From Treponema brennaborense (GTDB taxonomy: Bacteria > Spirochaetota > Spirochaetia > Treponematales > Treponemataceae), in NCBI GenBank assembly GCA_023666275.1, contig JAMPCJ010000003.1, positions 186,001 through 250,000 on the forward strand: a DNA stretch of 64,000 bases. Reading direction: 5' to 3'. This document shows positions 1-64,000 of the stretch, in pieces (within the stretch, counting starts at the first letter, position 1; the number at the start of each line of letters is the position of its first letter). Under the pieces are notes generated by a model. That model had not been told where the DNA came from. It searched no databases and saw only the letters and a program-made list of their open reading frames with translations. Both the position numbers and the translations under genes were made by a program.

Positions 1-2
1 AA

Positions 3-1475
3 TCGGGCGCGGAGTCCGTGGAAATTTATCTGACGCAGACATTTATACCGCGCCTGTACCGCCTGAACTGGCAGACAATGCGCGGGGAACTTTTGTGGAA
101 CGGCGGCATGAAAAACGCCACGTATGACGGACTTGTGTATCTTCCCTCGTCAGACGGAAGCCCGAAACTTATGTGCGCGCGTTCCGGCGGATTCAGCAAA
201 TTCGATTTGCAGACACATGAAATGACGGATAACGCCGCCGCTGCTTTTTTATGGAAGAAATATATAGACCGTGCGGAATATCATCCGAACTGCGCGTATT
301 TTTACCGCGGCATGACATCTTCCGAAAACGATGCGGCGCTTTCGGAATTATGGCTTTTGTATCCGGACGTGTACAACACCAAATACGGAACACTGCTCAC
401 GGATAAAAAATGCCTGTATATTCCGCCGTATCAGGCGAGCGTCGCTTCCAAATTGGAAGAACATATTGCGACTATCAAAAAAAACAAGCTGAACGGCGCC
501 GTTATCGATATGAAAGACGACTACGGGTATCTGCGCTACGACACAAAAGATCCGCTGGTGCTTGAAAAAGGAATGACAAGCCGCTATGCGGTGCAGCTTG
601 AATCGATGATCAGCCGCTTAAAAAAAGAAAATTTGTATTTAATTGCGCGTCTTGTCGTTTTCAAAGACAAAACGCTTGCCGGCTATAAGGGAAAAAAATA
701 CGCCGTATGGGATTCCCGCAGAAACGATCAATGGCTCGGCATAAAAGGATATACGCAAGTCAAAGATGACGACGGCGCCGTAATACGAACGGAAACAAAT
801 TATTACGACGAAGTATGGGTCGATCCGTACTGCGAAGAAGTGTGGGAATATAATATCGCCGTTGCGCGGGAATTGATTGCGCGCGGCTTTGATGAAATTC
901 AGTTTGATTACATCCGTTTTCCTACGGACGGCAGAAATATCCAAAATGCTCAATACCGCTGGCGCGATAAATCCATGGATATGGAAAGCGCGCTTATTTC
1001 CTTTTTGTCGTATGCGCGGGAACATCTTGATGCTCCTATCGGCATTGATATTTACGGCGCAAACGGATGGTACCGCAGCGGTGCGCGCACCGGACAGGAT
1101 GTGGAACTGCTTGCGCGGTATGTGGACTTGATTCATCCGATGCTGTATCCGAGCCATTTCGAACAGCCGTTTCTCGCTTATCAGCCTGCTTCGGAACGTC
1201 CGTACCGCGTATATTATTTCGGCACATACCGCAATACCGTTATCGGAAGACATACCGTTATTGTCCGTCCCTGGGTGCAGGCGTTTTATCTGCCCGTGTC
1301 TTATGACAAGCAGTATTACAACGCCGATTATGTGCGCCGCGAAGTTTTCGGCGTGCGCGATTCCGTGAACAACGGATATTTGTACTGGAATAATTCCGGC
1401 AGATACGACGACATCAGCGCCGATCCGGAAGAAACGGAACCGTATTTGTACAACGGCGGCGAACCGCATCGTTAA
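3..1475 (+). CDS. DUF4015-family putative glycoside hydrolase, 5' end outside window
   Basis: The frame is open to the first base, so the gene almost certainly begins before the window; the GTG at 18 is only the first possible start seen. The second half resembles the DUF4015 (PF13200) putative glycosyl hydrolase family. Visible elements are KLNGAVIDMKDDYGYLRYD, IARLVVFKDK, the strand FDEIQFDYIRFPTDG with its paired acidic residues, and a late IGIDIYGANG...DLIHPMLYPSHF segment, all typical of a TIM-barrel hydrolase. The first ~125 residues contain repeated aromatic strands and may be a separate beta-rich domain. The protein is probably exported, but the signal peptide would lie upstream. The substrate is unknown. 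The PAP2 gene follows after 25 nt in the same direction. Confidence 0.75.
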   Translation, partial: SGAESVEIYLTQTFIPRLYRLNWQTMRGELLWNGGMKNATYDGLVYLPSSDGSPKLMCARSGGFSKFDLQTHEMTDNAAAAFLWKKYIDRAEYHPNCAYFYRGMTSSENDAALSELWLLYPDVYNTKYGTLLTDKKCLYIPPYQASVASKLEEHIATIKKNKLNGAVIDMKDDYGYLRYDTKDPLVLEKGMTSRYAVQLESMISRLKKENLYLIARLVVFKDKTLAGYKGKKYAVWDSRRNDQWLGIKGYTQVKDDDGAVIRTETNYYDEVWVDPYCEEVWEYNIAVARELIARGFDEIQFDYIRFPTDGRNIQNAQYRWRDKSMDMESALISFLSYAREHLDAPIGIDIYGANGWYRSGARTGQDVELLARYVDLIHPMLYPSHFEQPFLAYQPASERPYRVYYFGTYRNTVIGRHTVIVRPWVQAFYLPVSYDKQYYNADYVRREVFGVRDSVNNGYLYWNNSGRYDDISADPEETEPYLYNGGEPHR

Positions 1476-1500
1476 AAGCGGAAAGCAAGAGGCGAAGAAA

Positions 1501-2382
1501 ATGGACTGGGTGTACGAATGGGGACTTTCGGTAATACGCGTTTTTCAGAGCAATACGCATCCGCTGCTTGTTTCGGCGGTAAAAGCCGTTACATGCCTGG
1601 GCGCGCCTGAAGCGTATTTAATCGTCATTCCGATGATATTTTGGTGTTTGGACGCCAAGAAAGGGATTAAGCTGGGCATGTTTTCGCTGATTGCCGTTAT
1701 GCTGAATATCGGAATCAAACAAGTACTGCGCGTGGAACGCCCGTTCGTAATCGATCCGACGGTGGCTTTGGCGTATGAAAGCGGATATTCGACGCCTTCC
1801 GCTCATGCAATGGGAATGGCGTTTATCATTCCGTATTCGGCATTTTTATTCCGCTGGAAAAAACAGGCAAAAATAGCGGCGTCTGTTTCGATTCCGCTGC
1901 TTATAGGGCTTACGCGGATATATCTCGGCGTGCATTATCCTTCCGACGTTTTTCTGGGCTGGTGCTGCGGATATTTGTTCGCGGCAGGCGTAATTTTATT
2001 CGAAAAAGATGCGGAACGCCTGCTTGCGCCGCTTCGCTCTTCGGTGAAAATACTTATCGCTGCCGTAATAGCGTTTTTCGGCATTGCCTGGCAGAAAATA
2101 ATGACGCTGCCCGCGGCAATGTTTTTCGGGCTTGTCTGCGGATATATTGTCTGCATGAAAAAAATTCGCTTTGACGCGCGGCGCGGTACACGGATACGGA
2201 AAATTCTGCGCCTGCTTGTCGGATTTGCGTGCCTTGCCGCCGTCGCCGCAGGACAACATTTTTTGTGTCCGCCGCGTACTTCCGATTATTACTTAATAGC
2301 GCGTTTTATCGGCGCGGCGGCAGCCGGTTTTGCCGCGTCGTGCCTTGCGCCCGCCGTATTCAGGCTGCTGAAATTACAGTAA
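1501..2382 (+). CDS. PAP2-family membrane phosphatase
   Basis: This is a 293-residue polytopic membrane protein with the three phosphatase motifs of the PAP2/acidPPc family. They are K-x6-RP (KQVLRVERP), the PSxH block (TPSAHAMG, with Ala where Gly is usual), and the R-x5-H-x3-D block (TRIYLGVHYPSDVF). Such enzymes hydrolyse lipid phosphates such as phosphatidic acid or undecaprenyl pyrophosphate at the outer face of the inner membrane. Three or four further hydrophobic segments follow the last motif, so it is longer than minimal PAP2 proteins. It starts at ATG after a purine-rich GAGGCGAAG. The nearby uppP may give partly redundant lipid-carrier recycling, but the substrate cannot be read from sequence. 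Confidence 0.85.
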   Translation: MDWVYEWGLSVIRVFQSNTHPLLVSAVKAVTCLGAPEAYLIVIPMIFWCLDAKKGIKLGMFSLIAVMLNIGIKQVLRVERPFVIDPTVALAYESGYSTPSAHAMGMAFIIPYSAFLFRWKKQAKIAASVSIPLLIGLTRIYLGVHYPSDVFLGWCCGYLFAAGVILFEKDAERLLAPLRSSVKILIAAVIAFFGIAWQKIMTLPAAMFFGLVCGYIVCMKKIRFDARRGTRIRKILRLLVGFACLAAVAAGQHFLCPPRTSDYYLIARFIGAAAAGFAASCLAPAVFRLLKLQ

Positions 2383-2422
2383 AATTCAGCTGTTTCATTT
2401 TATTACGGAGAAGTGCATTTAT

Positions 2423-3835
2423 ATGGTAACTACGGAAAATTACGCGCCGGAAGAAATGATAGCCGCGATTGCAACGGCGCTTGCGCCGTCCGCGCTTGCC
2501 GTCCTACGGACGTCAGGCAAAGGCGTGATAGAAGCAGTATCGAAGCTTTTTTCCCGCCCGCAGGCGCTGCTTCGCGCACAAGGCAACACGCTTGTGTACG
2601 GCTGGATTCGAGAGCCTGCCGCCGATAAAAAGAAAATCGACGAAGTAATGCTCGCTGTGTACCGCGCGCCGGCAAGCTTTACCGGCGAAGACATGGTTGA
2701 AATATCGTGCCACGGCGGAACCGTCTGCGTGCTCGCCGTCTATGCGCTGCTTTTGAAAAACGGATTTCGCGCGGCGGAACGCGGCGAATTTACGTTCCGT
2801 TCGTTTATCAACGGAAAAACGGATTTGACAAAAGCGGAAGCCGTCCGCGAGATTATCGAAGCAAAAACGGACAGCGGCCGAAGCCGCGCCGCAGGACGCC
2901 TTGCCGGCAGTCTGCACGAACAATTTGCCGCCGTAAAAAAAATGCTCATCGATACCGCCGCCGCAATCGAAGCGGAAATAGAATATCCCGAAGACGAAAA
3001 CGCCGTTGCGGACGCGTTCGATATGACGGATTTGCGCGCGGCGGAAAAACTGCTTGCGGATTTATCCGCATCCTGGGCAAGCGAAAAACTGTATCAAGAC
3101 GGTGCGCGGATAATTTTATGCGGCAGAACAAACGCCGGAAAATCGAGTTTATTCAATACATTGCTGAAAGAAGAGCGCGCCATTGTTTCCGATGCCGCCG
3201 GCACAACGCGCGACTGGCTGGAAAGCTGGATTTCCGTCGACGGAATACCCGCGCGCTTATTCGACACAGCGGGACTGCGCGTTACGGATGATATTGTCGA
3301 ACAGCGCGGCGTTGAAATGACCCGCGGCTTAAGCCGGGACGCGGATATTATTTTGTACGTGCTCGATTCTTCCGCAGGATTGACAAGCGAGGATATGCAG
3401 TATATCCGCGCTTTGCCCGAACGCACGCCGCGCATTATTGTCTGGAACAAAACCGATATATGCGCCGAACGGGCCGGTGCGGTTTGCGGCGAACATACGG
3501 AAACGCTTTGCGCCGAAACGGCGCAGGTTCATATCAGTGCGAAAACCGGCGCAGGCATCGCGATGCTTGTTTCGCAAATCCATTCGATGCTGTGCGGAAA
3601 CAGCGGTTCCGAACGGGAGCAAGCCGGAATCGGTTCCGAGCGCCAAAAACGCGCCGCGGACGAAGCGCTCGATTCCGTGCGGCACGCACTTTTTGCCGCG
3701 GAAAGCGGATACCCGCTTGACGCCGTGGTGCAGGATTTGGAAGACGCGCTTGACGCCTTCGGACGTATAACGGGAGAAACAAGTCCCGACGACATACTGG
3801 AAAGCATTTTTTCGCGCTTCTGTGTAGGGAAATAA
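2423..3835 (+). CDS. mnmE: tRNA modification GTPase MnmE
   Basis: At 470 residues it has the normal MnmE length. The N-terminal tetrahydrofolate-binding domain starts at DTIAAIATA-like sequence (EMIAAIATALAPSALAVLR) and includes the FTGEDMVEISCHGG block. The inserted G domain shows G1 GRTNAGKSSLFNTLL, the switch segment around DAAGTTRDW, DTAGLR (G3) and NKTD (G4). The protein ends in FCVGK, matching the C-x-G-K tail whose cysteine is needed for activity. With MnmG it modifies the wobble U34 of several tRNAs in the cytoplasm. The start chosen is ATG 2423, giving MVTTENYAPEEMIAAIATAL. It is convergent with uppP, 20 nt away. Confidence 0.95.
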   Translation: MVTTENYAPEEMIAAIATALAPSALAVLRTSGKGVIEAVSKLFSRPQALLRAQGNTLVYGWIREPAADKKKIDEVMLAVYRAPASFTGEDMVEISCHGGTVCVLAVYALLLKNGFRAAERGEFTFRSFINGKTDLTKAEAVREIIEAKTDSGRSRAAGRLAGSLHEQFAAVKKMLIDTAAAIEAEIEYPEDENAVADAFDMTDLRAAEKLLADLSASWASEKLYQDGARIILCGRTNAGKSSLFNTLLKEERAIVSDAAGTTRDWLESWISVDGIPARLFDTAGLRVTDDIVEQRGVEMTRGLSRDADIILYVLDSSAGLTSEDMQYIRALPERTPRIIVWNKTDICAERAGAVCGEHTETLCAETAQVHISAKTGAGIAMLVSQIHSMLCGNSGSEREQAGIGSERQKRAADEALDSVRHALFAAESGYPLDAVVQDLEDALDAFGRITGETSPDDILESIFSRFCVGK

Positions 3836-3855
3836 TAAGAAGAAAATAATGCGGA

Positions 3856-4758
3856 CTACAAAAACAAAAAACCTGCCGCGGCAAGCGGAATAAGATACCA
3901 GGCAAACCAGGCAAGCTTTCCGTTTTGAACAAGCTTCAAAAGTCCTTTTAACGCCAGACAGCCGGAAACGAATGCCGCCAGACAGCCCGCGGCAAGCGCC
4001 ACTGCGCTGACCGACGATGCAAGTTCCGCCAAATCTTTCAGTTCAAGCAGGAACGCGCCGACAACGGCGGGAATGGAAATCAAAAACGAAAATTCGCCGG
4101 CGCTTTTTCGGTCCATGCCCGCAAGCAGTGATGCCGAAATGGTAATGCCCGAACGGGATATGCCCGGCAGTACGCCGATTCCCTGCGCAAAACCGATGAA
4201 TAATCCCTGTTTTACGGAAATCGGCTGCGGAAAAATCTGCCGCGAGTCTTCCTCTTGAACATGAACAGCCGAAGTATTTGCGCCTTGTGCGTCCGCGTCT
4301 TTCAGGGAGTTTTCCGCCTGAAGCGCGCATCGTTGTTTGTGCGCACGGTTTCCGTAAAACGCCGCGAATATAAGCAGTACGGCGGTAACGGCAAACCCTG
4401 CAAACACGGCTTGCAGCGGCAGCTCCGGAATCAATTTGCTGAATACAAGGCCGAGCACGGCGGTAACGGCGGTGCCTGCAAGAAGTGCCGCAATGACGGA
4501 CAGCGAATTTTTATCCTGCGGCTCCGACTTTTTCAAAATCCACCGTCCGAGCACGCGGAAAAGCAGCGCGATTTTTTTGCGGAATATAATAATTACCGCG
4601 AGCAGCGTTGCAATGTGGAGCGTAACGTCAAACAAAAGAGGAATTTCTTCCAAATGAAATAATTTCTGCGCAACCGCAAGGTGTCCGGAACTCGATATAG
4701 GAAGAAATTCCGCCAAGCCTTGCAGCAGCCCAAGACAAACAGCCTGCAAAATACTCAT
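3856..4758 (-). CDS. uppP: Undecaprenyl-diphosphatase UppP (BacA)
   Basis: This multi-span membrane protein of 300 residues removes a phosphate from undecaprenyl pyrophosphate so the carrier can be reused for peptidoglycan and other surface polymers. The two hallmark regions are present: GLAEFLPISSSGHL near the N-terminus and GISRSGITISASLLAGMD in the second half. It is about 30 residues longer than the common form. The extra length is a polar, unstructured-looking insert around residues 140-175, between membrane segments, just before the QGLFIGFAQGIGVLPGISRSG block. The ATG at 4758 starts directly with the first helix (MSILQAVCLGLLQGLAEF). Confidence 0.93.
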   Translation of the reverse strand: MSILQAVCLGLLQGLAEFLPISSSGHLAVAQKLFHLEEIPLLFDVTLHIATLLAVIIIFRKKIALLFRVLGRWILKKSEPQDKNSLSVIAALLAGTAVTAVLGLVFSKLIPELPLQAVFAGFAVTAVLLIFAAFYGNRAHKQRCALQAENSLKDADAQGANTSAVHVQEEDSRQIFPQPISVKQGLFIGFAQGIGVLPGISRSGITISASLLAGMDRKSAGEFSFLISIPAVVGAFLLELKDLAELASSVSAVALAAGCLAAFVSGCLALKGLLKLVQNGKLAWFAWYLIPLAAAGFLFL

Positions 4759-4897
4759 ACGCCGAGTATAGCATCGGCGCGGGGAAAGGTCTATATCGCA
4801 GAACTTTCTTCTGCCGCCGCGCGTGTTGGGTTGCTTGCGCGCAATTGGCGGGGCGGCAGCATTGCAAAGCGTGTGCGGGGTTACATAATCGCTTTTC

Positions 4898-4926
4898 TTG
4901 TAAGAAATGCGGGAATATAGTAGAAT
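4898..4926 (+). promoter_or_regulatory. Probable sigma-70 promoter of hicBA
   Basis: TTGTAA (4898-4903), a 17-bp spacer and TAGAAT (4921-4926) lie 23 bp before the antitoxin ATG. A GAGGGAGG ribosome site at about 4936-4943 follows. This is a match by eye only. Confidence 0.5.
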
Positions 4927-4949
4927 GTCGTATTGAGGGAGGCGGCTTT

Positions 4950-5168
4950 ATGGAAAAATCTGTTTCAAATCGCAATATTTTGGTAACGCAGGAAGACGAT
5001 TTTTTTGTTGCTAAAGACATTGAAACGAACGTTGCCTCGCAGGGCGGCGACATAAATTCCGCGCTGGCAAATTTGAAAGAAGCACTTGAATTGTACTACG
5101 AAGATTCCGTTGCGGAAGAAGTTCCCGTAAAAAACGCGTTTTTGACCACAATGGAAATTTCGATATAA
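4950..5168 (+). CDS. hicB: HicB-like antitoxin
   Basis: This 72-residue protein has the HicB fold signature: an N-terminal beta segment (ILVTQEDDFFVAKDIETNVASQG) followed by GGDINSALANLKEALELYYED, the helix common to HicB proteins. It should bind and neutralise the neighbouring HicA mRNA interferase and may repress its own promoter. The ATG at 4950 is preferred over an in-frame start 105 nt upstream because GAGGGAGG sits at the right distance and the family begins here. Its stop TAA overlaps the hicA ATG by one base, indicating translational coupling. Antitoxin-first order is one of the two known hic arrangements. Confidence 0.82.
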   Translation: MEKSVSNRNILVTQEDDFFVAKDIETNVASQGGDINSALANLKEALELYYEDSVAEEVPVKNAFLTTMEISI

Positions 5169-5386
5169 TGCCGAGCAAATATCCAATCCTTCCGCCGAAC
5201 GAGATTATCAAAGTCCTTGAAAAAATCGGCTTCCGCTATGTTTCGCAAAAAGGCAGTCATCTGAAATACAGCGACGGTTCGCACGTCGTCATCATTCCCA
5301 ACCACAGTGAAATCGCACGAGGTACGTTGCACAGTATTTTGCAGCAGGCAGGAATCGGCATAGAAACTTTCTTGAAAATGCGTTAG
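5168..5386 (+). CDS. hicA: HicA/YcfA-like mRNA interferase toxin
   Basis: The product is 72 residues, a usual HicA length. It reads LPPNEIIKVLEKIGFRYVSQKGSHLKY, with the catalytic histidine of the GSH motif in place, then VVIIPNHSEIARGTLHSILQQAGI, the standard second half (double-stranded-RNA-binding-like fold). The family cleaves mRNA and tmRNA when free of HicB. The gene overlaps hicB by one base. No disruption is visible, so the pair looks intact. A block of dispersed repeats begins about 10 bp after the stop. Confidence 0.87.
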   Translation: MPSKYPILPPNEIIKVLEKIGFRYVSQKGSHLKYSDGSHVVIIPNHSEIARGTLHSILQQAGIGIETFLKMR

Positions 5387-5393
5387 GCGGCGA

Positions 5394-5556
5394 TATGTCA
5401 TTGCGAACACCGCAAGGTGCGAAGCAATCTCCTGTGGATTGCGCTTTGTTCCGGCTGCGCTCGCAACGACGGGCGGCGCGGGATATGTCGTTGCGAGGAG
5501 GGCGGCGCCAGACGAAGCAAGCCATTTGCTTGCGGCAAGCAACTCATTGCGAGTTT
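5394..5556. repeat. Dispersed repeat block, GTCATTGCGA...GAAGCAATC type
   Basis: ATGTCATTGCGAACACCGC...GTGCGAAGCAATC opens the block. A second unit, ATGTCGTTGCGAGG...GACGAAGCAAGC, and a half unit, ACTCATTGCGAG, follow. The same core recurs at 6677, 9355-9640, 15210 and 15960. The last half unit supplies the stop codon of the DUF2442 gene on the minus strand. Confidence 0.75.
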
Positions 5557-5819
5557 GTCGTGCTGTTGTCGTAAACAAATGTTGCCGAAATGTCGAGCAT
5601 CGGATTCCATTGGAGTGCGAGCCCGTCCAGCAACAGCTGCGCGCTTTTGAACAGCTTCGCATTCGCCGCCAAAGCCGCATAATTCTTTTTTCCGTTGAGC
5701 GTGCTTCGCGAAAAAATACGCTTTTCGGAGTTATCAAAAAGCAGCGTCAAGTCGTCGTCGGTGGCGTTCAGGATTTTTGAGATTTTCGGATATTGAGAAT
5801 AATGCGAAAACGAATTCAT
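5544..5819 (-). CDS. DUF2442-domain protein, copy 1
   Basis: This 91-residue product has the DUF2442 pattern: a first strand pair (YPKISKILNATDDDLTLLFDN), the E-KR-IF turn, a long helix, then LQWNPMLDISATFVYDNS, where the family normally has WPNGADI...LYENS. The ATG at 5819 overlaps the TGA of the upstream DUF4160 frame (ATGA), the normal arrangement for this pair. Its last codons and stop fall inside a dispersed repeat, so the natural 3' end may have been replaced. DUF4160-DUF2442 pairs are often considered toxin-antitoxin-like, but activity is not established here. Confidence 0.65.
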   Translation of the reverse strand: MNSFSHYSQYPKISKILNATDDDLTLLFDNSEKRIFSRSTLNGKKNYAALAANAKLFKSAQLLLDGLALQWNPMLDISATFVYDNSTTNSQ

Positions 5820-6074
5820 TTCAGCGGCTCCAGTTTGAAAAAATTTTGGCTTTCCCACATTCCGAGCAGTTCGGTCCTGTGCAAGTCAATCCAAGTCAAA
5901 ACGCGGGAAATGTTTTTGTAGCCGAAAGCCGCCGCGTCTCCAAGCACCTCGTCGGTTTTAAGTTCGACGGAAATTGCAATATCATTGTACTTCGCGTGAA
6001 TATGCGGCGGATTGTGGTCGTCTCCCAGCCAGCATATAAATCACAATTCCGAAAAACCGCGACAGTTCCAGCAA
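5816..6074 (-). pseudogene. DUF4160-domain gene, copy 1, frameshifted
   Basis: Read on the minus strand, one frame gives LELSRFFGIVIYMLAG and the next frame continues DDHNPPHIHAKYND...VLTWIDLHRTELLGMW...FFKLEPLK and stops at 5816. Together these make a full DUF4160 protein of about 85 residues. The two halves are joined if one G is removed from the GGG at about 6033-6036. No ATG lies in the first frame; the TTG at 6074 is a possible start. Either the gene is broken or the base call is wrong. A neighbouring small frame, 5896-6093, is only the out-of-frame reading of this gene. Confidence 0.75.
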
Positions 6075-6164
6075 TCTGCATCTCTTTTCCCATATTTTAG
6101 CACACTTTTGCATTTTTCCCGACTTCCCGCCGACTCGCAATCGCCGTTTTGGGAAAATAGATTG

Positions 6165-6283
6165 CCGCGCCGCACGCGGCTTGCTTCGTCTGCGTGCGGC
6201 GCGGCGGGCAGGCTCGCAGCAGACGGGGTGCCGTGCAGAAAACTCGCCCTCGGCGCTCAATCGGCGTGCGGGTATATCCCTGC
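6165..6283. repeat. Dispersed repeat, CAGAAAACTCGCCCTCGGCGCTCAA type
   Basis: The block GCCGCACGCGGCTTGCTTCG...GCAGAAAACTCGCCCTCGGC...GCTCAATCGGCGTGCG recurs at 7425-7500 with few changes. A short related piece, GAGTTTTCTGCGAAAACTCGC, lies at 9664. It sits just downstream of DUF2442 copy 2. Confidence 0.65.
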
Positions 6284-6308
6284 ACTTAAAAAAAATAATT
6301 GTACTTTG

Positions 6309-6539
6309 CTATTGTTCCCGCAAAAATTCCGGTGCAAAGTCTAGACCGTTTTTCCAAGTTACCGTGTGTCTTTGAATTGAAAAGTCCTTGAACAAAGCCA
6401 AGTCTTTCAATTCCGAAACGATTTTTCGCCCGTCGGAAAAAACGACGCTTTCCAAATCCACCAACCGCCGCGTTCCGTCATCGAAAGCGATGTCGATTTT
6501 ATATTCGCCGATATATTTTGCGTTTTCAACGTGAAGCAT
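6309..6539 (-). CDS. DUF2442-domain protein, copy 2
   Basis: The product is 76 residues and matches DUF2442 along its length: YIGEYKIDIAFDDGTRRLVDLE, LKDLALFKDFSIQRHTVTWKNG and LDFAPEFL at the end. ATG 6539 is chosen because GGAGGA precedes it by four bases; an upstream in-frame start would lack a ribosome site and lie in the decayed neighbour. The gene directly follows the DUF4160 remnant at 6553, so the partner it should be coupled to is gone. It appears intact but orphaned. Confidence 0.7.
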   Translation of the reverse strand: MLHVENAKYIGEYKIDIAFDDGTRRLVDLESVVFSDGRKIVSELKDLALFKDFSIQRHTVTWKNGLDFAPEFLREQ

Positions 6540-6552
6540 AATTCCTCCGTTC

Positions 6553-6669
6553 CTAAACCAGCGGCAAGATTTTTTCAAATGTGCCGTCTCTTTTCAGCGA
6601 TTCCCAGTTGTTTTGTAACTCGCCTTGATGCAAAAGCGCCCATTCAACCACATAGCCGCAAATTCTAGG
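6553..6669 (-). pseudogene. DUF4160-domain gene, copy 2, 3' fragment
   Basis: The minus strand encodes YVVEWALLHQGELQNNWESL...FEKILPLV and a stop at 6553. This is the C-terminal third of a DUF4160 protein (the usual tail is hE(W/H)..LH..EL..NW). The 5' part is absent: the coding similarity ends at about 6670, exactly where a dispersed GTCATTGCGAACACCG repeat begins. This suggests truncation associated with the repeat. It lies 14 bp before DUF2442 copy 2. Confidence 0.7.
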
Positions 6670-6673
6670 AGGC

Positions 6674-6712
6674 GAGTATGTCATTGCGAACACCGAGAGG
6701 TGTGAAGCAATC
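6674..6712. repeat. Dispersed repeat unit at DUF4160 breakpoint
   Basis: GAGTATGTCATTGCGAACAC...GTGTGAAGCAATCC has the same layout as the unit at 5394: GTCATTGCGAACACCG, a short palindromic spacer, then GAAGCAATC. Confidence 0.7.
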
Positions 6713-6788
6713 CATTAGCCGTGTGGTCGGCGATGGAAACACTGCATGGGAAAATCCGTAAAAAACGTGTTTTTGAGCGTCCGAGAGA

Positions 6789-7064
6789 TTAAATTTGACC
6801 GCTTGCAACTGCTTGGCGAAGCAGTGCATTTACTTTTGTCTGCCACCCTTTGCCGTTTTTTTTAAGGGATTCAAGAATGTCGGCATCAATCCTCATTGTT
6901 ACTGTTTTTTTGACAGGTTTCCAAATATTGCGGTTCACAAGATGACAAGGCTTCATCTGAGCAAGCTGTTCATCTGTAAGAGGCGGAATTTCCGAGCAAT
7001 CAATTTGATCATCGGGTATTGCATTTGCTTCGCACTTAGCAATTATTTCTTCTAAGTTCATCAT
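6789..7064 (-). CDS. brnA: BrnA-family antitoxin
   Basis: This 91-residue protein ends in the BrnA ribbon-helix-helix region: KTVTMRIDADILESLKKNG followed by KGWQTKVNALLRQAV. The N-terminal part, which should embrace the toxin, is acidic (LEEIIAKCEANAIPDDQIDC) with the IPPLTDEQLAQMKP segment seen in the family. BrnA neutralises BrnT and represses the brnTA promoter with it. Two consecutive ATGs (7064, 7061) follow GGGAGA. The start lies inside the end of brnT (29-nt overlap), so the pair is translationally coupled. Confidence 0.85.
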   Translation of the reverse strand: MMNLEEIIAKCEANAIPDDQIDCSEIPPLTDEQLAQMKPCHLVNRNIWKPVKKTVTMRIDADILESLKKNGKGWQTKVNALLRQAVASGQI

Positions 7065-7338
7065 AGTATTTCTCCCTTTCCTTTCGATTTGCCGGACGGG
7101 CGGAAATAATCCGTATATTTCCGCTCCTGTCTGTAAAAAATACCGTCAAGACAAGATATCTCTTGCTCATTCCTATGCACCCATATCTGAGTTCTTCGGA
7201 AGATGAATGCTCTTCGTCAAAAAACTCGATAGAGTTCGGATCTTGAAAAACCTCGGCGGCTTCCTCAAAAGTAATACCGACATTTTGCTTCTTATGCTTT
7301 TTAGCATTGCTTTTAGCTTTTTTCTCGTCCCATTCCAC
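7036..7338 (-). CDS. brnT: BrnT-family ribonuclease toxin
   Basis: The product is 100 residues, the typical BrnT size. It has the family opening MEWDEKKAKSNAKKH, then ITFEEAAEVFQDPNSIEFFD, a central EELRYGCIGMS strand and the closing IRIISARPANRKEREKYY with conserved Arg residues of the RelE-like fold. The first codon is GTG at 7338 (family starts usually read M-x-F/W-E/D-W-D). Toxin-first order and overlap with brnA match characterised brnTA operons. It appears complete. It is surrounded by dispersed repeats on both sides. Confidence 0.87.
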   Translation of the reverse strand: MEWDEKKAKSNAKKHKKQNVGITFEEAAEVFQDPNSIEFFDEEHSSSEELRYGCIGMSKRYLVLTVFFTDRSGNIRIISARPANRKEREKYYDELRRNNC

Positions 7339-7404
7339 TGTATTCAGCCTTTATATGCATATACTATTTTGTATTTACATTTTTGTAAAGCTTTGTTTTA
7401 TTAT

Positions 7405-7500
7405 TTCCGGCGCCGCGATTTCCGCCGCGGCTTGCTTCGCCTGCGCTCGCACCGACGGGCGGCGCGCAGAAAACTCGCCCTCGGCGCTCAACTGCCGTGC
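7405..7500. repeat. Dispersed repeat overlapping the end of DUF2442 copy 3
   Basis: The sequence CGCGGCTTGCTTCGCCTGCG...GCAGAAAACTCGCCCTCGGC...GCTCAACTGCCGTGCGC is a near copy of 6170-6283. The last ten or so bases encode the final residues and stop of DUF2442 copy 3 on the minus strand. Confidence 0.65.
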
Positions 7501-7733
7501 GCTGTGCTCAAATAATACAAATCATCGGGGCAGATGTCTTGTCCGTTTTGCCATTCAACAGTGTTCTCCGAAATTTTGACACTGTTGAAAATGCTTTTGT
7601 CCTTCAGTTCGCCGAACCAGGAGCCGCTAATCAGCGGCTTCACGTCGAAAATTTTTTCCTCGCCGTTGCTAAAGGAAATCCGCAAAAGATAATCTTCAAG
7701 CGGCAAAACTTTTACAGGCTTCGGTCTTGTCAT
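7488..7733 (-). CDS. DUF2442-domain protein, copy 3
   Basis: This is the most canonical of the three copies: 81 residues with VKVLPLEDYLLRISFSNGEE, KIFDVKPLISG, WFGELKDKSIFNSVKISENT and VEWQNGQDICPDDLYYLS. It starts at ATG 7733, 27 bp after the stop of a DUF4160 remnant. The C-terminus (TAHGS) is encoded by a dispersed repeat, so the original end may be lost. Function is unknown; the family is often paired with DUF4160. Confidence 0.75.
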   Translation of the reverse strand: MTRPKPVKVLPLEDYLLRISFSNGEEKIFDVKPLISGSWFGELKDKSIFNSVKISENTVEWQNGQDICPDDLYYLSTAHGS

Positions 7734-7759
7734 GGCGTATCCTTTTGGAAAATCGTAAA

Positions 7760-7840
7760 TTATTGCAGGGGATTGATCTTAAAAAACGGCTCGCCCTCCT
7801 GCAAAAGTTTCCAGTTGGCGCGAAGTTCGTCGCTCGGCAT
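7760..7840 (-). pseudogene. DUF4160-domain gene, copy 3, short 3' fragment
   Basis: The minus strand encodes DELRANWKLLQEGEPFFKIN, then PLQ and a stop at 7760. This equals the last ~25 residues of DUF4160 proteins (EL..NW.....F.KI.PL). Nothing of the preceding domain was found upstream. It is the third decayed partner of a DUF2442 gene in this island. Confidence 0.6.
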
Positions 7841-8192
7841 TTGTTTCCTTCCTCAAGTCTTATCCTAGCATACTTTGGTTGAATTTTCCACAGCCGCGAT
7901 TTCTTCCGCCGTCGCGCGGATTGCTTCGCCTGCTTTCGGCGGACAACCGTCGTGCCCTTGGTACCTTTTGCCTTGTGCATCGGCATTTGTACGGCAGAAT
8001 AATCCGTATAACGGCAAATAACGCCGAACAATGCCAAAATAATGAACAGTGCTTGCGGTAATCCGCGAATGCCGTTATACTGTACACGGGCGGCGCTTTA
8101 CGGAAAAAACGCCGCACAGATTAAGGAAAGAAAACCCGCCTTGCAGGCAGAAATGGGCTTTCTTCCGATAAATAAATTTTTCAGGAGGCATT
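7841..8192. other. Non-coding stretch before the poly-G lipoprotein
   Basis: The stretch contains a weak dispersed-repeat relic (about 7896-7935, CGCGCGGATTGCTTCGCC), the promoter listed at 8053, and a CAGGAGG ribosome site at 8182-8188. No coding similarity was recognised on either strand. Confidence 0.5.
8053..8081 (+). promoter_or_regulatory. Probable promoter of poly-G lipoprotein
   Basis: TTGCGG (8053-8058), a 17-bp spacer and TATACT (8076-8081) lie about 110 bp upstream of the ATG at 8193. Confidence 0.5.
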
Positions 8193-9291
8193 ATGAAAAA
8201 AACGATGCAAAAACTCTCGACAGTACTTGCCGCCGCATGGCTTGTCGTGGGGGGGGGTATTCTTAACCTCATGCAGTGACGATCCGGAAGAAGAAAAAAA
8301 GGAAAACAATTATGAGGGCACAGTCTATGAGGATTTTGCCGACTATCCGAGCGGAAAAGAAAATGCGCGCGGAATGTTAACGGTAAAAAGCAATTTGGCT
8401 CAAGAATCTGTGCTTTTGTTCGACGGAGAAGTAAAGCCGGAAAAGTACATCGGTACAATTCCCGCAGGAGCAGGAAGCTCCGTTAAATTAAAACTTGATT
8501 CCGGAAAATTCCACACAATTGTCGGTGTTTGCAAATCCGTCTATGAAGAAAAAGGCGACCAGGCGGCGCAGACTTCGGCTCTCACCTATTATTCCGATAC
8601 ACAAGCATACAGCATAACCGTTTCGCCCGATAACCTTACCGGCGCGGGAACCTGGATTTTCAACAACAATACAAACTATTGGGCACAAATTGAGGACGTT
8701 GACAACAGCGGAAAGACATTTGCCGTTATCCAACCGAACGCATTGCGCGTGAAAATTCCGATCCAGCTGAATACGGCGTATGATTACAAAGTAACATACA
8801 AAAAAGAACTGAAGTACAATGATACAATTGTGGCGATTGTCGATTCTTCGGTAGTGTCAGAGAACGACACTGTTCAGCTTTCTGAAGCCACATCATTGAC
8901 ATTCACTACAGACCTAAACGGTCCAAAGCAGGGTTCACTTTCCGCTGATTTAGCACCGAGCGTGCTTTTCATAAACAACTCAGGAAGAAGTGTGCGCATT
9001 TATAATGGGCAGACACAGCTTTCAAACATCAACAACACAGCGGCAGACGATTTTGTGGTTCTTACAGGAACAAGTGCGATGCTCGCTGGCTTCGATGATA
9101 ATTTTAATACGCAGACATTGGTCGCCCGTTCAACTGCATGGACTGGTGGACAGACTTGCACAGTAGACATGTCTATGAAAAAGGGCAAAGTGTACTGCGT
9201 AACGATCACCGCAAATAATGATGAAAACGCGACTTCTCCCATAAGATGGACAGTCGAAGAAAAAGACGCTTCCGAATATTACGACGAATAA
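8193..9291 (+). CDS. Lipoprotein, out of frame at a nine-G run (candidate phase-variable gene)
   Basis: A strong CAGGAGG site precedes ATG 8193, which starts MKKTMQKLSTVLAAAWLVV, a lipoprotein signal peptide. The frame then enters nine consecutive G (8249-8257) and stops at 8278. If the run had eight G, translation would continue as GGVFLTSCSDD..., giving a perfect lipobox (LTSC, Cys 27) and a 365-residue lipoprotein ending at 9291. The mature part has no recognised domain. It looks like two or three beta-rich modules with many Asn, Thr and Ser, as in surface proteins. Its segment layout resembles the N-terminal part of the next gene (9719). This copy is predicted OFF; slippage would switch it ON. 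A sequencing error in the run is the alternative. Confidence 0.8.
8249..8257 (+). repeat. Homopolymer of nine G inside signal-peptide codons
   Basis: This is the only G or C run of this length noticed in the window. It lies 56-64 nt into the gene, between the hydrophobic core and the lipobox. Confidence 0.95.
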
Positions 9292-9316
9292 GAGCGTTTT
9301 CCATTTAATCCATTTT

Positions 9317-9355
9317 CCCGAAGGCGGGCGGCGCTGTTCTGCCTTCGGGATTTTT
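9317..9355 (+). terminator. Rho-independent terminator of poly-G lipoprotein
   Basis: CCCGAAGGC pairs with GCCTTCGGG (9-bp perfect stem, 15-nt loop) and is followed by ATTTTT. It lies 26 bp after the stop at 9291. Confidence 0.85.
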
Positions 9356-9690
9356 CCGTCATTGCGCACTTGCGGCTTGCTTCGCCGCTGCGCTTCTCGC
9401 AGCGACGCGCGCGGTTTATGTCAATTGCGAGCGGAGCGAAGCAATCTGCATGCGCGCAGATTGCTTTACACATTGCGGTGTTCGCAATGACGGGCAATGT
9501 TATTGCGGTCGTGCAATGACGGCGGTTTATGTCATTGCGAGCGTAAAGAGCGAGTTATATGTCAATTGCGAGCCGTTGCAGACGGCGCGGCAATCCACAG
9601 GAGATTGCTTCGTCGGGCGCTGTACTCTTCGCAATGAGCCGCAGTGCTTTGCGCTGCTTGCCGAGTTTTCTGCGAAAACTCGCACTTCCG
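9356..9690. repeat. Cluster of dispersed GTCATTGCGAG/GAAGCAATC repeats
   Basis: At least five partial or full units are visible, for example TCAATTGCGAGCGGAGCGAA followed by GCAATC, the reverse-oriented TTCGCAATGACGGG, GTCATTGCGAGCG, TCAATTGCGAGCC and CTTCGCAATGAGCC. Units occur in both orientations, which creates palindromes. No open frame here resembles a protein. Confidence 0.75.
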
Positions 9691-9718
9691 AATCCTTAAG
9701 CTGAAAACGGGGCTGTAT

Positions 9719-12700
9719 ATGAAAAAATTGTTTGCCAAAGTGTTTTTTGTTTTTGCGGCTGTTTGGTTCGCCGCGTTCGTCTGCTTTTCGTGCAAAAGCG
9801 GCGGCGACGATGACGACGATTACATTGAAGCGCCCAACGCCCCCGACGACAGCGGCACGGAACGCACGGCGAAAATCTCCGTGCAGTCGAACACGCAGTA
9901 CGAAATCCGCATTTACCGCGACAGCGAACGGCAGAATCTTGCGGCGCGGATTCCCGCATACGAAAGCGCGGTTTTCGAAGCAGAAAAAATCGGGGAAGCA
10001 ATTTTTTATTACACATTTTCGATTCCGCTCGGCGAAGATTCTGCCGCGGCAATTCCCTATTACGACAACTCCTGTGCGTTTGTGCTCGCTGTTTCCGCAG
10101 ACAAAGAGGCAAAGCAGACGATTTCATTTCCCAAAAGCATCGCGCTTTCTTCGTGCTTTGTCGTTTTGCGGAATGCGGGCGAAAAGTCAATCCAGTTTAT
10201 GAGCGGAAATTCCGTCATAAAACCGTACACGGCAGACGGCACGGCAAGCACAATTATAAACCCGAAAGCATCCGCGTGCTACGAAATAAAAAAAACAGAC
10301 TTCGCCAATTTGAGTTCGTATGCCGTGCGCGAAGTGCTCGGAACTTCCGCTTCCGCTTTGCCGCTCTCAAAAATAATCGGCGCGTTCGAAGAATGCAAAA
10401 TCTACACGGTCGTTTTCGACGGAAATTCGATTCGGCTTGAAAAGACAATCGGGCAGGAAGATTTAGTCGGCATGAAAGCGTACACCGTGGCGCACCTACG
10501 CGAGCCGCTTTCGGCGGAAGAAGTTTACGAAACCGCGGAGAGCGAAACGCTGTACGGCTTCCCCGAAGAAATGACTGCCGCCGCGCCGAAGCAGTACGAA
10601 GGTTTTGAAGCGGAAACTTTCGCGCAGCAGAAAATCGCGGACGACGGCTCGACGCAAATCTACATCTTGTACAAGCGAATCCGCACCGCGCTGACATTCA
10701 ACGCAAACGGCGGAACATTCGGCGGCGATAGCGGCGGCTCGGTAACGCTCACGGGAAAATACGGCGCGGCAGTGGAAGCGCCGACAAACCCCTCGCGGGA
10801 CGACCACAGATTTCTCGGCTATGATGCGGAAGTGCCGAAAACGTTCGGCACGGAAGACAAGACGTTTACTGCGCAGTGGGAATTTTCGATAACAAAAGAG
10901 GCAAATGCCGACACGGTGTACGACACGATAAAATCCTGCAATAATCCCGAACACACATACACGATAAAATTGAAAGGCTATATAACCGAGTCGACGCTGG
11001 GAAAAGTGGCACAGGCGCTGTACGAAAAATCGTCCGTGAGCTTTATTCTCGACATGTCCGAAGCCCGCGGCATTTCCGAACTGCCGCCGTACAGTTTCAA
11101 TTACAAGACTTCATCCGGCTGTCAGCCTTGCACGAACTTGCTTGAAGTCGTACTGAACAGCGAGATTCAGACGCTTGGGGAAAACGCGTTTTATAAATGC
11201 ACGCGGCTCAAGAGCATAGAGATTCCCGCAAGCGTTGCGGCAGTCGGTGCAAATGCGTTTGAGAACTGCACGAGCCTGGAACGCATCGCAATTCCTGCGG
11301 GCGTGAAAACAATCGGAAGCAATGCATTCAAAGGCTGTACGAGCCTTGCAGTCGTGATTGTTTCGGCAGGAGAACCGCCTTCGCTCGGCGCGAATGCTTT
11401 TGACAACAATGCGGGCGGACGCAAAATATATGTTCCGAGCGCAAGCATAGAAACATACAGAAACGCCGACGGCTGGAAAACCTATGCCGCCGCCATTGCG
11501 GGCGACTGCGCCATAGGAGCCGCGCACGCTTACAACGATGTATGGAAAAACGATGCGGCAAGCCACTGGAAAGAATGCATTGCCTGCGGAACGGCGGAAT
11601 ATCAAAGCGCGCACGGCTGGAATGCAGGCGAAGCAACGAAAGCGCCGACCTGCACTGCGGAGGGCGTAAGGACATACACGTGCACAACCTGCGGCGCGGC
11701 GAAAACCGAAGCTATAGCGGCAAACGGGCATAGTTGGGACGAGGGTGAAGTGACGAAAGCGGCAACTTGCGCGGCAGAGGGCGTAAGGACATATACGTGC
11801 ACAACCTGCGGTACGGCAAAAACCGAAGCAGTCGCGGTAACGCAACACGTTTTCTACACATGGTGGAATGCCGACGAGAGCAATCACTGGAAGATATGTA
11901 CTGGTTGCAGAGCAACGGGACACCAAGCTGCGCATACTTGGGATACAGGTAGAGTGACAAAGACGGCGACGTGCAGCGCAACGGGTGTAAAGACATATAC
12001 TTGTACAATTTGCAACAGGACAAAAACCGAAACAATTGCGGCAAAAGAGCACAGTTACGGCGAATGGAAAGCTGACGCGAATAATCACTGGAAAATATGC
12101 GCTGTATGCAAAGGAAAGAATACTGCTGTACACATAAACACAGTCTGTTTGAGTCAAACAGGTGAGCGTGAAGAAAAATGTTCAGCCTGCGGTTTTGTTT
12201 CATCAACAAATGCCTGGACGGCAGAAACGCTTTCCGAACTTTCCGATGCTTTGAAAAACTACGCAGAAACGGAAGCCAATATAAAGGTTGCGGGTGCGAT
12301 TACAAACGGTGATATTGCGACAATAAGGACTGCGTTGTATGCGAACTTATCGAAACACGTCGTGCTGGATTTGGGCGAAACAACGGGACTGACAGAAATC
12401 GATGTTCGTGCATTCTATAATTACAGAATGCTTACAAGTCTTGTTGGCATAACGATTCCGGACAGTGTAACATCTATAGGAGACGATGCTTTCTATAATT
12501 GCACGAGGCTCAAAAGCGTAAATATTCCTGTCAGTGTAACATCTATAGGTCAGTGTGCATTCAGTACCAACAGTGGAGAACTTACTATAAACTATGCGGG
12601 CACAAAAGAGTTGTGGAGGAATATATCAATAGTTCGTGGAACCGATTATTACGATACTTTCCATAATCTTTCTCACGGGAAGGTGATATGTATTGATGGT

Positions 12701-12742
12701 TCTTTCAGTATAGGTATGTTTGACACAGTTTTAAGCGATTAA
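9719..12742 (+). CDS. Large modular surface lipoprotein (InlB-type repeat, CxxC repeats, BspA-like LRRs)
   Basis: The ATG at 9719 starts a 1007-residue protein with a lipoprotein signal (VCFSC, Cys 25) followed by an acidic Gly/Asp linker. An upstream in-frame start would add 25 residues read from repeat DNA and bury the signal peptide. By position: residues ~50-320 are an unrecognised beta-rich part; ~322-392 an InlB-B-type repeat (LTFNANGG...FLGY...FTAQW); ~474-577 BspA-like leucine-rich repeats (GENAFYKCTRLKSIEIPASV). Residues ~602-827 hold repeats of H-x-W...C-x-x-C type (HWKECIACG, TYTCTTCG repeated), which look like small metal-binding ribbons. Residues ~880-960 are a second LRR block (IPDSVTSIGDDAFYNCTRL). 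Likely surface-exposed and involved in adhesion. Confidence 0.8.
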   Translation: MKKLFAKVFFVFAAVWFAAFVCFSCKSGGDDDDDYIEAPNAPDDSGTERTAKISVQSNTQYEIRIYRDSERQNLAARIPAYESAVFEAEKIGEAIFYYTFSIPLGEDSAAAIPYYDNSCAFVLAVSADKEAKQTISFPKSIALSSCFVVLRNAGEKSIQFMSGNSVIKPYTADGTASTIINPKASACYEIKKTDFANLSSYAVREVLGTSASALPLSKIIGAFEECKIYTVVFDGNSIRLEKTIGQEDLVGMKAYTVAHLREPLSAEEVYETAESETLYGFPEEMTAAAPKQYEGFEAETFAQQKIADDGSTQIYILYKRIRTALTFNANGGTFGGDSGGSVTLTGKYGAAVEAPTNPSRDDHRFLGYDAEVPKTFGTEDKTFTAQWEFSITKEANADTVYDTIKSCNNPEHTYTIKLKGYITESTLGKVAQALYEKSSVSFILDMSEARGISELPPYSFNYKTSSGCQPCTNLLEVVLNSEIQTLGENAFYKCTRLKSIEIPASVAAVGANAFENCTSLERIAIPAGVKTIGSNAFKGCTSLAVVIVSAGEPPSLGANAFDNNAGGRKIYVPSASIETYRNADGWKTYAAAIAGDCAIGAAHAYNDVWKNDAASHWKECIACGTAEYQSAHGWNAGEATKAPTCTAEGVRTYTCTTCGAAKTEAIAANGHSWDEGEVTKAATCAAEGVRTYTCTTCGTAKTEAVAVTQHVFYTWWNADESNHWKICTGCRATGHQAAHTWDTGRVTKTATCSATGVKTYTCTICNRTKTETIAAKEHSYGEWKADANNHWKICAVCKGKNTAVHINTVCLSQTGEREEKCSACGFVSSTNAWTAETLSELSDALKNYAETEANIKVAGAITNGDIATIRTALYANLSKHVVLDLGETTGLTEIDVRAFYNYRMLTSLVGITIPDSVTSIGDDAFYNCTRLKSVNIPVSVTSIGQCAFSTNSGELTINYAGTKELWRNISIVRGTDYYDTFHNLSHGKVICIDGSFSIGMFDTVLSD

Positions 12743-12753
12743 GGAGTAAAGGG

Positions 12754-13176
12754 ATGGACAAAATAAACGAAATTTCAAATTCACTGATAAAAATTGATTT
12801 GACACCTTTGTGTGATAAAAATGCAAAATTGCGAGATTTTGTAGCTTCAACAATGCATATTTTGTTAAACCCTGATTTGATACCAGAATCTGAAATACAA
12901 AATCTGCTTGATGATGATTATGGCTATGAAACATTTGAATTGGTCGCACCGAGTGTGCATTGTGCACTCCTCACCACAGACAAAGAAAGAACAAAAATAA
13001 AAGGTAATAGACGATATGGGCAAGAATGTTTCGGCGGAAAATATTATTTATGTAATGAGTGGAGAAATCTTAACGATACTATGCATGAGAAAGCGCAAAG
13101 ACAAAGAAATGAATTCTATCTGTGGCTAAAAAAAATCGCCGAAATGAATTCAAAGATTATGCTTGTTGAGCAGTAA
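12754..13176 (+). CDS. Hypothetical protein, AT-rich island gene
   Basis: This 140-residue soluble protein starts 11 bp after the large lipoprotein stop, with AAGGAG upstream. It is not recognised. The N-terminal half is helical and acidic (NPDLIPESEIQNLLDDDYGY). The C-terminal half is basic and amphipathic (MHEKAQRQRNEFYLWLKKIA), and the centre holds KGNRRYGQECFGGKYYLCNEW. No signal peptide or membrane segment is present. The base composition is clearly more AT-rich than the flanks, which fits foreign origin. It may be the first gene of a small cluster reaching to 15165. Confidence 0.6.
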   Translation: MDKINEISNSLIKIDLTPLCDKNAKLRDFVASTMHILLNPDLIPESEIQNLLDDDYGYETFELVAPSVHCALLTTDKERTKIKGNRRYGQECFGGKYYLCNEWRNLNDTMHEKAQRQRNEFYLWLKKIAEMNSKIMLVEQ

Positions 13177-13297
13177 TGTCGTTAGTGTATCAAGCCAAGA
13201 GACAAAAAAGCTTTCAAAATCGTTTGTTGTATGATAAAACGAAAAATATAAATGTGTCTAGTTGTGGGAACGGCGCTAGGCGGAAAGAGTAGAAAAA

Positions 13298-13597
13298 ATG
13301 GCTAGTCATCTTTTTAATCTCGACAGAGGAAGGGAACTTACCACAATGGGAGCGAGCTGGTTTGTTTCTTATAAATATCATGAACTTATAGATAAAACAC
13401 ATAATAATTGGGCGAAAGTCGAGAAAACTTTGGAAAATAGAATAAGTGTTTATGGCAAATCTGATAAATATCATAAATATTGGTTAAAAGAAGTTTTAAA
13501 GATGGATGATAGAAATTTGAATAAAAATAAACTGGAGTTAGAAGCAGATGAAATAAAAAGAATGGCAAAAGAAGTCCTTGCTGTTATGAATAAATAA
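13298..13597 (+). CDS. Hypothetical small protein, AT-rich island gene
   Basis: This 99-residue product is not recognised. An in-frame TAG lies seven bases before the ATG, so the start cannot move upstream; GGAAAGAG provides a weak ribosome site. The sequence is basic and helical (NNWAKVEKTLENRISVYGKS and KYHKYWLKEVLKMDDR), ending in a charged coiled segment. It is AT-rich like its neighbours. The opening (LFNLDRGRELTTMGASWFVS) looks like the interior of a larger fold, so a remnant of a longer protein is possible. Confidence 0.5.
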   Translation: MASHLFNLDRGRELTTMGASWFVSYKYHELIDKTHNNWAKVEKTLENRISVYGKSDKYHKYWLKEVLKMDDRNLNKNKLELEADEIKRMAKEVLAVMNK

Positions 13598-13683
13598 GAC
13601 ACGTATAAAGGTTAAATTTTGTTAAAAAGCAACCTGTGGCAGGAAATTTTCCTGCCATAAGGTTTGTAAGTAAAGGAGAAAAA

Positions 13684-14043
13684 ATGGACGAAAGTCAAAC
13701 TTCTGCTTGTTATACTCTAGCAAAGAATATTTATCCAGATTTAACACAAATAACTAGTGCTGCTAACTTTATTGCTGAATTAACAGAAATGAATAAAGGC
13801 TCTGCGAGAGTATATATAAATAATTTTTTCAATATGAGAAATGGCGAAAAGCTAAAAAGATGCATGGCAAAAGAAGATGCCATATATTATTTTAAACGTC
13901 TTTATGAAGATTTTGGCTTAGATGGACTTAAAAAGGGTTTGGATTCTTTTCAAAAATATCTTGATGACGATAAACAAAACCATCCCGGATTGCAGGCTGT
14001 TATTGATGAATTTAAGTTTTTGTATGGAGTTTTTGAGGAATAA
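13684..14043 (+). CDS. Helical protein similar to the N-terminal domain found before some HNH nucleases
   Basis: The start at 13684 is set by AAAGGAG seven bases upstream. The product has 119 residues. The order CYTLAKNIYPDLTQI..., EMNKGSARVYINNFFNMRNG, EDAIYYFKRLYEDFGLDGLK and a C-terminal helix resembles, from memory, a helical domain that precedes HNH endonuclease domains in many bacterial proteins. Here no nuclease domain follows in the same frame: the protein stops, and 66 nt later a PD-(D/E)XK-like gene begins. A role as a DNA-recognition partner is inference only. Confidence 0.6.
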   Translation: MDESQTSACYTLAKNIYPDLTQITSAANFIAELTEMNKGSARVYINNFFNMRNGEKLKRCMAKEDAIYYFKRLYEDFGLDGLKKGLDSFQKYLDDDKQNHPGLQAVIDEFKFLYGVFEE

Positions 14044-14109
14044 AATAATTTAAATAAGTGAGAAAAGTTAATCGGTGACTTTAAAAATATGCAAATGAAG
14101 GAATAAAAA

Positions 14110-15165
14110 ATGGACAGCAAAGAAACCTGGAATAAAATTTGCGAGTTGTTCGAGCGGCATAAAAGTTCTCCCGAAGCCGAAATACAAAAACTTTGGGAAA
14201 ATATTTTTTCGGAATATTTCGGCTACAGTAAGCTGGGCGGAGAGGTTTCCGCACAGGAAAAACTTCACATCGGTTCGACCGACAGGACAATTCCGGATTT
14301 GATTATGAAAAACGGCAGCGAAAAATTGTTTGCCGCCGAACTCAAGCGCGGGAACTTGCCTGCAAACGAAAATTTCAAGCAGCAGCTGATAAGTTATTTG
14401 AAACTGCTGGATTTGAATATCGGAATTCTTATTTGCGATGCAATTTTTATTGTAAATATTTCCGACAGCACGGAAACAAAAATAAGTTTTTCACGCGGAA
14501 ATCCCGACGGCGCAAAATTCGTGGAACTTTTCGGCAGGGAATATTTCGGCGAAGAAAAAATAAAAGAATTCATTGCGCAGAAAAAACGTTCGGCGCAGAA
14601 CATCGAAAATCTGCGCGAAGAAATCGGGAATGCAAAAGAACGGATAATCGAGCTGCTCGAAAACGAACTTGCGCCGAAATACGGCAAGGCGGAATTCGTC
14701 GAGGTGATGAAAGAGTTCGAGATACAAATTATAAAAAAAAACGCAGCTGCGCCTGCGCTTTTTATGCCGAAAGTGCAGGGCACGGCTGCTCGTCCGTACA
14801 GCTTTGCCGGCGGCGGCAGAAATACGATTTCAAAAAGCGATGCCCTGATGCTGTGCCGCAGAAACGGGTTTGCGAACGGCGGAGAAGTCACGTTTTCTTC
14901 AACCAATGCGGGAAACGGTGTTTTTTGGGCAAATCCGAATGTCAAGCTTTTGTCGTATAATTGGTGGCTGCTGCTGAATGATATAAACGAAAGAAAAATA
15001 TATGTGCTGTTTATTCCGAAAGATTCCGTAAACGCTTATGAACTTCGCGTAAGAAATGACAAGCAGGAACTGCTTGATTTGCAGATAAAAAACGACGGTT
15101 CTTTTATTGATTCCAGAAGCAAGTATTCATTTAAGAAATATTTTAAAGCGGCTGTAAAATATTAA
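14110..15165 (+). CDS. PD-(D/E)XK nuclease-like protein (HsdR N-terminal-like)
   Basis: This is a 351-residue protein. The first ~140 residues match the fold of type I restriction HsdR N-terminal domains: an IPDLIM strand, then FAAELKRG (E-x-K), then QLISYLKLLDLNIGILICDA, giving the D...(E)xK active-site layout of PD-(D/E)XK nucleases. A coiled stretch (SAQNIENLREEIGNAKERII) leads to a C-terminal domain of ~130 residues with SKSDALMLCRRNGFANGG and YNWWLLLNDI, which I do not recognise. There is no helicase region, so it is not a full HsdR. GAAGGAATAAAAA precedes the ATG. It follows the HNH-associated helical protein and may form a small defence or degradation module with it. Confidence 0.7.
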   Translation: MDSKETWNKICELFERHKSSPEAEIQKLWENIFSEYFGYSKLGGEVSAQEKLHIGSTDRTIPDLIMKNGSEKLFAAELKRGNLPANENFKQQLISYLKLLDLNIGILICDAIFIVNISDSTETKISFSRGNPDGAKFVELFGREYFGEEKIKEFIAQKKRSAQNIENLREEIGNAKERIIELLENELAPKYGKAEFVEVMKEFEIQIIKKNAAAPALFMPKVQGTAARPYSFAGGGRNTISKSDALMLCRRNGFANGGEVTFSSTNAGNGVFWANPNVKLLSYNWWLLLNDINERKIYVLFIPKDSVNAYELRVRNDKQELLDLQIKNDGSFIDSRSKYSFKKYFKAAVKY

Positions 15166-15234
15166 GACAGCAAAACTGCGCGGCTTCGCGATTGATAGGC
15201 GCGGGTTTCACTGATTGCTTCGCTTGCGCTTGCA

Positions 15235-15328
15235 ATGACTTAAATCCCTGTTTGACTGTTACTTATCTCCCGTTACCGCTGTTAGTCACGACAGCTCTCG
15301 CGCCGAGTTGCCTGCGGGTAATTCCGCG
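15235..15328. repeat. Dispersed long repeat, copy A
   Basis: ATGACTTAAATCCCTGTTTG...CTGTTACT.ATCTCCCGT...ACAGCTCTCGCGCCGAG.TGCCTGCGGGTAATTCCGCG is nearly identical at both ends to 16040-16190. Here the middle is short and degenerate; in copy B it holds the 23-bp array. Confidence 0.8.
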
Positions 15329-15400
15329 CAGCAACTGCCGCCCGCGCCTTGCAAAAAGGCTGCCGGCGGGCAGGTCAAAAAGAAAAAAATCCAAATGAAA

Positions 15401-15595
15401 TTAAAATCGAAATTCAATGCCTGCTTGCTTCATAATTTCGTTTGCCGTAAAACGAGATTTTATTTTTCCGTCAACGGTAAAATTCCGATCGGGAATAGGA
15501 CTGAACCAAATGTCGTGGTCGCCTTTCCCATGCCTGACAAAAGTGCAGCCTTTGTCGGACAGAATTCTTCTGACCTTTTTTTCATATTCCGCCAT
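15401..15595 (-). CDS. HicA-family toxin, second copy
   Basis: This 64-residue HicA-like protein reads VRRILSDKGCTFVRHGKGDH, with the family histidine at GDHDIW, then KIKSRFTANEIMKQAGIEF at the C-terminus. Compared with the copy at 5168 it is a different subfamily (GDHDIW rather than GSHLKY). The ATG at 15595 abuts the TAA of the DUF1902 antitoxin gene (TAAATG), so translation is coupled. It looks intact. Confidence 0.8.
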   Translation of the reverse strand: MAEYEKKVRRILSDKGCTFVRHGKGDHDIWFSPIPDRNFTVDGKIKSRFTANEIMKQAGIEFRF

Positions 15596-15817
15596 TTATA
15601 CCGCCAAAGATTCGGTTCGTTCGGAGCGGAAAATGACGGGAATGGATTTTGTATCGGTGATGTTATTCAAGCGAAGCAGTTCGGGAATGGCGAAGCGCAC
15701 CCGCTCCATAAGTGCGTCAAGAGAACCGCTTTCCATAACGAGTCCCGGAACATCGTCGCTTGTGGCGACCCAAACCGCCGCCTCGTTGTCCCATGTCATT
15801 TTTACAAGATAAGCCAT
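15596..15817 (-). CDS. DUF1902 / HicB-like antitoxin
   Basis: This 73-residue protein starts at ATG 15817 (MAYLVKMTWDNEAAVWVATS). The start is preceded on its strand by AGGAGACTG; longer in-frame starts would cross a promoter-like AT-rich stretch. The pattern TWDNEAAVWVATSDDVPGLV, then SLDALMERVRFAIPELLRLN is that of DUF1902 (PF08972), a HicB-like antitoxin fold. It directly precedes the HicA-type toxin and should neutralise it. Confidence 0.8.
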   Translation of the reverse strand: MAYLVKMTWDNEAAVWVATSDDVPGLVMESGSLDALMERVRFAIPELLRLNNITDTKSIPVIFRSERTESLAV

Positions 15818-16039
15818 AATCAGTCTCCTATAAGAAACACTGAAAATACTATACCAAGGAATTTCCGAAAAAACAACGGAGGAATCTATCTGACGTCGAA
15901 AGTATCGATAACCGCGCCGATGTACAAGGGCACATCCGAGATTCTTTCCGCCGTATTCCCGCAAGGGAATGAAGCAATCCGCCGCTTCGTATCGTTTTGT
16001 GCAAGCTGCTGCGGATTGCTTTACCCTGTGCCCGCAGTC
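15818..16039. other. Non-coding stretch upstream of DUF1902-hicA
   Basis: It contains AT-rich promoter-like sequence just upstream of the DUF1902 start on the minus strand and a dispersed repeat relic, GGGAATGAAGCAATCCGCCG, with TGCGGATTGCTTTACC at about 15963-16025. No coding similarity was seen. Confidence 0.45.
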
Positions 16040-16190
16040 ATGACTTAAATCCCTGTTTGGCTGTTACTCATCTCCCGTGAGTAACACTACTCAGCTCTTG
16101 TGAGTAACATTACTCATCTCCCGTGAGTAATACTGCTCAGTATTCGTGAGTAACAGCTCTCGCGCCGAGCTGCCTGCGGGTAATTCCGCG
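16040..16190. repeat. Dispersed long repeat, copy B, containing 23-bp array
   Basis: It shares ATGACTTAAATCCCTGTTTG at one end and ACAGCTCTCGCGCCGAG.TGCCTGCGGGTAATTCCGCG at the other with copy A (15235-15328). It is about 57 bp longer than copy A because of the tandem units. Confidence 0.8.
16078..16146. repeat. Three tandem 23-bp palindromic units
   Basis: Units at 16078-16100, 16101-16123 and 16124-16146 each open with TGAGTAAYAYTRCTCA, itself an inverted repeat (TGAGTA / TACTCA or a near match), followed by seven variable bases. A partial fourth TGAGTAACA and a preceding TTACTCATCTCCCG extend the array. Confidence 0.9.
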
Positions 16191-16354
16191 TGCGTTCTGT
16201 CTGCGCTGGCCGCAGTCTGCGGCGCAGAAAATCCGCTTGTTTTTGAGTTTTTTCGTGCCGTGCGCAAAGTTTTCGCTCCTGCGTTCCGCTATCATATATA
16301 ATGCGGCGGCAATGTCCCTGCCGCTGCCGAAACCCCGTAAAAGGAACCGAAAAA

Positions 16355-16864
16355 ATGAAAAAACTGCTTTTTGTTTTGACAGCCTGTTTTGCTTGTATCG
16401 GCTGTGATTTGCCGAACATAGACACGAACACAGACGTGCACACGCATACGGACGCGAACAGCGGCAATGCGTTCCCTGCGGCGGTTCATAAATCTTCCGA
16501 TGAAGCGGTTGATTTTTACAAAACTTTGTTCGGAACTTGGAGGCAGATCCGCTATCGAATCGGTCTTAACGGCAGCAATGTTTTAACAAGTCCGGCAGAT
16601 TCTCTGCTTGTCCGCTTCGAAGATGGATATATCAAAGTCAATGACGCAATATATCCGTTTTCAGTGCGCGATGACATTTATATGGGCGATGAAATCGATA
16701 AAAATGACAGTGAATATGAAAAATTTTACGGCATTTATTATATTAAACTCAACGGCTACGATAGAAACTATTTTAAAATCAAAAGTTGGGGAGACGGCAC
16801 GCTCAGTTTAAGTTATTTTGACGATTATTTTATGAGGACTTTTGATGCCGAAGCGGAAAAATGA
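16355..16864 (+). CDS. Small lipoprotein of unknown function
   Basis: The ATG at 16355 starts a 169-residue protein with a lipoprotein signal, lipobox CIGC (Cys 17), then a low-complexity Thr/Asp/His linker (NIDTNTDVHTHTDANS). The mature domain includes FYKTLFGTWRQIRYRIGLNG, SLLVRFEDGYIKVNDAIYPF and YYIKLNGYD. This looks like a small beta-barrel of the kind seen in lipocalin-like or META-type proteins, but no family is recognised. An 18-residue longer in-frame start is rejected because it would hide the signal peptide. It marks the end of the accessory island. Confidence 0.7.
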   Translation: MKKLLFVLTACFACIGCDLPNIDTNTDVHTHTDANSGNAFPAAVHKSSDEAVDFYKTLFGTWRQIRYRIGLNGSNVLTSPADSLLVRFEDGYIKVNDAIYPFSVRDDIYMGDEIDKNDSEYEKFYGIYYIKLNGYDRNYFKIKSWGDGTLSLSYFDDYFMRTFDAEAEK

Positions 16865-17076
16865 GCGCCTGTTTCTTCATGCAAAATCGATTTCACAGCT
16901 TGTTGCAGACAAGATTTAACGTTATACTTATACAATATATATTGAAAAAAAATCCAAAAGCAGCCGTTGATTGTCGGAAAACGCGTTTTTCAGCTGCTGC
17001 TGCGCTGCAAAGCGTGCATAAACACAAACCCGCGGAAACCGATGTTTGTTCGGTGCCGCGTTTTAAGGAAGTACGT

Positions 17077-18123
17077 ATGACAGGAAAAAATATAGCGGTT
17101 ATCGGAGCCGGCGCCTGGGGAACCGGCATGGCGCAGTCATTGGCGCGCGGCGGACATGCCGTAACGATATGGGCAATGGAACAGGATGTCGTCGACGGAA
17201 TAAACGAGCGGCACGAAAATACCCGTTTTCTTCCGGGATACACGCTTTCCGATAATTTAAAAGCAACGACGGATTTGTATCAAGCCGCGTCGGAAAAAGA
17301 GTTTTTGATACTTGCCAGTCCGTCTTTGTATATCGCAAAAACCGCCGCGCAGCTGCTTGCCGTTCCTTCCGTTGCGGACGGTTCCGCATGCATTGCCGCG
17401 CTGGCAAAAGGTTTTATTCCCTCGGACGACGGACCGAAATTGATTCTCGAAACGCTGGAAAACGTACTGCCCGAATCGTACCGCAAGGCGCTTGTGTATA
17501 TTTCCGGTCCGAGCCACGCGGAAGAAGTTGCCGCCGGCAAACTTACCGGTCTTATTGCCGCAAGCGAAAATCCCAAAAATTCGATTCGCTTCCGCGAACT
17601 CATGCGCGTTCCCGGCTTGCAGGTATATTCGTCGCTTGATGTAATCGGCGTGCAGATCTGCGCGGCGGCAAAAAACGTCATTGCCGTTGTATACGGCTGC
17701 CTCGATGCCATAACGGAAACTTCGGATCTTTTCGGCGACAACACGGAGTCTTATTTGCTCGCCGCGGGATTGAATGAAATCCAGACGCTCGGCTTCGCCA
17801 TGGGCGCAACGCACGCGGAAACATTCACGTCCATTGCCGGCGTCGGCGATCTCGATGTTACCTGCCGCAGCAAATACGGCCGCAACCGCCGTTTCGGGCA
17901 TGACATTATAAAAAATAATATCCTCAGCCCGTACAAAAATTTGGACGATATTATCGCGCACATCGGCGACATAGGCTATCTTGCGGAAGGCGTTGTTGCC
18001 TGCAAATATGTTCATGAAATAACAGAACGCCTCAGTCTGAAACTGCCTATCAGCGACGGACTGTACCGCATATTGAACCGTGAAATAGAACCGATTGATT
18101 TTCTCAAGGAGATTTTGAACTGA
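17077..18123 (+). CDS. gpsA: Glycerol-3-phosphate dehydrogenase [NAD(P)+]
   Basis: This 348-residue enzyme makes sn-glycerol 3-phosphate from dihydroxyacetone phosphate for phospholipid synthesis. The Rossmann motif IGAGAWGTGMAQSLARGGH is at the N-terminus. Further family blocks are ISGPSHAEEVAAG, VIGVQICAAAKNVIAVVYG (with the catalytic lysine) and GVGDLDVTCRSKYGRNRRFG. AAGGAAG seven bases upstream sets ATG 17077; the frame is open further upstream, but that stretch lacks any family similarity. The 213 bp between the lipoprotein and this start contain an A8 run and no recognised gene. ffh follows after 4 nt. Confidence 0.95.
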   Translation: MTGKNIAVIGAGAWGTGMAQSLARGGHAVTIWAMEQDVVDGINERHENTRFLPGYTLSDNLKATTDLYQAASEKEFLILASPSLYIAKTAAQLLAVPSVADGSACIAALAKGFIPSDDGPKLILETLENVLPESYRKALVYISGPSHAEEVAAGKLTGLIAASENPKNSIRFRELMRVPGLQVYSSLDVIGVQICAAAKNVIAVVYGCLDAITETSDLFGDNTESYLLAAGLNEIQTLGFAMGATHAETFTSIAGVGDLDVTCRSKYGRNRRFGHDIIKNNILSPYKNLDDIIAHIGDIGYLAEGVVACKYVHEITERLSLKLPISDGLYRILNREIEPIDFLKEILN

Positions 18124-18127
18124 TTTT

Positions 18128-19459
18128 ATGCTTGAAAAAATAACAGATACGTTTTCCGGCATTTTCCGCAAATTGAGCGGAAAAAATGCCATTACCGAAA
18201 AAAATATCGAGGAAGCTGTCGAGCAGATAAAAATGGCGCTGCTTGAAGCGGATGTCAACTTGCGCGTTGTCCGCCGCTTTGTAAACAGCACGATAGAAGA
18301 AGCGAAAGGCGAAAAAGTATTAAAATCCGTCAATCCGGGGCAGCAGTTCACAAAAATTGTCTATGACAAAATCTGTGCCCTGCTCGGCGATACAAAAAAC
18401 GATTTGCACCTCAAAGGACCGGATACGCAGTCCGTCATATTGTTTTTGGGACTGCAAGGTTCCGGCAAGACGACATCTGCGGCAAAACTTGCGCTTCGGC
18501 TGTCGAAGCAGGGACGCAGACCGCTGCTTGCCGCCTGCGACTTGGTTCGTCCCGCCGCCGCGGAACAGCTGGCTGCGCTTGCGGAAAAAATCGGCGTGCC
18601 TTTGTATAAAGAAGATTCAAAAGATGCGGTAAAAACCGCAAAAAACGCGCTTGCATACGCAAAGAAAAACGGTCTTGACACACTGATTGTCGATACGGCG
18701 GGGCGTCTGCAAATAGACAGCGCAATGATGGAAGAAATCGAACGCATAAAAAAAGCGCTCAATCCGGACGAAATCCTTCTTGTTGCGGATTCCATGACCG
18801 GACAAAACGCCGCGGAAATAGCGAAAACATTCGATGAACAAATCGGCTTGACGGGCGTCATACTTACTAAATTCGATTCCGATGCCCGCGGCGGCGCGGC
18901 GCTTTCGCTGAAATCCGTAACCGGCAAACCGATTCTTTTTACCGGCACCGGCGAAAAGCTCGAAGATTTCGAAACATTCTATCCCGACCGCATTGCGAGC
19001 CGCATTCTCGGCATGGGCGATATCGTATCGCTTGTCGAAAAAGCGCAGGAAACAATCGACGCCGAAGAAGCCGAAAAACTGCAAAAAAAACTGGCGAACA
19101 ACGAATTCACCTTGCAGGATATGCTCGATCAGCTTCAGCGCGTAAAAAAAATGGGTTCCATGCAGTCGCTCATACAGATGATGCCGGGGCTTGCGGGGCA
19201 GATCGGCGAGCAGGACATGGATTTTTCCGCGATGAAAACGCAGGAAGCCATTATTTTATCGATGACGAAAAAAGAGCGCGCGAATCATTTGATTATCGGA
19301 CCGAGCCGCCGCAAGCGCATTGCAAAAGGTTCGGGCACATGCGTCGCAGAGGTGAACAGACTGATCAAACAGTTTGAAAAAACGCGTCTTGCCATGAAAA
19401 AACTTTCCAAAAACAAGGGAATGCAGGCAAAAATGATGAGCCGTCTTCAGGGCTTTTAG
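18128..19459 (+). CDS. ffh: Signal recognition particle GTPase Ffh
   Basis: The product is 443 residues with the N domain (MLEKITDTFSGIFRKLSGKN), then the G domain with GLQGSGKTTSAAKLAL (G1), DTAGRLQID (G3) and ILTKFDSDARGG (G4). The M domain ends in the RNA-binding helix stretch around PSRRKRIAKGSGT and the Met-rich tail. It binds 4.5S RNA and signal peptides of nascent membrane proteins and delivers them to FtsY. It lies 4 bp downstream of gpsA, so the two are probably co-transcribed. It is convergent with nadE. Confidence 0.97.
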   Translation: MLEKITDTFSGIFRKLSGKNAITEKNIEEAVEQIKMALLEADVNLRVVRRFVNSTIEEAKGEKVLKSVNPGQQFTKIVYDKICALLGDTKNDLHLKGPDTQSVILFLGLQGSGKTTSAAKLALRLSKQGRRPLLAACDLVRPAAAEQLAALAEKIGVPLYKEDSKDAVKTAKNALAYAKKNGLDTLIVDTAGRLQIDSAMMEEIERIKKALNPDEILLVADSMTGQNAAEIAKTFDEQIGLTGVILTKFDSDARGGAALSLKSVTGKPILFTGTGEKLEDFETFYPDRIASRILGMGDIVSLVEKAQETIDAEEAEKLQKKLANNEFTLQDMLDQLQRVKKMGSMQSLIQMMPGLAGQIGEQDMDFSAMKTQEAIILSMTKKERANHLIIGPSRRKRIAKGSGTCVAEVNRLIKQFEKTRLAMKKLSKNKGMQAKMMSRLQGF

Positions 19460-19564
19460 TTTACGCATTCACGCCGCGCAAAGCGGTTTGCAAAAAAATT
19501 CGGAGCGGCGCAAAACAATGTGCCGTCCGTCTTTTAAAGCGAAATACGCGGCATTGCAAATCCG

Positions 19565-21535
19565 CTACTGCGTATCCGCAAGGTTTTTCAGCCATGCGGA
19601 TACGGAAGCGTCGCTCGGCATGCGCCAGTCGCCGCGCGGCGACAGGCTTACCGTACCGACTTTTGCACCGTCGGGCATGCAGGAACGTTTGAATTGCTGC
19701 GAAAAAAAGCGGCGGTAAAATACCGCAAGCCATTCTTTTATAATTGCCGCCGTATAGGTGTTTTCGGAATGAGTGCCGAGGAACGCCTGTTCCGCCAAAA
19801 ACAAAACTTTTTCCGGCGAAAATCCCCAGCGCACCGTGTAATATAGAAAAAAATCATGCAATTCATAGGGACCTACCAGCGATTCCGTTTTCTGCGAAAT
19901 CGTGCCGTGTTCCGGCGGCAGCAGTTCGGGACTTACCGGCGTTGCAAGAATATCCCGCAGCACATCGGCAAGCACGCGGCCGTCATCCGTGCCTGCGGCG
20001 GCAGCTTCTTCGGCAAACCATTCCACAAGATAGCGCACCAGCGTTTTGGGAATAGATGAATTGACGCCGTACATGGACATGTGATCCCCGTTGTATGTTG
20101 CCCAGCCGAGCGCAAGTTCGGATAAATCTCCGGTGCCGACGACCAAGGCGCCGCACTGATTCGCCAAATCCATCAGTATCTGCGTGCGCTCCCGCGCCTG
20201 GCTGTTTTCGTAGGCGGCATCATGAACCGATTCATCATGGCCGATATCGGCAAAATGCTGCCGTACCGCCGTTTGAATCGGAATTTCCCGCAGTGCCGCA
20301 CCGAGTTTTTCCGCAAGCAGGCACGCGTTGCGGTACGTTCTGTCCGTAGTTCCGAAACAGGGCATTGTTGCCGCAATAATATTTTGCGTCGGCAGCCCCA
20401 TGATTTTGAACGCCTGCGCCGCAGCAAGAAGCGCCAGTGTTGAATCAAGTCCGCCTGACAAGCCGATAACAACGCTTTTTGCGCCGATGTGGCTGAGCCG
20501 CTCCGCAAGTCCGCGGCTTTGCATGGCGGTGATTTCACGGCAGCGGTTTTTCCGGCAGGAAATATCCGACGGCACAAACGGATGCGGATCGATAAAACGG
20601 CGCAGCGTGCCGCAGCGCTCGGAACTGCTGTTTTCGGGAAAATCAATGACAATGCGCCGGTATTCGATATTTTTTTCCGACGCGAACGGCGTCAGTCTGC
20701 GGCGTTCTTGTATCAGCCGTTCCGTGTCGATTTCGCTGATGATATATCCGTCGCCGTAAGGGGCGGATTCCGATAAAATCGTGCCGTTTTCCGCGATTAT
20801 ATTGTGTGCCGCGAACACAAGATCCGTTGTCGATTCTCCTTTTCCGGTGTCTGCGTATAAATATGCGCAGCATAATTTGCCGGACTGCGCTGCCGTGAGC
20901 AGTTTTCTGTATTCTTTTTTTCCCGCTGTTTCGTTGCTTGCGGAAAGATTGAAAATTATAATCGCACCGGCAAGCGCATGATGTACCGACGGAGAGAGCG
21001 GCGCCCATAAATCTTCGCATATTTCCAAAGCAAGCGAAATGTCGGGATTGCGCCGATCCGTTATGAGCACATTTGTTCCGAACGGCACCGCGGGAAACCG
21101 GTCGGAAATCCAAAGCGTTTCGGCGCGGCAGGATGCAGCCGGCGAAAAGTGTCGGGCTTCGTAAAATTCGCCGTAGTTCGGAATATGTGTTTTCGGAACG
21201 AGCGCCAAAATCTGTCCATTGTATATGACCGCCGCGCAGTTGTACACGGAATTGCCGTAGGCGGCAGGCAGTCCGACCGCAAAAACAAGCGGCAGCCGCG
21301 CGGTTCGGTTTGCGATAGATACAAGTGCGTTCATTGTGGCGCGCAAAAGTGTCTGCTGCAAAAATAAATCGCCGCATGTGTAGCCGGTTATGCATAATTC
21401 GGGGAACACTGCTATCGAAACACCGTCATCTGCCGCTTTTTCTGCGTATTTTACGATGATGTCCGCATTGTACGCGCAGTCCGCCAAGCGTATTTCTGGG
21501 CTGACGCACGCAGCGCGGATAAAACCATATTTCAT
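19565..21535 (-). CDS. nadE: Glutamine-dependent NAD(+) synthetase
   Basis: This two-domain 656-residue enzyme converts deamido-NAD to NAD with glutamine as the nitrogen donor. The N-terminal nitrilase-type glutaminase shows its triad: Glu in VFPELCITGYTCGD, Lys in LVPKTHIPNYGEF and Cys in LEICEDLWAP. The C-terminal synthetase shows the P-loop SGGLDSTLALLAAAQAF and GTGDLSELALGWATYNGDHM. Length and order fit the bacterial long form. The gene is preceded by a leader with two hairpins (see 21607-21690). No partner NAD-synthesis gene is adjacent. Confidence 0.95.
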   Translation of the reverse strand: MKYGFIRAACVSPEIRLADCAYNADIIVKYAEKAADDGVSIAVFPELCITGYTCGDLFLQQTLLRATMNALVSIANRTARLPLVFAVGLPAAYGNSVYNCAAVIYNGQILALVPKTHIPNYGEFYEARHFSPAASCRAETLWISDRFPAVPFGTNVLITDRRNPDISLALEICEDLWAPLSPSVHHALAGAIIIFNLSASNETAGKKEYRKLLTAAQSGKLCCAYLYADTGKGESTTDLVFAAHNIIAENGTILSESAPYGDGYIISEIDTERLIQERRRLTPFASEKNIEYRRIVIDFPENSSSERCGTLRRFIDPHPFVPSDISCRKNRCREITAMQSRGLAERLSHIGAKSVVIGLSGGLDSTLALLAAAQAFKIMGLPTQNIIAATMPCFGTTDRTYRNACLLAEKLGAALREIPIQTAVRQHFADIGHDESVHDAAYENSQARERTQILMDLANQCGALVVGTGDLSELALGWATYNGDHMSMYGVNSSIPKTLVRYLVEWFAEEAAAAGTDDGRVLADVLRDILATPVSPELLPPEHGTISQKTESLVGPYELHDFFLYYTVRWGFSPEKVLFLAEQAFLGTHSENTYTAAIIKEWLAVFYRRFFSQQFKRSCMPDGAKVGTVSLSPRGDWRMPSDASVSAWLKNLADTQ

Positions 21536-21606
21536 GCGGAAAGTATAGCGTCAATTCGATTCCCGTGCAATCCGCGCAGAGCAGCGGCACACTGCTTCGA
21601 TTTTCC

Positions 21607-21690
21607 GAAAAATAAAGCAGGCGGAGAAACTCTCTCCATGTTTTCCGCCTGCCGGATACTAATCCGCTTGTGCCGGCGGATTTTCTCCTG
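21607..21690 (-). promoter_or_regulatory. Candidate attenuator in nadE leader
   Basis: On the minus strand two stem-loops precede nadE: arms at 21676-21682/21661-21667, then 21644-21652/21617-21625 (GGCAGGCGGA...TCCGCCTGC). The second is followed by TTTATTTTT. Arm 1 (ATCCGCC) could instead pair with arm 3 (GGCGGA), which would break the terminator. No minus-strand gene lies close upstream that would need terminating. Confidence 0.4.
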
Positions 21691-22071
21691 TATTTGTTTG
21701 CAGGCCGAAGACCATTGAAAAACACGATAAAACAAAAACATGCAAACTTCAGGCATGAATGCCGAAACTGTATCATTGCCGTAAATACGGATAAATCACT
21801 ATTAAGTATGATTTTTATCATACAAAAGTATGAATGTTGAAAAGCGGATAAATTCCGAAAATTGCGCACAGCAGCGGACTGCTTCGGCTGAAGCCTCGCA
21901 AAGACACGCCGCGCCTTTAATTCGCCGCAATGCCGGCTGTCGCTGCCGCTGTGCTGTACAAGACGCAGCCGATAATTGCAGGAAGCGCAGCTTTTTGATA
22001 CTATGATGTAATTCCGCTGCATTCCGCCGAATGTTTTCCTGCGGAATATGCTGTTTTGAGGAGTTAATACA
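21691..22071. other. Intergenic region between nadE and argS
   Basis: It holds GTATGAT-TTTT-ATCATAC (21806-21823) with a further GTATGA half-site at 21828, operator-like but unassigned. A probable argS promoter element, TATGAT, lies near 22004, with GAGGAG before the argS ATG. No coding similarity was recognised. Confidence 0.4.
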
Positions 22072-23910
22072 ATGGATGTTCGAGCAAAATGCAGGGAATT
22101 AACCGCTGCCGTACTCAATCGATTTATGAAAGAAAAAATGCCGGAGCAGGCGGAAATTTCTCCCGATGATATATTGCTGGAAACGCCGCCGAATCCCGAA
22201 TTGGGCGATATCGGCATTCCGTTGTTTCAGTTCGCAAAAACATTCAAAACCGCGCCTGCCGCAATCGCGCAGGAAACATGCCGCCGCATTTCCGCAGAAG
22301 CAGAGGCGGAAAAAATCGGCGCATTTTCCGCTGCGGGACCGTATCTCAATGTCCGTTTGAATAAGGCGGCCGTAACCGCGGAAGTCTTGAAAAAAATAAC
22401 GGAACAGAAAGATTCTTTCGGTTCCGTAAATGATTCGCGCGGTGCGCCGCTTGACGGAAAACGCGTCATGCTCGAATTTTCGAGTCCGAATACCAATAAG
22501 CCGCTGCATCTCGGACACCTGCGCAATGATGCGCTCGGCGAAAGCGTCAGCCGTATTCTGAAAGCCGCCGGTGCGCAGGTATTCAAAGTGAATATCATCA
22601 ATAACCGCGGCGTGCACATTTGCAAATCAATGCTTGCGTATATAAAAAATCACAGCGGACATCCGGAATACATTCTTGAAAACGGGATTTCCGCGGATTT
22701 CGAATTTACCGTAGGCGATACGCCGGAATCGCTCGGCATAAAAAGCGATCGTTTTGTCGGCGACTGCTATGTCGAGTTTGATAAAATGAACAAAGAAAAT
22801 CCGCAGTACGAAAAAATCGCGCAGTCGCTGCTTTTGGAATGGGAAAAAGAAAATCCGGAAATCAGAAAACTTTGGCTGCAAATGAACGAATGGGCGGTAA
22901 GCGGAATAACGCAGACATACAAACGCACCGGAGTTTCTTTTGACAAATTGTATTACGAAAGCGAAACGTATCTTGCCGGCAAAGCCGAAATACTCAAAGG
23001 ACTGGAAACAGGCGCGTTTTATCGGGAAACAGACGGTTCGGTGTGGGTCGATCTTTCCGACATAAAACTCGACAAAAAAGTGCTGCTTCGCAGCGACGGT
23101 ACTGCGCTCTACATAACGCAGGATATCGGCACCGCCATTGCGCGGCACAACGACTGGCAGTTCAACCAATTGGTATACGTCGTCGGTTCGGAACAGCAGT
23201 ACCATTTCAAAGTGCTGTTTTATGTGCTGCAAAAACTCGGCTACGGCTGGGCGGATCAGCTGCGTCATTTATCTTACGGAATGGTAAATCTTCCGGAAGG
23301 GCGCATGAAAAGCCGCGAAGGGACTGTTGTCGATGCGGATGATCTTATCGATTCGCTGCGGAGCGGCGCGCTTGAAGAAATTGCCGCAAAAGGCAGAGAA
23401 GAGGCTGTCGGCGATCCCGAAACAGTGGCGGAAAAAGTTGCGCTCGGAGCGCTGCACTATTATCTTCTGCAAATAACGCCGACAAAAGACATGCTGTTTA
23501 ATCCGAAAGAATCGCTTTCCTTTAACGGCAACACGGGACCGTATTTGCAGTATATGGGCGCGCGGATTTCTTCTGTTCTGCGCAAAGCGGAACATTCCGG
23601 CGTTTTGCCCGCCGATTCGGAACAAGCCGCGCAGCAGCTGACGGAAAATGCGGAATGGGAACTCGTTAAAATACTGGACGAATATCCCGCTGTTTTGGAA
23701 AAAGCGGCACAAACGCTCGATCCGTCCGTCGTTGCGTCGTATTTATATGATTTGTCCAAATCATTCAGCAGATTTTATCATGACTGTCCGATTCTTGCCG
23801 CCGAAAAATCGGGAGTTGCCGAAGCGAGGCTGCTGCTCGCTCAATGCGTGCTGCAAGTTTTGAAAAACGCCATGCACTTGATTCTCGTGCCGTTTCTCGA
23901 ATCGATGTAG
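22072..23910 (+). CDS. argS: Arginyl-tRNA synthetase
   Basis: The product is 612 residues. The N-terminal tRNA-binding domain reads [17 protein letters not shown]. The class I HIGH motif is HLGHLRND within [17 protein letters not shown]. The KMSKS-equivalent is MKSREGTVV, a common ArgRS deviation. The C-terminal anticodon-binding domain ends in [17 protein letters not shown], close to the usual LGxxxxxxM ending. GAGGAG lies nine bases before the ATG. It charges tRNA-Arg in the cytoplasm. It appears complete and is transcribed alone; pgeF is convergent. Confidence 0.97.
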
Positions 23911-23975
23911 CGAAACTCCGCGCAGGAACGGGAACGCCGCCGGATTAAAAAATACGGCTGTGCCTGCAAATTGCT

Positions 23976-24932
23976 TCAGAATCGGCAGTATGCCGCCATC
24001 GGCGTAAAGCAGGGAACGCCGGCCGTTTTGCTTTCGGCTGCGGCGGCGGATGCGTCGCGGTTTTTGTCTGCCGCTTTCTCCGCGGTTTCTCTGCGGAAAC
24101 TGCCGAATACCGAAGAACAGCACGTGCAGTCCGTGCAGCACAGAATGTTTTCCGACAGCACGCCGTTCCGCGTCAAATCGGCAATATTCGCGGCGGCAAG
24201 CGAAAGCCGGAACGGGAAACCGCCTGCATTCCGTTCGCAGACCGAAATGCAGGCCGGAGTAAATTGTCTGCCGAAATATTCCGCCCGTGCGGCGTCTACG
24301 GTATAGCAGCATGATTGTATATGCGGACCGAGCACGACAAGCGTGTTTTCCGGCCGCGTGCCGAATTCCCGCGCCGCTTGTTTCAATGCCTGCACTGCGA
24401 TACCCGTTCCTTTCCAGCCGGAATGGACAACGCCGAAAACGCCCGTTTCCGGGTCGAATAAATAAACGGGCATGCAGTCCGCGGCGGTAATAACCGGAAC
24501 AATGCGTCGGCTGCGCGTAATAATGCCGTCGCATTTCATATTGCGTGTGTCGGCGGGAGAATCCGCGCGGATAACGGTGCGTGAATGAATCAATTCGACT
24601 TGCGCAGCGCGCTCCGACAATCCTGCCGACAAAAAATATGAAGTGCGGTTGTCATTTCGTTCATTCCAGCGGAAGCGCATGGAACCGGCAGCTTTCGTCG
24701 TGATAAAACAATGCGGCGTGCAAATATGTTCCGATGACTGCACGCTGCTTTCTGCGGAAGAATCCGCCGCATCGGCAGAATACGGAGTGCCGCGGCGGTA
24801 AAACGGAATGCATATCGTATCGGGTACTTGCGGCAGCCGCAGATGATTCCAGGAAGGCGGCGGCGCAAGAACGGACGCGAATGTTATCCGAGATGCATTG
24901 TCTGAATGCGCATTTTTTTCGTGATATGTCAT
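23976..24932 (-). CDS. pgeF: Laccase-domain purine nucleoside phosphorylase-like protein (PgeF/YfiH)
   Basis: The product is 318 residues with the multicopper-oxidase-like YfiH/PgeF fold. The metal site residues are visible in VELIHSRTV, VITAADCMPVYLFD (DC) and VVHSGWKGT (H). A later CC pair, GPHIQSCCYTVD, and DCTCC complete the family pattern. Members are now known to act on purine nucleosides and have been linked to peptidoglycan-edit phenotypes. The N-terminal ~90 residues are unusually long and low-complexity (ADAADSSAESSVQSSEHICT). The ATG overlaps the stop of the DUF5312-like gene (ATGA). Confidence 0.82.
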   Translation of the reverse strand: MTYHEKNAHSDNASRITFASVLAPPPSWNHLRLPQVPDTICIPFYRRGTPYSADAADSSAESSVQSSEHICTPHCFITTKAAGSMRFRWNERNDNRTSYFLSAGLSERAAQVELIHSRTVIRADSPADTRNMKCDGIITRSRRIVPVITAADCMPVYLFDPETGVFGVVHSGWKGTGIAVQALKQAAREFGTRPENTLVVLGPHIQSCCYTVDAARAEYFGRQFTPACISVCERNAGGFPFRLSLAAANIADLTRNGVLSENILCCTDCTCCSSVFGSFRRETAEKAADKNRDASAAAAESKTAGVPCFTPMAAYCRF

Positions 24933-26656
24933 TGTTTTTTTTGCAGAGAAATTTCTATGTCTTCGAGTTCTTTCAAAATATCAAGAGATTCCGCAAGACA
25001 GGCTTTCATTGCGTGCAAATCTTCTTTAAACTTGGTGTTTGATTTTCCTTGGATTGTCGAAATATTGCCGATAAGATCTTTGCGGGCATTTCTGTTTTCC
25101 GTGAGAATGCCGGAAATAATTGTCTGCACGGTTTGCACATTTGCGCGGAACTGCGCCGCAAGAAAAGCGCTTTCGGCTTCGATGCTGCGCATCAAAGAAT
25201 CGATTTTTGTCTGCCCCTGAATTGTCCGCAGCGATTCATTTATGACGGTTGTAAATGAAGTTCCCCAAATTCCTTTGTCGGAAAGTTTTTCGTTGAAATT
25301 CTGCATATTCAGCGACAAATGGTAAAATTCGTTATATGCGTCCGTGAATTCGACTTGTGTTTCGTGCTGCAAAAATTCTCCCTCAACCATGATAATTTTC
25401 AGCAGCTTGTTGAAAACAGGATATTTTATTTCGAAAAACGCATTCAGAAATCCTGCGGTCAGTTCGTGCGAAAACGGAATGCCGCCCCAAACAGTCGTCC
25501 ACGGTCTTGACGGCAGCGACGGATACTCTTTCGTGCCGAGGATTTTTACGACATTCTGCCGCGTTTGTTCCTGCCGTTTGTCTTTCAGCCATGATTCCCA
25601 TTTTTGGTCGAATAATTTGCGCCAATGGTTTTTATATTTGACAAACCAGTCTTCCGCGCCCTCTAATTTTTCAGCCTGCCATACGGAAGAATGCGCGGCA
25701 ATGCCGGCAAGCTGTTTCAGCGGAACCGATGCGATAAATGATTTGACGGCTGCCACCTGCTCCATGCTTTTCTTTAAATACACGGCGGCTTCTTCTTTTA
25801 TCCGCTCGGAAGCATCCTGCGGATTATCTTGATTTTCATGCTGCGCCTGCAGCGAAAACAAATACAGCGCTTCGAAAATTTCCGTCGGCAAATGCGTTCC
25901 GTTGCACAAAACTTTTGCAAACGCCGCAAGTTCGCCGTTTGCCGCATCAAGCGGACAGGTGTTTATTGTGCCTGTTATGGCAAAAAAACGCGATAAAAAT
26001 CTGTCGAACGGCAGATGCACAAAATGCTTGAGCCATTCGAGTCCCTGCACAGCCGCGTACAGCCGATTTTTGTCCTGAATCAAAATAGCCTGAAGTATTT
26101 CTTCCATTTTGCGCAGAAATGATGCGCGCAGTTCTCCGGTAACTTCTCTGTCAAGCGGAAGCGTGTACGGACTGACGTTTTTTTCCATTTCCACTGTTAT
26201 TTCGGGAATGATCAGCGAACCGAGAAAAACAAGAAACTGTCCCTGTTTTTCTTCATAAACGGCAATGCCCGGCTTGAAAAAAGCAGCGGCCTGTTTTAAT
26301 TCCTGAAGTTTTGCGTAAACGGACGATAAAATAAAACCGTGTTTGTAATCGATTGTGTCCGGATATTTTTTTTCGATTTTCTGCGCGCAGGAAGCTATCA
26401 GATAATTGTTGTACAATGTTTCGATATTGTCGGAAGAAAAAAGCGATTTTATCCGCAGTATTATCCGCAGCAAAAACGGTTCCGTTTTCAAGCGCTCCGA
26501 AAGGTTTTTGATTTCGCTGTCATCGGCATCGGAAAGTCCCGCAAGATTCTGCGATGCCGGATCCAGCGGTACGGATTCCAGTTTTTTCAAAAGCTGTAGG
26601 CGTTCGTCTTGGCTTATTTCACTGACAAGTCTGTCAAAGGAATTCGATAAACTCAT
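24929..26656 (-). CDS. DUF5312-like spirochaete protein
   Basis: This 575-residue cytoplasmic protein has no signal peptide or membrane segment. I assign it, from memory and with moderate confidence, to the spirochaete-restricted DUF5312 family. The N-terminus reads NSFDRLVSEISQDERLQLLK. The C-terminus is rich in coiled helices (ESLRTIQGQTKIDSLMRSIE and ISTIQGKSNTKFKEDLHAMK). ATG 26656 is preferred over a TTG two codons earlier. It overlaps pgeF by four bases. Biochemical function is unknown. Confidence 0.65.
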   Translation of the reverse strand: MSLSNSFDRLVSEISQDERLQLLKKLESVPLDPASQNLAGLSDADDSEIKNLSERLKTEPFLLRIILRIKSLFSSDNIETLYNNYLIASCAQKIEKKYPDTIDYKHGFILSSVYAKLQELKQAAAFFKPGIAVYEEKQGQFLVFLGSLIIPEITVEMEKNVSPYTLPLDREVTGELRASFLRKMEEILQAILIQDKNRLYAAVQGLEWLKHFVHLPFDRFLSRFFAITGTINTCPLDAANGELAAFAKVLCNGTHLPTEIFEALYLFSLQAQHENQDNPQDASERIKEEAAVYLKKSMEQVAAVKSFIASVPLKQLAGIAAHSSVWQAEKLEGAEDWFVKYKNHWRKLFDQKWESWLKDKRQEQTRQNVVKILGTKEYPSLPSRPWTTVWGGIPFSHELTAGFLNAFFEIKYPVFNKLLKIIMVEGEFLQHETQVEFTDAYNEFYHLSLNMQNFNEKLSDKGIWGTSFTTVINESLRTIQGQTKIDSLMRSIEAESAFLAAQFRANVQTVQTIISGILTENRNARKDLIGNISTIQGKSNTKFKEDLHAMKACLAESLDILKELEDIEISLQKKQ

Positions 26657-26796
26657 GAACAAATATTTTAGAACAGTCCGGAGAGCACGTCAAGTAAATC
26701 GCTGCGGAACACTTTTATTGTCGATAAAAAAAATAATATCATGACATTTTTTTAATGTACCTTGTTTTTGTGTTTTCATATAATTAAAATGTATTT

Positions 26797-29322
26797 ATGA
26801 TATACGGATTTCATGCACGTTTCGCGCCTGTGCTGGCGGCGGTATTTATTTCTTTCTGTTTGTTCGGCTGTGCTTCCGCTACTTCCGCCGATGTGTATAA
26901 AAAAACGGTTACCGAATCAATCATGCCCGATATTACGCTTTCCGACCGCGCGGCATTTGACGACGTGAACGGATTTCTGCCGCAAAATATTTATTTGAAT
27001 ACCATGACGCAGACGCAGTGCATGGGCTATGAATTTTGTCTTGTCGACGGGCATATTTATTCAAAAAAGAAAGAAGAACAAAAATGGAAGCTTTTTTTGA
27101 AAACAGGTTTGCCGTTTGCGCCGACGTCAAAAGCGGCGAAGAATTTTCCTGTTCCCGAAAGAATTGTCGAGCTTTCCGCAGATGCGGACAGTCTTGTTGT
27201 TTTTTCCAGCGAAGGCTATATGTATCAGTGCTTTTTGGAAAAAGTAACTGTCGAAAAACCATGGCAGTGGAAATGCTTGTTCGGCTGGCCGTCGCGCGCG
27301 CCGCTCAAGCAAAATGTGCTGGTGTCTTCGAAACGCGGCTGGTGCATGGCTGCGCGCCGAGGGCAGGTGCTGTGGTACGAAGATATTTTCGGGAATCAGC
27401 ATCATTACGGCACGATGGGACTGGAAACCTTTTACTTTCTCGCGGAAGACGGGCAGAGTATCCGTTTTACGGATTCGGGGCTGCCTGCGGATTTCAGCCA
27501 TACTATTACAAATCCCGAACGGGGCGCGTTTATCGCTTCGAATATCAGCGCCAGCGCTTCCACGATATTTCTTATAAATGAAAACGGAGAAATGTATACG
27601 CGGCTGATTGACTTTGACACAATGGGCTGTGATCCGATGTTTTTCAAATACACGTATAAAAATGAAAAACAGCCGTTTTCCGGCAGAGAGTACCGTTCGA
27701 ATTTTTCGAATTGGGGACTTCCGGCGGAAGATTGGCGCGCGCAGGCGAAAATTCCGCTTGCCGGAAAAGCGCGGCTGTCGCGTCATATCACGATTCTGCA
27801 AAACGGGCAGGGCAACGATGCGCGGGAACTTCGTGTTGCGGGGCTTTCTGCGGAGGGGAAAGCGGGCTTTTATCATAAGCAGCTTTTGGACAGCGACTGG
27901 CATTTTACGGAAGCGCCGCTTGTGTTTCACGAAGAATCCTGGCTTACGGAAACCGCACGCGAAAGCGGCACGAGCGGCGCGGCAAAAGAAATCGCATACC
28001 AAGGCATTTTGTTTGAAAACGGCGCAGTTGTTCCCGGAATAACCTGCCGCGTTCCCGATTTTCTTATGAGCGAAGGCTTCTGTACGCTGCATATCGCGCA
28101 TGAAAAAATCAATCGGCGGATAAAACTGCATCCGGTTGAAGTGTGGACGTATCAGACACGCTTTGATCCGGGCTTTGACAGCACGCCGAAGCATTTTTTT
28201 ATTACGCCGGATTTTCTCGACAGTTTTCTTGATACGCCCGACGATGATTTTACCGAAATTATGCATGATATTTTCGGCGGCAAAGACAGAAAATTGTTTT
28301 GCGCGCGCGCGGAAGCTACGGAAAAATATCTGCAAATTTTATTCGGCAGCAATGACGGAAAAAACGAGTACCGCTTTTTTCTTACAGCCGACGGCGAAGA
28401 AACGGTTTCTCCGGACGTGTATAAAAGCACCGTTTTGTATGAAATGCCGTATTTGAAACGATTTTATGACGAAGAACTGCGGCTGGATCCGCAGAAAATA
28501 TATTCCGTGCGCAATTTATCCGAAATAAAGCGGAAAATCGAATCGAATAAAAAATATATGACGCTGCTGCAAGGCGAAATCGATTTGTATAAAAAACTGC
28601 GGAGCAAGGCAAATCGTTCGCGCTGGGGATATAACGCGGCGGAATTATTCGCGACGGTAACGCTGCTGCGGAATGTCGATTTTCCGAAAATAAAAACGGT
28701 TATCATGTTCGGCAGCGATATTCTCGACACAAATTACGAAAACAATGCTTCTTTGGCTGAATCGCGCGGCTGGATTTATTCGCATCTGATTACGCTTTTG
28801 AAGCTGCGCATCAAAGCGTACGAGCAAATGACGGAATACTGCGATTCCGACGGAACATATCCCGCAATCGACGGCTGCCTGCGCGATTCGTTCCGCGAAT
28901 ATTTTGAGGAAATCGGTTTTCCGCTGCCGCTTGCGGGAACCTTTGTTTCCCAAAATGGCATTTGTTCAGACGCGTGCCTTCTGCCTGTGGAAGAATTTCC
29001 CGTGTTTCCCGGATTTTTAATCCGCATAGAAGCAGAGAACGCCGCCTATATTTTGGCGGAAGCAAATGATATTGCGGAAGTTATAACCGCGCGCGGAGCC
29101 GAAAAAAATACCGCATCTGCGCTTGAAGAAGAACCGCTGAAAGTGAATGTCCGCTTTCGTTCCGTCCATAATTTTTTTGAAAAATCCGCGGGCAAGTTTG
29201 CCGAAAAACTGGAAAAAAGCACAGGCACGCTGATATGGAACGGCACTCAAGCCGAAATACGCGTTCCGAAATCGATTTCAAAAACAGGCTGCCTGTTTGT
29301 CGGTTTGACGCGGCAGGAATAA
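26797..29322 (+). CDS. Large lipoprotein, possible beta-propeller
   Basis: This is an 841-residue protein with an N-terminal lipoprotein signal ending CLFGC (Cys 25). The body contains repeated strands in which a displayed value or state is followed by an aromatic turn (ADSLVVFSSEGYMYQCFLE, GQVLWYEDIFGNQ and TIFLINENGEMYTRL), suggesting a propeller-like first half. The second half is more helical (VRNLSEIKRKIESNKKYM). No catalytic motif is recognised. The start at 26797 is the only one that keeps the signal peptide. It stands alone, 38 bp before metY and divergent from the DUF5312-like gene. Confidence 0.65.
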   Translation: MIYGFHARFAPVLAAVFISFCLFGCASATSADVYKKTVTESIMPDITLSDRAAFDDVNGFLPQNIYLNTMTQTQCMGYEFCLVDGHIYSKKKEEQKWKLFLKTGLPFAPTSKAAKNFPVPERIVELSADADSLVVFSSEGYMYQCFLEKVTVEKPWQWKCLFGWPSRAPLKQNVLVSSKRGWCMAARRGQVLWYEDIFGNQHHYGTMGLETFYFLAEDGQSIRFTDSGLPADFSHTITNPERGAFIASNISASASTIFLINENGEMYTRLIDFDTMGCDPMFFKYTYKNEKQPFSGREYRSNFSNWGLPAEDWRAQAKIPLAGKARLSRHITILQNGQGNDARELRVAGLSAEGKAGFYHKQLLDSDWHFTEAPLVFHEESWLTETARESGTSGAAKEIAYQGILFENGAVVPGITCRVPDFLMSEGFCTLHIAHEKINRRIKLHPVEVWTYQTRFDPGFDSTPKHFFITPDFLDSFLDTPDDDFTEIMHDIFGGKDRKLFCARAEATEKYLQILFGSNDGKNEYRFFLTADGEETVSPDVYKSTVLYEMPYLKRFYDEELRLDPQKIYSVRNLSEIKRKIESNKKYMTLLQGEIDLYKKLRSKANRSRWGYNAAELFATVTLLRNVDFPKIKTVIMFGSDILDTNYENNASLAESRGWIYSHLITLLKLRIKAYEQMTEYCDSDGTYPAIDGCLRDSFREYFEEIGFPLPLAGTFVSQNGICSDACLLPVEEFPVFPGFLIRIEAENAAYILAEANDIAEVITARGAEKNTASALEEEPLKVNVRFRSVHNFFEKSAGKFAEKLEKSTGTLIWNGTQAEIRVPKSISKTGCLFVGLTRQE

Positions 29323-29360
29323 ATTTGTATTATTTCGGAAAGATTTTTTGGGAGAAAAAA

Positions 29361-30638
29361 ATGAAAATCGAAACACAATGCCTGCATGCGGGTTATACGC
29401 CCGAAAACGGCGGACCTAGAGTCGTGCCGATTGTTCAAAGTACTACATACCGCTTCGATTCCACGGAACATGTGGCTGAACTTTTCGACATGCCGACGGA
29501 ATATATGTATTCCCGCTTTGCGAATCCTACGTGCGACGCCGTCGAGAAAAAAATTGCGGCGCTGGAAGGCGGCGTCGGTGCAATACTTACTTCGAGCGGG
29601 CAGGCAGCTTCATTGATTGCAATTTTGAATATCTGTTCCGCGGGCGACAGTTTTATATCGACTTCGGCCATTTACGGCGGTACGGTAAATCTTTTCGGCG
29701 TAACATTGAAGAGATTCGGCATAGAATGTATTTGGGTTGACGACGAGGCTTCCGAAGAAGAGCTGCTGCGCGCGTTCAAACCGAACACGAAAGCAGTATT
29801 CGGAGAAACGCTTGCAAATCCGGCGCTTCATGTGTGCGATATAGAAAAACTTGCCCGCGTCGCTCATGCGCGCAATGTTCCGCTTATCATCGACAACACG
29901 TTTGCCACGCCGGTTTTGTGCCGTCCCGCGGAATGGGGCGCGGATATTATTATTCATTCCACCACAAAATATATGGACGGACACGCGCTGCAAGTCGGCG
30001 GCGTTATTGTGGATGCCGGAACGTTTGACTGGAACGCGGCTTTTGCGGCAACCGGACATTTTGCCGATTTTGTCGAGCCGGATGAAAGCTACCACGGCGT
30101 AAAATATACGGAAGCGTTCGGAGACATGGCATTTATTATCAAGGCGCGGATGCAGCTGATGCGCGATTTCGGCTGCTATCCGTCGGCACATTCCGCATTT
30201 TTGCTGAATATCGGGCTTGAAACACTGCCGCTGCGCATGAAACGTTACAGCGAAAACGCGTATAAAGCAGCGGAATATTTCCGCAGTTCCGAAAAAGTGC
30301 TGTCCGTCAGTTATCCGGGACTTTCCGGCGATAAATACACCGCGCTTGCGAAAAAATATCTGCCCGACGGAACAAGCGGTGTTGTTGCGTTGTCCATAAA
30401 AGGCGGACGTGCCGCCGCGGTGCGTTTTATGAATGCGCTGAAACTGGCTTCCATCGAAGTACATGTTGCCGATATACGCACGTGCGTGCTGCATCCTGCT
30501 TCCGCGACGCATCGGCAGCTTACGGACGAGCAGCTTGCCGCTGCCGGAATTGACGGCGGCTTGATTCGCTTCAGTGTCGGGCTTGAGAATATCAACGATA
30601 TTATCGCCGATATTGAGCAGGCGCTGGCAAAGGTTTAG
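29361..30638 (+). CDS. metY: O-acetylhomoserine sulfhydrylase (PLP)
   Basis: At 425 residues it has the length of MetY rather than the shorter MetB/MetC. MKIETQCLHAGYTPENGGP opens it. The PLP-enzyme blocks are TTYRFDST, SRFANPT, SSGQAASL, DNTFATP and HSTTKYMDGHA, where the Lys of STTKY binds PLP. It should make homocysteine from O-acetylhomoserine and sulfide, or cysteine from O-acetylserine. A purine-rich GGGAGAAAAAA lies just upstream of ATG 29361; a 42-residue upstream in-frame extension has no family match. No SAM riboswitch was seen. Confidence 0.88.
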   Translation: MKIETQCLHAGYTPENGGPRVVPIVQSTTYRFDSTEHVAELFDMPTEYMYSRFANPTCDAVEKKIAALEGGVGAILTSSGQAASLIAILNICSAGDSFISTSAIYGGTVNLFGVTLKRFGIECIWVDDEASEEELLRAFKPNTKAVFGETLANPALHVCDIEKLARVAHARNVPLIIDNTFATPVLCRPAEWGADIIIHSTTKYMDGHALQVGGVIVDAGTFDWNAAFAATGHFADFVEPDESYHGVKYTEAFGDMAFIIKARMQLMRDFGCYPSAHSAFLLNIGLETLPLRMKRYSENAYKAAEYFRSSEKVLSVSYPGLSGDKYTALAKKYLPDGTSGVVALSIKGGRAAAVRFMNALKLASIEVHVADIRTCVLHPASATHRQLTDEQLAAAGIDGGLIRFSVGLENINDIIADIEQALAKV

Positions 30639-30675
30639 AAGTATTTTTCGTATTTCATGCTTTTTGCGCCGAAAA

Positions 30676-30715
30676 ACAAACGAACCTCGGCGCTGCGCGT
30701 TCGGGGTTCGTTTGT
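30676..30715 (-). terminator. Terminator between metY and thyX
   Basis: ACAAACGAACC pairs with GGTTCGTTTGT (30676-30686 with 30705-30715). Read on the minus strand the stem is followed by TTTTTC, so it mainly ends thyX; it may also slow metY transcription. Confidence 0.75.
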
Positions 30716-30777
30716 GCAATACATGGTTTCGGTTTGAATTAAGCCTCGCGTGGCGCTGCCGTGCCGGCCGCTTGCGG

Positions 30778-31614
30778 TTACTGCTGAATGCCTTCCGCGA
30801 GTTTTTTTTCAAACCGTTCGAGTTTTTTTCCGGAAAGATTTACTGCATTTCCCGCAAGTTTTTCACGCAGCGCTGTCATTTCTTCGGCAGAAAAATTCAC
30901 GCCGCCGAGAATATGATTTTCAAACGAGCTTACTGCCATAGGCGCGACCGCACGGGTAATTTCCATGATAACGCGCGCGTAATCGCGGATTTCTTTTTGC
31001 GCGTGGCTGTCAAGCCGCAGCCGAAGAAAATGCAGCAGATTATGCAAATCGATTTGCCAATATATTTCCGTGTATAAAGACAGCGGCAGGTTGATGCGCG
31101 CGAGTTCCCGTGCAAGCCCGTCCGCAATAAGGTTTGTGTACTGCGCATACATGGACTGCTGATCTGCGGCAAGAACATCGCAGATTTTCTGCGCTATTTC
31201 CGGCGGAAGCGGTTCCGTCGCGCGGCCTTGCTTGTTGTCGGGATTTTGCGGTGCCACGTCTTCTGCTGCGGGAACATAAAAATCGTCTGTCATAACGGAA
31301 TATCGTCCGGAAATTTCATTGAGGCGTGCTGTTCTGTGGCGGATCCACTGGCGTGCCACAAAAATGGGCATTTTTACATGAAATGTAAGCACGACTTGCT
31401 CAAACGGAGAAGTATGCTGATTGCGCAGCAGATAATCGATCAGCGCGCTGTCCTCGCGGATGGTTTTGGTTCCTTCGCCGTAAGAAACGCGGGCAGACTG
31501 AACGATGCGGGAATCGCCGCCCATATAGTCAACAAGGCGGACAAAGCCTTTGTTCAAAACCTTGAATTCTTTGTCAAGCAGCGCTTCTGCTTCGGGGACA
31601 ATGCAATGCGACAT
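30778..31614 (-). CDS. thyX: Flavin-dependent thymidylate synthase
   Basis: This 278-residue enzyme makes dTMP from dUMP with methylenetetrahydrofolate and FAD. The ThyX signature RHRTARLNEISGRYS is present; the consensus is RHRxxSxxxxSxR, and here the first serine is Ala. Other family blocks are QHTSPFEQVVLTFHVKMPIF and LDSHAQKEIRDYA near the end. It is slightly longer than the minimal family (about 220-250) owing to a helical C-terminal tail. A downstream stem-loop at 30676-30715 terminates it. ThyX is common in spirochaetes lacking ThyA. Confidence 0.93.
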   Translation of the reverse strand: MSHCIVPEAEALLDKEFKVLNKGFVRLVDYMGGDSRIVQSARVSYGEGTKTIREDSALIDYLLRNQHTSPFEQVVLTFHVKMPIFVARQWIRHRTARLNEISGRYSVMTDDFYVPAAEDVAPQNPDNKQGRATEPLPPEIAQKICDVLAADQQSMYAQYTNLIADGLARELARINLPLSLYTEIYWQIDLHNLLHFLRLRLDSHAQKEIRDYARVIMEITRAVAPMAVSSFENHILGGVNFSAEEMTALREKLAGNAVNLSGKKLERFEKKLAEGIQQ

Positions 31615-31697
31615 GTAAATACCTCCGTAAATTCCGCGCCGCAGCGCCGTTTAAATTGCTTCCCGCTGCGGAATGCGTATTTTTAATAATTTTTCGG

Positions 31698-33557
31698 TTA
31701 AAGTTTGAACAAATTGACTGCTTTTGACAGCTGATTGATTGCTTCCGTATTTTGTTCTACGGAATTTGCTACTATATTGACAGCTCCGGCTATTTGCGTG
31801 GAATTTTTGTTCATATTTTCCATAGAATCGGAAATGGAAATTGCTTTTTGTGAAAGATTATCCATTTCTTCCATAACGCTGTGGCTGTTTTCAAGCATCT
31901 GCGCCGACGAAGCTTTTACCGACAGCGTAATTTCGTGAATTTGGTTTATTGCGCTCAGAATTTCCGTGTTCCCGCTGTTTTGTTCCCACATCGAAGAAAG
32001 AATCATGTCTTCGCTTGTTTTTACCGTCTGCGTCAGTGCGAATATTTCGTTGAATTGTTCCTGCACCGATTTTGCGGTCTGCGAAATAACCGCAATCGAA
32101 TCGCTGAGCGTTTTCAGCCGCTGCGTGATAGAACGGCTCTGCACATTTGTGTCTTCCGAAAGTTTTCTGATTTCGTCCGCAACGACGGAAAAGCCTTTGC
32201 CCGCATCTCCGGCGTGCGCAGCTTCGATTGCCGCATTCATGGCAAGCATATTGGTTTGTTCCGCAATATTTTGAATAACCAAGCTGGCTTCTGCCATGCC
32301 TTCGGATTCCGAAAAAATCTTTTCCGCCATGCTCACTGTTTCTTCGACTTTTGTCTGTCCGTCGCTCGATGCCCGCGAAAGATCGTCGACATGCGCTTTA
32401 TTTCCGTTTACGACGGAAGTAACGTTTTCGATATTCCGCGTCATCTGCTCGATTGATGCGCGGATTTGCGTAACGCTGGAAGCCTGCGTTTCGATGTTTC
32501 GGTTTAATTCCGAAATGGCGGAGCCTATTTCCGTTACGGATGTGCGGGCGTCGGAAATGCCGCGCGACTGCTGCGAAATATCGTTTTTCGTCGACGCAAT
32601 GGCTGAGGAAATCCGTTTTACGTTTGTATCTGTTTCCTGCATGTTTTTGGTAAGCATGGCAGATGCTTCTCTTGTTATGTTTGAATTGTCCTGCAATTGC
32701 TTCAAAAGCGTTCTTGTTGTGTCGGCAAATTGATTAAGATGACCGATTAAAAGTCCGAATTCATCGCGGCTTTCTATTGTAAGATTGTCTATCGCGTAAT
32801 TTCCGTGCATTATTTCCCGTATGAAATCTTCAATGTATTTGAAACGCTTGATAATGCCGGTCATCAGTGCGGCAAAATCGGTCAAAACGATTGCCAGATC
32901 GCAGATTATAATCGGAATAATTTTTTTTACGACGATTTCCGAAGCAGAACCGGCGTGTCCGTGTTCCGCTCCGATGAACGTACAGACAATGGTGAGCACC
33001 GCGCCGGAAATCGCAAAAAACGCTACGAGCAATGTCCGCCGGCGGAGCGACATAGATTTGAATTCTTCGCGGAACGGCAGAAAAGACAGATGCCGTTCAA
33101 ACTGCTGCAAATAAAAAATGTAAAAAAACAAACCGAATAAGCCGATTGAAGCAAATGCAAGCAGCATCGAAATAGCAAGCTCCACTGCTTGAAACGGAAT
33201 GCCGGACGCCAGATAGACAACAGCTGACGCACTTGAATTCAGTATGATGCCCAAAAAAATGGACAGCTTGCTGTATGCCAGCGCCGCTTCATTGCAGCTT
33301 TTTACGGATTCTTCCGATCCGTCGTATGCCGATATTTTCGCAGCGAAGATTTTTCCCATAGTAAACGGCAGAATACAGGTAAGGGCGATGTGCAAAAACG
33401 AAGGAATGCTGATAAACATTCGGACGCCGCCGGAAGCCGGCAGCATTTCCGAAAAACACATTAGTAGTATCCATACGAGTGCAGGTGCGATGAATATTCC
33501 CCAGTTCAGCACAAATATAAAAGCGGGAATTTTTCGTTCTTGTCCACTGGTTTGCAT
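31698..33557 (-). CDS. Methyl-accepting chemotaxis protein with six-helix N-terminus
   Basis: This 619-residue receptor has about six hydrophobic segments in the first ~240 residues (for example [19 protein letters not shown] and [19 protein letters not shown]), with short loops and no large periplasmic sensor. A linker resembling HAMP leads to a long coiled coil. The signalling hairpin tip is clear: [20 protein letters not shown] followed by [16 protein letters not shown]. No CheR-binding pentapeptide is visible at the C-terminus (AVNLFKL). It may sense a membrane or internal cue. A promoter with an overlapping palindrome lies upstream (33579-33642). Confidence 0.93.
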
Positions 33558-33578
33558 AATTTTTTCCTTTTCCGAAAT

Positions 33579-33620
33579 TTATAATGGTTTTGTTTGAAAA
33601 CGCAAACAAAACCATTATAA
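33579..33620 (-). promoter_or_regulatory. 18-bp perfect inverted repeat overlapping chemoreceptor promoter
   Basis: TTATAATGGTTTTGTTTG pairs with CAAACAAAACCATTATAA across a six-base loop. One end contains the TATAAT of the chemoreceptor promoter, so the dyad covers the -10 box and the start region. Confidence 0.85.
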
Positions 33621-33642
33621 CAAATAGAGTGCGCAAAATCAA
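33614..33642 (-). promoter_or_regulatory. Sigma-70-like promoter of chemoreceptor gene
   Basis: On the minus strand TTGATT (33637-33642), a 17-bp spacer and a consensus TATAAT (33614-33619) are present. Transcription would start inside the inverted repeat. Confidence 0.65.
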
Positions 33643-33714
33643 ATGTCATTGACAGTGCCGCGGAATTGTGCCGCCGTTTTCAGGCGCCCGCTTCGGCGCT
33701 GATCGCGAAAAGCT

Positions 33715-34041
33715 TTAGTTCAGGATGTACAGCCGGATAATATCCGCCAGCAAAACGGTAATTGAGGTGCAGGCGGCAACCGTAAGCAGACCTTTCCCCA
33801 GCCATGAAAAAATCAGCGCGGCAATGCAGCCGGCAAGGGCAGTGTACATGTCGCCGGTAGAATATAATATCGCCGGAAAAGTCATCGCGCCGAGGACTGC
33901 GTACGGCATATAAAAAAGAAATGAACGGATAAACCGATTTTTGATTTTTTGCTTGCACAGCATGAGCGGAATCATTCGCACGGAATATGTTACGAGTGCC
34001 ATTACGGCAAGATATTTGAAAAAAGAAAGCGTGCTTATCAT
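33715..34041 (-). CDS. azlD: AzlD-family transporter subunit
   Basis: This 108-residue membrane protein has about four hydrophobic segments (FFKYLAVMALVTYSVRMIPL, FLFYMPYAVLGAMTFPAILY and others) and is the small partner of AzlC. The two together export branched-chain amino acids or related compounds. ATG 34041 overlaps the azlC stop (ATGA). A nine-residue upstream extension in frame is discarded because the family starts here and the overlap is typical. Confidence 0.85.
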   Translation of the reverse strand: MISTLSFFKYLAVMALVTYSVRMIPLMLCKQKIKNRFIRSFLFYMPYAVLGAMTFPAILYSTGDMYTALAGCIAALIFSWLGKGLLTVAACTSITVLLADIIRLYILN

Positions 34042-34772
34042 GACTGCTCCTCTTCCCGAACGGGACACAGCAGCGCGAACAATGCGCTTGAAGTCAATGC
34101 GCAGATAATTATCACAAATCCTGCCGAAATATTTTTTGCAAACGGCGCGTAACGGAGAGCAATGCTTACGGCGATTGATAGGAGCAGCGTGCCGGCAACG
34201 GGACGGCTTTTTTTCGCTGGCGGTAATACAATCGCGATAAACATGCCGTAAATAGCAATTCCCAAAGCGTTTGTCAGTATTTCCGGCAGAATATTTCCCG
34301 CGGCGGCGCCGAGTACGGTTCCGAGTGTCCAGCCGATATACGGCGTTACGGCAAGTCCGAATAAGTAATGGCGTCCGACCGTTCCCGCATGCCCCGAAGC
34401 GATCGCGAATATTTCGTCTGTGTTCGTAAACGATATCAAAAACCTGTCGGCGACAGTAACGTTTTTATCGAGTTTTTGTGAAAGAGAAACCGACATCAAC
34501 GCGTATCTCATGTTTATGACAAGCTGCGAAAGCGCCATTTCGGAAACAGGCAGTGCGCCTGCAATGATAGGCACTCCGGCAAGCTGTCCCGCCGATGTAA
34601 AATTCGCCATGGAAACGGCTACCGCCTGCCACACCGCGAAACCTTGTCCGACCGCAAAAATACCGAAAGCAAATGCCACCGGCAAATATCCGAAACAGAC
34701 AGGCAGACCGTTTCTGATTCCGTTCGAAAAAGAATCTTCACAGATTGTTCGTTGTGTATGTGTGTAATTCAT
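34038..34772 (-). CDS. azlC: AzlC-family branched-chain amino acid exporter subunit
   Basis: This 244-residue polytopic protein contains the AzlC landmarks FSNGIRNGLPVCFGYLPVAF, then GVPIIAGALPVSEMALSQLV and NMRYALMSVSLSQKL, then FLISFTNTDEIFAIA. It pairs with azlD through a four-base overlap. A good promoter sits upstream on its strand (34809-34838), divergent from pyrG. Confidence 0.88.
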   Translation of the reverse strand: MNYTHTQRTICEDSFSNGIRNGLPVCFGYLPVAFAFGIFAVGQGFAVWQAVAVSMANFTSAGQLAGVPIIAGALPVSEMALSQLVINMRYALMSVSLSQKLDKNVTVADRFLISFTNTDEIFAIASGHAGTVGRHYLFGLAVTPYIGWTLGTVLGAAAGNILPEILTNALGIAIYGMFIAIVLPPAKKSRPVAGTLLLSIAVSIALRYAPFAKNISAGFVIIICALTSSALFALLCPVREEEQS

Positions 34773-34808
34773 TGCAGCCGAAAGTATACCACAAATCGAG
34801 GAAACTGT

Positions 34809-34838
34809 TTTATACTGCGCTTTATTTTATTTTGTCAA
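34809..34838 (-). promoter_or_regulatory. Probable promoter of azlCD
   Basis: Minus-strand TTGACA (34833-34838), an 18-bp spacer and TATAAA (34809-34814) are present. Confidence 0.6.
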
Positions 34839-34900
34839 AACAGCATACCGATGTGCAAAAACAGTACAAAACTAAACGCCCTGACTTCCCGCGTTTCAGC

Positions 34901-34929
34901 TTGACAAAAACAACCCTTGATGTGAAAAT
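34901..34929 (+). promoter_or_regulatory. Possible pyrG promoter placing the start site at the ATG
   Basis: TTGACA (34901-34906), a 17-bp spacer and GAAAAT (34924-34929) are present. A start seven bases further falls at 34936-34937, the A of the pyrG ATG. No Shine-Dalgarno sequence is visible. Confidence 0.35.
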
Positions 34930-34936
34930 TGCTTAC

Positions 34937-36544
34937 ATGAGTAAATACATATTTGTAACAGGCGGCGTTTGTTCCAGTCTCGGCAAAGGCGTTGCCGCAT
35001 CATCGGTTGCAAGCCTGCTTGAATGCAGCGGACTGACTGTCGCAATGATGAAATGCGATCCGTATATCAATGTCGATGCGGGAAACATGAGTCCGTATCA
35101 GCATGGCGAAGTTTATGTTACCGATGACGGCGCGGAAACAGACCTTGACCTCGGAAATTATTCCCGTTTTACAAATGTATCGCTCTCGAAAGCAAATTCG
35201 ATTACAACAGGCAAAATATACGACGAAGTTATAAAAAACGAACGCGAAGGACGTTATAACGGCCGGACGGTGCAGGTTATTCCGCATATAACCGATGAAA
35301 TAAAACGCCGCATTCTTACGGCGGGCGCACAAAGCAAAGCGGATGTCATTATCGTAGAAATAGGCGGAACCGTAGGCGATATCGAATCGATTCCGTTTTT
35401 GGAGGCGTCGCGGCAGCTTATCCGTGAACTGGGCAGAACAAACGCCATTTCCATGCACTTAACGCTTATTCCCGTCATTACCGGCGGAGAACTGAAAACA
35501 AAGCCGACACAGCATTCCGTCAAAAGCATGCAGGAAATAGGCATTCAGCCGGATATTCTGCTGTGCCGCTGCGAAGTATCGCTTGACGAAGAACTGCGCA
35601 AAAAAATCGCGCTGTTTTGCAATGTCGAAAAAGACGCCGTTTTCGCTTCTATCGATGTGGAGCGGACAATATATGAATTGCCGCTGCTGTTTCATAATCA
35701 AGGGCTTGATAAAAAAATTCTGGCAAAACTCGGACTCGGCGGCAGAAAAACGGATTTGCGCCAATGGGAAGATTTTCTTGCGAAACTTAATTCGCCTAAA
35801 ACGCATGTAACAATCGCCCTCATCGGAAAAAAGAATTATCTCGACGACTGTTATAAATCGGTGCGCGAATCGCTGTTTCATGCCGCGGTTACCGCGCATA
35901 ACGCGGAATTGACGATAAAAAAAATCGATGCGGAAGATTTGGAAAACGGATCCGATATAACGGCGTTTTTTGAACATATCGATGCGATTATCGTTCCGGG
36001 AAATTACGAACAGCGCGGCTTTTTGGGACTGCTTTCGGCGGTACGCTATGCACGGGAACAAAAAATACCGTATCTCGGCATAGATCTCGGAATGCAGCTC
36101 ATGGCTATCGAAACGGCGCGGACGCTGCTCGGCAAAACCGATGCGGATTCCACCGAATTTATACATAATTCTTCGTATCCTGTTATCAGCCTGCCGGAAG
36201 AACAAAACGGTCTTTTGGCAGACAGCATAATGAAGCTGGGAATTTCCGAAATTTCTTTGCTGCCGAATTCCCTTGTTTTTTCGGTATACGGCGCGGCTTC
36301 TGTTTTCGAGCGCCACAGAAGCAAATACGCTTTTGACAGCCGCTATACGGACGACATGCAGTCGCATGGACTTATTATTTCCGGCGCCGCGGTTGCCGGC
36401 GGACAGGCGGAAGTTTTTGAATGGAAAAATCATCCTTGGGGAATCGGCGTGCAGTATCATCCCGAATTTGTATCGAAACCGACCGCGCCGCATCCGTTGT
36501 TTGCGGCTTTTATCGGTGCGGCAATAGAAAACAGCCGCGCATGA
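34937..36544 (+). CDS. pyrG: CTP synthase
   Basis: This 535-residue enzyme aminates UTP to CTP using glutamine. The synthetase domain opens with KYIFVTGGVCSSLGKGVAAS and includes KCDPYINVDAGNMSPYQHGE and the IEIGGTVGDIES-type block (VEIGGTVGDIESIPFLEA). The C-terminal class I glutaminase domain shows a change at the nucleophile loop: PYLGIDLGMQL, where CTP synthases normally read PxxGICLGxQ, so the expected Cys is Asp. The late His/Glu pair (QYHPEF) is kept. ATG 34937 is used; a 64-residue upstream extension lacks family similarity. It overlaps lptC by four bases. Confidence 0.92.
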   Translation: MSKYIFVTGGVCSSLGKGVAASSVASLLECSGLTVAMMKCDPYINVDAGNMSPYQHGEVYVTDDGAETDLDLGNYSRFTNVSLSKANSITTGKIYDEVIKNEREGRYNGRTVQVIPHITDEIKRRILTAGAQSKADVIIVEIGGTVGDIESIPFLEASRQLIRELGRTNAISMHLTLIPVITGGELKTKPTQHSVKSMQEIGIQPDILLCRCEVSLDEELRKKIALFCNVEKDAVFASIDVERTIYELPLLFHNQGLDKKILAKLGLGGRKTDLRQWEDFLAKLNSPKTHVTIALIGKKNYLDDCYKSVRESLFHAAVTAHNAELTIKKIDAEDLENGSDITAFFEHIDAIIVPGNYEQRGFLGLLSAVRYAREQKIPYLGIDLGMQLMAIETARTLLGKTDADSTEFIHNSSYPVISLPEEQNGLLADSIMKLGISEISLLPNSLVFSVYGAASVFERHRSKYAFDSRYTDDMQSHGLIISGAAVAGGQAEVFEWKNHPWGIGVQYHPEFVSKPTAPHPLFAAFIGAAIENSRA

Positions 36545-37308
36545 AAATATTACCGGCAGACTGTTTGTTCTTTTCGGCAGACAAAAATACCGCGGATATC
36601 CGCCGCAGAAAAAAAACTATCGCCGCCGCACTGCAAACGGCGGTTTGCTCGCTGCTGCTTCTTTCGTGTTCCCTTAAATACGATTCGGACACAGACGATG
36701 CCGAGGGTGCACCGGAATTGATTTTCAGCAATGTCAGCATAACTCGGCTGGAAGACAGCGCGGTTTCCGTAAAAATGGAATCGCGGCAAATGGAACAATA
36801 CCGCGGAGAAAATGCCGTATATGCAAAAGATATATCGTTTTCATTATTCAATAAAAATAATGAAATAATTTTGGAAGGCAAATGCGGTATGCTTTCTGCG
36901 GACAACGATGCCGAAGTATACGGGCTTTTTTCCGATGTCGAAATATGCAATTATGAACAAAATATGAAAATCAGCGCGCAAAATATCAAATGGAACAATA
37001 AGACCGAACAGCTGACAAGCGAAAAAAACGATATAGTATGTATTGCCGGAGGACAGATTTCCCCGACAGAACCGAGCCGAGACGGCGGAAAATATGCCAA
37101 ACCGCAGTCCTCCTCAAACACAAAACTCGATATCCGCGGCACGGGTTTTTCCGCGAGCGGCGTCAGCATGTCATATCAATTCGAACAGCTTCTCGAAGGA
37201 ACCATCGAAACAGATGACGCCGGAAATCTCGGCGCTACGGCGGATCGGAATGAAAGCGCAGACAGCGCAGCTGATGCGCCGCGGGATATTGCAGACATAG
37301 GCGTGTGA
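36541..37308 (+). CDS. lptC: LptC-like lipoprotein
   Basis: This 255-residue protein starts in the ATGA overlap with pyrG. A long basic N-region precedes a hydrophobic stretch ending LLLLSC (Cys 43), a lipoprotein-type signal. The mature part has the repeated beta strands of the LptC/LptA jellyroll (SVSVKMESRQMEQYRG, NAVYAKDISFSLFNKNNEII, ISAQNIKWNNKTEQLTSEK). LptC links the inner-membrane exporter to the LptA bridge. The call rests on fold pattern and on position directly before lptA and lptB. Confidence 0.72.
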   Translation: MKILPADCLFFSADKNTADIRRRKKTIAAALQTAVCSLLLLSCSLKYDSDTDDAEGAPELIFSNVSITRLEDSAVSVKMESRQMEQYRGENAVYAKDISFSLFNKNNEIILEGKCGMLSADNDAEVYGLFSDVEICNYEQNMKISAQNIKWNNKTEQLTSEKNDIVCIAGGQISPTEPSRDGGKYAKPQSSSNTKLDIRGTGFSASGVSMSYQFEQLLEGTIETDDAGNLGATADRNESADSAADAPRDIADIGV

Positions 37309-37309
37309 T

Positions 37310-38200
37310 ATGTCGGTTGTTCGGAGATTTATTTTCGGCATAACAAAAGCTGCGCGTATTATTTTTGCCGGCTGCTTTTTTCTGTTTTTTCCGCCGCCGA
37401 ATATCACGGCGGAAAATATTTATTTCACCGCGAATAAGATGTTCGGCAACACAAACGAGAATTCCCGCTTTACGCGGCTTTCCGGAAATGCGCACATTCA
37501 AACCGAATCTATAGAAATTTACGCAGATGATATTTTATTGGACGGCGATGATTTCAGATACATAACCGCTTCCGGAAATGTGCGCGGCACGAATATCGAA
37601 GCCGGCTTTGACTTTGCCTGTCAGTCGATGAAATATGACCGGACGGAAAAAATCGCTCTGCTTGAACGCAGCGTAACGCTCGACGATACGGAACACGGCG
37701 TAAAAGCCGATGCGCAGATAATCGAATACAAGCAGGAAACGGAAACGGCTGTCATGCAGGCAGGCGTCAGCATTACGCAGAAGAAAAGCGTTTGCACTGC
37801 GGCAGTCGCCGTATACCGAAAAGCCGAGCAAATGCTTGAACTCATGGGAAACCCGAAAGTCGTGCAGGAAGACGACACGTTTATTGCGCAGGAAATCACG
37901 ATGAATCTTGAAACGGAAGAAATAACGCTGTACGGAAAAGTCCGCGGTTCCGTTGCGGACAGCTCCGGCGATTCTCAGTCACCGGCATCGGAAAAAACCG
38001 AAACGGCTTCCGCAGGCGATGACGGCGAAGCAGTAATTTCCGAAGCGGAACAGAAACCGGGCGAAACGGCAGAAACCGCGCTTCCGGAAAACGGCGAATC
38101 AGACGAACCAACGGAAGCAGACGAATTGTTCCGAGCCGATTCCGCCGGCGCCGAGCGGGAACAGAAAATGCATGACGAAAACGGAGACAAACATGAGTGA
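37310..38200 (+). CDS. lptA: LptA-like periplasmic protein with acidic tail
   Basis: This 296-residue protein has a signal peptide-like N-terminus (RIIFAGCFFLFFPPPNITAE). About 200 residues of OstA/LptA-type repeats follow (GNAHIQTESIEIYADDILLD, ITASGNVRGTNIEAGFDFAC, GVKADAQIIEYKQETETAVM). Residues ~212-296 form an acidic, low-complexity extension rich in Glu, Ser, Ala and Asp that is not part of usual LptA proteins. It starts two bases after lptC and its end overlaps lptB by eight bases. It should bridge glycolipid transport across the periplasm. Confidence 0.75.
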   Translation: MSVVRRFIFGITKAARIIFAGCFFLFFPPPNITAENIYFTANKMFGNTNENSRFTRLSGNAHIQTESIEIYADDILLDGDDFRYITASGNVRGTNIEAGFDFACQSMKYDRTEKIALLERSVTLDDTEHGVKADAQIIEYKQETETAVMQAGVSITQKKSVCTAAVAVYRKAEQMLELMGNPKVVQEDDTFIAQEITMNLETEEITLYGKVRGSVADSSGDSQSPASEKTETASAGDDGEAVISEAEQKPGETAETALPENGESDEPTEADELFRADSAGAEREQKMHDENGDKHE

Positions 38201-38918
38201 ATTGCGAATCACATCGTTATACAAACGATTCGGAAAAAAAGAAGTAGTCCGCGGCATAGATTTTTCAATGAGCCAAGGCGAGGTGCTCGGACTTTTAGGT
38301 CCGAACGGCGCCGGCAAAACAACGACTTTTTATATGATTGTCGGATTTTACCGTCCGTCAAGCGGCGATATTTTTTTGGATGATTCATGCATCACGAAAC
38401 TTCCGATGTATAAGCGGGCACGGCTGGGAATTTCTTATCTGCCGCAGGAGGCGTCTGTTTTCAGGAAACTGACTGTTGAAGAAAATATTTGGGCAATTCT
38501 GGAAACGCGCAAAGATATTTCAAAAGCCGAAAAATTAAAAAAACTTGATGAATTGATTTCCGAATTTTCAATAGAAAAGATTCGGCGGCAGCAGGCGTTT
38601 ACGCTTTCCGGCGGTGAACGCAGACGGACGGAAATAGCCAGATCGCTTGCTATAGAGCCGGATTTTTTACTGCTTGACGAACCGTTTGCCGGCATTGATC
38701 CTATGGCTGTTGCGGACATAAAATCCATGATTAAACTGCTTGCGGAACGGGGAATCGGTGTGCTGATAACGGATCATAATGTCCGCGATACGCTGGAAGT
38801 AACCGACCGCGCCATAATCATCAATGCGGGACAAATTGTCGAACAAGGCGATAAAGATTATGTGCTTTCTTCGCCTAAAGCAAAAAAAATATATCTCGGC
38901 GAAAATTTCCGCATGTAA
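38193..38918 (+). CDS. lptB: LptB-like ABC transporter ATPase
   Basis: This is a 241-residue single-domain ABC ATPase: Walker A GPNGAGKTTTFYM, the Q-loop in YLPQEASVF, signature LSGGERRRTEIARSLA, Walker B FLLLDEPFAGIDP and the H-loop in LITDHNV. The SGGERRR and YLPQEASVF forms are characteristic of LptB. It would power extraction of a glycolipid from the inner membrane with LptF and LptG, which are not in the window. ATG 38193 is chosen by family length; a seven-residue extension is possible. Confidence 0.9.
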   Translation: MSELRITSLYKRFGKKEVVRGIDFSMSQGEVLGLLGPNGAGKTTTFYMIVGFYRPSSGDIFLDDSCITKLPMYKRARLGISYLPQEASVFRKLTVEENIWAILETRKDISKAEKLKKLDELISEFSIEKIRRQQAFTLSGGERRRTEIARSLAIEPDFLLLDEPFAGIDPMAVADIKSMIKLLAERGIGVLITDHNVRDTLEVTDRAIIINAGQIVEQGDKDYVLSSPKAKKIYLGENFRM

Positions 38919-38941
38919 TTTTTAAGCGCGGTACGTACTAT

Positions 38942-38996
38942 TATGCAATTTAATTTCTTCCGAGCATGTATTTTTCATGACAAATTAAATTGCATA
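38942..38996. repeat. 15-bp perfect inverted repeat after lptB
   Basis: TATGCAATTTAATTT (38942-38956) and AAATTAAATTGCATA (38982-38996) are separated by 25 bases. It lies between the convergent lptB and the gene at 39003. It could act as a weak bidirectional stop or a protein site; no T run follows. Confidence 0.7.
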
Positions 38997-39002
38997 AACC
39001 GA

Positions 39003-39566
39003 TTAGCGTATTTTATAAACCTGCTCGTTAAGCAGCAAATATTCTTCGCCGTTGATTAGAATTTTTTCCGCATTGCCGCTGTCGGAATTATCTGCCGATG
39101 ACGCATGCAGCTTATCGTCAACCGAAAAACAAATATCACGATCGTCTTTATAAACGCGTTTCAAAACGACATCGTTATTAAACTCTCCGAAATTAAATTC
39201 AAAAATAATATCATTCGTATTGTTTTTCGATATTTTTCCGTCACTGCCGAAATAACGTTTGAATTCGTCTTTCATTTCATCGTCTTCATAGCCGGAAAAA
39301 TTTTCGTCATCGCCGACGATGATTTTTCTGATTTTTTTAAAATCGTGCGTTTTTCCGTTTATCGTTACTTTGCAGCTTATATTTGCCAAATCTACGGAAG
39401 AATTGTTGTATATTACAATTTCTTCGTCTATTTTATTTGCGGCAAGAAAATTCATCGTTGTTGCAAACTGATGCATGCCGTTGTCTTTCAATTCTTTTGA
39501 AAATTTCTGTGCAAATAAATTCGACGCGATTATCAGTGATAAAATTACAAAAAGTTTTCTTTTCAT
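39003..39566 (-). CDS. Secreted hypothetical protein
   Basis: This 187-residue protein has a cleavable signal peptide (MKRKLFVILSLIIASNLFAQ). The mature part resembles an immunoglobulin-like beta-sandwich: NKIDEEIVIYNNSSVDLANI, then SCKVTINGKTHDFKKIRKII and DIIFEFNFGEFNNDVVLKRV. No family is recognised. ATG 39566 is chosen because the signal peptide starts there; a 20-residue longer frame is less likely. It is more AT-rich than its neighbours. Confidence 0.65.
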   Translation of the reverse strand: MKRKLFVILSLIIASNLFAQKFSKELKDNGMHQFATTMNFLAANKIDEEIVIYNNSSVDLANISCKVTINGKTHDFKKIRKIIVGDDENFSGYEDDEMKDEFKRYFGSDGKISKNNTNDIIFEFNFGEFNNDVVLKRVYKDDRDICFSVDDKLHASSADNSDSGNAEKILINGEEYLLLNEQVYKIR

Positions 39567-39679
39567 TTTCCTTTCCTTTGTGCTTTGTATTTTGCAAGAT
39601 AGATTTAAAATCCGTGATGAAATCAAGCATTCCGCATATCCGTTATGCAGATACGCGGAATGTTTGAAATTTTCGGCGC

Positions 39680-42600
39680 TTATTTATTCAAAATAAATTC
39701 GACGCGGCGGTTTTTCCACCAGTTTTCGCGATCGGCGCGGGATACAACAGGCTGCCGCCCGCCGCGTCCGACAGTAGTCAAACGTGCCGCTGAAACGCCG
39801 TTCTTTACCAGCACTTTTTTTACTTCCTCGGCACGCGCTTCGGAAAGCGGCACAAGCGGAATGTTTTTGGCGCCGTTTACTATGTCGGCGATTTCTTCAT
39901 CTTCTGTTCCGCTTACGTTGTTTGCGTGACCTTCTATCGTTACTTTGTAATCGCGGAATTTATTCAGAATTTCCGCTACGCGCTTGAGAACGCGGTTGTT
40001 ATTCGCAATAACATGCTGTTCGAGTCCGTTTTGCGGATCCTTGTCTTTTCCGACAAAATCGGCGTGATCGCTGCGGAAAATAATCGAAGGAATCTGCATT
40101 TTCAGAACGTCGCCGATTCTGATTACGAGCACGTCCACGGAAATTACGCCGGACACCGTGCTTGTAAGTCCGAGCGTGTCTGTTGCGGTAAATACATACG
40201 GATAATCAGTCGCGGACTGCACCAATTCGCCGTTGTTTCCGCGGCCGTCCCAGATAATCCGTTCCGTTATCGAATTCTTTCCGGAGATTTTCCAGAATGA
40301 TTTTCCGTTTTGCGGATCATTTATTTGGAACGACCAGGAAGAAAGCCCGACGGCGGAATTTCCTTTCAGACTGATAAACAAGTCGTCGTCAACGCCGTCA
40401 TTATCCGGACTGAAATATTCCGGCGCGGTTCTCACCGTAAGCTGCGGCGCCTGTGCGGTACAGAAGAACGGGGCTGTTTCGGCGGCAGCTTCATCGCCTT
40501 TTGCATAAACAACATTCAGCCGCGCGGTGAAAACACCGTCCGCCGCTTTCCCGTCCGCAGTAATGCCGTTCCATTGCACATTTTCGGGCAAATCTTTTTG
40601 ATCTTTCTGTGTCCATTGCCGGACAACGGTTTTTCCGTCCGCCGCTATAATCGAGAAATCCCAGGATTCAACTCCGTCTTTTAATGTCGGCATTACCGTG
40701 AATTTCTGTTCGGTGCGGATACTGCCTTTGTTCGGCGAGAAAGAATCGTATTCCGCGGTTACGTATATTTGCGCGGCGCGGGTATCAACGGTAACGCCGC
40801 TGATGCTGCCTTCCGTTTTGTTTCCGGCGGCATCCGTTGCCGATATGACAAAGCGGTAAATTCCGTCCGGTACAACGTTTCCCTGCGAGTCGGTTCCGTC
40901 CCAGCTGAAAGACTCCGCTTTGCCGTGCCATGAATATTCGCGGACGGTTTTTCCTGCCGCATTGACAATACGTCCGCTCCACAAATCTTCTTCGCTTGTT
41001 GTGAACGCAAACGGAATGGAATCTTTTTTGCTGTCTTTGTTCGGGGAAAATACCAAATACGGCATCGTTTCCATGTGCAGTTCCGGCGGAACAGTGTCAA
41101 TCACACAGTTCTGAACAGCGGTATGCGGCTGCATGTCATTATTGGGAACAACTTCCAATTCGACGGAATACGATCCGTCTGCGCAGCGGCTGCCGTCGTC
41201 CGCGCGGCCGTCCCAGACAAGCTGTTTGGGTACGGAAGCGGAACCGCTGTATGTTTTTACGCAGACACCGTTCGCGTCGGAAATTTTCACGCTGTATTTG
41301 TTTACGCCGCTTTTTGCGTTGACAATCGGTATAATAGCCACGGAATTCTGCGTGCTGCTGCCGTTCGGCGAAAAAGCCGCCGGCTTTAATGTAAGCAGTA
41401 TTTCCGCCTTGCTTGTGTCAAGTTTGAACACAGAAGTTTTTGCGGACCCTGTGTTTCCGGCAGCGTCAATTGCTGTAACTTGATACGAATACTCTCCGTC
41501 GGGAGCAAGCGTGCCCGAATCGGTTATTCCGTCCCACAGTACTTCTTCCGGCAGCATTCCCGTAAACGACCACACGCGTATCGGATTGCCGGCGGAATTC
41601 AAAATGGAACCTGTCCATTCTTTTTCGCTGCTTGCTGCTGTCTGGGAAATTTTCATCACGCTTTTGAGACTGTCGCCGCCCGGAGCAAAAATATTGTCCT
41701 CCTCGGCTACATCGATGTGCGGCGGAGTACTGTCGATAGTACAATTGCGCGATATGACGGCTTCCTGTCCGTTGCTGAACCATGCACTGAATGTTATTTT
41801 GTAATCCCCGTCCGGCAGCGTTTTGTTATCCGCATCTGTTCCGTTAAACTCAAACGGTTCGGGCGCTTCCTCGCCGCCGGAAAACGTTTTCGAAGCCTGC
41901 GTTTCCGCGGACAAAACGCTGATTTCCCAGCGGACAAGCCCCGAAGTGTTCGGCATGGACGGCATAATCGTTATTGTTTTCCGCGGACTGTTGCCGGCGG
42001 GCGAAAAAATGCTGTCGCTCACCGCCAGGTTGACGGAACGCGGAACCGCATCGTAAATAATGTTTGTGATTTGCGCAGGGGCGGACGTATTGCCGGCTCG
42101 ATCTGTTGCCGTAATTTTATACGTGTACACCCCGTTTTCGGCAGGAGAACCGTCGTCGGTTTTGCCGTCCCATTCAAACGAAAGCGGTGCGCTGTCTTTC
42201 CAGCTGAATGTGCGCACGATTTTTCCGGATGAACTCAAAACGGTGCCTTCCCATAATTCTTCTTCAGAACCGCTTTGTTCTATTTTAATGAACGGTTTTT
42301 TGCCTGCGCCGAATATTTTCGAAGCCTCCGACGGCTGCTGAAGCTGAATATCCGGCGGAACGCAGTCGACAACCACGCAGTATTTTTCTGTCGAGCTTGT
42401 GTTTCCGTTGTCGTCCGTTGCCGTAAGATAGTAATAATATGTGCCGTCCGGAGCCACCGATCCGGAATCGAGCACACCGTTCCACATGACGGATTCCGGT
42501 ACTTCGACGCCGCGGCGCGGAGCGAATGCTTTTTTGAAGCTTCGGAATTTTTCAACCAAGCCTTTGCCTTTGAACATATTTTTCAGAACGCCTGAGGCAG

Positions 42601-42883
42601 TTTCCGGCAGACGCTGTTTGTTCCCGATTGTGCGGACTGTTTCGCCGTTTTCATTCGTAATGATAAAAGACCATTCGCGGATATAGCGTTTGTCTTTTAT
42701 TTTTACCGGAACTTCAAGCGCATCCTGAACGCCGCTGTTGTTCGGAGAAATATATACCGTTCCCTTGACATTCGGCTGCTGCGCCGCAGTCTGTTCGGGA
42801 GCGGACTGTTCCTGCGCTCCGGCAGCGCCGAGCATCAGCAGTCCGTATAGTAAAACCGCAGTAATTTTTCCGTATTTGTTCAT
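39680..42883 (-). CDS. Envelope protein with FlgD/Ig-type repeats and C-terminal OmpA domain
   Basis: This 1067-residue protein has a signal peptide (VLLYGLLMLGAAGAQE). Six or seven tandem modules follow. Each starts with an (F/I)(S/A)P.... motif (FSPAGNSPRKTITIMP, FSPNGSSTQNSVAIIP, FSPNKDSKKDS) and continues with W..I....GK.VR....G and WDG..D.G....DGxY, the FlgD Ig-like pattern. The last ~120 residues form an OmpA peptidoglycan-binding domain (VTIEGHANNVSGTE, then SEARAEEVKKVLVKNGVSAA and WWKNRRVEFILNK). It probably spans the periplasm, anchored to peptidoglycan. It overlaps UPF0164 by one base. Confidence 0.85.
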   Translation of the reverse strand: MNKYGKITAVLLYGLLMLGAAGAQEQSAPEQTAAQQPNVKGTVYISPNNSGVQDALEVPVKIKDKRYIREWSFIITNENGETVRTIGNKQRLPETASGVLKNMFKGKGLVEKFRSFKKAFAPRRGVEVPESVMWNGVLDSGSVAPDGTYYYYLTATDDNGNTSSTEKYCVVVDCVPPDIQLQQPSEASKIFGAGKKPFIKIEQSGSEEELWEGTVLSSSGKIVRTFSWKDSAPLSFEWDGKTDDGSPAENGVYTYKITATDRAGNTSAPAQITNIIYDAVPRSVNLAVSDSIFSPAGNSPRKTITIMPSMPNTSGLVRWEISVLSAETQASKTFSGGEEAPEPFEFNGTDADNKTLPDGDYKITFSAWFSNGQEAVISRNCTIDSTPPHIDVAEEDNIFAPGGDSLKSVMKISQTAASSEKEWTGSILNSAGNPIRVWSFTGMLPEEVLWDGITDSGTLAPDGEYSYQVTAIDAAGNTGSAKTSVFKLDTSKAEILLTLKPAAFSPNGSSTQNSVAIIPIVNAKSGVNKYSVKISDANGVCVKTYSGSASVPKQLVWDGRADDGSRCADGSYSVELEVVPNNDMQPHTAVQNCVIDTVPPELHMETMPYLVFSPNKDSKKDSIPFAFTTSEEDLWSGRIVNAAGKTVREYSWHGKAESFSWDGTDSQGNVVPDGIYRFVISATDAAGNKTEGSISGVTVDTRAAQIYVTAEYDSFSPNKGSIRTEQKFTVMPTLKDGVESWDFSIIAADGKTVVRQWTQKDQKDLPENVQWNGITADGKAADGVFTARLNVVYAKGDEAAAETAPFFCTAQAPQLTVRTAPEYFSPDNDGVDDDLFISLKGNSAVGLSSWSFQINDPQNGKSFWKISGKNSITERIIWDGRGNNGELVQSATDYPYVFTATDTLGLTSTVSGVISVDVLVIRIGDVLKMQIPSIIFRSDHADFVGKDKDPQNGLEQHVIANNNRVLKRVAEILNKFRDYKVTIEGHANNVSGTEDEEIADIVNGAKNIPLVPLSEARAEEVKKVLVKNGVSAARLTTVGRGGRQPVVSRADRENWWKNRRVEFILNK

Positions 42884-43935
42884 TATTTATCCCCCGCCCA
42901 CAGCTCCAGTTCCGGAGCTTCGGTGTCTTTTTGTCCGAGATATGCCGTTGCGCCGGCAGACACAGCGTGATAACCGCCGTCGAAATATTGATATCCCGCA
43001 GATACTGCCAGCTCGCTTTGCTGCCAGCCCTGCTTGGTAAGAAATTCGTTTTTCGCGTTTATGCCGAATTTTACGCCGAGGCTTACGGACGGAACCGCAA
43101 CGATATTCGTTTCGATTATTTCCCGTACATTGCATTCCCAGTTTGCTTTTAATAAAACGCAGTCCGCAAACAGGAATTCCAAGCCGGCGTTGAATACCGC
43201 GTTTAAGAATGACGGAAAAGAAACATCCATCGCAAGGCTGCATACGCACGGATCCGCTTCAAACAGCGTTCCCGCAACTCCGGCGCGCGGCGTAAATCTG
43301 GACGGATAGCCTGTCTGTTCGCCGCCGCTGATGCCGATGCCGCCCGAATAATACGGACGACCGATGCCGGTTAAAGAAGCGCCCCAGCGGGCGTCTTTTA
43401 AAAACGGCAGCCATCTGATTTTTTTGATGTTATACCAAAAACCTGCGGCTCCGCATAATCCCCAGTGTCCGTCGGAAATAGAATCGCTTAGTACGCCTTC
43501 GAGAGAAACACCCACGTACAGCTCATCGCTCAAGTCTTTTGCAAAAGCACCGCGCAATGTTATCGAATTGCCGTAATCCATTTCATCAAGCGAAACAAAA
43601 ATTCCCTGGGCGTTAAATCCTGCTATGCCGTATGTGGTCGGTATAAGCAAACCGAGCTGTCCGGCATAGCCGTACTCTCCCGCAAAATCGGAAATCAGCG
43701 TTCCCGCCGCATCGACAACCCAGCGCTGTTCTCCGCCGATCATTGCCGGATTAAACGCGATCGATTCGGGAACAGCCTTGCCTCCGTTCATGCACGCAGC
43801 GGAACTGCCTCCCGACAGAGCCGCGGGGCTGACAAGGCGATACATGGATTCTCCTCCGTAAGGCGGATTATACGCATACGCTGCGCACAATATAACAAAT
43901 AACGCCGCAGCCGACGCGGCAAACCGTTTTATCAT
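42883..43935 (-). CDS. UPF0164-family outer-membrane beta-barrel protein
   Basis: This 350-residue protein has a signal peptide (FAASAAALFVILCAAYA) and the treponemal UPF0164 opening YNPPYGGESMYRLVSPAALS. Next come ESIAFNPAMIGGEQRW and alternating amphipathic strands with DELYVGVSLEGVL and VPSVSLGVKFGINAKNE. The family is treponeme-restricted and has been modelled as FadL-like outer-membrane proteins. GGAGG seven bases ahead sets ATG 43935; longer frames upstream lack a signal peptide at the terminus. Its TAA overlaps the ATG of the OmpA-domain gene (TAATG), linking the two. Confidence 0.82.
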   Translation of the reverse strand: MIKRFAASAAALFVILCAAYAYNPPYGGESMYRLVSPAALSGGSSAACMNGGKAVPESIAFNPAMIGGEQRWVVDAAGTLISDFAGEYGYAGQLGLLIPTTYGIAGFNAQGIFVSLDEMDYGNSITLRGAFAKDLSDELYVGVSLEGVLSDSISDGHWGLCGAAGFWYNIKKIRWLPFLKDARWGASLTGIGRPYYSGGIGISGGEQTGYPSRFTPRAGVAGTLFEADPCVCSLAMDVSFPSFLNAVFNAGLEFLFADCVLLKANWECNVREIIETNIVAVPSVSLGVKFGINAKNEFLTKQGWQQSELAVSAGYQYFDGGYHAVSAGATAYLGQKDTEAPELELWAGDK

Positions 43936-44110
43936 GAAATCCTCCATAAAAATATTCCTGACAAAAATATAAGGCATATTATGTTTATCATAATATAAAT
44001 AAGCCATAAACTCAACGGAGCAAGCCTTATTTCCGGAATCGATTTCCCGCGCGGCGTCAAGCGGATATATCAGCGGCAATTCGGATAATCTCTTAATATT
44101 CCGCATAATA

Positions 44111-44139
44111 TTGACGGCTCATCAGTATGCAGCTAAAAT
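44111..44139 (+). promoter_or_regulatory. Promoter of rnf operon
   Basis: TTGACG (44111-44116), a 17-bp spacer and TAAAAT (44134-44139) are present. The predicted start, about 44146, lies at the rnfC ATG (44148), so the message may be leaderless. No Shine-Dalgarno sequence is seen. Confidence 0.55.
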
Positions 44140-44147
44140 AGATAAAT

Positions 44148-45539
44148 ATGAAAACACAGACTTTTAAAGGCGGAATTCATCCGCCGGAAAGGAAAGAACT
44201 GTCGGAAGCACGGGCTATAGAACACGCGTTTCCATCAACAAAAACGGTTTATATTCCTGTTACCATGGGCGGTGCGCCGAATCAGCCGGTTGTAAAAGCC
44301 GGAGATACGGTTGCCCGCGGACAAATAATCGCACAGTCGGACGCGTTTATGTCGGCTCCTGTGCATTCGTCGGTTGCCGGTACCGTGAAAAAAATCGAAG
44401 TGCGCACATTAACCGGCAATATCGAAGCGCCCTGCATCGTCATAGAAGCGGACGGCTCGGATCGAACCGACTTCATGCCGCCGCTGGATCCGTTCGCCTG
44501 CTCGAAAGAAGAAGCGCTTGCGCGTGTTAAGCAGGCCGGCATTGTGGGAATGGGCGGCGCGGCATTTCCCACGCACGTAAAATTAAATCCGCCTGCCGGA
44601 AAAGTTATCGAATATGTGCTTGCGAACGCCGCCGAATGCGAACCGTATCTGACCATAGACGCGCGTACTATGGAAGAATCGGCGGAAAAATTTATCGACG
44701 GCTTGGCAATCGCCATGAAAATAACCGGCGCGACAAAAGGCGTCATAGCAATTGAAGACAACAAAAAGAAGCTGGTGCCTATTCTTCAGGAAGCAATCGG
44801 CAAAAGCGCTTCCGGCGCGGATATCGCAATTTGTCTTTGCAAAACAAAATATCCGCAGGGCGGCGAAAAAAATCTCGTGCAGTCTGTGCTGAAGCGGGAA
44901 ATCCCCGCCGGCGGACTGCCTGCGGACATCGGCTGCGTTATCGACAATACGGGCACGCTGTGCGCTATATCGGAAGCGTTCCGCGAAGGCAAACCGCTTA
45001 TTGACCGCGGACTTACTGTTTCCGGTTTCTGCGTCGAAACTCCCAAAAATCTGAAAGTTCCGGTCGGAACATTGGTCGGCGATTTGATTCCCGAAGTCGT
45101 ACAGCTTAAACCCGGCGTCAAAAAAATCATATCGGGCGGACCGATGATGGGATTTGCCATGCCGAACGCGAATTTCCCGATTGCGAAAAATACTTCCGGC
45201 GTGCTGTTCCTTTCCGAAAGCGAAACGTATCTTACCGATGAAGATCCGTGCATAGGCTGCGGACGGTGCATCGACGCATGTTCGTGCAGACTGAATCCGG
45301 TCATGATAGTCCGCGCTTTAAAATCAGGCGACATACCGCAGGCAAAAAAATACGGTCTTATGGACTGCGTGGAATGCGGTTCCTGCGCTTTTGTATGTCC
45401 TGCCCGCGTCCGGCTGGTACAGCGGTTCAGAATCGGAAAAGCCGCCGTCAGAGCGCAAATGGCAGCAGCGAAAGCAAAAGCCGAAGCGGAAAAAGCAAAA
45501 GCTGCGGGTGCCGAATCCGCGCAAAAAGGAGACAAATAA
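44148..45539 (+). CDS. rnfC: Rnf complex subunit C
   Basis: This 463-residue peripheral subunit is the likely NADH-binding one. Its N-terminal segment FKGGIHPPERKELSEARAIE and the GIVGMGGAAFPTHVKL block are typical. Two [4Fe-4S] motifs lie near the C-terminus: CIGCGRCIDACSCRLNP and CVECGSCAFVCPARVRL. A short Ala/Lys-rich helical tail follows. It heads the rnfCDGEAB operon, with TAATG overlap into rnfD. Rnf couples electron flow between ferredoxin and NAD to Na+ or H+ movement. Confidence 0.95.
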   Translation: MKTQTFKGGIHPPERKELSEARAIEHAFPSTKTVYIPVTMGGAPNQPVVKAGDTVARGQIIAQSDAFMSAPVHSSVAGTVKKIEVRTLTGNIEAPCIVIEADGSDRTDFMPPLDPFACSKEEALARVKQAGIVGMGGAAFPTHVKLNPPAGKVIEYVLANAAECEPYLTIDARTMEESAEKFIDGLAIAMKITGATKGVIAIEDNKKKLVPILQEAIGKSASGADIAICLCKTKYPQGGEKNLVQSVLKREIPAGGLPADIGCVIDNTGTLCAISEAFREGKPLIDRGLTVSGFCVETPKNLKVPVGTLVGDLIPEVVQLKPGVKKIISGGPMMGFAMPNANFPIAKNTSGVLFLSESETYLTDEDPCIGCGRCIDACSCRLNPVMIVRALKSGDIPQAKKYGLMDCVECGSCAFVCPARVRLVQRFRIGKAAVRAQMAAAKAKAEAEKAKAAGAESAQKGDK

Positions 45540-46516
45540 TGGCAGCACCATCAGACGTAAATGAAATTTATCTCTCTTCAAGCCCGCATTTTTCCGCAGG
45601 AAATTCCACAACCGGCATTATGCTGTGCGTAATTATCGCTATGCTGCCGCTGTGCGTATGCGGCGTCATGCTGTTCGGGCTGCCGGCGCTGGCGACGATT
45701 GCCGTGTCGACAATATCCTGTGTTGTGTTTGAAGCGTTGTTCCAGAAATTCACGAAACAGCCGCTGCGCATCAAAGACTGTTCGGCAGTTGTTACCGGAA
45801 TGCTGCTCGCGCTGGTTCTGCCGCCGCAGACTCCGGTCTGGATGACAATCCTCGGTGCGCTGTTCGCGGTTGTTGTGGCTAAAGGATTTTTCGGCGGAAT
45901 CGGCGCGAACGTGTTTAACCCTGCGCTTGCGGGACGCGCGTTTATGTTTGTCAGTTTTCCGGTTGCGATGACTACCTGGACGCTGCCCGCAAATGCATCG
46001 GGAATTGTGGATGCCACATCAAGCGCGACGGTGCTTTCCGTCATGAAAAGCGGCTTTTCCGAAACATCGGATTTGTACGGCGCATTCTTTTTGGGAAACC
46101 GCGCCGGTTGTATCGGCGAAACAAGCATCATGCTGATTTTGCTTGCTTTTGTATTTCTCGCCGCGGTAAGAATTATTGACTGGCGCGCACCGCTGGCAAT
46201 GACGGCGACAACCGCGCTGCTCACATTGATAAGCGGCGGAGATGCACTGTTTTCGGTACTGTCGGGAGGACTTTTATTCGGCGCGGTATTTATGGCAACC
46301 GATTACGCGACAGCTCCGGTTACAAAAGGCGGGAAGCTGCTGTTCGGTTTCGGCTGCGGACTTATCACGTTCTTAATCAGAAAATTTTCCGGCTATCCGG
46401 AAGGCGTCATGTTCAGCATTTTGATTATGAATGCCGTTGTTCCGTTTTTGAATAAAATTACCGGCAGAAAATACGGATACGCCGCCGCGAAAAGCGGCAC
46501 AGGAGCCGCAAAATGA
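45539..46516 (+). CDS. rnfD: Rnf complex subunit D
   Basis: The 325-residue membrane subunit begins at the ATG inside TAATG, overlapping rnfC by one base; a long upstream frame is ignored. Typical blocks are SSSPHFSAGNSTTGIMLCV and PPQTPVWMTILGALFAVVVA, and FNPALAGRAFMFVSFPVAM. Thr in DATSSATVL is the likely covalent FMN site (variant of SGAT). Late helices include GAVFMATDYATAPVT. Confidence 0.94.
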   Translation: MAAPSDVNEIYLSSSPHFSAGNSTTGIMLCVIIAMLPLCVCGVMLFGLPALATIAVSTISCVVFEALFQKFTKQPLRIKDCSAVVTGMLLALVLPPQTPVWMTILGALFAVVVAKGFFGGIGANVFNPALAGRAFMFVSFPVAMTTWTLPANASGIVDATSSATVLSVMKSGFSETSDLYGAFFLGNRAGCIGETSIMLILLAFVFLAAVRIIDWRAPLAMTATTALLTLISGGDALFSVLSGGLLFGAVFMATDYATAPVTKGGKLLFGFGCGLITFLIRKFSGYPEGVMFSILIMNAVVPFLNKITGRKYGYAAAKSGTGAAK

Positions 46517-47064
46517 AACAAATGATAAAACTCGGATTGATTCTTGCGGCGTACACCGCGGCCGCATGTTTTATGCTTGCTCTTGTAAACAACGCGACTG
46601 CGCCGGCTATTGCCGCCGTAAAACAGAAACAGCTGAATGAAGGGCTTCGCTTGGTTTATGCCGATGCGGATAATTTCTCTCCGGCGGAAGGTTTTTCCGG
46701 CAAAACCGTAAACGGCGTTTCCATAGACGGAATATACGCCGCGCTGAAAAACGGCGAAGTTATCGGAGCGGTTGTTCAGGCAACCGGCGCGACATACGAT
46801 TCTTCGACATTGCTTGTCGGCGTGAGCGGCGAGCGTGCTATCACGGCAGTGCATTTTCTTGCCTGTTCCGATACGCCCGGCTTCGGACAAAAAGCGACTC
46901 TGCCGTCTTTTACCGGACAGTTCGCGGAAAAATCAATTGACAGCGCTTTTGAACCCGGCAAGGATCTCGAAGCTATATCCGGCGCGACAATAACCACGAA
47001 CGGCGTCGCGAAGATATTGAAAACAGCTGCCGCAGAAGCGGACATGTTTTTGTCTCAAAAATAA
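46513..47064 (+). CDS. rnfG: Rnf complex subunit G
   Basis: This 183-residue subunit has one N-terminal transmembrane segment (LGLILAAYTAAACFMLALVN) and an FMN-binding domain. SGATITTNGVAK holds the threonine that carries covalent FMN. The block CSDTPGFGQKA is also typical. It overlaps rnfD by four bases (ATGA). The domain faces the periplasm. Confidence 0.94.
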   Translation: MKQMIKLGLILAAYTAAACFMLALVNNATAPAIAAVKQKQLNEGLRLVYADADNFSPAEGFSGKTVNGVSIDGIYAALKNGEVIGAVVQATGATYDSSTLLVGVSGERAITAVHFLACSDTPGFGQKATLPSFTGQFAEKSIDSAFEPGKDLEAISGATITTNGVAKILKTAAAEADMFLSQK

Positions 47065-47076
47065 AAGGAATCTTTC

Positions 47077-47706
47077 ATGAATAATTATAAAAGCATATTT
47101 ACCAACGGCTTGCTGAAAGAAAATCCCCTGCTTGTGCTGATGATAGGTTTGTGTTCCTCGCTTGCCGTTACGACAAGCCTTGCAAACGGCGTAAGCATGG
47201 GACTCGCCATGACATTCGTTCTTGTGATGAGCGAAATCATCATCAGTCTGTTCCGAAAACTTATTCCCGATTCAATCCGCATTCCTGTTTTCATCATCGT
47301 TATTGCGTCGTTCGTAACTATCGTCGATTTATTGATGCAGGCGTATCTTCCGGATTTGTCGAAATCCATGGGTGTATTTATTCCGCTTATTGTTGTAAAT
47401 TGCATCATCATGGGACGTGTTGAATCTTTCGCGTCGAAGCAAACCGCCGGCTTGGCTGTGCTTGACTCGCTCGGCATGGGATTCGGATACTTGTGGGTTC
47501 TCGCCGGTATTTCGTTTGTCCGCGAACTTTTGGGAGCGGGAACAATTCTCGGAAAAATCACGGTTATTCCGGAAGAATATACAATTAAATTTTTCTCGAA
47601 CGCGCCCGGCGGATTTTTTGTTTTCGGAATGTTCATCGCGGTTACTGCCGCAATTCGCGCTTTAAGCGAAAAAAAAGCCGCCGGTAAAAAAGGAGACGCA
47701 GCATGA
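47077..47706 (+). CDS. rnfE: Rnf complex subunit E
   Basis: This 209-residue integral membrane protein has about six helices. It carries the RnfE/NqrD signatures NGLLKENPLLVLMIGLCSSL and IPVFIIVIASFVTIVDLLMQ, with cysteine in PLIVVNCIIMGR as expected for the intramembrane Fe-S centre shared with RnfA. GGAATC precedes ATG 47077 by nine bases. Four-base overlap with rnfA. Confidence 0.94.
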   Translation: MNNYKSIFTNGLLKENPLLVLMIGLCSSLAVTTSLANGVSMGLAMTFVLVMSEIIISLFRKLIPDSIRIPVFIIVIASFVTIVDLLMQAYLPDLSKSMGVFIPLIVVNCIIMGRVESFASKQTAGLAVLDSLGMGFGYLWVLAGISFVRELLGAGTILGKITVIPEEYTIKFFSNAPGGFFVFGMFIAVTAAIRALSEKKAAGKKGDAA

Positions 47707-48281
47707 GCGAACTGCTGAAAATTTTCATAAAGTCGATGCTTGTTGACAACGTGATTCTCATTCAATATTTGGCGCTTTGTCCGTTTGTCGGCATGACGAC
47801 TGATACGGGAAAAGCCACCGGCATGGGAATTGCGACGTCGTTCGTCATGATTCTTGCGACTGCCGTTACTTATCCTTTATATCACGGCATTCTTGCGCCG
47901 CTTGGGCTGCAGTTTTTGCAGACGCTGATTTTTATTTTGGTTATAGCCTCGCTTGTGCAGCTGGTTGAATTTTACTTAAAAAAATCCGCGCCGGCGTTAT
48001 ACAGTTCCATGGGCGTATATCTTGCGCTGATTACCACGAACTGCGCGATTCTTGCTGTTACACTGAACTGCATCGCAAAGAATTATACGTATGCGGAATC
48101 GATTGTATATGCGCTCGGTTCGGCGGCGGGATTTCTGATGTCCATGATTTTGATGTCCGGTATCCGCGAACGCATTAAAACTGCGCCGGTTCCCGCTTTT
48201 ATGCAGGGAACGCCTGTTTTATTTGTTGCGGCCGGACTTTTGTCGCTTGCGTTCGGCGGTTTTTCCGGTCTGATAAAATAA
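47703..48281 (+). CDS. rnfA: Rnf complex subunit A
   Basis: This 192-residue membrane subunit is homologous to RnfE and NqrE. It reads NVILIQYLALCPFVGMTTDT, with a cysteine in LALCPF, and YLALITTNCAILAVTLNCIA with a second in TTNCAI. The pair of cysteines should ligate the intramembrane cluster with RnfE. It follows rnfE with ATGA overlap; 84 bp separate it from rnfB. Confidence 0.94.
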   Translation: MSELLKIFIKSMLVDNVILIQYLALCPFVGMTTDTGKATGMGIATSFVMILATAVTYPLYHGILAPLGLQFLQTLIFILVIASLVQLVEFYLKKSAPALYSSMGVYLALITTNCAILAVTLNCIAKNYTYAESIVYALGSAAGFLMSMILMSGIRERIKTAPVPAFMQGTPVLFVAAGLLSLAFGGFSGLIK

Positions 48282-48365
48282 GCCGAAAGCTTGTTTTCGG
48301 ATCCGGATTTGGCGGCGTTGAAGCCGCATTTCCGCTGATGCGGAATTTTAAATAAGGAGAATTTC

Positions 48366-49166
48366 ATGCAAACCGTTATATACACGCTGATTGTTTCGGC
48401 GGTTCTGGCATTGCTGTTGGGATTTTTGCTCGGATTTTTCAAAAAAATTTTTTATGTTCCTGTCGACGAAAAAGTCGCGGCAATACGCACATGTCTGCCG
48501 GGTGCAAACTGCGGCGGCTGCGGCTATCCCGGATGCGACGGTTACGCGGCGGCAGTTGCGAAAGGCGACGCTCCTGTTGACGGATGTTCGGCAGGCGGCG
48601 CGGGGACTGCGAAAGCCGTGGGAAAAATTATGGGCGTGGAAGCTAACGTAAGCCCCAAAATTGCGGTCGCGGCATGCCGCGGAGCGAAAGATATCGCCGC
48701 AATTAAAGGCTTTTACAACGGCGTCAAAACGTGCAAAGCGGTAAAACTTGCTATAAACGGCAACAAGCTTTGTTCTTTCGGCTGCATCGGATACGGCGAC
48801 TGTGTTTCCGTCTGTAAATTCGGCGCGATTGCAATTGCCGAAAACGGACTGCCTGTTGTCGACGGACAAAAATGCACCGGCTGCGGCATGTGCGCAAAAG
48901 CTTGTCCGCAGACAATTTTATCGGTTGCCGGTAAAGAGCAAAAAGCTGTGTTCGTTCAATGCAGCAATCGTGCTCCGAAAGGTCCTGCTATCATAAAGAA
49001 TTGCAGCGCGGCATGCATAAAATGCGGCATCTGCGAAAAAACATGCACGCACGATGCGATTCATATTCAAAACAATCTTCCTGTAGTTGATTACGCGAAA
49101 TGCGACGGCTGCGGCGATTGTGCGGCAAAATGCCCTAAAAAAGTTCTTGTTCTGCGCAACTCGTAA
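48366..49166 (+). CDS. rnfB: Rnf complex subunit B
   Basis: The 266-residue subunit has a membrane anchor (YTLIVSAVLALLLGFLLGFF). Then comes the N-terminal cluster motif CLPGANCGGCGYPGC and two ferredoxin-like domains with four [4Fe-4S] motifs (CIGYGDCVSVCKFG, CTGCGMCAKACPQT, CIKCGICEKTCTHD and CDGCGDCAAKCPKK). It accepts electrons from ferredoxin. AAGGAG precedes the ATG. It closes the operon before a strong terminator. Confidence 0.95.
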   Translation: MQTVIYTLIVSAVLALLLGFLLGFFKKIFYVPVDEKVAAIRTCLPGANCGGCGYPGCDGYAAAVAKGDAPVDGCSAGGAGTAKAVGKIMGVEANVSPKIAVAACRGAKDIAAIKGFYNGVKTCKAVKLAINGNKLCSFGCIGYGDCVSVCKFGAIAIAENGLPVVDGQKCTGCGMCAKACPQTILSVAGKEQKAVFVQCSNRAPKGPAIIKNCSAACIKCGICEKTCTHDAIHIQNNLPVVDYAKCDGCGDCAAKCPKKVLVLRNS

Positions 49167-49184
49167 AACCGCTGACGCACACAT

Positions 49185-49236
49185 TGCCGGTTTGCGGAAC
49201 AATATTATTCTGTTTCCTGCAAACCGGCATTTTTTA
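49185..49236 (+). terminator. Rho-independent terminator of rnf operon
   Basis: TGCCGGTTTGC pairs with GCAAACCGGCA (11-bp perfect stem) and is followed by TTTTTTAAATTT. It lies 19 bp after rnfB. Confidence 0.9.
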
Positions 49237-49496
49237 AATTTCCCCGGCAATCGTCCGCAGCGATGCTGTTGCTTGACATGCCGCATATATTTTCACAATA
49301 ATATAAAAATATAAATGTTTAAAAGCTGACACAAAAATGCTGTTTCTGCTTTTAATCGGCAATTGCAAAACAACGGTTTTATCGGCATCTGTACTTTTCG
49401 CGTATGAATGCGAAGCGGCATATTCAGGCATCGCGTCTATGCACCGCTGGAATCGAACGCCGATGTTTTATGCAATGCCGCGTTTTGGAGAAAATC
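49237..49496. other. Intergenic region upstream of aminotransferase
   Basis: AT-rich sequence (AATAATATAAAAATATAAAT near 49299) may hold the promoter. No other gene is recognised; an in-frame start at 49404 would extend the aminotransferase by 31 residues without family support. Confidence 0.4.
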
Positions 49497-50807
49497 ATGA
49501 TTCATCCGTTAGCACAGGAACTAAACGAAATTCTTTCATCATGCCCGGTTGCGGAGCTGTTTTCCGATTTGGGCAGGCGTATTTTTTTTCCTAAAGGCAT
49601 TATTTCGCAGGGGGCGGAAGCAAAACAATTCGGCAAAAAAGCGAACGCCACGATCGGCATTACCATGAACGACGGACTGCCGGTTACGCTGCCGAGTGTT
49701 TGCAGGCAGCTTCCGGAGCTGACGACAAGCGAAACAGTCGCCTATGCGCCGACGGCGGGACTGCCTGCTCTGCGCAGCGAATGGAAAGCAAAAATTATCG
49801 AAAAAAATCCGCTGCTTGAGAAAAAATCTTTTTCGCAGCCCGTTGTTGTTCCGGGGCTTACGGCGGGAATCTCGTATCTATGCGATCTTTTTCTGAATGA
49901 AGGGGAAACGCTGCTTGCCTGCAATCCATGCTGGGATAATTATAACCTCATTGTCGAAGCTCGGCGCAGCGCTGTGCTCAAGCAGTTTGAAATGTTCCGC
50001 GGCGACGCGTTCAGCGGGGGATTCAACATCGAATCGTTCCAAAGCGTTGTCGAAAAGCAGGCGGAAACGGGAATGCTGAAAATTATTCTCAATTTTCCTC
50101 AAAATCCGTCCGGATATTCGCCGACGAAACAGGAAGTAAAGCAGATTTGTTCTGTTCTGAAAAAAATTGCCGAAAAAGGAACCAAAGTGCTCGTTTTGTG
50201 CGACGATGCATACTTCGGGCTTGATTATGAAGATGATATCGAACCGCAGTCGCTTTTCGCTTTTCTTGCCGATTTGCATGAAAATATCGTAACCGTAAAA
50301 ATAGACGGTCCGACAAAAGAAGATTATGTCTGGGGGTTCCGCTGCGGTTTTCTTTCTTTTGCCGGAAAAGCCCTCACCGATGCGCATCATGATGCGCTGG
50401 TAAAAAAACTGATGGGCATTATTCGTTCTTCGGTGTCATGCTGCGCTACGCCTTCGCAAAGCATTCTGCTGAAAATATTCGATGATCCGGAACTGGAAGC
50501 GGAAAAACAAGTGTTCAAAACAATTCTGAAAGGGCGCTACGACAAAGTTCGTGCGTTTATTGCGGATAAGCAAAATCATCCTGTTTTAACGCCGCTGCCG
50601 TTCAATTCGGGCTATTTCATGTGTTTTTCGTGCCGCAATATCGACGCGGAAAAGCTCCGCTGCAAACTGCTGCATGAATATGAAATAGGTACTATCGCGA
50701 TTGACGGACGATATTTGCGCATTGCATTTTCGAGTTTGGACAAGCGGGATATAACCGACGTGTACAGCGCTGTATACGAGGCGGCAGAAAAACTTGCAGG
50801 CGTATAA
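49497..50807 (+). CDS. Class I/II aminotransferase-like PLP enzyme
   Basis: The product is 436 residues with a fold type I PLP layout: VVPGLTAGISYLCDLFLNEG, ILNFPQNPSGYSPTKQEV (NP.SGY), LVLCDDAYFGLDYED (D..Y) and VKIDGPTKEDYVWGFRCGF, where the lysine is the probable PLP site, and a C-terminal RIAF. It is most like aspartate/alanine-type enzymes, but the substrate cannot be fixed. GGAGAAAATC precedes ATG 49497. The stop lies 14 bp inside the next gene, so the two are coupled. Confidence 0.78.
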   Translation: MIHPLAQELNEILSSCPVAELFSDLGRRIFFPKGIISQGAEAKQFGKKANATIGITMNDGLPVTLPSVCRQLPELTTSETVAYAPTAGLPALRSEWKAKIIEKNPLLEKKSFSQPVVVPGLTAGISYLCDLFLNEGETLLACNPCWDNYNLIVEARRSAVLKQFEMFRGDAFSGGFNIESFQSVVEKQAETGMLKIILNFPQNPSGYSPTKQEVKQICSVLKKIAEKGTKVLVLCDDAYFGLDYEDDIEPQSLFAFLADLHENIVTVKIDGPTKEDYVWGFRCGFLSFAGKALTDAHHDALVKKLMGIIRSSVSCCATPSQSILLKIFDDPELEAEKQVFKTILKGRYDKVRAFIADKQNHPVLTPLPFNSGYFMCFSCRNIDAEKLRCKLLHEYEIGTIAIDGRYLRIAFSSLDKRDITDVYSAVYEAAEKLAGV

Positions 50808-52071
50808 ATTCCGTTCCGCCGGCGCATTTGCCGCTTTATGTGCCGCGCTGCTTGTTCTGTTATGCACATCGTGTTTTCAGGCGCGCAGAAAGCCGGTTGT
50901 TTTATGGACAGATCAGGCGGAATTTGTTTCTTACGCGGAATTGTTCAACGCTGCGCAGAATGCGGCAAAAGTTATCGTTGTATATAAAAAAAATCCGGCG
51001 GAATCTCTGCCGCCTGCAAAAGACGAAAAAATACCGGATATTGTTGCCGGACCTTGGCTGAAAAATGAGCAAGTGCGTAAAAATTTTATGCCGGTCGATT
51101 ATCTGTTCAGCGAAACGGAAATCAATCCCGCATCGTTTTATCCGCAGTTATTGGAAACCGGACGCATAAAACGCCGGCAGTATTTGCTGCCGGTGAGTTT
51201 TAATTTGCCTTTGGTTATTTTCAACACAAAAATGCGCGGATATTTTGACAACAGCCGCCTTATTTCGCTTGAGCAAATGCAGGAAGCGGGCGCGGCGTAC
51301 AACAAAAAAAATAAATCCGGCATATATACTTCGATGGGATTTGCGCCGTCATGGAATCCGCAGTTTTTATATTTGACGGCAAAATTATACGGCGCGGATT
51401 TTTGCGATACGCGGGACGGCATCAGCTGGAATCAGCAGAATATAGATGCTGCCGTGATGTTTTTGCGCGAATGGACACGGAACGCAAACACGTCAACTGC
51501 CGCGGAAGAAGATTTCAAATTCAAATATTTGTATACGCCGCAGTACAGGCAAATTCAGGATCAGCATAATTTATTTGCGTTTATGCCGAGCAATGAATAT
51601 TTCAGCATAGCCGCGGAAAAACGAAGAGATATTGATTATTTTTGGATTCATAAAAACGGAATTATTCCCGTGGAAGACAAAATCATTTATATAGGCATAT
51701 ACAAGCATTCGAACAACGTTGCGGCAGCCGAACAATTTTTAATGTGGCTGATGAAAGAAAATTCGCAAAAAGCCATACTTGAGCGCAATGCCGCCATGAA
51801 ACTGAATGTTACTACTTTCGGAATTTCGGGCGGCTTTTCCGCAATCAAAAAAGTAACCGAACAGATTTTTCCGTCGTTTTATCCGGTGCTGTTCCGGAAT
51901 CTTCCGATCACAGACAAACTTGCCTTGCAGGGAATTCTTCCTGCCCGCTGGGAAGATATTACGGAACGCGTTGTCATTCCGTATTTGACGGACGCGGCGG
52001 ACACGGACAAAGAGCAGCCGGAATTTTCCATGGAAAGACGCATTTCCGAATGGAATAAACAGTATTTCTGA
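50794..52071 (+). CDS. Extracellular solute-binding lipoprotein
   Basis: This 425-residue protein begins at TTG 50794, inside the aminotransferase gene, with signal LCTSC (Cys 27). The mature part resembles type 1 solute-binding proteins: PVVLWTDQAEFVSYAELFNA, VSFNLPLVIFNTKM, and the aromatic TSMGFAPSWNPQFLYLTAKLYGA. No permease or ATPase gene follows. It may be an orphan binding protein for a distant transporter. The solute is unknown; sugar or peptide is possible. Confidence 0.7.
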   Translation: MQAYKFRSAGAFAALCAALLVLLCTSCFQARRKPVVLWTDQAEFVSYAELFNAAQNAAKVIVVYKKNPAESLPPAKDEKIPDIVAGPWLKNEQVRKNFMPVDYLFSETEINPASFYPQLLETGRIKRRQYLLPVSFNLPLVIFNTKMRGYFDNSRLISLEQMQEAGAAYNKKNKSGIYTSMGFAPSWNPQFLYLTAKLYGADFCDTRDGISWNQQNIDAAVMFLREWTRNANTSTAAEEDFKFKYLYTPQYRQIQDQHNLFAFMPSNEYFSIAAEKRRDIDYFWIHKNGIIPVEDKIIYIGIYKHSNNVAAAEQFLMWLMKENSQKAILERNAAMKLNVTTFGISGGFSAIKKVTEQIFPSFYPVLFRNLPITDKLALQGILPARWEDITERVVIPYLTDAADTDKEQPEFSMERRISEWNKQYF

Positions 52072-52130
52072 TATTTTTTCTTACATTCATGCATCATAAT
52101 CCGATAATAAAGTAAGAACAGGAGCGGATT

Positions 52131-52523
52131 ATGGTATCGGATATTCCCAGCCTCAGCGCGGCGTCATACACATCGTTTTTTTCCGGAGGAATCAGCAGCA
52201 AACTGTATGTGCCGGTGCGTCCGGATCAGGTTATTTATTCGCAGTTTGAACACGTATCCGGTGTTGTATCCGGTTCGGGACAATCCGGCGTGCCTGTTTC
52301 GAAAATAAAAATACTCAATACGCTCATTGATCAGCTTGTAAAATATAAGAATGACGCATCTGCGTCGGAAATGCCGATGGAATTAAGCGATGCGCAAATA
52401 GACGCTCTGATAAAAGATTATCAGGGAAAAATTTCCGCTGCGATTCAAACGGCAAAAGCAAATCCGTTCGGCATGAGCGGATTTGCGCCGCCGACCGGAC
52501 TGATTGTAAATACTGCGGCATGA
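52131..52523 (+). CDS. Small hypothetical protein
   Basis: This 130-residue protein has no signal peptide or transmembrane segment. AGGAG sits eight bases before ATG 52131. Ser/Gly-rich N-terminus (SLSAASYTSFFSGGISS), then helical ILNTLIDQLVKYKNDASASE and MELSDAQIDALIKDYQGKIS. No family recognised. It is the last gene on the plus strand before the antiporter on the minus strand. Confidence 0.6.
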   Translation: MVSDIPSLSAASYTSFFSGGISSKLYVPVRPDQVIYSQFEHVSGVVSGSGQSGVPVSKIKILNTLIDQLVKYKNDASASEMPMELSDAQIDALIKDYQGKISAAIQTAKANPFGMSGFAPPTGLIVNTAA

Positions 52524-52616
52524 TTTTCGGCTGAGGCAAAAATTTTCGGTGCGGCGACAATGCGGCATCTGCCGGTTTTCGGCAAGCCGCGCCGATGATT
52601 GGCACTCTGCGGATAT

Positions 52617-54734
52617 TTACGATGTTTTTTCGGGCGTGTGTTCTTTTGCCGCGCCGCGCAAAAGTGCCACAACATCGGCGGCTGTTTGTGTGTCGGCAAG
52701 TTTTTCCGTGAACTGCGGATCCCGCAGTACGGTCGCCATTGATGCCAAATGCTGCAAATGCGGCGCGGAAGTTTTTTTGGGCGACGCAATCATAACGAAA
52801 ATTTTTGCCGGTTTGCCGTCGAGTGAATCGAAATCGATGCCGGATTTTTTTATGCCGACAGCTACGCACAGGGACTGCACGCCGTCGGATTTTGCATGCG
52901 GAAGCGCAATGCCGTTCTGCATGCCCGTGCTCATAGTTCTTTCCCGTGCCTGAACATCGTCGAGCAGCTGCCGCCAGTCTTGGACTTTGCCCGAATTTGC
53001 AAGCAGCATGACAAGTTCCTGCAGAACTTCGTCTTTTGTGCTTCCCGAAAGTTCGACTGAAACCGTTTTTTCCGTCAGCGATTTGAATACATTATCAAGG
53101 CGCGGCGGCATGCTGCTGTCATCGGTCATGTCGCGTTTCATTTCCAATGGATCGCAGTTCTTTTTTAATTCAAGCATCGCGTTGTTCAGCTTTAAAACCA
53201 CTTCGTACATAGTTGTTTTTACAAAGCCGGCGTCTTCCGCGGCGGTTTCTATTTCAATGGAGCTGCCGTTTTCTTTTATCGAAAGGGAAATATCATCCTT
53301 GCGCGCCTGAGAAAGTCCTTCGTTCAAATTCATCCGCTGGATGTAAAATCCGTCGCTTTTTAATTCTTTGAGCAGAATGTCCATGACAAGATCGGCAATT
53401 CCGTCCGATCCGAAATCCCAGGGCAGCGAAACGGAAGTCGTGGTGCGCGGTTCAAGCCGCGTTCCTTTGCCTTTCAGTCCCAGCGAAAAATTCAAAAGCG
53501 GAGCCGCGGCGAGTGTTGTAAGCAGTGTCATCAAAATAACAACGCCGAACAATTGCTCGTCAAGTATGCCGGCAGTAAGTCCGATACCGGCGATAATCAG
53601 CGCAACTTCTCCGCGCGGAATCATTCCGCAGCCGATCCGAAGTCCGCCTTTTGCCGTGAAACCGAGCGCAAGTGCGGGCAGACCGCAGCCGAGGACTTTT
53701 GAAAGTATTGCGGAAAATGTATATACGGCGCCGAACAAAAGTACCGGCGCGGACATCATTTCACGGACATTTACCATCATGCCCATCACCGCAAAAAACA
53801 GCGGTACAAAAAATTCGTATAATCCGTGAATACGTTCCTGCACAACGGCGGCTATATCGGTTCCGGAAAGGCTTAAGCCGGTGATATACGCGCCGATTAT
53901 CATGGCAAGTCCCTGGTGTTCAAAGAAACCTGCCAGCAGCATGGCAATGCCGAATGCGCAAATGGAAAAATCATGCGAATGCTTGAATAATTTCAAAAAC
54001 GACGCGATTTTTTTCGCAAATATCAGTCCCGCCGCCGTGAATCCCAGCCAGATGCCGAACGCCCTGCCGGCGATTGCGGCAATAGCCGTTCCGCTGATGC
54101 CGGAACCTATGTCAGCCGCAGTTGATTCTTTCAAAACCGCAACAATGCCGAGCACAACGGCAAGCAGCACAATGCCGAGCACGTCGTCAAATACCGCCGC
54201 GGCAAGCGTGGTAACTCCTTCCGGAGAATCCATTTTTTTGTGGTCAGAAAGAATGCGGGCGGTAATACCGACCGATGTTGCGGTAGACATAACGCCGAGA
54301 AACAAACAGCGCATATCAAACAAATTGGTGTGCAGCAGCAGCATGCCGGTGCCGGCGCCGAATAAAAACGAAAAAGCAACGCCGCCGAGTCCGATAATGC
54401 CGCCCGCAATCGAATAGCGCAGGAACAGCGCTATGTCGGTTTCGAGCCCCGATGCAAAAAGCAGCAGAATGGAAGCAACGGTAGAAAATCCGTACAATTC
54501 CGGCGATACGGCAAGTGCTGCCGAATTCAGCGGATACAGCCCATGCGGAAAACCCGGAAGCGGAATTCCGCCGAGCGCGTAAGGTCCTATCGCAATACCC
54601 GCGAGCAGTTCGCCGAGAACAGACGGTATGCCTATTTTTGTTACAAGTTTGCCGCATATACGGACGACAAACAGCATAACGCCGATTTGCAGAACAAGAT
54701 TTGCCATTATAATATTGATTGAGTCTTCTGCCAT
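52617..54734 (-). CDS. CPA2-type cation/proton antiporter fused to PTS EIIA domain
   Basis: The 705-residue protein begins with about twelve membrane helices of the Kef/CPA2 Na+(K+)/H+ antiporter family (PSVLGELLAGIAIGPYAL, LLLFASGLETDIALFLRY, LGIVLLAVVLGIV). A linker domain of ~120 residues follows. Residues ~560-700 are a PTS EIIA type-2 (nitrogen-type) domain with the phosphorylatable His in NGIALPHAKSDGVQSLCVAV. This suggests transport gated by PTS phosphorylation. ATG 54734 is at the start of the first helix. Transcribed alone. Confidence 0.9.
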   Translation of the reverse strand: MAEDSINIIMANLVLQIGVMLFVVRICGKLVTKIGIPSVLGELLAGIAIGPYALGGIPLPGFPHGLYPLNSAALAVSPELYGFSTVASILLLFASGLETDIALFLRYSIAGGIIGLGGVAFSFLFGAGTGMLLLHTNLFDMRCLFLGVMSTATSVGITARILSDHKKMDSPEGVTTLAAAVFDDVLGIVLLAVVLGIVAVLKESTAADIGSGISGTAIAAIAGRAFGIWLGFTAAGLIFAKKIASFLKLFKHSHDFSICAFGIAMLLAGFFEHQGLAMIIGAYITGLSLSGTDIAAVVQERIHGLYEFFVPLFFAVMGMMVNVREMMSAPVLLFGAVYTFSAILSKVLGCGLPALALGFTAKGGLRIGCGMIPRGEVALIIAGIGLTAGILDEQLFGVVILMTLLTTLAAAPLLNFSLGLKGKGTRLEPRTTTSVSLPWDFGSDGIADLVMDILLKELKSDGFYIQRMNLNEGLSQARKDDISLSIKENGSSIEIETAAEDAGFVKTTMYEVVLKLNNAMLELKKNCDPLEMKRDMTDDSSMPPRLDNVFKSLTEKTVSVELSGSTKDEVLQELVMLLANSGKVQDWRQLLDDVQARERTMSTGMQNGIALPHAKSDGVQSLCVAVGIKKSGIDFDSLDGKPAKIFVMIASPKKTSAPHLQHLASMATVLRDPQFTEKLADTQTAADVVALLRGAAKEHTPEKTS

Positions 54735-54981
54735 GATGCTCCTCTAAGCAATATCGTGAAAAACAATACATATTATAATTTTTTGCAAATAAACGCTATA
54801 CGCGCTGCACAGTTTTTATATGTGCATGCGCGGCATCTTCCGCTCGTTTTGAAAAGCCGCCGTGCCGAGCCGCAAATCGGAAACATGAGCCACAGAAAGA
54901 AATGTTTTGCGGCTGATTGTGCTGCGATTTATCGGTATTATGCTGAAACATCCCGCCGAAAAGATTGTTTTACTGAATGAA

Positions 54982-55593
54982 ATGATTACACAGCCTACTA
55001 TAATTAAACCGTTTCCCATGAACACAATGCCGTCCTGGGAACAAGCGAAGCATGCCGTTTTTCCGTGGCCGGAACCGCAGTCCTGTCTTAAATCGGACAG
55101 CCTTGCGCAGCGTCCGCAGGATACGCTGGTTGCGTTCATAACAAAAAAGATAAAACTGTACGTTGTATGCCTGTGGAACGATATATTGTATCCGATCAAT
55201 GATTTCCTTATAAAAACCTGGAATGTTTCCTGGGCAGCCGTCAGACTTGCCATTGAAGAAAATATGATGCGCATTATGCGCGACGCGGTTTTTAAAAAAC
55301 ATGTATGCGGACAATTTTCGTATTATACGCTGCATCACGCGCTGCCTGTGTTCAATTCGGTTTTGCCGTTTTTTAAGCCGTTTCAAGCGGAAGCACAAAA
55401 AAAATTCGGCGGAACATTTTATTTTTCCGTGCCGGAACGCACGACTTCTGTCTTTTTTGCCAAAAGCGCACTGCCGATGTACGTAAAACAACTGCGGAAC
55501 GATATATTGCTGACACATGACTGCTCGGCACGCGCGCTCTCGACGGAATTGATTGAAATTTCACCGTCGGGATTGGTCGCGCTTCTGGACTGA
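54982..55593 (+). CDS. Hypothetical protein of unknown family
   Basis: The product is about 203 residues if the ATG at 54982 is used; TTG 54907 or ATG 54940 are alternatives. No signal peptide. The sequence is basic and aromatic (SWEQAKHAVFPWPEPQSCLK, LYVVCLWNDILYPINDFLI) and ends with SARALSTELIEISPSGLVAL. I do not recognise it. It precedes rubrerythrin by 66 bp, but rubrerythrin has its own promoter. Confidence 0.5.
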   Translation: MITQPTIIKPFPMNTMPSWEQAKHAVFPWPEPQSCLKSDSLAQRPQDTLVAFITKKIKLYVVCLWNDILYPINDFLIKTWNVSWAAVRLAIEENMMRIMRDAVFKKHVCGQFSYYTLHHALPVFNSVLPFFKPFQAEAQKKFGGTFYFSVPERTTSVFFAKSALPMYVKQLRNDILLTHDCSARALSTELIEISPSGLVALLD

Positions 55594-55597
55594 TTTG

Positions 55598-55626
55598 TTG
55601 ACGGCGCGCTGTTTCTTTATTAGATT
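55598..55626 (+). promoter_or_regulatory. Probable promoter of rubrerythrin gene
   Basis: TTGACG (55598-55603), a 17-bp spacer and TAGATT (55621-55626) are present, with CAGGAGAT ahead of the ATG. Confidence 0.55.
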
Positions 55627-55659
55627 GTAACATATCCATACTATTTCAGGAGATATTAT

Positions 55660-56202
55660 ATGGCAGACTTGCAAGGATCGAAAACACAAGCTAATTTGCT
55701 GGCGGCATTTGCCGGAGAAAGCCAGGCGCGGAACAAATATACATATTTCGCATCTGCGGCACGCAAAGAAGGTTTTAACCAAATTGCCGATTTTTTTGAA
55801 GAAACAGCGTCAAATGAAAAAGAACACGCAAAAGTGTGGTTCAAAATACTGCATGACGGCGCTGTTCCCAAAACGGAAAAAAATCTTCTCGACGCCGCGG
55901 AAGGAGAAAAATACGAACATTCCGATATGTATCCGTCTTTCGCAAAAACTGCGCGCGAAGAAGGATTTTCGGAAATAGCGGATTTATTCGAAGCCGTCGG
56001 CGAAATAGAAAAACATCATGAAGCACGCTACCGCGCGCTGCTCCAAAGAGTCAAAGACGGAAAAGTATTCAATGAAAGCGGAAAAACCGCCTGGGTATGT
56101 TCAAACTGCGGATACATTCATTACGGAGAATCCGCGCCGGAAACGTGCCCTGTCTGCGCGCACCCGCAGGCGTATTTTATGCGGGAACAAACGAATTATT
56201 AA
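55660..56202 (+). CDS. rbr: Rubrerythrin
   Basis: This 180-residue protein reduces hydrogen peroxide in the cytoplasm of anaerobes. The four-helix diiron domain includes [31 protein letters not shown] and [13 protein letters not shown]-type metal ligands ([15 protein letters not shown]). The C-terminal rubredoxin domain has [11 protein letters not shown] and CPVCAHPQ, a CxxC pair binding one Fe. Length is usual for the family. An inverted repeat (GCAGCCG ... CGGCTGC, 56208-56228) lies after the stop. Confidence 0.95.
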
Positions 56203-56250
56203 CGGCGGCAGCCGGAATTTTCGGCTGCATTCACGGCTGCAGCGGCTTTG

Positions 56251-57132
56251 CTAAACGGTGTTTCCTCGGCGGGATTTGCATCCGAAAACCGCAAGAAAAA
56301 TAAGCGGAATTCCGTGCGGCAGCGCCGTGAACAGTGCGGAAGGAACAGCGGCGAAAAAAGCTGCCTGCTGAACGTATACCGCAGCATAAGAAACCGCGGC
56401 AACGGCAACGGAAGCCGCGGCAGCGCCGGCACGCTTTTTTCTGCCGAGGAGAACAATGACAATCCCCGTCCAGCCGATGCCGGCGCTTATATTCGGCACA
56501 AATGATGAAAGCCGGAATGTCAGCACGGCGCCGGCGCAGGATGCCATAACCGCAGCGGAACACCAGGCAAGCACGCGGTATACAGCCGGATTTATGCCGC
56601 GGTCTGCAAGAACAGAAGCATCCGAACCGGTGATGCGCAGGCGCATTCCCCAGCGTGTTCTGCGGAACACAAATGAATACGCGGAAAGAAACAGCAGGGA
56701 AGCGGGAATCGAATATATCCGTGCGAAATACGGGCAGCGTTCAAAGCGCGCCGCGGCGGCGGAATCGTAAGGAACCAAATCGCCGAACAAAAGTACGCCG
56801 TGTGTTTTGAACCATAAAAACGAACAAATCGAAATGCCGCCGGAAACAAGCAAATTTACCGCCAGTCCCGTTAAAAACGGATTCGAGCGGGTGCATTCCG
56901 TAAATACGGCGGCAATAAAAATCACTCCCGCGCACAATACAAGTGCTCCCGAAAAACCGGCTGCGGGACTGCCTGTCCGTACCGCAATTGCAAATGTCAA
57001 AAACGCGGACAAATTGACAATTCCGTCAAGGAACACCGCCATCACTCCGGCATATTCGCTTATCAGCGCCCCGTATGACACCAGCAGCAGCGGCACCGCA
57101 ATAACAAGGATTTCCAAAAAGGCATTCGGCAT
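56251..57132 (-). CDS. ABC permease of BMP-type nucleoside/riboflavin importer (second permease)
   Basis: This 293-residue permease has about eight to nine helices and the family sequence PLLLVSYGALISEYAGVMAV, then LTGLAVNLLVSGGISICSFL and WTGIVIVLLGRKKRAGAA. Last gene of the four-gene operon running leftward from 60841. In T. pallidum a comparable set (rfuABCD) imports riboflavin and the related pnr set imports purine nucleosides; which solute applies here is not readable. It starts at ATG 57132, 57 bp after the stop of the preceding permease. Confidence 0.82.
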   Translation of the reverse strand: MPNAFLEILVIAVPLLLVSYGALISEYAGVMAVFLDGIVNLSAFLTFAIAVRTGSPAAGFSGALVLCAGVIFIAAVFTECTRSNPFLTGLAVNLLVSGGISICSFLWFKTHGVLLFGDLVPYDSAAAARFERCPYFARIYSIPASLLFLSAYSFVFRRTRWGMRLRITGSDASVLADRGINPAVYRVLAWCSAAVMASCAGAVLTFRLSSFVPNISAGIGWTGIVIVLLGRKKRAGAAAASVAVAAVSYAAVYVQQAAFFAAVPSALFTALPHGIPLIFLAVFGCKSRRGNTV

Positions 57133-57189
57133 AGTTTCCTCCGAAAGACTGCATTTATATGCACAAGTGCGTAATTATTGTAAAATCTG

Positions 57190-58221
57190 TCAAAACGGAA
57201 TGCGGCGCTTTAACGATTTGTTTTTGAATACATGCAGCGAATGCGCGGAAATGGTGAAAAACACAATGCCCTGCACAACCGCGCTCATGTCAAATGAAAA
57301 ATTATTCGACAGCACCGAATAATCACATGATGTAAATATATATGAAAGTATGCATGAAATCGGAATGAGGAACAGAGGATGCCCTTTGACAATCAATGCC
57401 GCGGAAAGCGCGTTCCAGCCCGCGGCGCCGGCAAATCCTGCGTAGCAAGTATAGTAAGTTCCGGCAACGGCGAAAAAACCTGCAAGTCCGTGCAAAGCTC
57501 CGGATATGAACATGCCCGCACACATGGCAATATCGGGAGAATATCCGCAGTACGCCGCAAATTCGGGGGCTGTGCCGCATATTCTGAAAATTCTGCCTGC
57601 TTTTGTCTTCGCAAGAACGAACCACGCGGCGGCGCACATCAATACGGCAATAAAAAACGAAGCGTTAAACGGAGAAACAGTCAAAAGCGGCGGAATTCGA
57701 TGAATATCCGCAATAAACGGCATTGCGAGCAGGTTTTTTGTTTGATCGCGGAGCGGTCCGCCGACTGCGTAGTCAAGAACGGAAGACAAAGCGGAAGACA
57801 GCAAAAACGACGACAATAATTCGTTTACTCCGCGGAATACACGCAATATGCCGGAAACAAGCGCCGCGGCGCCGCCGGCAAAAACAGCAGCGGCCATTGC
57901 CGCCGCAGCCGGAAAAGATGAATCGCGCAGCAGATACGCAGTCAGGCAGGCAGCCGCATACATTTGTGCGCTGCCGCCGAGATTCAGAGAACCGGCTTGT
58001 ATCGCGGCGCACGCACCAAGCGCGGCAAACATCAGCAGCGACATTGAATTGAGAAAACTGCCGGTAAAATAGGCTGACGAAAAAACACCGCCGAAAAACG
58101 CTGCGGCAGCGTGCAGCGGATTTGGCGACAAAACAGCGGTAATGCCGACAGCTGCCGCGGCGGCGGCACACATCGACAGTACGGCATTAAGCGGAATATG
58201 CAGCGCAATGTTTGTTTTCAT
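57190..58221 (-). CDS. ABC permease of BMP-type nucleoside/riboflavin importer (first permease)
   Basis: The 343-residue permease has the inner-membrane pattern of the BMP-type family: AACAAIQAGSLNLGGSAQMY, VNELLSSFLLSSALSSVLDY and AGAAGWNALSAALIVKGHPL. It overlaps the ATPase gene stop (58218-58221), so translation is coupled. It pairs with the second permease to form the channel. Confidence 0.84.
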   Translation of the reverse strand: MKTNIALHIPLNAVLSMCAAAAAAVGITAVLSPNPLHAAAAFFGGVFSSAYFTGSFLNSMSLLMFAALGACAAIQAGSLNLGGSAQMYAAACLTAYLLRDSSFPAAAAMAAAVFAGGAAALVSGILRVFRGVNELLSSFLLSSALSSVLDYAVGGPLRDQTKNLLAMPFIADIHRIPPLLTVSPFNASFFIAVLMCAAAWFVLAKTKAGRIFRICGTAPEFAAYCGYSPDIAMCAGMFISGALHGLAGFFAVAGTYYTCYAGFAGAAGWNALSAALIVKGHPLFLIPISCILSYIFTSCDYSVLSNNFSFDMSAVVQGIVFFTISAHSLHVFKNKSLKRRIPF

Positions 58222-59717
58222 TCGTCAGCAGGTTCTCCATACGTTTCTTTCGGGAAATCCGCATGCATTGCGGGAAACAGCCTGCCGTGTTTGAAAATGT
58301 ATCCGTAATCGGCTGAAGGCAAATAATCAGCCGAAGCAGATACGATTAAAATACCGCAGTTTTCCGCCGCTGCGGACAAAAGCGTTCTGCCGAGCGCTGC
58401 GGCTGAAACGGAATCGAGCCCGTAAGACGGTTCGAAAAGCAGCAGAAGCCGCGGATGCAGCGACAGTTCCCTTGCGATAATCAGGCGCTGAAGCATGCCG
58501 CCGGAAAGACTTGAAACACGGTCATCAAGCATAATATCGACGCAGCTGTTTTTTACCAGCCGTGCGGCATCCGCTTCGGAAAAGGATTTATCGATGCCGG
58601 CGCACAGCATCTCTTTTACCGTTAATGACGGATGCGAACCGCGGAACAATTTGCTGCTCGGAACAATTCCGCAGCCGAAACGCCGAAGCTGCGCGGGCGA
58701 AAGCCGCCGCTGTTTTTTGCCGTGCAGCAGCACCGAGCCCGAATACGGTTCTGTGTCCATGCCGCTGGCAATATTTTCCAGTATATCCAGTCCTTCTTCA
58801 TGCCGTCCGGTTATAACCGTTATTTTTCCGGCATGCACCGAAAAAGATGCGTTGTCAAGCAGCGGTTTTCCGTTCCGTGCATAGCAAATATTGCGCAGCT
58901 CAAGCAAAACCTCTCCGTCTGTTTTCGCCGATTTTCTGCGTACACTCGGCGTTTTTTCGTCGGATGCGGGAGAATCGCCGTGCGGAACGGGCGGCTTTAT
59001 ATGCAGCGCCATAACCTGCTCGGAAATATCCCGCGCTTTATTGCCGAAGCGTGCGGCGACGGCGCCTTTGCGCAAAACAGTTATCGTGTCGGCATGGCGT
59101 GCGGCGTCGGCAATGGAATGCGTAATAAGCACGACGCTCAGTCCCGCCGCTGCGGCGGATTCAAGGCGGGCATACAATGCCGTCTGCTCCGCATCATCGA
59201 GAGAAACCGACGGTTCATCGAGTATCAGCATGGACGGCTTGGTATACAATGCCGCGAGCAGCGCTGTATAAAAGCGTCCGGCGGAAGACAAATAGCACGA
59301 TTTTTCCCGCAAATCAATCCGAATATTCCAGCTTTCCGCAAGCTCGTTTATTTCCGCCAAAGCACGGCGGCGCAGCATGAACCGAAACGCTCCGCACGGT
59401 TCGCGTCCCAGCATGACATTCTCGTATACGCGCAGTGCAGCCGATTGATGCGGATGCTGTTCCACAAGCGCAATGCCGCGGCGCAAAGATTCCGCCTGCG
59501 AACGGAACGAAACAGGTTCGCCGTTTACCAGCAAAGTTCCCGATGAAAGCTGCTTTTTCCCCGCGAGTACCGAAGCAAGCGTGGACTTTCCGGCGCCGTT
59601 TTCGCCGAGCAGCGCATGAATTTCTCCGCCGCGGAACACCGCAGACACCGAATCAAGCGCTGTTTTATGCGAATAGCGTTTCGAGGCACTGCGGACTTCC
59701 GCACAGAATATCGGCAT
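58218..59717 (-). CDS. Double ABC ATPase of BMP-type importer
   Basis: The 499-residue protein contains two ATPase domains. Domain 1 keeps Walker A GENGAGKSTLASVL and Walker B LILDEPSVSLD, but its signature is degenerate (LSSAGR). Domain 2 keeps LSGGMLQRLIIARELSL, but its Walker A is lost (ITGRHEEGLDIL), and the Walker B reads LLLLFEPSYGLD with Phe before Glu. Thus one composite ATP site looks competent and one degenerate, as in several sugar/nucleoside importers. It starts at 59717, 42 bp after the lipoprotein stop. Confidence 0.85.
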   Translation of the reverse strand: MPIFCAEVRSASKRYSHKTALDSVSAVFRGGEIHALLGENGAGKSTLASVLAGKKQLSSGTLLVNGEPVSFRSQAESLRRGIALVEQHPHQSAALRVYENVMLGREPCGAFRFMLRRRALAEINELAESWNIRIDLREKSCYLSSAGRFYTALLAALYTKPSMLILDEPSVSLDDAEQTALYARLESAAAAGLSVVLITHSIADAARHADTITVLRKGAVAARFGNKARDISEQVMALHIKPPVPHGDSPASDEKTPSVRRKSAKTDGEVLLELRNICYARNGKPLLDNASFSVHAGKITVITGRHEEGLDILENIASGMDTEPYSGSVLLHGKKQRRLSPAQLRRFGCGIVPSSKLFRGSHPSLTVKEMLCAGIDKSFSEADAARLVKNSCVDIMLDDRVSSLSGGMLQRLIIARELSLHPRLLLLFEPSYGLDSVSAAALGRTLLSAAAENCGILIVSASADYLPSADYGYIFKHGRLFPAMHADFPKETYGEPADE

Positions 59718-59758
59718 AGTTTCATCACCCCATGAATTCGGCAGTATCGGCAGCGCGC

Positions 59759-60841
59759 TTAAGACAGCGGTAGCAGCAGTTCGCCGTCTTCAATCATTTT
59801 TACGCGCTCGGCTATTTTTTCGCGGATGCCTTCGTCAACTGTTTCGATATACAGCGGATCGTCGATTACAAAATGCACATAGCCGTCTTGAATGCCGACA
59901 GTCTGCGCCGTGCCGAATTCGATTTCGCCGCGCAGATATTTCAGCGTCATTTCATACGCCATTTTGCGCTGTTCCAAAACAGAACTCGAAATTACGTACC
60001 CCGGCGCTTTGGAAAAGCCGTTGTCGTCAAACCAAGATACATAAAATCCGCAGTCTTTTGCTGCCGCAATAACGCCCTGCGATGCGCCGCCCGCAATCGG
60101 CAGTATGACATCCGTGCCGGACTGATACAACGCCCGCGCGATTGTTTCCGCTTTCGAAGCATCATACCAGTTGCCGACAACGCGGAATTCCACCGAAACG
60201 GCAGGATCCGCGGCGCGCGCGCCTTCTTCAAACGACGGAAGCAGAACCGTATTCATGACCGGATATTCCTGCGCGGCAACAAGCGCAATCTTTTTTTCCG
60301 TGTTGGCGTACCGCATGGAACTTTCCGCCGAAGACACAAGACCTGCGGCGAAGCCGGTAAGATACGCCTGTTCCCGCTGATTATATCTGACTGTCGCAAC
60401 GGAAGCGCAGTTCTCGCAAAAAGCATCCAGCAGTATGAATTTCTGCTGCGGAAACTGCCGTGCAAGCGGAAGCGCTATATCCGGCAGCGACGGATTCGAC
60501 GAAAAAATCACGTCGTATTTTCCGGATGCGGCAAGCGCGGTCAATTTTGCCGCCCATTCGGACTGCTCCGTTCCGGCTTCGATTACGGAAACAACTGCCT
60601 GCCGTGCGCTCGGTTTTTCCGCCCCGGTAGAATTGCCGCCGGAATCCTGCGCTTCGGATGCGGCTTGATTGTAATCGGCAGCTGCAGACGTAATGCCTTC
60701 CGCAAGCATTTCGTACACCGGATTTCCGGACATAATTCCCGGAACAAACACCGCAATCGATTTATCCGCCGAGGGTTTTGTCTGTTTCCCGCACGAAGCC
60801 AATAAAACCGCCGCCAGTGCAGCGATGCATATTTTTTTCAT
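59759..60841 (-). CDS. BMP-family substrate-binding lipoprotein
   Basis: This 360-residue lipoprotein has signal LLASC (Cys 17). It shows the BMP/PnrA fold: KSIAVFVPGIMSGNPVYEML, KYDVIFSSNPSLPDIALPLA, then FILLDAFCENCASVATVRYN and YLTGFAAGLVSS, and GTDVILPIAGGASQGVIAAA. It captures purine nucleosides or riboflavin for the importer. A 30-residue Ser/Gly-rich insert (NQAASEAQDSGGNSTGAEKP) lies after residue ~55, unusual for the family. First gene of the operon; its promoter with an ATTAGT/ACTAAT dyad lies upstream. Confidence 0.85.
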   Translation of the reverse strand: MKKICIAALAAVLLASCGKQTKPSADKSIAVFVPGIMSGNPVYEMLAEGITSAAADYNQAASEAQDSGGNSTGAEKPSARQAVVSVIEAGTEQSEWAAKLTALAASGKYDVIFSSNPSLPDIALPLARQFPQQKFILLDAFCENCASVATVRYNQREQAYLTGFAAGLVSSAESSMRYANTEKKIALVAAQEYPVMNTVLLPSFEEGARAADPAVSVEFRVVGNWYDASKAETIARALYQSGTDVILPIAGGASQGVIAAAKDCGFYVSWFDDNGFSKAPGYVISSSVLEQRKMAYEMTLKYLRGEIEFGTAQTVGIQDGYVHFVIDDPLYIETVDEGIREKIAERVKMIEDGELLLPLS

Positions 60842-60909
60842 TGCAACACTCCCGTAAAAAGTTTTCGGAATCTTATTAGTTTTATATCACACTAATTTTG
60901 CTGTGTCCA
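60842..60909 (-). promoter_or_regulatory. Promoter and dyad of BMP-type importer operon
   Basis: Minus-strand TGGACA (60904-60909), a 17-bp spacer and TATAAA (60881-60886) are present. ATTAGT (60875-60880) and ACTAAT (60891-60896) flank the -10 box, operator-like. No riboswitch recognised. Confidence 0.5.
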
Positions 60910-60985
60910 GTATAGGTTTGCGGCAGGCATTCGTCAAGGGCGGAAGCGCTTTGCGCACGATGCGCATCATCGGTTGTGCACGCGC

Positions 60986-61016
60986 TTGACTTGAAGTATA
61001 CTCAAAAGTATACAAT
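60986..61016 (+). promoter_or_regulatory. MerR-type promoter of aldo/keto reductase 1
   Basis: TTGACT (60986-60991), a 19-bp spacer and TACAAT (61011-61016) are present. The spacer holds the imperfect dyad CTTGAAGTATACTCAAAAG, the layout bound by MerR-family activators. No MerR gene lies in the window. The rest of 60842-61153 shows only an untranslated leader. Confidence 0.65.
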
Positions 61017-61153
61017 TTATATGAAATTGCATCGGGGAATTTCATTTTCATGCTTTGCCCGAAAAACCGCGCGGGCGGCAGCATAGCGAACAAACGGAAA
61101 TTATAAAAATCCGCCGTTTTCGCCGAAATTCCGATTTTTGCAGGAGGAAACGA

Positions 61154-62281
61154 ATGATATACAACGATTTTCAGGATTTGAAACTGTCGGCGCTCGGCAT
61201 GGGCTCGATGCGGCTGCCGATAATAAAAAACGATGCCGACATCGACAAAGAAAAAGCCCGCGCAATAATCAAGCGGGCAATGGAACTCGGCATCAATTAT
61301 TATGACACCGCCTGGGGGTACCACAGCGGCAATTCGGAAACCGTTCTCGGCAGCGCATTGGCAGATTATCCGCGCGAATCGTTTTATCTTGCCGATAAAT
61401 TCCCCGGCTATGACCTTGCGAATATGGACAAAGTAGAAGAAATTTTCGAAGCCCAGCTGAAAAAATGCGGCGTCGATTATTTCGATTTCTACTTATTTCA
61501 CAATGTATGCGAAATGAACATCGATGCGTATCTCGACCGTTCCCACAAAATTTTCGAATATCTGACGGCACAAAAAGAAAACGGACGCATCCGCCATTTG
61601 GGATTTTCCGTGCACGGAAGCCTTGAAGTTACCAAACGCTTTCTCGACGCATACGGCAGCAAAATGGAATTCTGCCAAATCCAATTGAATTACATCGATT
61701 ATCACTTTCAGGACGCAAAAAGCAAAATAGAGCTGCTCAATGCAAGCGGCATTCCGATTTGGGTCATGGAACCTGTGCGCGGCGGAAAATTGGCAGCCCT
61801 GCCCGACAGCGTAACGGCGCAGCTGCGCGCAATTTCTCCCGAAGACAGCGACGTAACCTGGGCGTTCCGCTTTTTGCAGACAATTCCCGGCGTAACCGTT
61901 ACGCTTTCCGGCATGAGCACGCTTGAGCAGCTCGAAGAAAACGCGCGGATTTTCGAGAAACGCCGTCCGCTCTCCCAGCAGGAAACCGATACGCTTCTTG
62001 CCGCCGCCGAAAACATGATGGACGGCGTGCTTCCCTGTACCGCCTGCCATTACTGCGTCAGCCACTGCCCGAAAGGCCTCGACATTCCGCGCCTAATCGA
62101 ACTTTACAACGAACACCGCTTCACAGGCGGCGGCTTTATCGCCCCGATGGCGCTCCTCGCAATTCCGCAGGAAAAACACCCGAATGCCTGCATCGGCTGC
62201 CGCAGCTGCGAAGCAGTCTGTCCACAGACAATCAAAATATCGGAAGCAATGACGGATTTTACCAAACGCCTGCAAAGCTGA
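61154..62281 (+). CDS. Aldo/keto reductase with C-terminal 2[4Fe-4S] ferredoxin domain
   Basis: This 375-residue protein has a TIM-barrel AKR domain with the tetrad Asp/Tyr in YYDTAWGYHSGNSE, Lys in YLADKFPGYD and His in FYLFHNV. The ferredoxin-like tail has CTACHYCVSHCPKGLD and CIGCRSCEAVCPQT. This fused type is common in anaerobes and probably uses ferredoxin or NAD(P)H for a carbonyl reduction. GGAGGAAACGA precedes ATG 61154. A MerR-type promoter lies ~140 bp upstream. Paralogue of the gene at 62894. Confidence 0.88.
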   Translation: MIYNDFQDLKLSALGMGSMRLPIIKNDADIDKEKARAIIKRAMELGINYYDTAWGYHSGNSETVLGSALADYPRESFYLADKFPGYDLANMDKVEEIFEAQLKKCGVDYFDFYLFHNVCEMNIDAYLDRSHKIFEYLTAQKENGRIRHLGFSVHGSLEVTKRFLDAYGSKMEFCQIQLNYIDYHFQDAKSKIELLNASGIPIWVMEPVRGGKLAALPDSVTAQLRAISPEDSDVTWAFRFLQTIPGVTVTLSGMSTLEQLEENARIFEKRRPLSQQETDTLLAAAENMMDGVLPCTACHYCVSHCPKGLDIPRLIELYNEHRFTGGGFIAPMALLAIPQEKHPNACIGCRSCEAVCPQTIKISEAMTDFTKRLQS

Positions 62282-62298
62282 ATCAATAATCGGGCGCA

Positions 62299-62352
62299 TT
62301 TTCCGCGGCGGCATCATGCAAAGCTGTACAAGCCGCACGCCGCCGCGGAAAA
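62299..62352. repeat. 14-bp perfect inverted repeat after reductase 1
   Basis: TTTTCCGCGGCGGC (62299-62312) pairs with GCCGCCGCGGAAAA (62339-62352), loop of 26 bases. It may end transcription from either side, though no T run follows. Confidence 0.6.
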
Positions 62353-62445
62353 CCGGGCTCTTGCCTTTACTCCTCGGCGTGAACACGCCTGCGGTGTACC
62401 GGCGCGATCCCTTGCGCGGAAGCATTCCCTCGGCGCATCGGCATG

Positions 62446-62676
62446 TTATTGCTGTTCCGAGCGTTCCCGCGAAGCGGCTTCTTCTTTTTTTGCTTCCCGT
62501 TTGTCTTTTAAATCCGTAATGCCGACAAAAACAGCAATAAGTCCTATAAACGCGGATAAAACCGGCGCGCCGCCTTTTAAAAAGGCAATAATATCGGCAC
62601 CCCAAGCCAGTCCGGACGGCAGCGCCGCAGCAATAGTAAACGCTATCATTACAATTCCGATTAACATTGCGACCAT
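62446..62676 (-). CDS. Small two-helix membrane protein
   Basis: This 76-residue protein has two hydrophobic segments (LIGIVMIAFTIAAALPSGLA and VLSAFIGLIAVFVGITDLKD) and a strongly charged C-terminal tail (KREAKKEEAASRERSEQQ). GAGGG sits before ATG 62676. No family is recognised, though similar short proteins are common in treponemes. It lies between two reductase genes on the opposite strand. Confidence 0.65.
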   Translation of the reverse strand: MVAMLIGIVMIAFTIAAALPSGLAWGADIIAFLKGGAPVLSAFIGLIAVFVGITDLKDKREAKKEEAASRERSEQQ

Positions 62677-62893
62677 ATCAATCCCTCTTATGCAAACGGC
62701 GGGCTGCGAACCCTCCGCCGAATTCTTCTGCGGCGCCGCGCACCGAAAGCACGGAACATACGCAGCCGCAGCGGTTCGCTATTTTAACATAAAATCGCAT
62801 TGCCGTCAAAAATGCGCCGCAAATGCATAAGCGGCGGCAAATATTTTTGCGCGGAAACTTGTGTCCGCGCATGTTATCGGGTATAGTTGCAGC

Positions 62894-64000
62894 ATGATAT
62901 ACAGAACTTTTCCGAAAATTCCGGATATTTCCGTGTCGCAGCTCGGATACGGCACAATGCGTCTTCCGCTTCTGCACGAAACCGACGATGCTTTTTCCGC
63001 GGACATCGATATAGATAAAACACGAAGCCTTATCGAACTTGCTTTTTCGCAGGGCATCAATTATTTTGATACTGCCTATCCGTATCACGGCGGTGCGAGC
63101 GAGCGGGTTCTCGGCTCATGTCTTGCGGATCTGCATCTTCGGGATTCTGTTTTTATCGCCGACAAATGCCCCGTATGGCTGATTCATGATGAATCGGACT
63201 GGATGCGCATTTTGGACGAACAGCTCGAACGCTTGCAGACGGATCATATAGATTTTTATTTGCTTCATGCCCTCAAAGATTTCAGATGGCGCAATCATGT
63301 CGAACAATTTAACGGACTTGCTTTCCTTGAAAAAGCAAAGCAGCAGGGAAAAATACGGCATATCGGTTTTTCGTTTCATGATACGTTTGACGCATTCAAA
63401 AAAATCACAGACGCGTATGATTCTTGGGAATTCTGCCAAATTCAATACAATTATCTTGACACGGAATATCAGGCAGGAACAAAAGGGCTTGATTATGCGG
63501 CGCAGCATGAAATCGGCATTATCGCAATGGAACCGCTCCGCGGCGGCATGCTGGCGAATCCCGCAAAAGGCGTGCTGGATATTTTTTCTTCGGCAGATAT
63601 TCCGCGTGTTCCGGCGGAGTGGGGGCTGCGCTGGGTATGGGACGATCAGCGGATTACTTGTGCGCTTTCGGGCATGAACAGCACCGAACAGATTTTTATC
63701 AACTGCGCCGCGGCGTCTGCCGGCAAACCGAATTCGCTTTTGCGGGAAGAACGCGAAACCGTAGCGCGTGCGGCGGATTGGTTCAAAAAACGGCTATGTG
63801 TTTCCTGCGCAAGCTGCAATTACTGCATGCCCTGTCCGCGCGGCGTTGCAATACCGGAAATATTTTCGATATATAACAAACTTTCTTTTACCGGCGCGTT
63901 TGATTCTTCGGAAACGGTGCGTTCCGCGGAATACGCAAAAGTGCTTCGGAAAAACGCGGGCGCCGATCAATGCGTGTCGTGCAAAGCCTGCTGTTCGGTG
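62894..64000 (+). CDS. Aldo/keto reductase 2 with ferredoxin tail, 3' end outside window
   Basis: The frame is open from ATG 62894 to the last base, 369 codons. It has the same layout as the first reductase: LGYGTMRLPLL, YFDTAYPYHGGASE, FIADKCPVWL and FYLLHALKD. A first Fe-S motif, CASCNYCMPCPRG, and the start of a second (CVSCKACCSV) are present at the edge. Only a few residues are likely missing. An upstream GCGCGGA/TCCGCGC hairpin (62851-62871) precedes the start. The two reductases differ clearly in sequence, so the duplication is not recent. Confidence 0.85.
   Translation, partial: MIYRTFPKIPDISVSQLGYGTMRLPLLHETDDAFSADIDIDKTRSLIELAFSQGINYFDTAYPYHGGASERVLGSCLADLHLRDSVFIADKCPVWLIHDESDWMRILDEQLERLQTDHIDFYLLHALKDFRWRNHVEQFNGLAFLEKAKQQGKIRHIGFSFHDTFDAFKKITDAYDSWEFCQIQYNYLDTEYQAGTKGLDYAAQHEIGIIAMEPLRGGMLANPAKGVLDIFSSADIPRVPAEWGLRWVWDDQRITCALSGMNSTEQIFINCAAASAGKPNSLLREERETVARAADWFKKRLCVSCASCNYCMPCPRGVAIPEIFSIYNKLSFTGAFDSSETVRSAEYAKVLRKNAGADQCVSCKACCSV

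Follow-up and report, generated by a model that had tools for sequence, protein, structure and literature searches.

A nine-G tract in the signal peptide of a treponeme lipoprotein gene predicts translational phase variation through a dispersed 5' cassette

The gene at 8193-9291 of the window (the whole 64,000-nucleotide stretch analysed here) presents a contradiction: a complete lipoprotein start and a long open body lie on either side of a run of nine G, but in different reading frames. Is this gene misassembled, decaying, rescued during expression, or is it switched by changes in the length of the run? The evidence collected below argues strongly that it is, very probably, a translationally phase-variable lipoprotein gene, set by slipped-strand changes in the poly-G tract and assembled in its OFF state.

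A lipoprotein gene divided between two frames

The earlier note on this DNA had placed the start at ATG 8193, behind a strong ribosome site and with a signal peptide, and the AGGAGG element at 8183-8188 and the frame were both confirmed, as were the length and coordinates of the nine-G run (8249-8257) that was said to break this frame. Read from ATG 8193, the frame is MKKTMQKLSTVLAAAWLVVGGGILNLMQ and ends at a stop (8277-8279) after 28 codons, in agreement with the OFF state previously assigned to the assembled sequence. The second frame exits the G run as VFLTSCSDDPEEE... and remains open for 344 codons, from 8257 to 9288, followed by a stop at 9289-9291; the arithmetic by which one G fewer would give LTSC and a 365-residue lipoprotein in the other frame is correct. 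The run occupies codons 19-22 of the ORF and the frames from 8193 and from 8257 differ, which makes it an early frame-setting repeat. The lipoprotein signature (charged start, hydrophobic stretch and LTSC) is split over two frames as assembled, with intact gene parts on both flanks: a ribosome site and signal peptide 5', and 344 open codons, conserved in relatives, 3'. The run sits inside the ORF and does not belong to the promoter-spacer tracts of this genome; a search of 7900-8260 found no promoter of the sigma-70 type.

Table 1. Features of the locus in window coordinates, and copies of the 5' cassette elsewhere in the genome (contig:position)
Feature	Position	Strand	Evidence or state
5' switch cassette (predicted): palindromic leader, ribosome site, signal peptide, poly-G, lipobox, short linker	8124..8296	+	DNA identity to other copies
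Palindromic leader element, dispersed repeat	8125..8166	+	about 13 places in the genome; predicted stem
AGGAGG ribosome-binding site	8183..8188	+	sequence
OFF-frame reading: start of the signal peptide, truncated at a stop after 28 codons	8193..8279	+	frame from ATG 8193 and cassette comparison
Nine-G putative switch tract	8249..8257	+	sequence and run-length scans
Lipobox, LTSC codons	8263..8274	+	frame leaving the run; motif also in paralogous cassettes
Predicted lipoprotein body, other frame, 344 codons and stop	8257..9291	+	open frame, orthologues, coding constraint
Second lipoprotein, BspA-type leucine-rich repeats	9719..12742	+	LRR_5; adjacency in all relatives
Cassette, window copy	8124..8296	+	9 G, OFF, complete
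Cassette copy	C16:108120		8 G, in frame (ON), complete
Cassette copy	C16:109908		9 G, OFF, complete
Cassette copy	C2:89078		8 G, OFF, complete
Cassette copy	C17:106086		9 G, OFF, complete
Cassette copy	C8:25		10 G, begins at contig end; looks in frame
Cassette copy	C18:1		9 G, begins at contig end; looks out of frame
Cassette copy	C4:39530		9 G, stops at contig end
Cassette copy	C8:3727		9 G, stops at contig end

The dinucleotide composition of the window predicts about 8 G or C runs of at least six and 0.07 of at least nine, whereas the nine-G run is the sole one of at least six. Across the host genome (18 contigs, 2.35 Mb), runs of length 6, 7, 8, 9, 10 and 11 were counted 19, 4, 26, 35, 8 and 2 times, respectively, with 71 runs of 8-11. 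Against genome expectations scaled from the window composition, runs of at least nine were far too many (45 observed vs about 2.6 expected) and runs of 6-7 far too few (23 vs about 275). The resulting distribution is two-peaked, with a strong deficit of short runs and a strong excess of long ones, the outcome to be anticipated were long G runs kept only where useful. Since the window is otherwise free of runs of at least six and the genome is rich in runs of 8-11 and poor in runs of 6-7, the nine-G run in the lipoprotein gene is not a product of chance. The genome has an intact mutS, and slippage is therefore not boosted through loss of this repair gene. Runs of at least eight are common across the family but very unevenly spread; run counts for cultivated treponemes have been published (PMC8049484).

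No relative of the 344-residue body was found in Pfam or PDB, and its predicted structure (mean pLDDT 40) was too poor to use. The relatives searched came from other genera of the family and order, none from the same genus, and orthologues of the body were found in six genomes or species of another genus of the family, with 36-53% identity and a coding-type divergence (non-synonymous 0.44-0.67, synonymous saturated). Given these orthologues and this divergence, the downstream frame is a real gene. Those relatives that carry a name are metagenome assemblies labelled Treponema or Spirochaetia, one of them from sheep rumen. In all six orthologue genomes the body gene adjoins a relative of the lipoprotein at 9719-12742, and this conserved neighbour implies that the loci correspond. 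All five readable orthologue starts are ordinary signal peptides without poly-G; the start of L077 is truncated. In one orthologue (L150, G133 C67:2246-3222) the body is split over two frames mid-gene, with no long G run there.

The earlier note had counted a homopolymer-free sequence in the orthologues of related strains against a switch, and the orthologues indeed have no homopolymer at this place; they belong, however, to other species and have different signal peptides, which points to a gain of the switch in the window genome rather than to its absence. Because the orthologues share the neighbour yet have plain signal peptides, the switch was probably acquired in the lineage of the window genome. 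The simplest account would be that the cassette described below took the place of a plain 5' end in that lineage, a direction that we infer.

A 5' cassette shared with other lipoprotein genes

A search of the genome with window 8060-8300 recovered a unit of about 170 bp, in which the longer matches start at window 8124 and end a few codons beyond the lipobox cysteine, at about 8296. Genome copies holding most of the cassette are 73-79% identical in DNA to the window cassette. Five cassettes are complete and contig ends cut cassettes at four further places, so that the cassette loci number seven to nine, window included, as some contig-end halves may share one gene. The contigs C2, C4, C8 (at both ends) and C18 break inside or beside cassettes, which suggests unresolved copies of LRR lipoprotein genes.

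One of the five complete cassettes is in frame (ON) and four are OFF (Table 1). The in-frame copy, C16:108120, reads MKKCKKLSAVLAALLLTSWGGIVFTSCSNEPEE, with signal peptide and lipobox cysteine all in one frame, and is an internal demonstration that both halves encode one lipoprotein start. Despite the drift to 73-79% identity, a G run of 8, 9 or 10 is held at the same place in homologous cassettes. The distance from the run to TCATGC varies among them (11, 12 or 13 bases), as does the frame offset (remainder 0, 1 or 2); the in-frame G length is therefore specific to each copy, and the genes would switch independently. LRR_5 was found in all five other cassette bodies tested, which are BspA-like LRR proteins, and was absent from the window body, which is unrelated to these.

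The palindrome of about 46 bp that leads the cassette (GGAGGAAAGAAAACC..GGTTGTCTTTCCTCC) occurs at window 8125-8166 and at about 12 other places (L126-L143), often directly 5' of genes, with or without a poly-G signal peptide. A role as regulatory RNA was considered and rejected: the fold of the window copy was not clearly better than that of shuffled sequences (z -0.9) and covariation was weak. The palindrome is a dispersed repeat that also occurs where there is no switch. An Rfam search gave one sub-threshold match only, on the other strand. A second repeated element, with the common sequence gagatactgctatatttgccgcgtgagaacagcag... closed by a run of ten G in each case, is present at C17:30064 (L041) and C16:110323 (L040).

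Tracts elsewhere in the genome and in the family

Gene context was read in the genome stretches around the tracts only; codon-score frame calling at the tracts separated the frames poorly, and open-frame analysis was used instead. Many runs were located in, or directly 5' of, genes for exported or surface-modifying proteins. Tract genes were mainly of this kind, including BspA-like LRR lipoproteins, four pectate lyases, a GH5 cellulase and a CotH protein, and further members encode glycan enzymes, an outer-membrane barrel, a glycerophosphotransferase, an IspD-like cytidylyltransferase, an acyltransferase, a sulfatase and a chemotaxis receptor. The window gene looks like one member of a large set of putatively phase-variable genes. 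The IspD-like cytidylyltransferase (C13:110942, L066), the chemotaxis receptor (C11:211343, L023) and the acyltransferase (C18:66009, L047) genes each have a G8/G9 run at which the frame appears broken.

Six nine-long poly-C runs are placed as spacers separating a -35 from a -10 element: those at C1:53436, C1:75458, C1:77468, C10:98090 and C13:75103 match with two mismatches or fewer, and the one at C2:16154 with three. Counted over all tract sites, six matches with two mismatches or fewer were obtained where 0.43 would be expected; five are the poly-C spacers just named, and the remaining one, C11:269495, sits within a lipoprotein signal peptide. The promoter-spacer poly-C tracts (L010, L011, L016, L030 and L012) give a spacing of 14-16, for example 5' of the outer-membrane-barrel and CotH genes, and are candidates for promoter-type phase variation in the same genome as the signal-peptide switch. 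Runs at the position of a would-be ribosome site were seen by eye at C2:70258, C10:267332 and C14:44381, among others.

The family was scanned for a pattern in which a start codon, a run of G8 and a codon for cysteine are spaced as in a signal peptide. This pattern was present in 79 of 274 family genomes, compared with about 20 for a reversed control that was counted by hand. Twenty poly-G signal peptides from other species, picked by pattern and not by frame, were read in detail and comprised nine ON and 11 OFF. Two similar signal peptides in G181, one on a near-threshold Lcl_C protein and the other on an FGE-sulfatase protein, repeat the theme of the same front on a different body. A lipoprotein family with the motif C[EQK]NFLNG..IK..IE in other treponemes repeatedly has poly-G in the signal peptide (L168, L169, L177, L196, L197, L201 and L202), and in several of its members the poly-G comes after a common ACTATACTTTTG motif.

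Interpretation and comparison with known systems

Phase variation through the G run in the signal peptide, as the earlier note had proposed, is the best fit to this locus, because the run lengths are two-peaked, tracts are kept in paralogous cassettes of mixed ON and OFF state, and the same architecture is found in many related species. An assembly or sequencing error, by which the true run would be in frame and the gene simply ON without any switching, is improbable. Homopolymers this long are error-prone and several contigs end inside cassettes, but such errors predict that most tract genes are in frame, whereas only one of the four other complete cassettes is in frame, and 11 of the 20 analogous genes in other species, which come from independent assemblies, are out of frame; moreover, an error of one base would still leave G8-G10 in the signal peptide, itself a likely switch.

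Decay following a frameshift in the G run that inactivated the gene would account for a frame broken as assembled and for orthologues without the homopolymer. It is very improbable, because beyond the break 344 codons remain open and diverge in the manner of coding sequence, neither the ribosome site nor the signal peptide is damaged, and paralogous cassettes, of which one is in frame, retain the same run. Slippage can be favoured by long homopolymers, and RNA polymerase or ribosomes slipping on the G run might yield some full protein from the nine-G template with the DNA unchanged. Such programmed slippage would explain why the run is retained though most complete cassettes are out of frame, but one fixed event misfits frame offsets that differ among cassettes (remainder 0, 1 or 2), and other runs of the genome lie in promoter spacers, where length matters and slippage has no role; we give it as little credence as decay.

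The usual mechanism of phase variation at such loci is slipped-strand mispairing. Here, mispairing while the G run is replicated would alter the length of the run, and each change would bring the signal-peptide codons into the frame of the lipobox and mature protein or take them out of it. With nine G, as assembled, translation would stop after 28 codons and no lipoprotein would be made. Each cassette-bearing gene would switch on its own, and cells could show different combinations of lipoproteins. On this proposal the run length would change in the living population, the lipoprotein would be exposed at the surface, and the cassette would have been gained through recombination in this lineage. 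The slipped-strand mechanism is discussed in PMC7864442.

A broader proposal, to which we give somewhat less than an even chance, is that treponemes of this family use a portable poly-G signal-peptide cassette that recombines onto unrelated lipoprotein bodies, so that fixed surface proteins switch independently. If true, gut and rumen species would assemble combinatorial surfaces through a portable cassette. Most of what is known about phase variation in treponemes comes from T. pallidum, an organism that is very difficult to manipulate; a relative with 71 long G/C runs and a shared cassette would offer a further setting in which to study how spirochaetes vary their surface. Its tracts fall into several placement classes (signal peptide, promoter spacer and, apparently, ribosome site), and the pectate lyases and cellulase among the tract genes suggest hedging of nutrition or biofilm traits and not only of antigens.

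Poly-G tracts had been described beforehand as known switches in pathogenic treponemes, a precedent that holds in part. Poly-G runs are present in a treponeme at tprE/G/J, tprL, tp0126 and TP0127 of T. pallidum, including 7-11 G within isolates at tprL (PMC7864442) and a tract in the ORF of TP0127 (PMC5015957). The best-studied of these tracts, however, act in promoters and form a different class, whereas the window tract would act in translation, and the host is not one of the syphilis treponemes. The promoter-spacer tracts found at other sites of the host genome do belong to that promoter class.

In Neisseria opa, the repeat is located in the leader peptide. The present genes resemble opa, for which CTTCT repeats have been tabulated (PMC5320596), in being multi-copy surface-protein genes with a coding repeat of their own and a frame that would be set independently. 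They differ from the pentanucleotide repeat and homologous bodies of opa in having poly-G in a lipoprotein signal peptide and unrelated bodies. HpuA of Neisseria is a lipoprotein and hpuA, like the window gene, has a coding poly-G tract. This tract, (G)8-10, varies between strains (PMC5320596); unlike the window cassette, hpuA is a single locus with no dispersed cassette, and the likeness is one of description, with no homology claimed.

The Mycoplasma Vlp-type families have conserved 5' ends and switch via promoter tracts or DNA rearrangement, unlike the window gene with its frame-setting poly-G in the signal peptide. They are alike in that several phase-variable lipoproteins give combinatorial surfaces (PMC11868660), as they would here. 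The limited set of literature searched contained no account of a dispersed cassette in treponemes that has poly-G in the signal peptide. What is already known is the kind of switch, from hpuA, opa and TP0127 (PMC5320596, PMC5015957); what is new is the dispersed cassette common to unrelated proteins.
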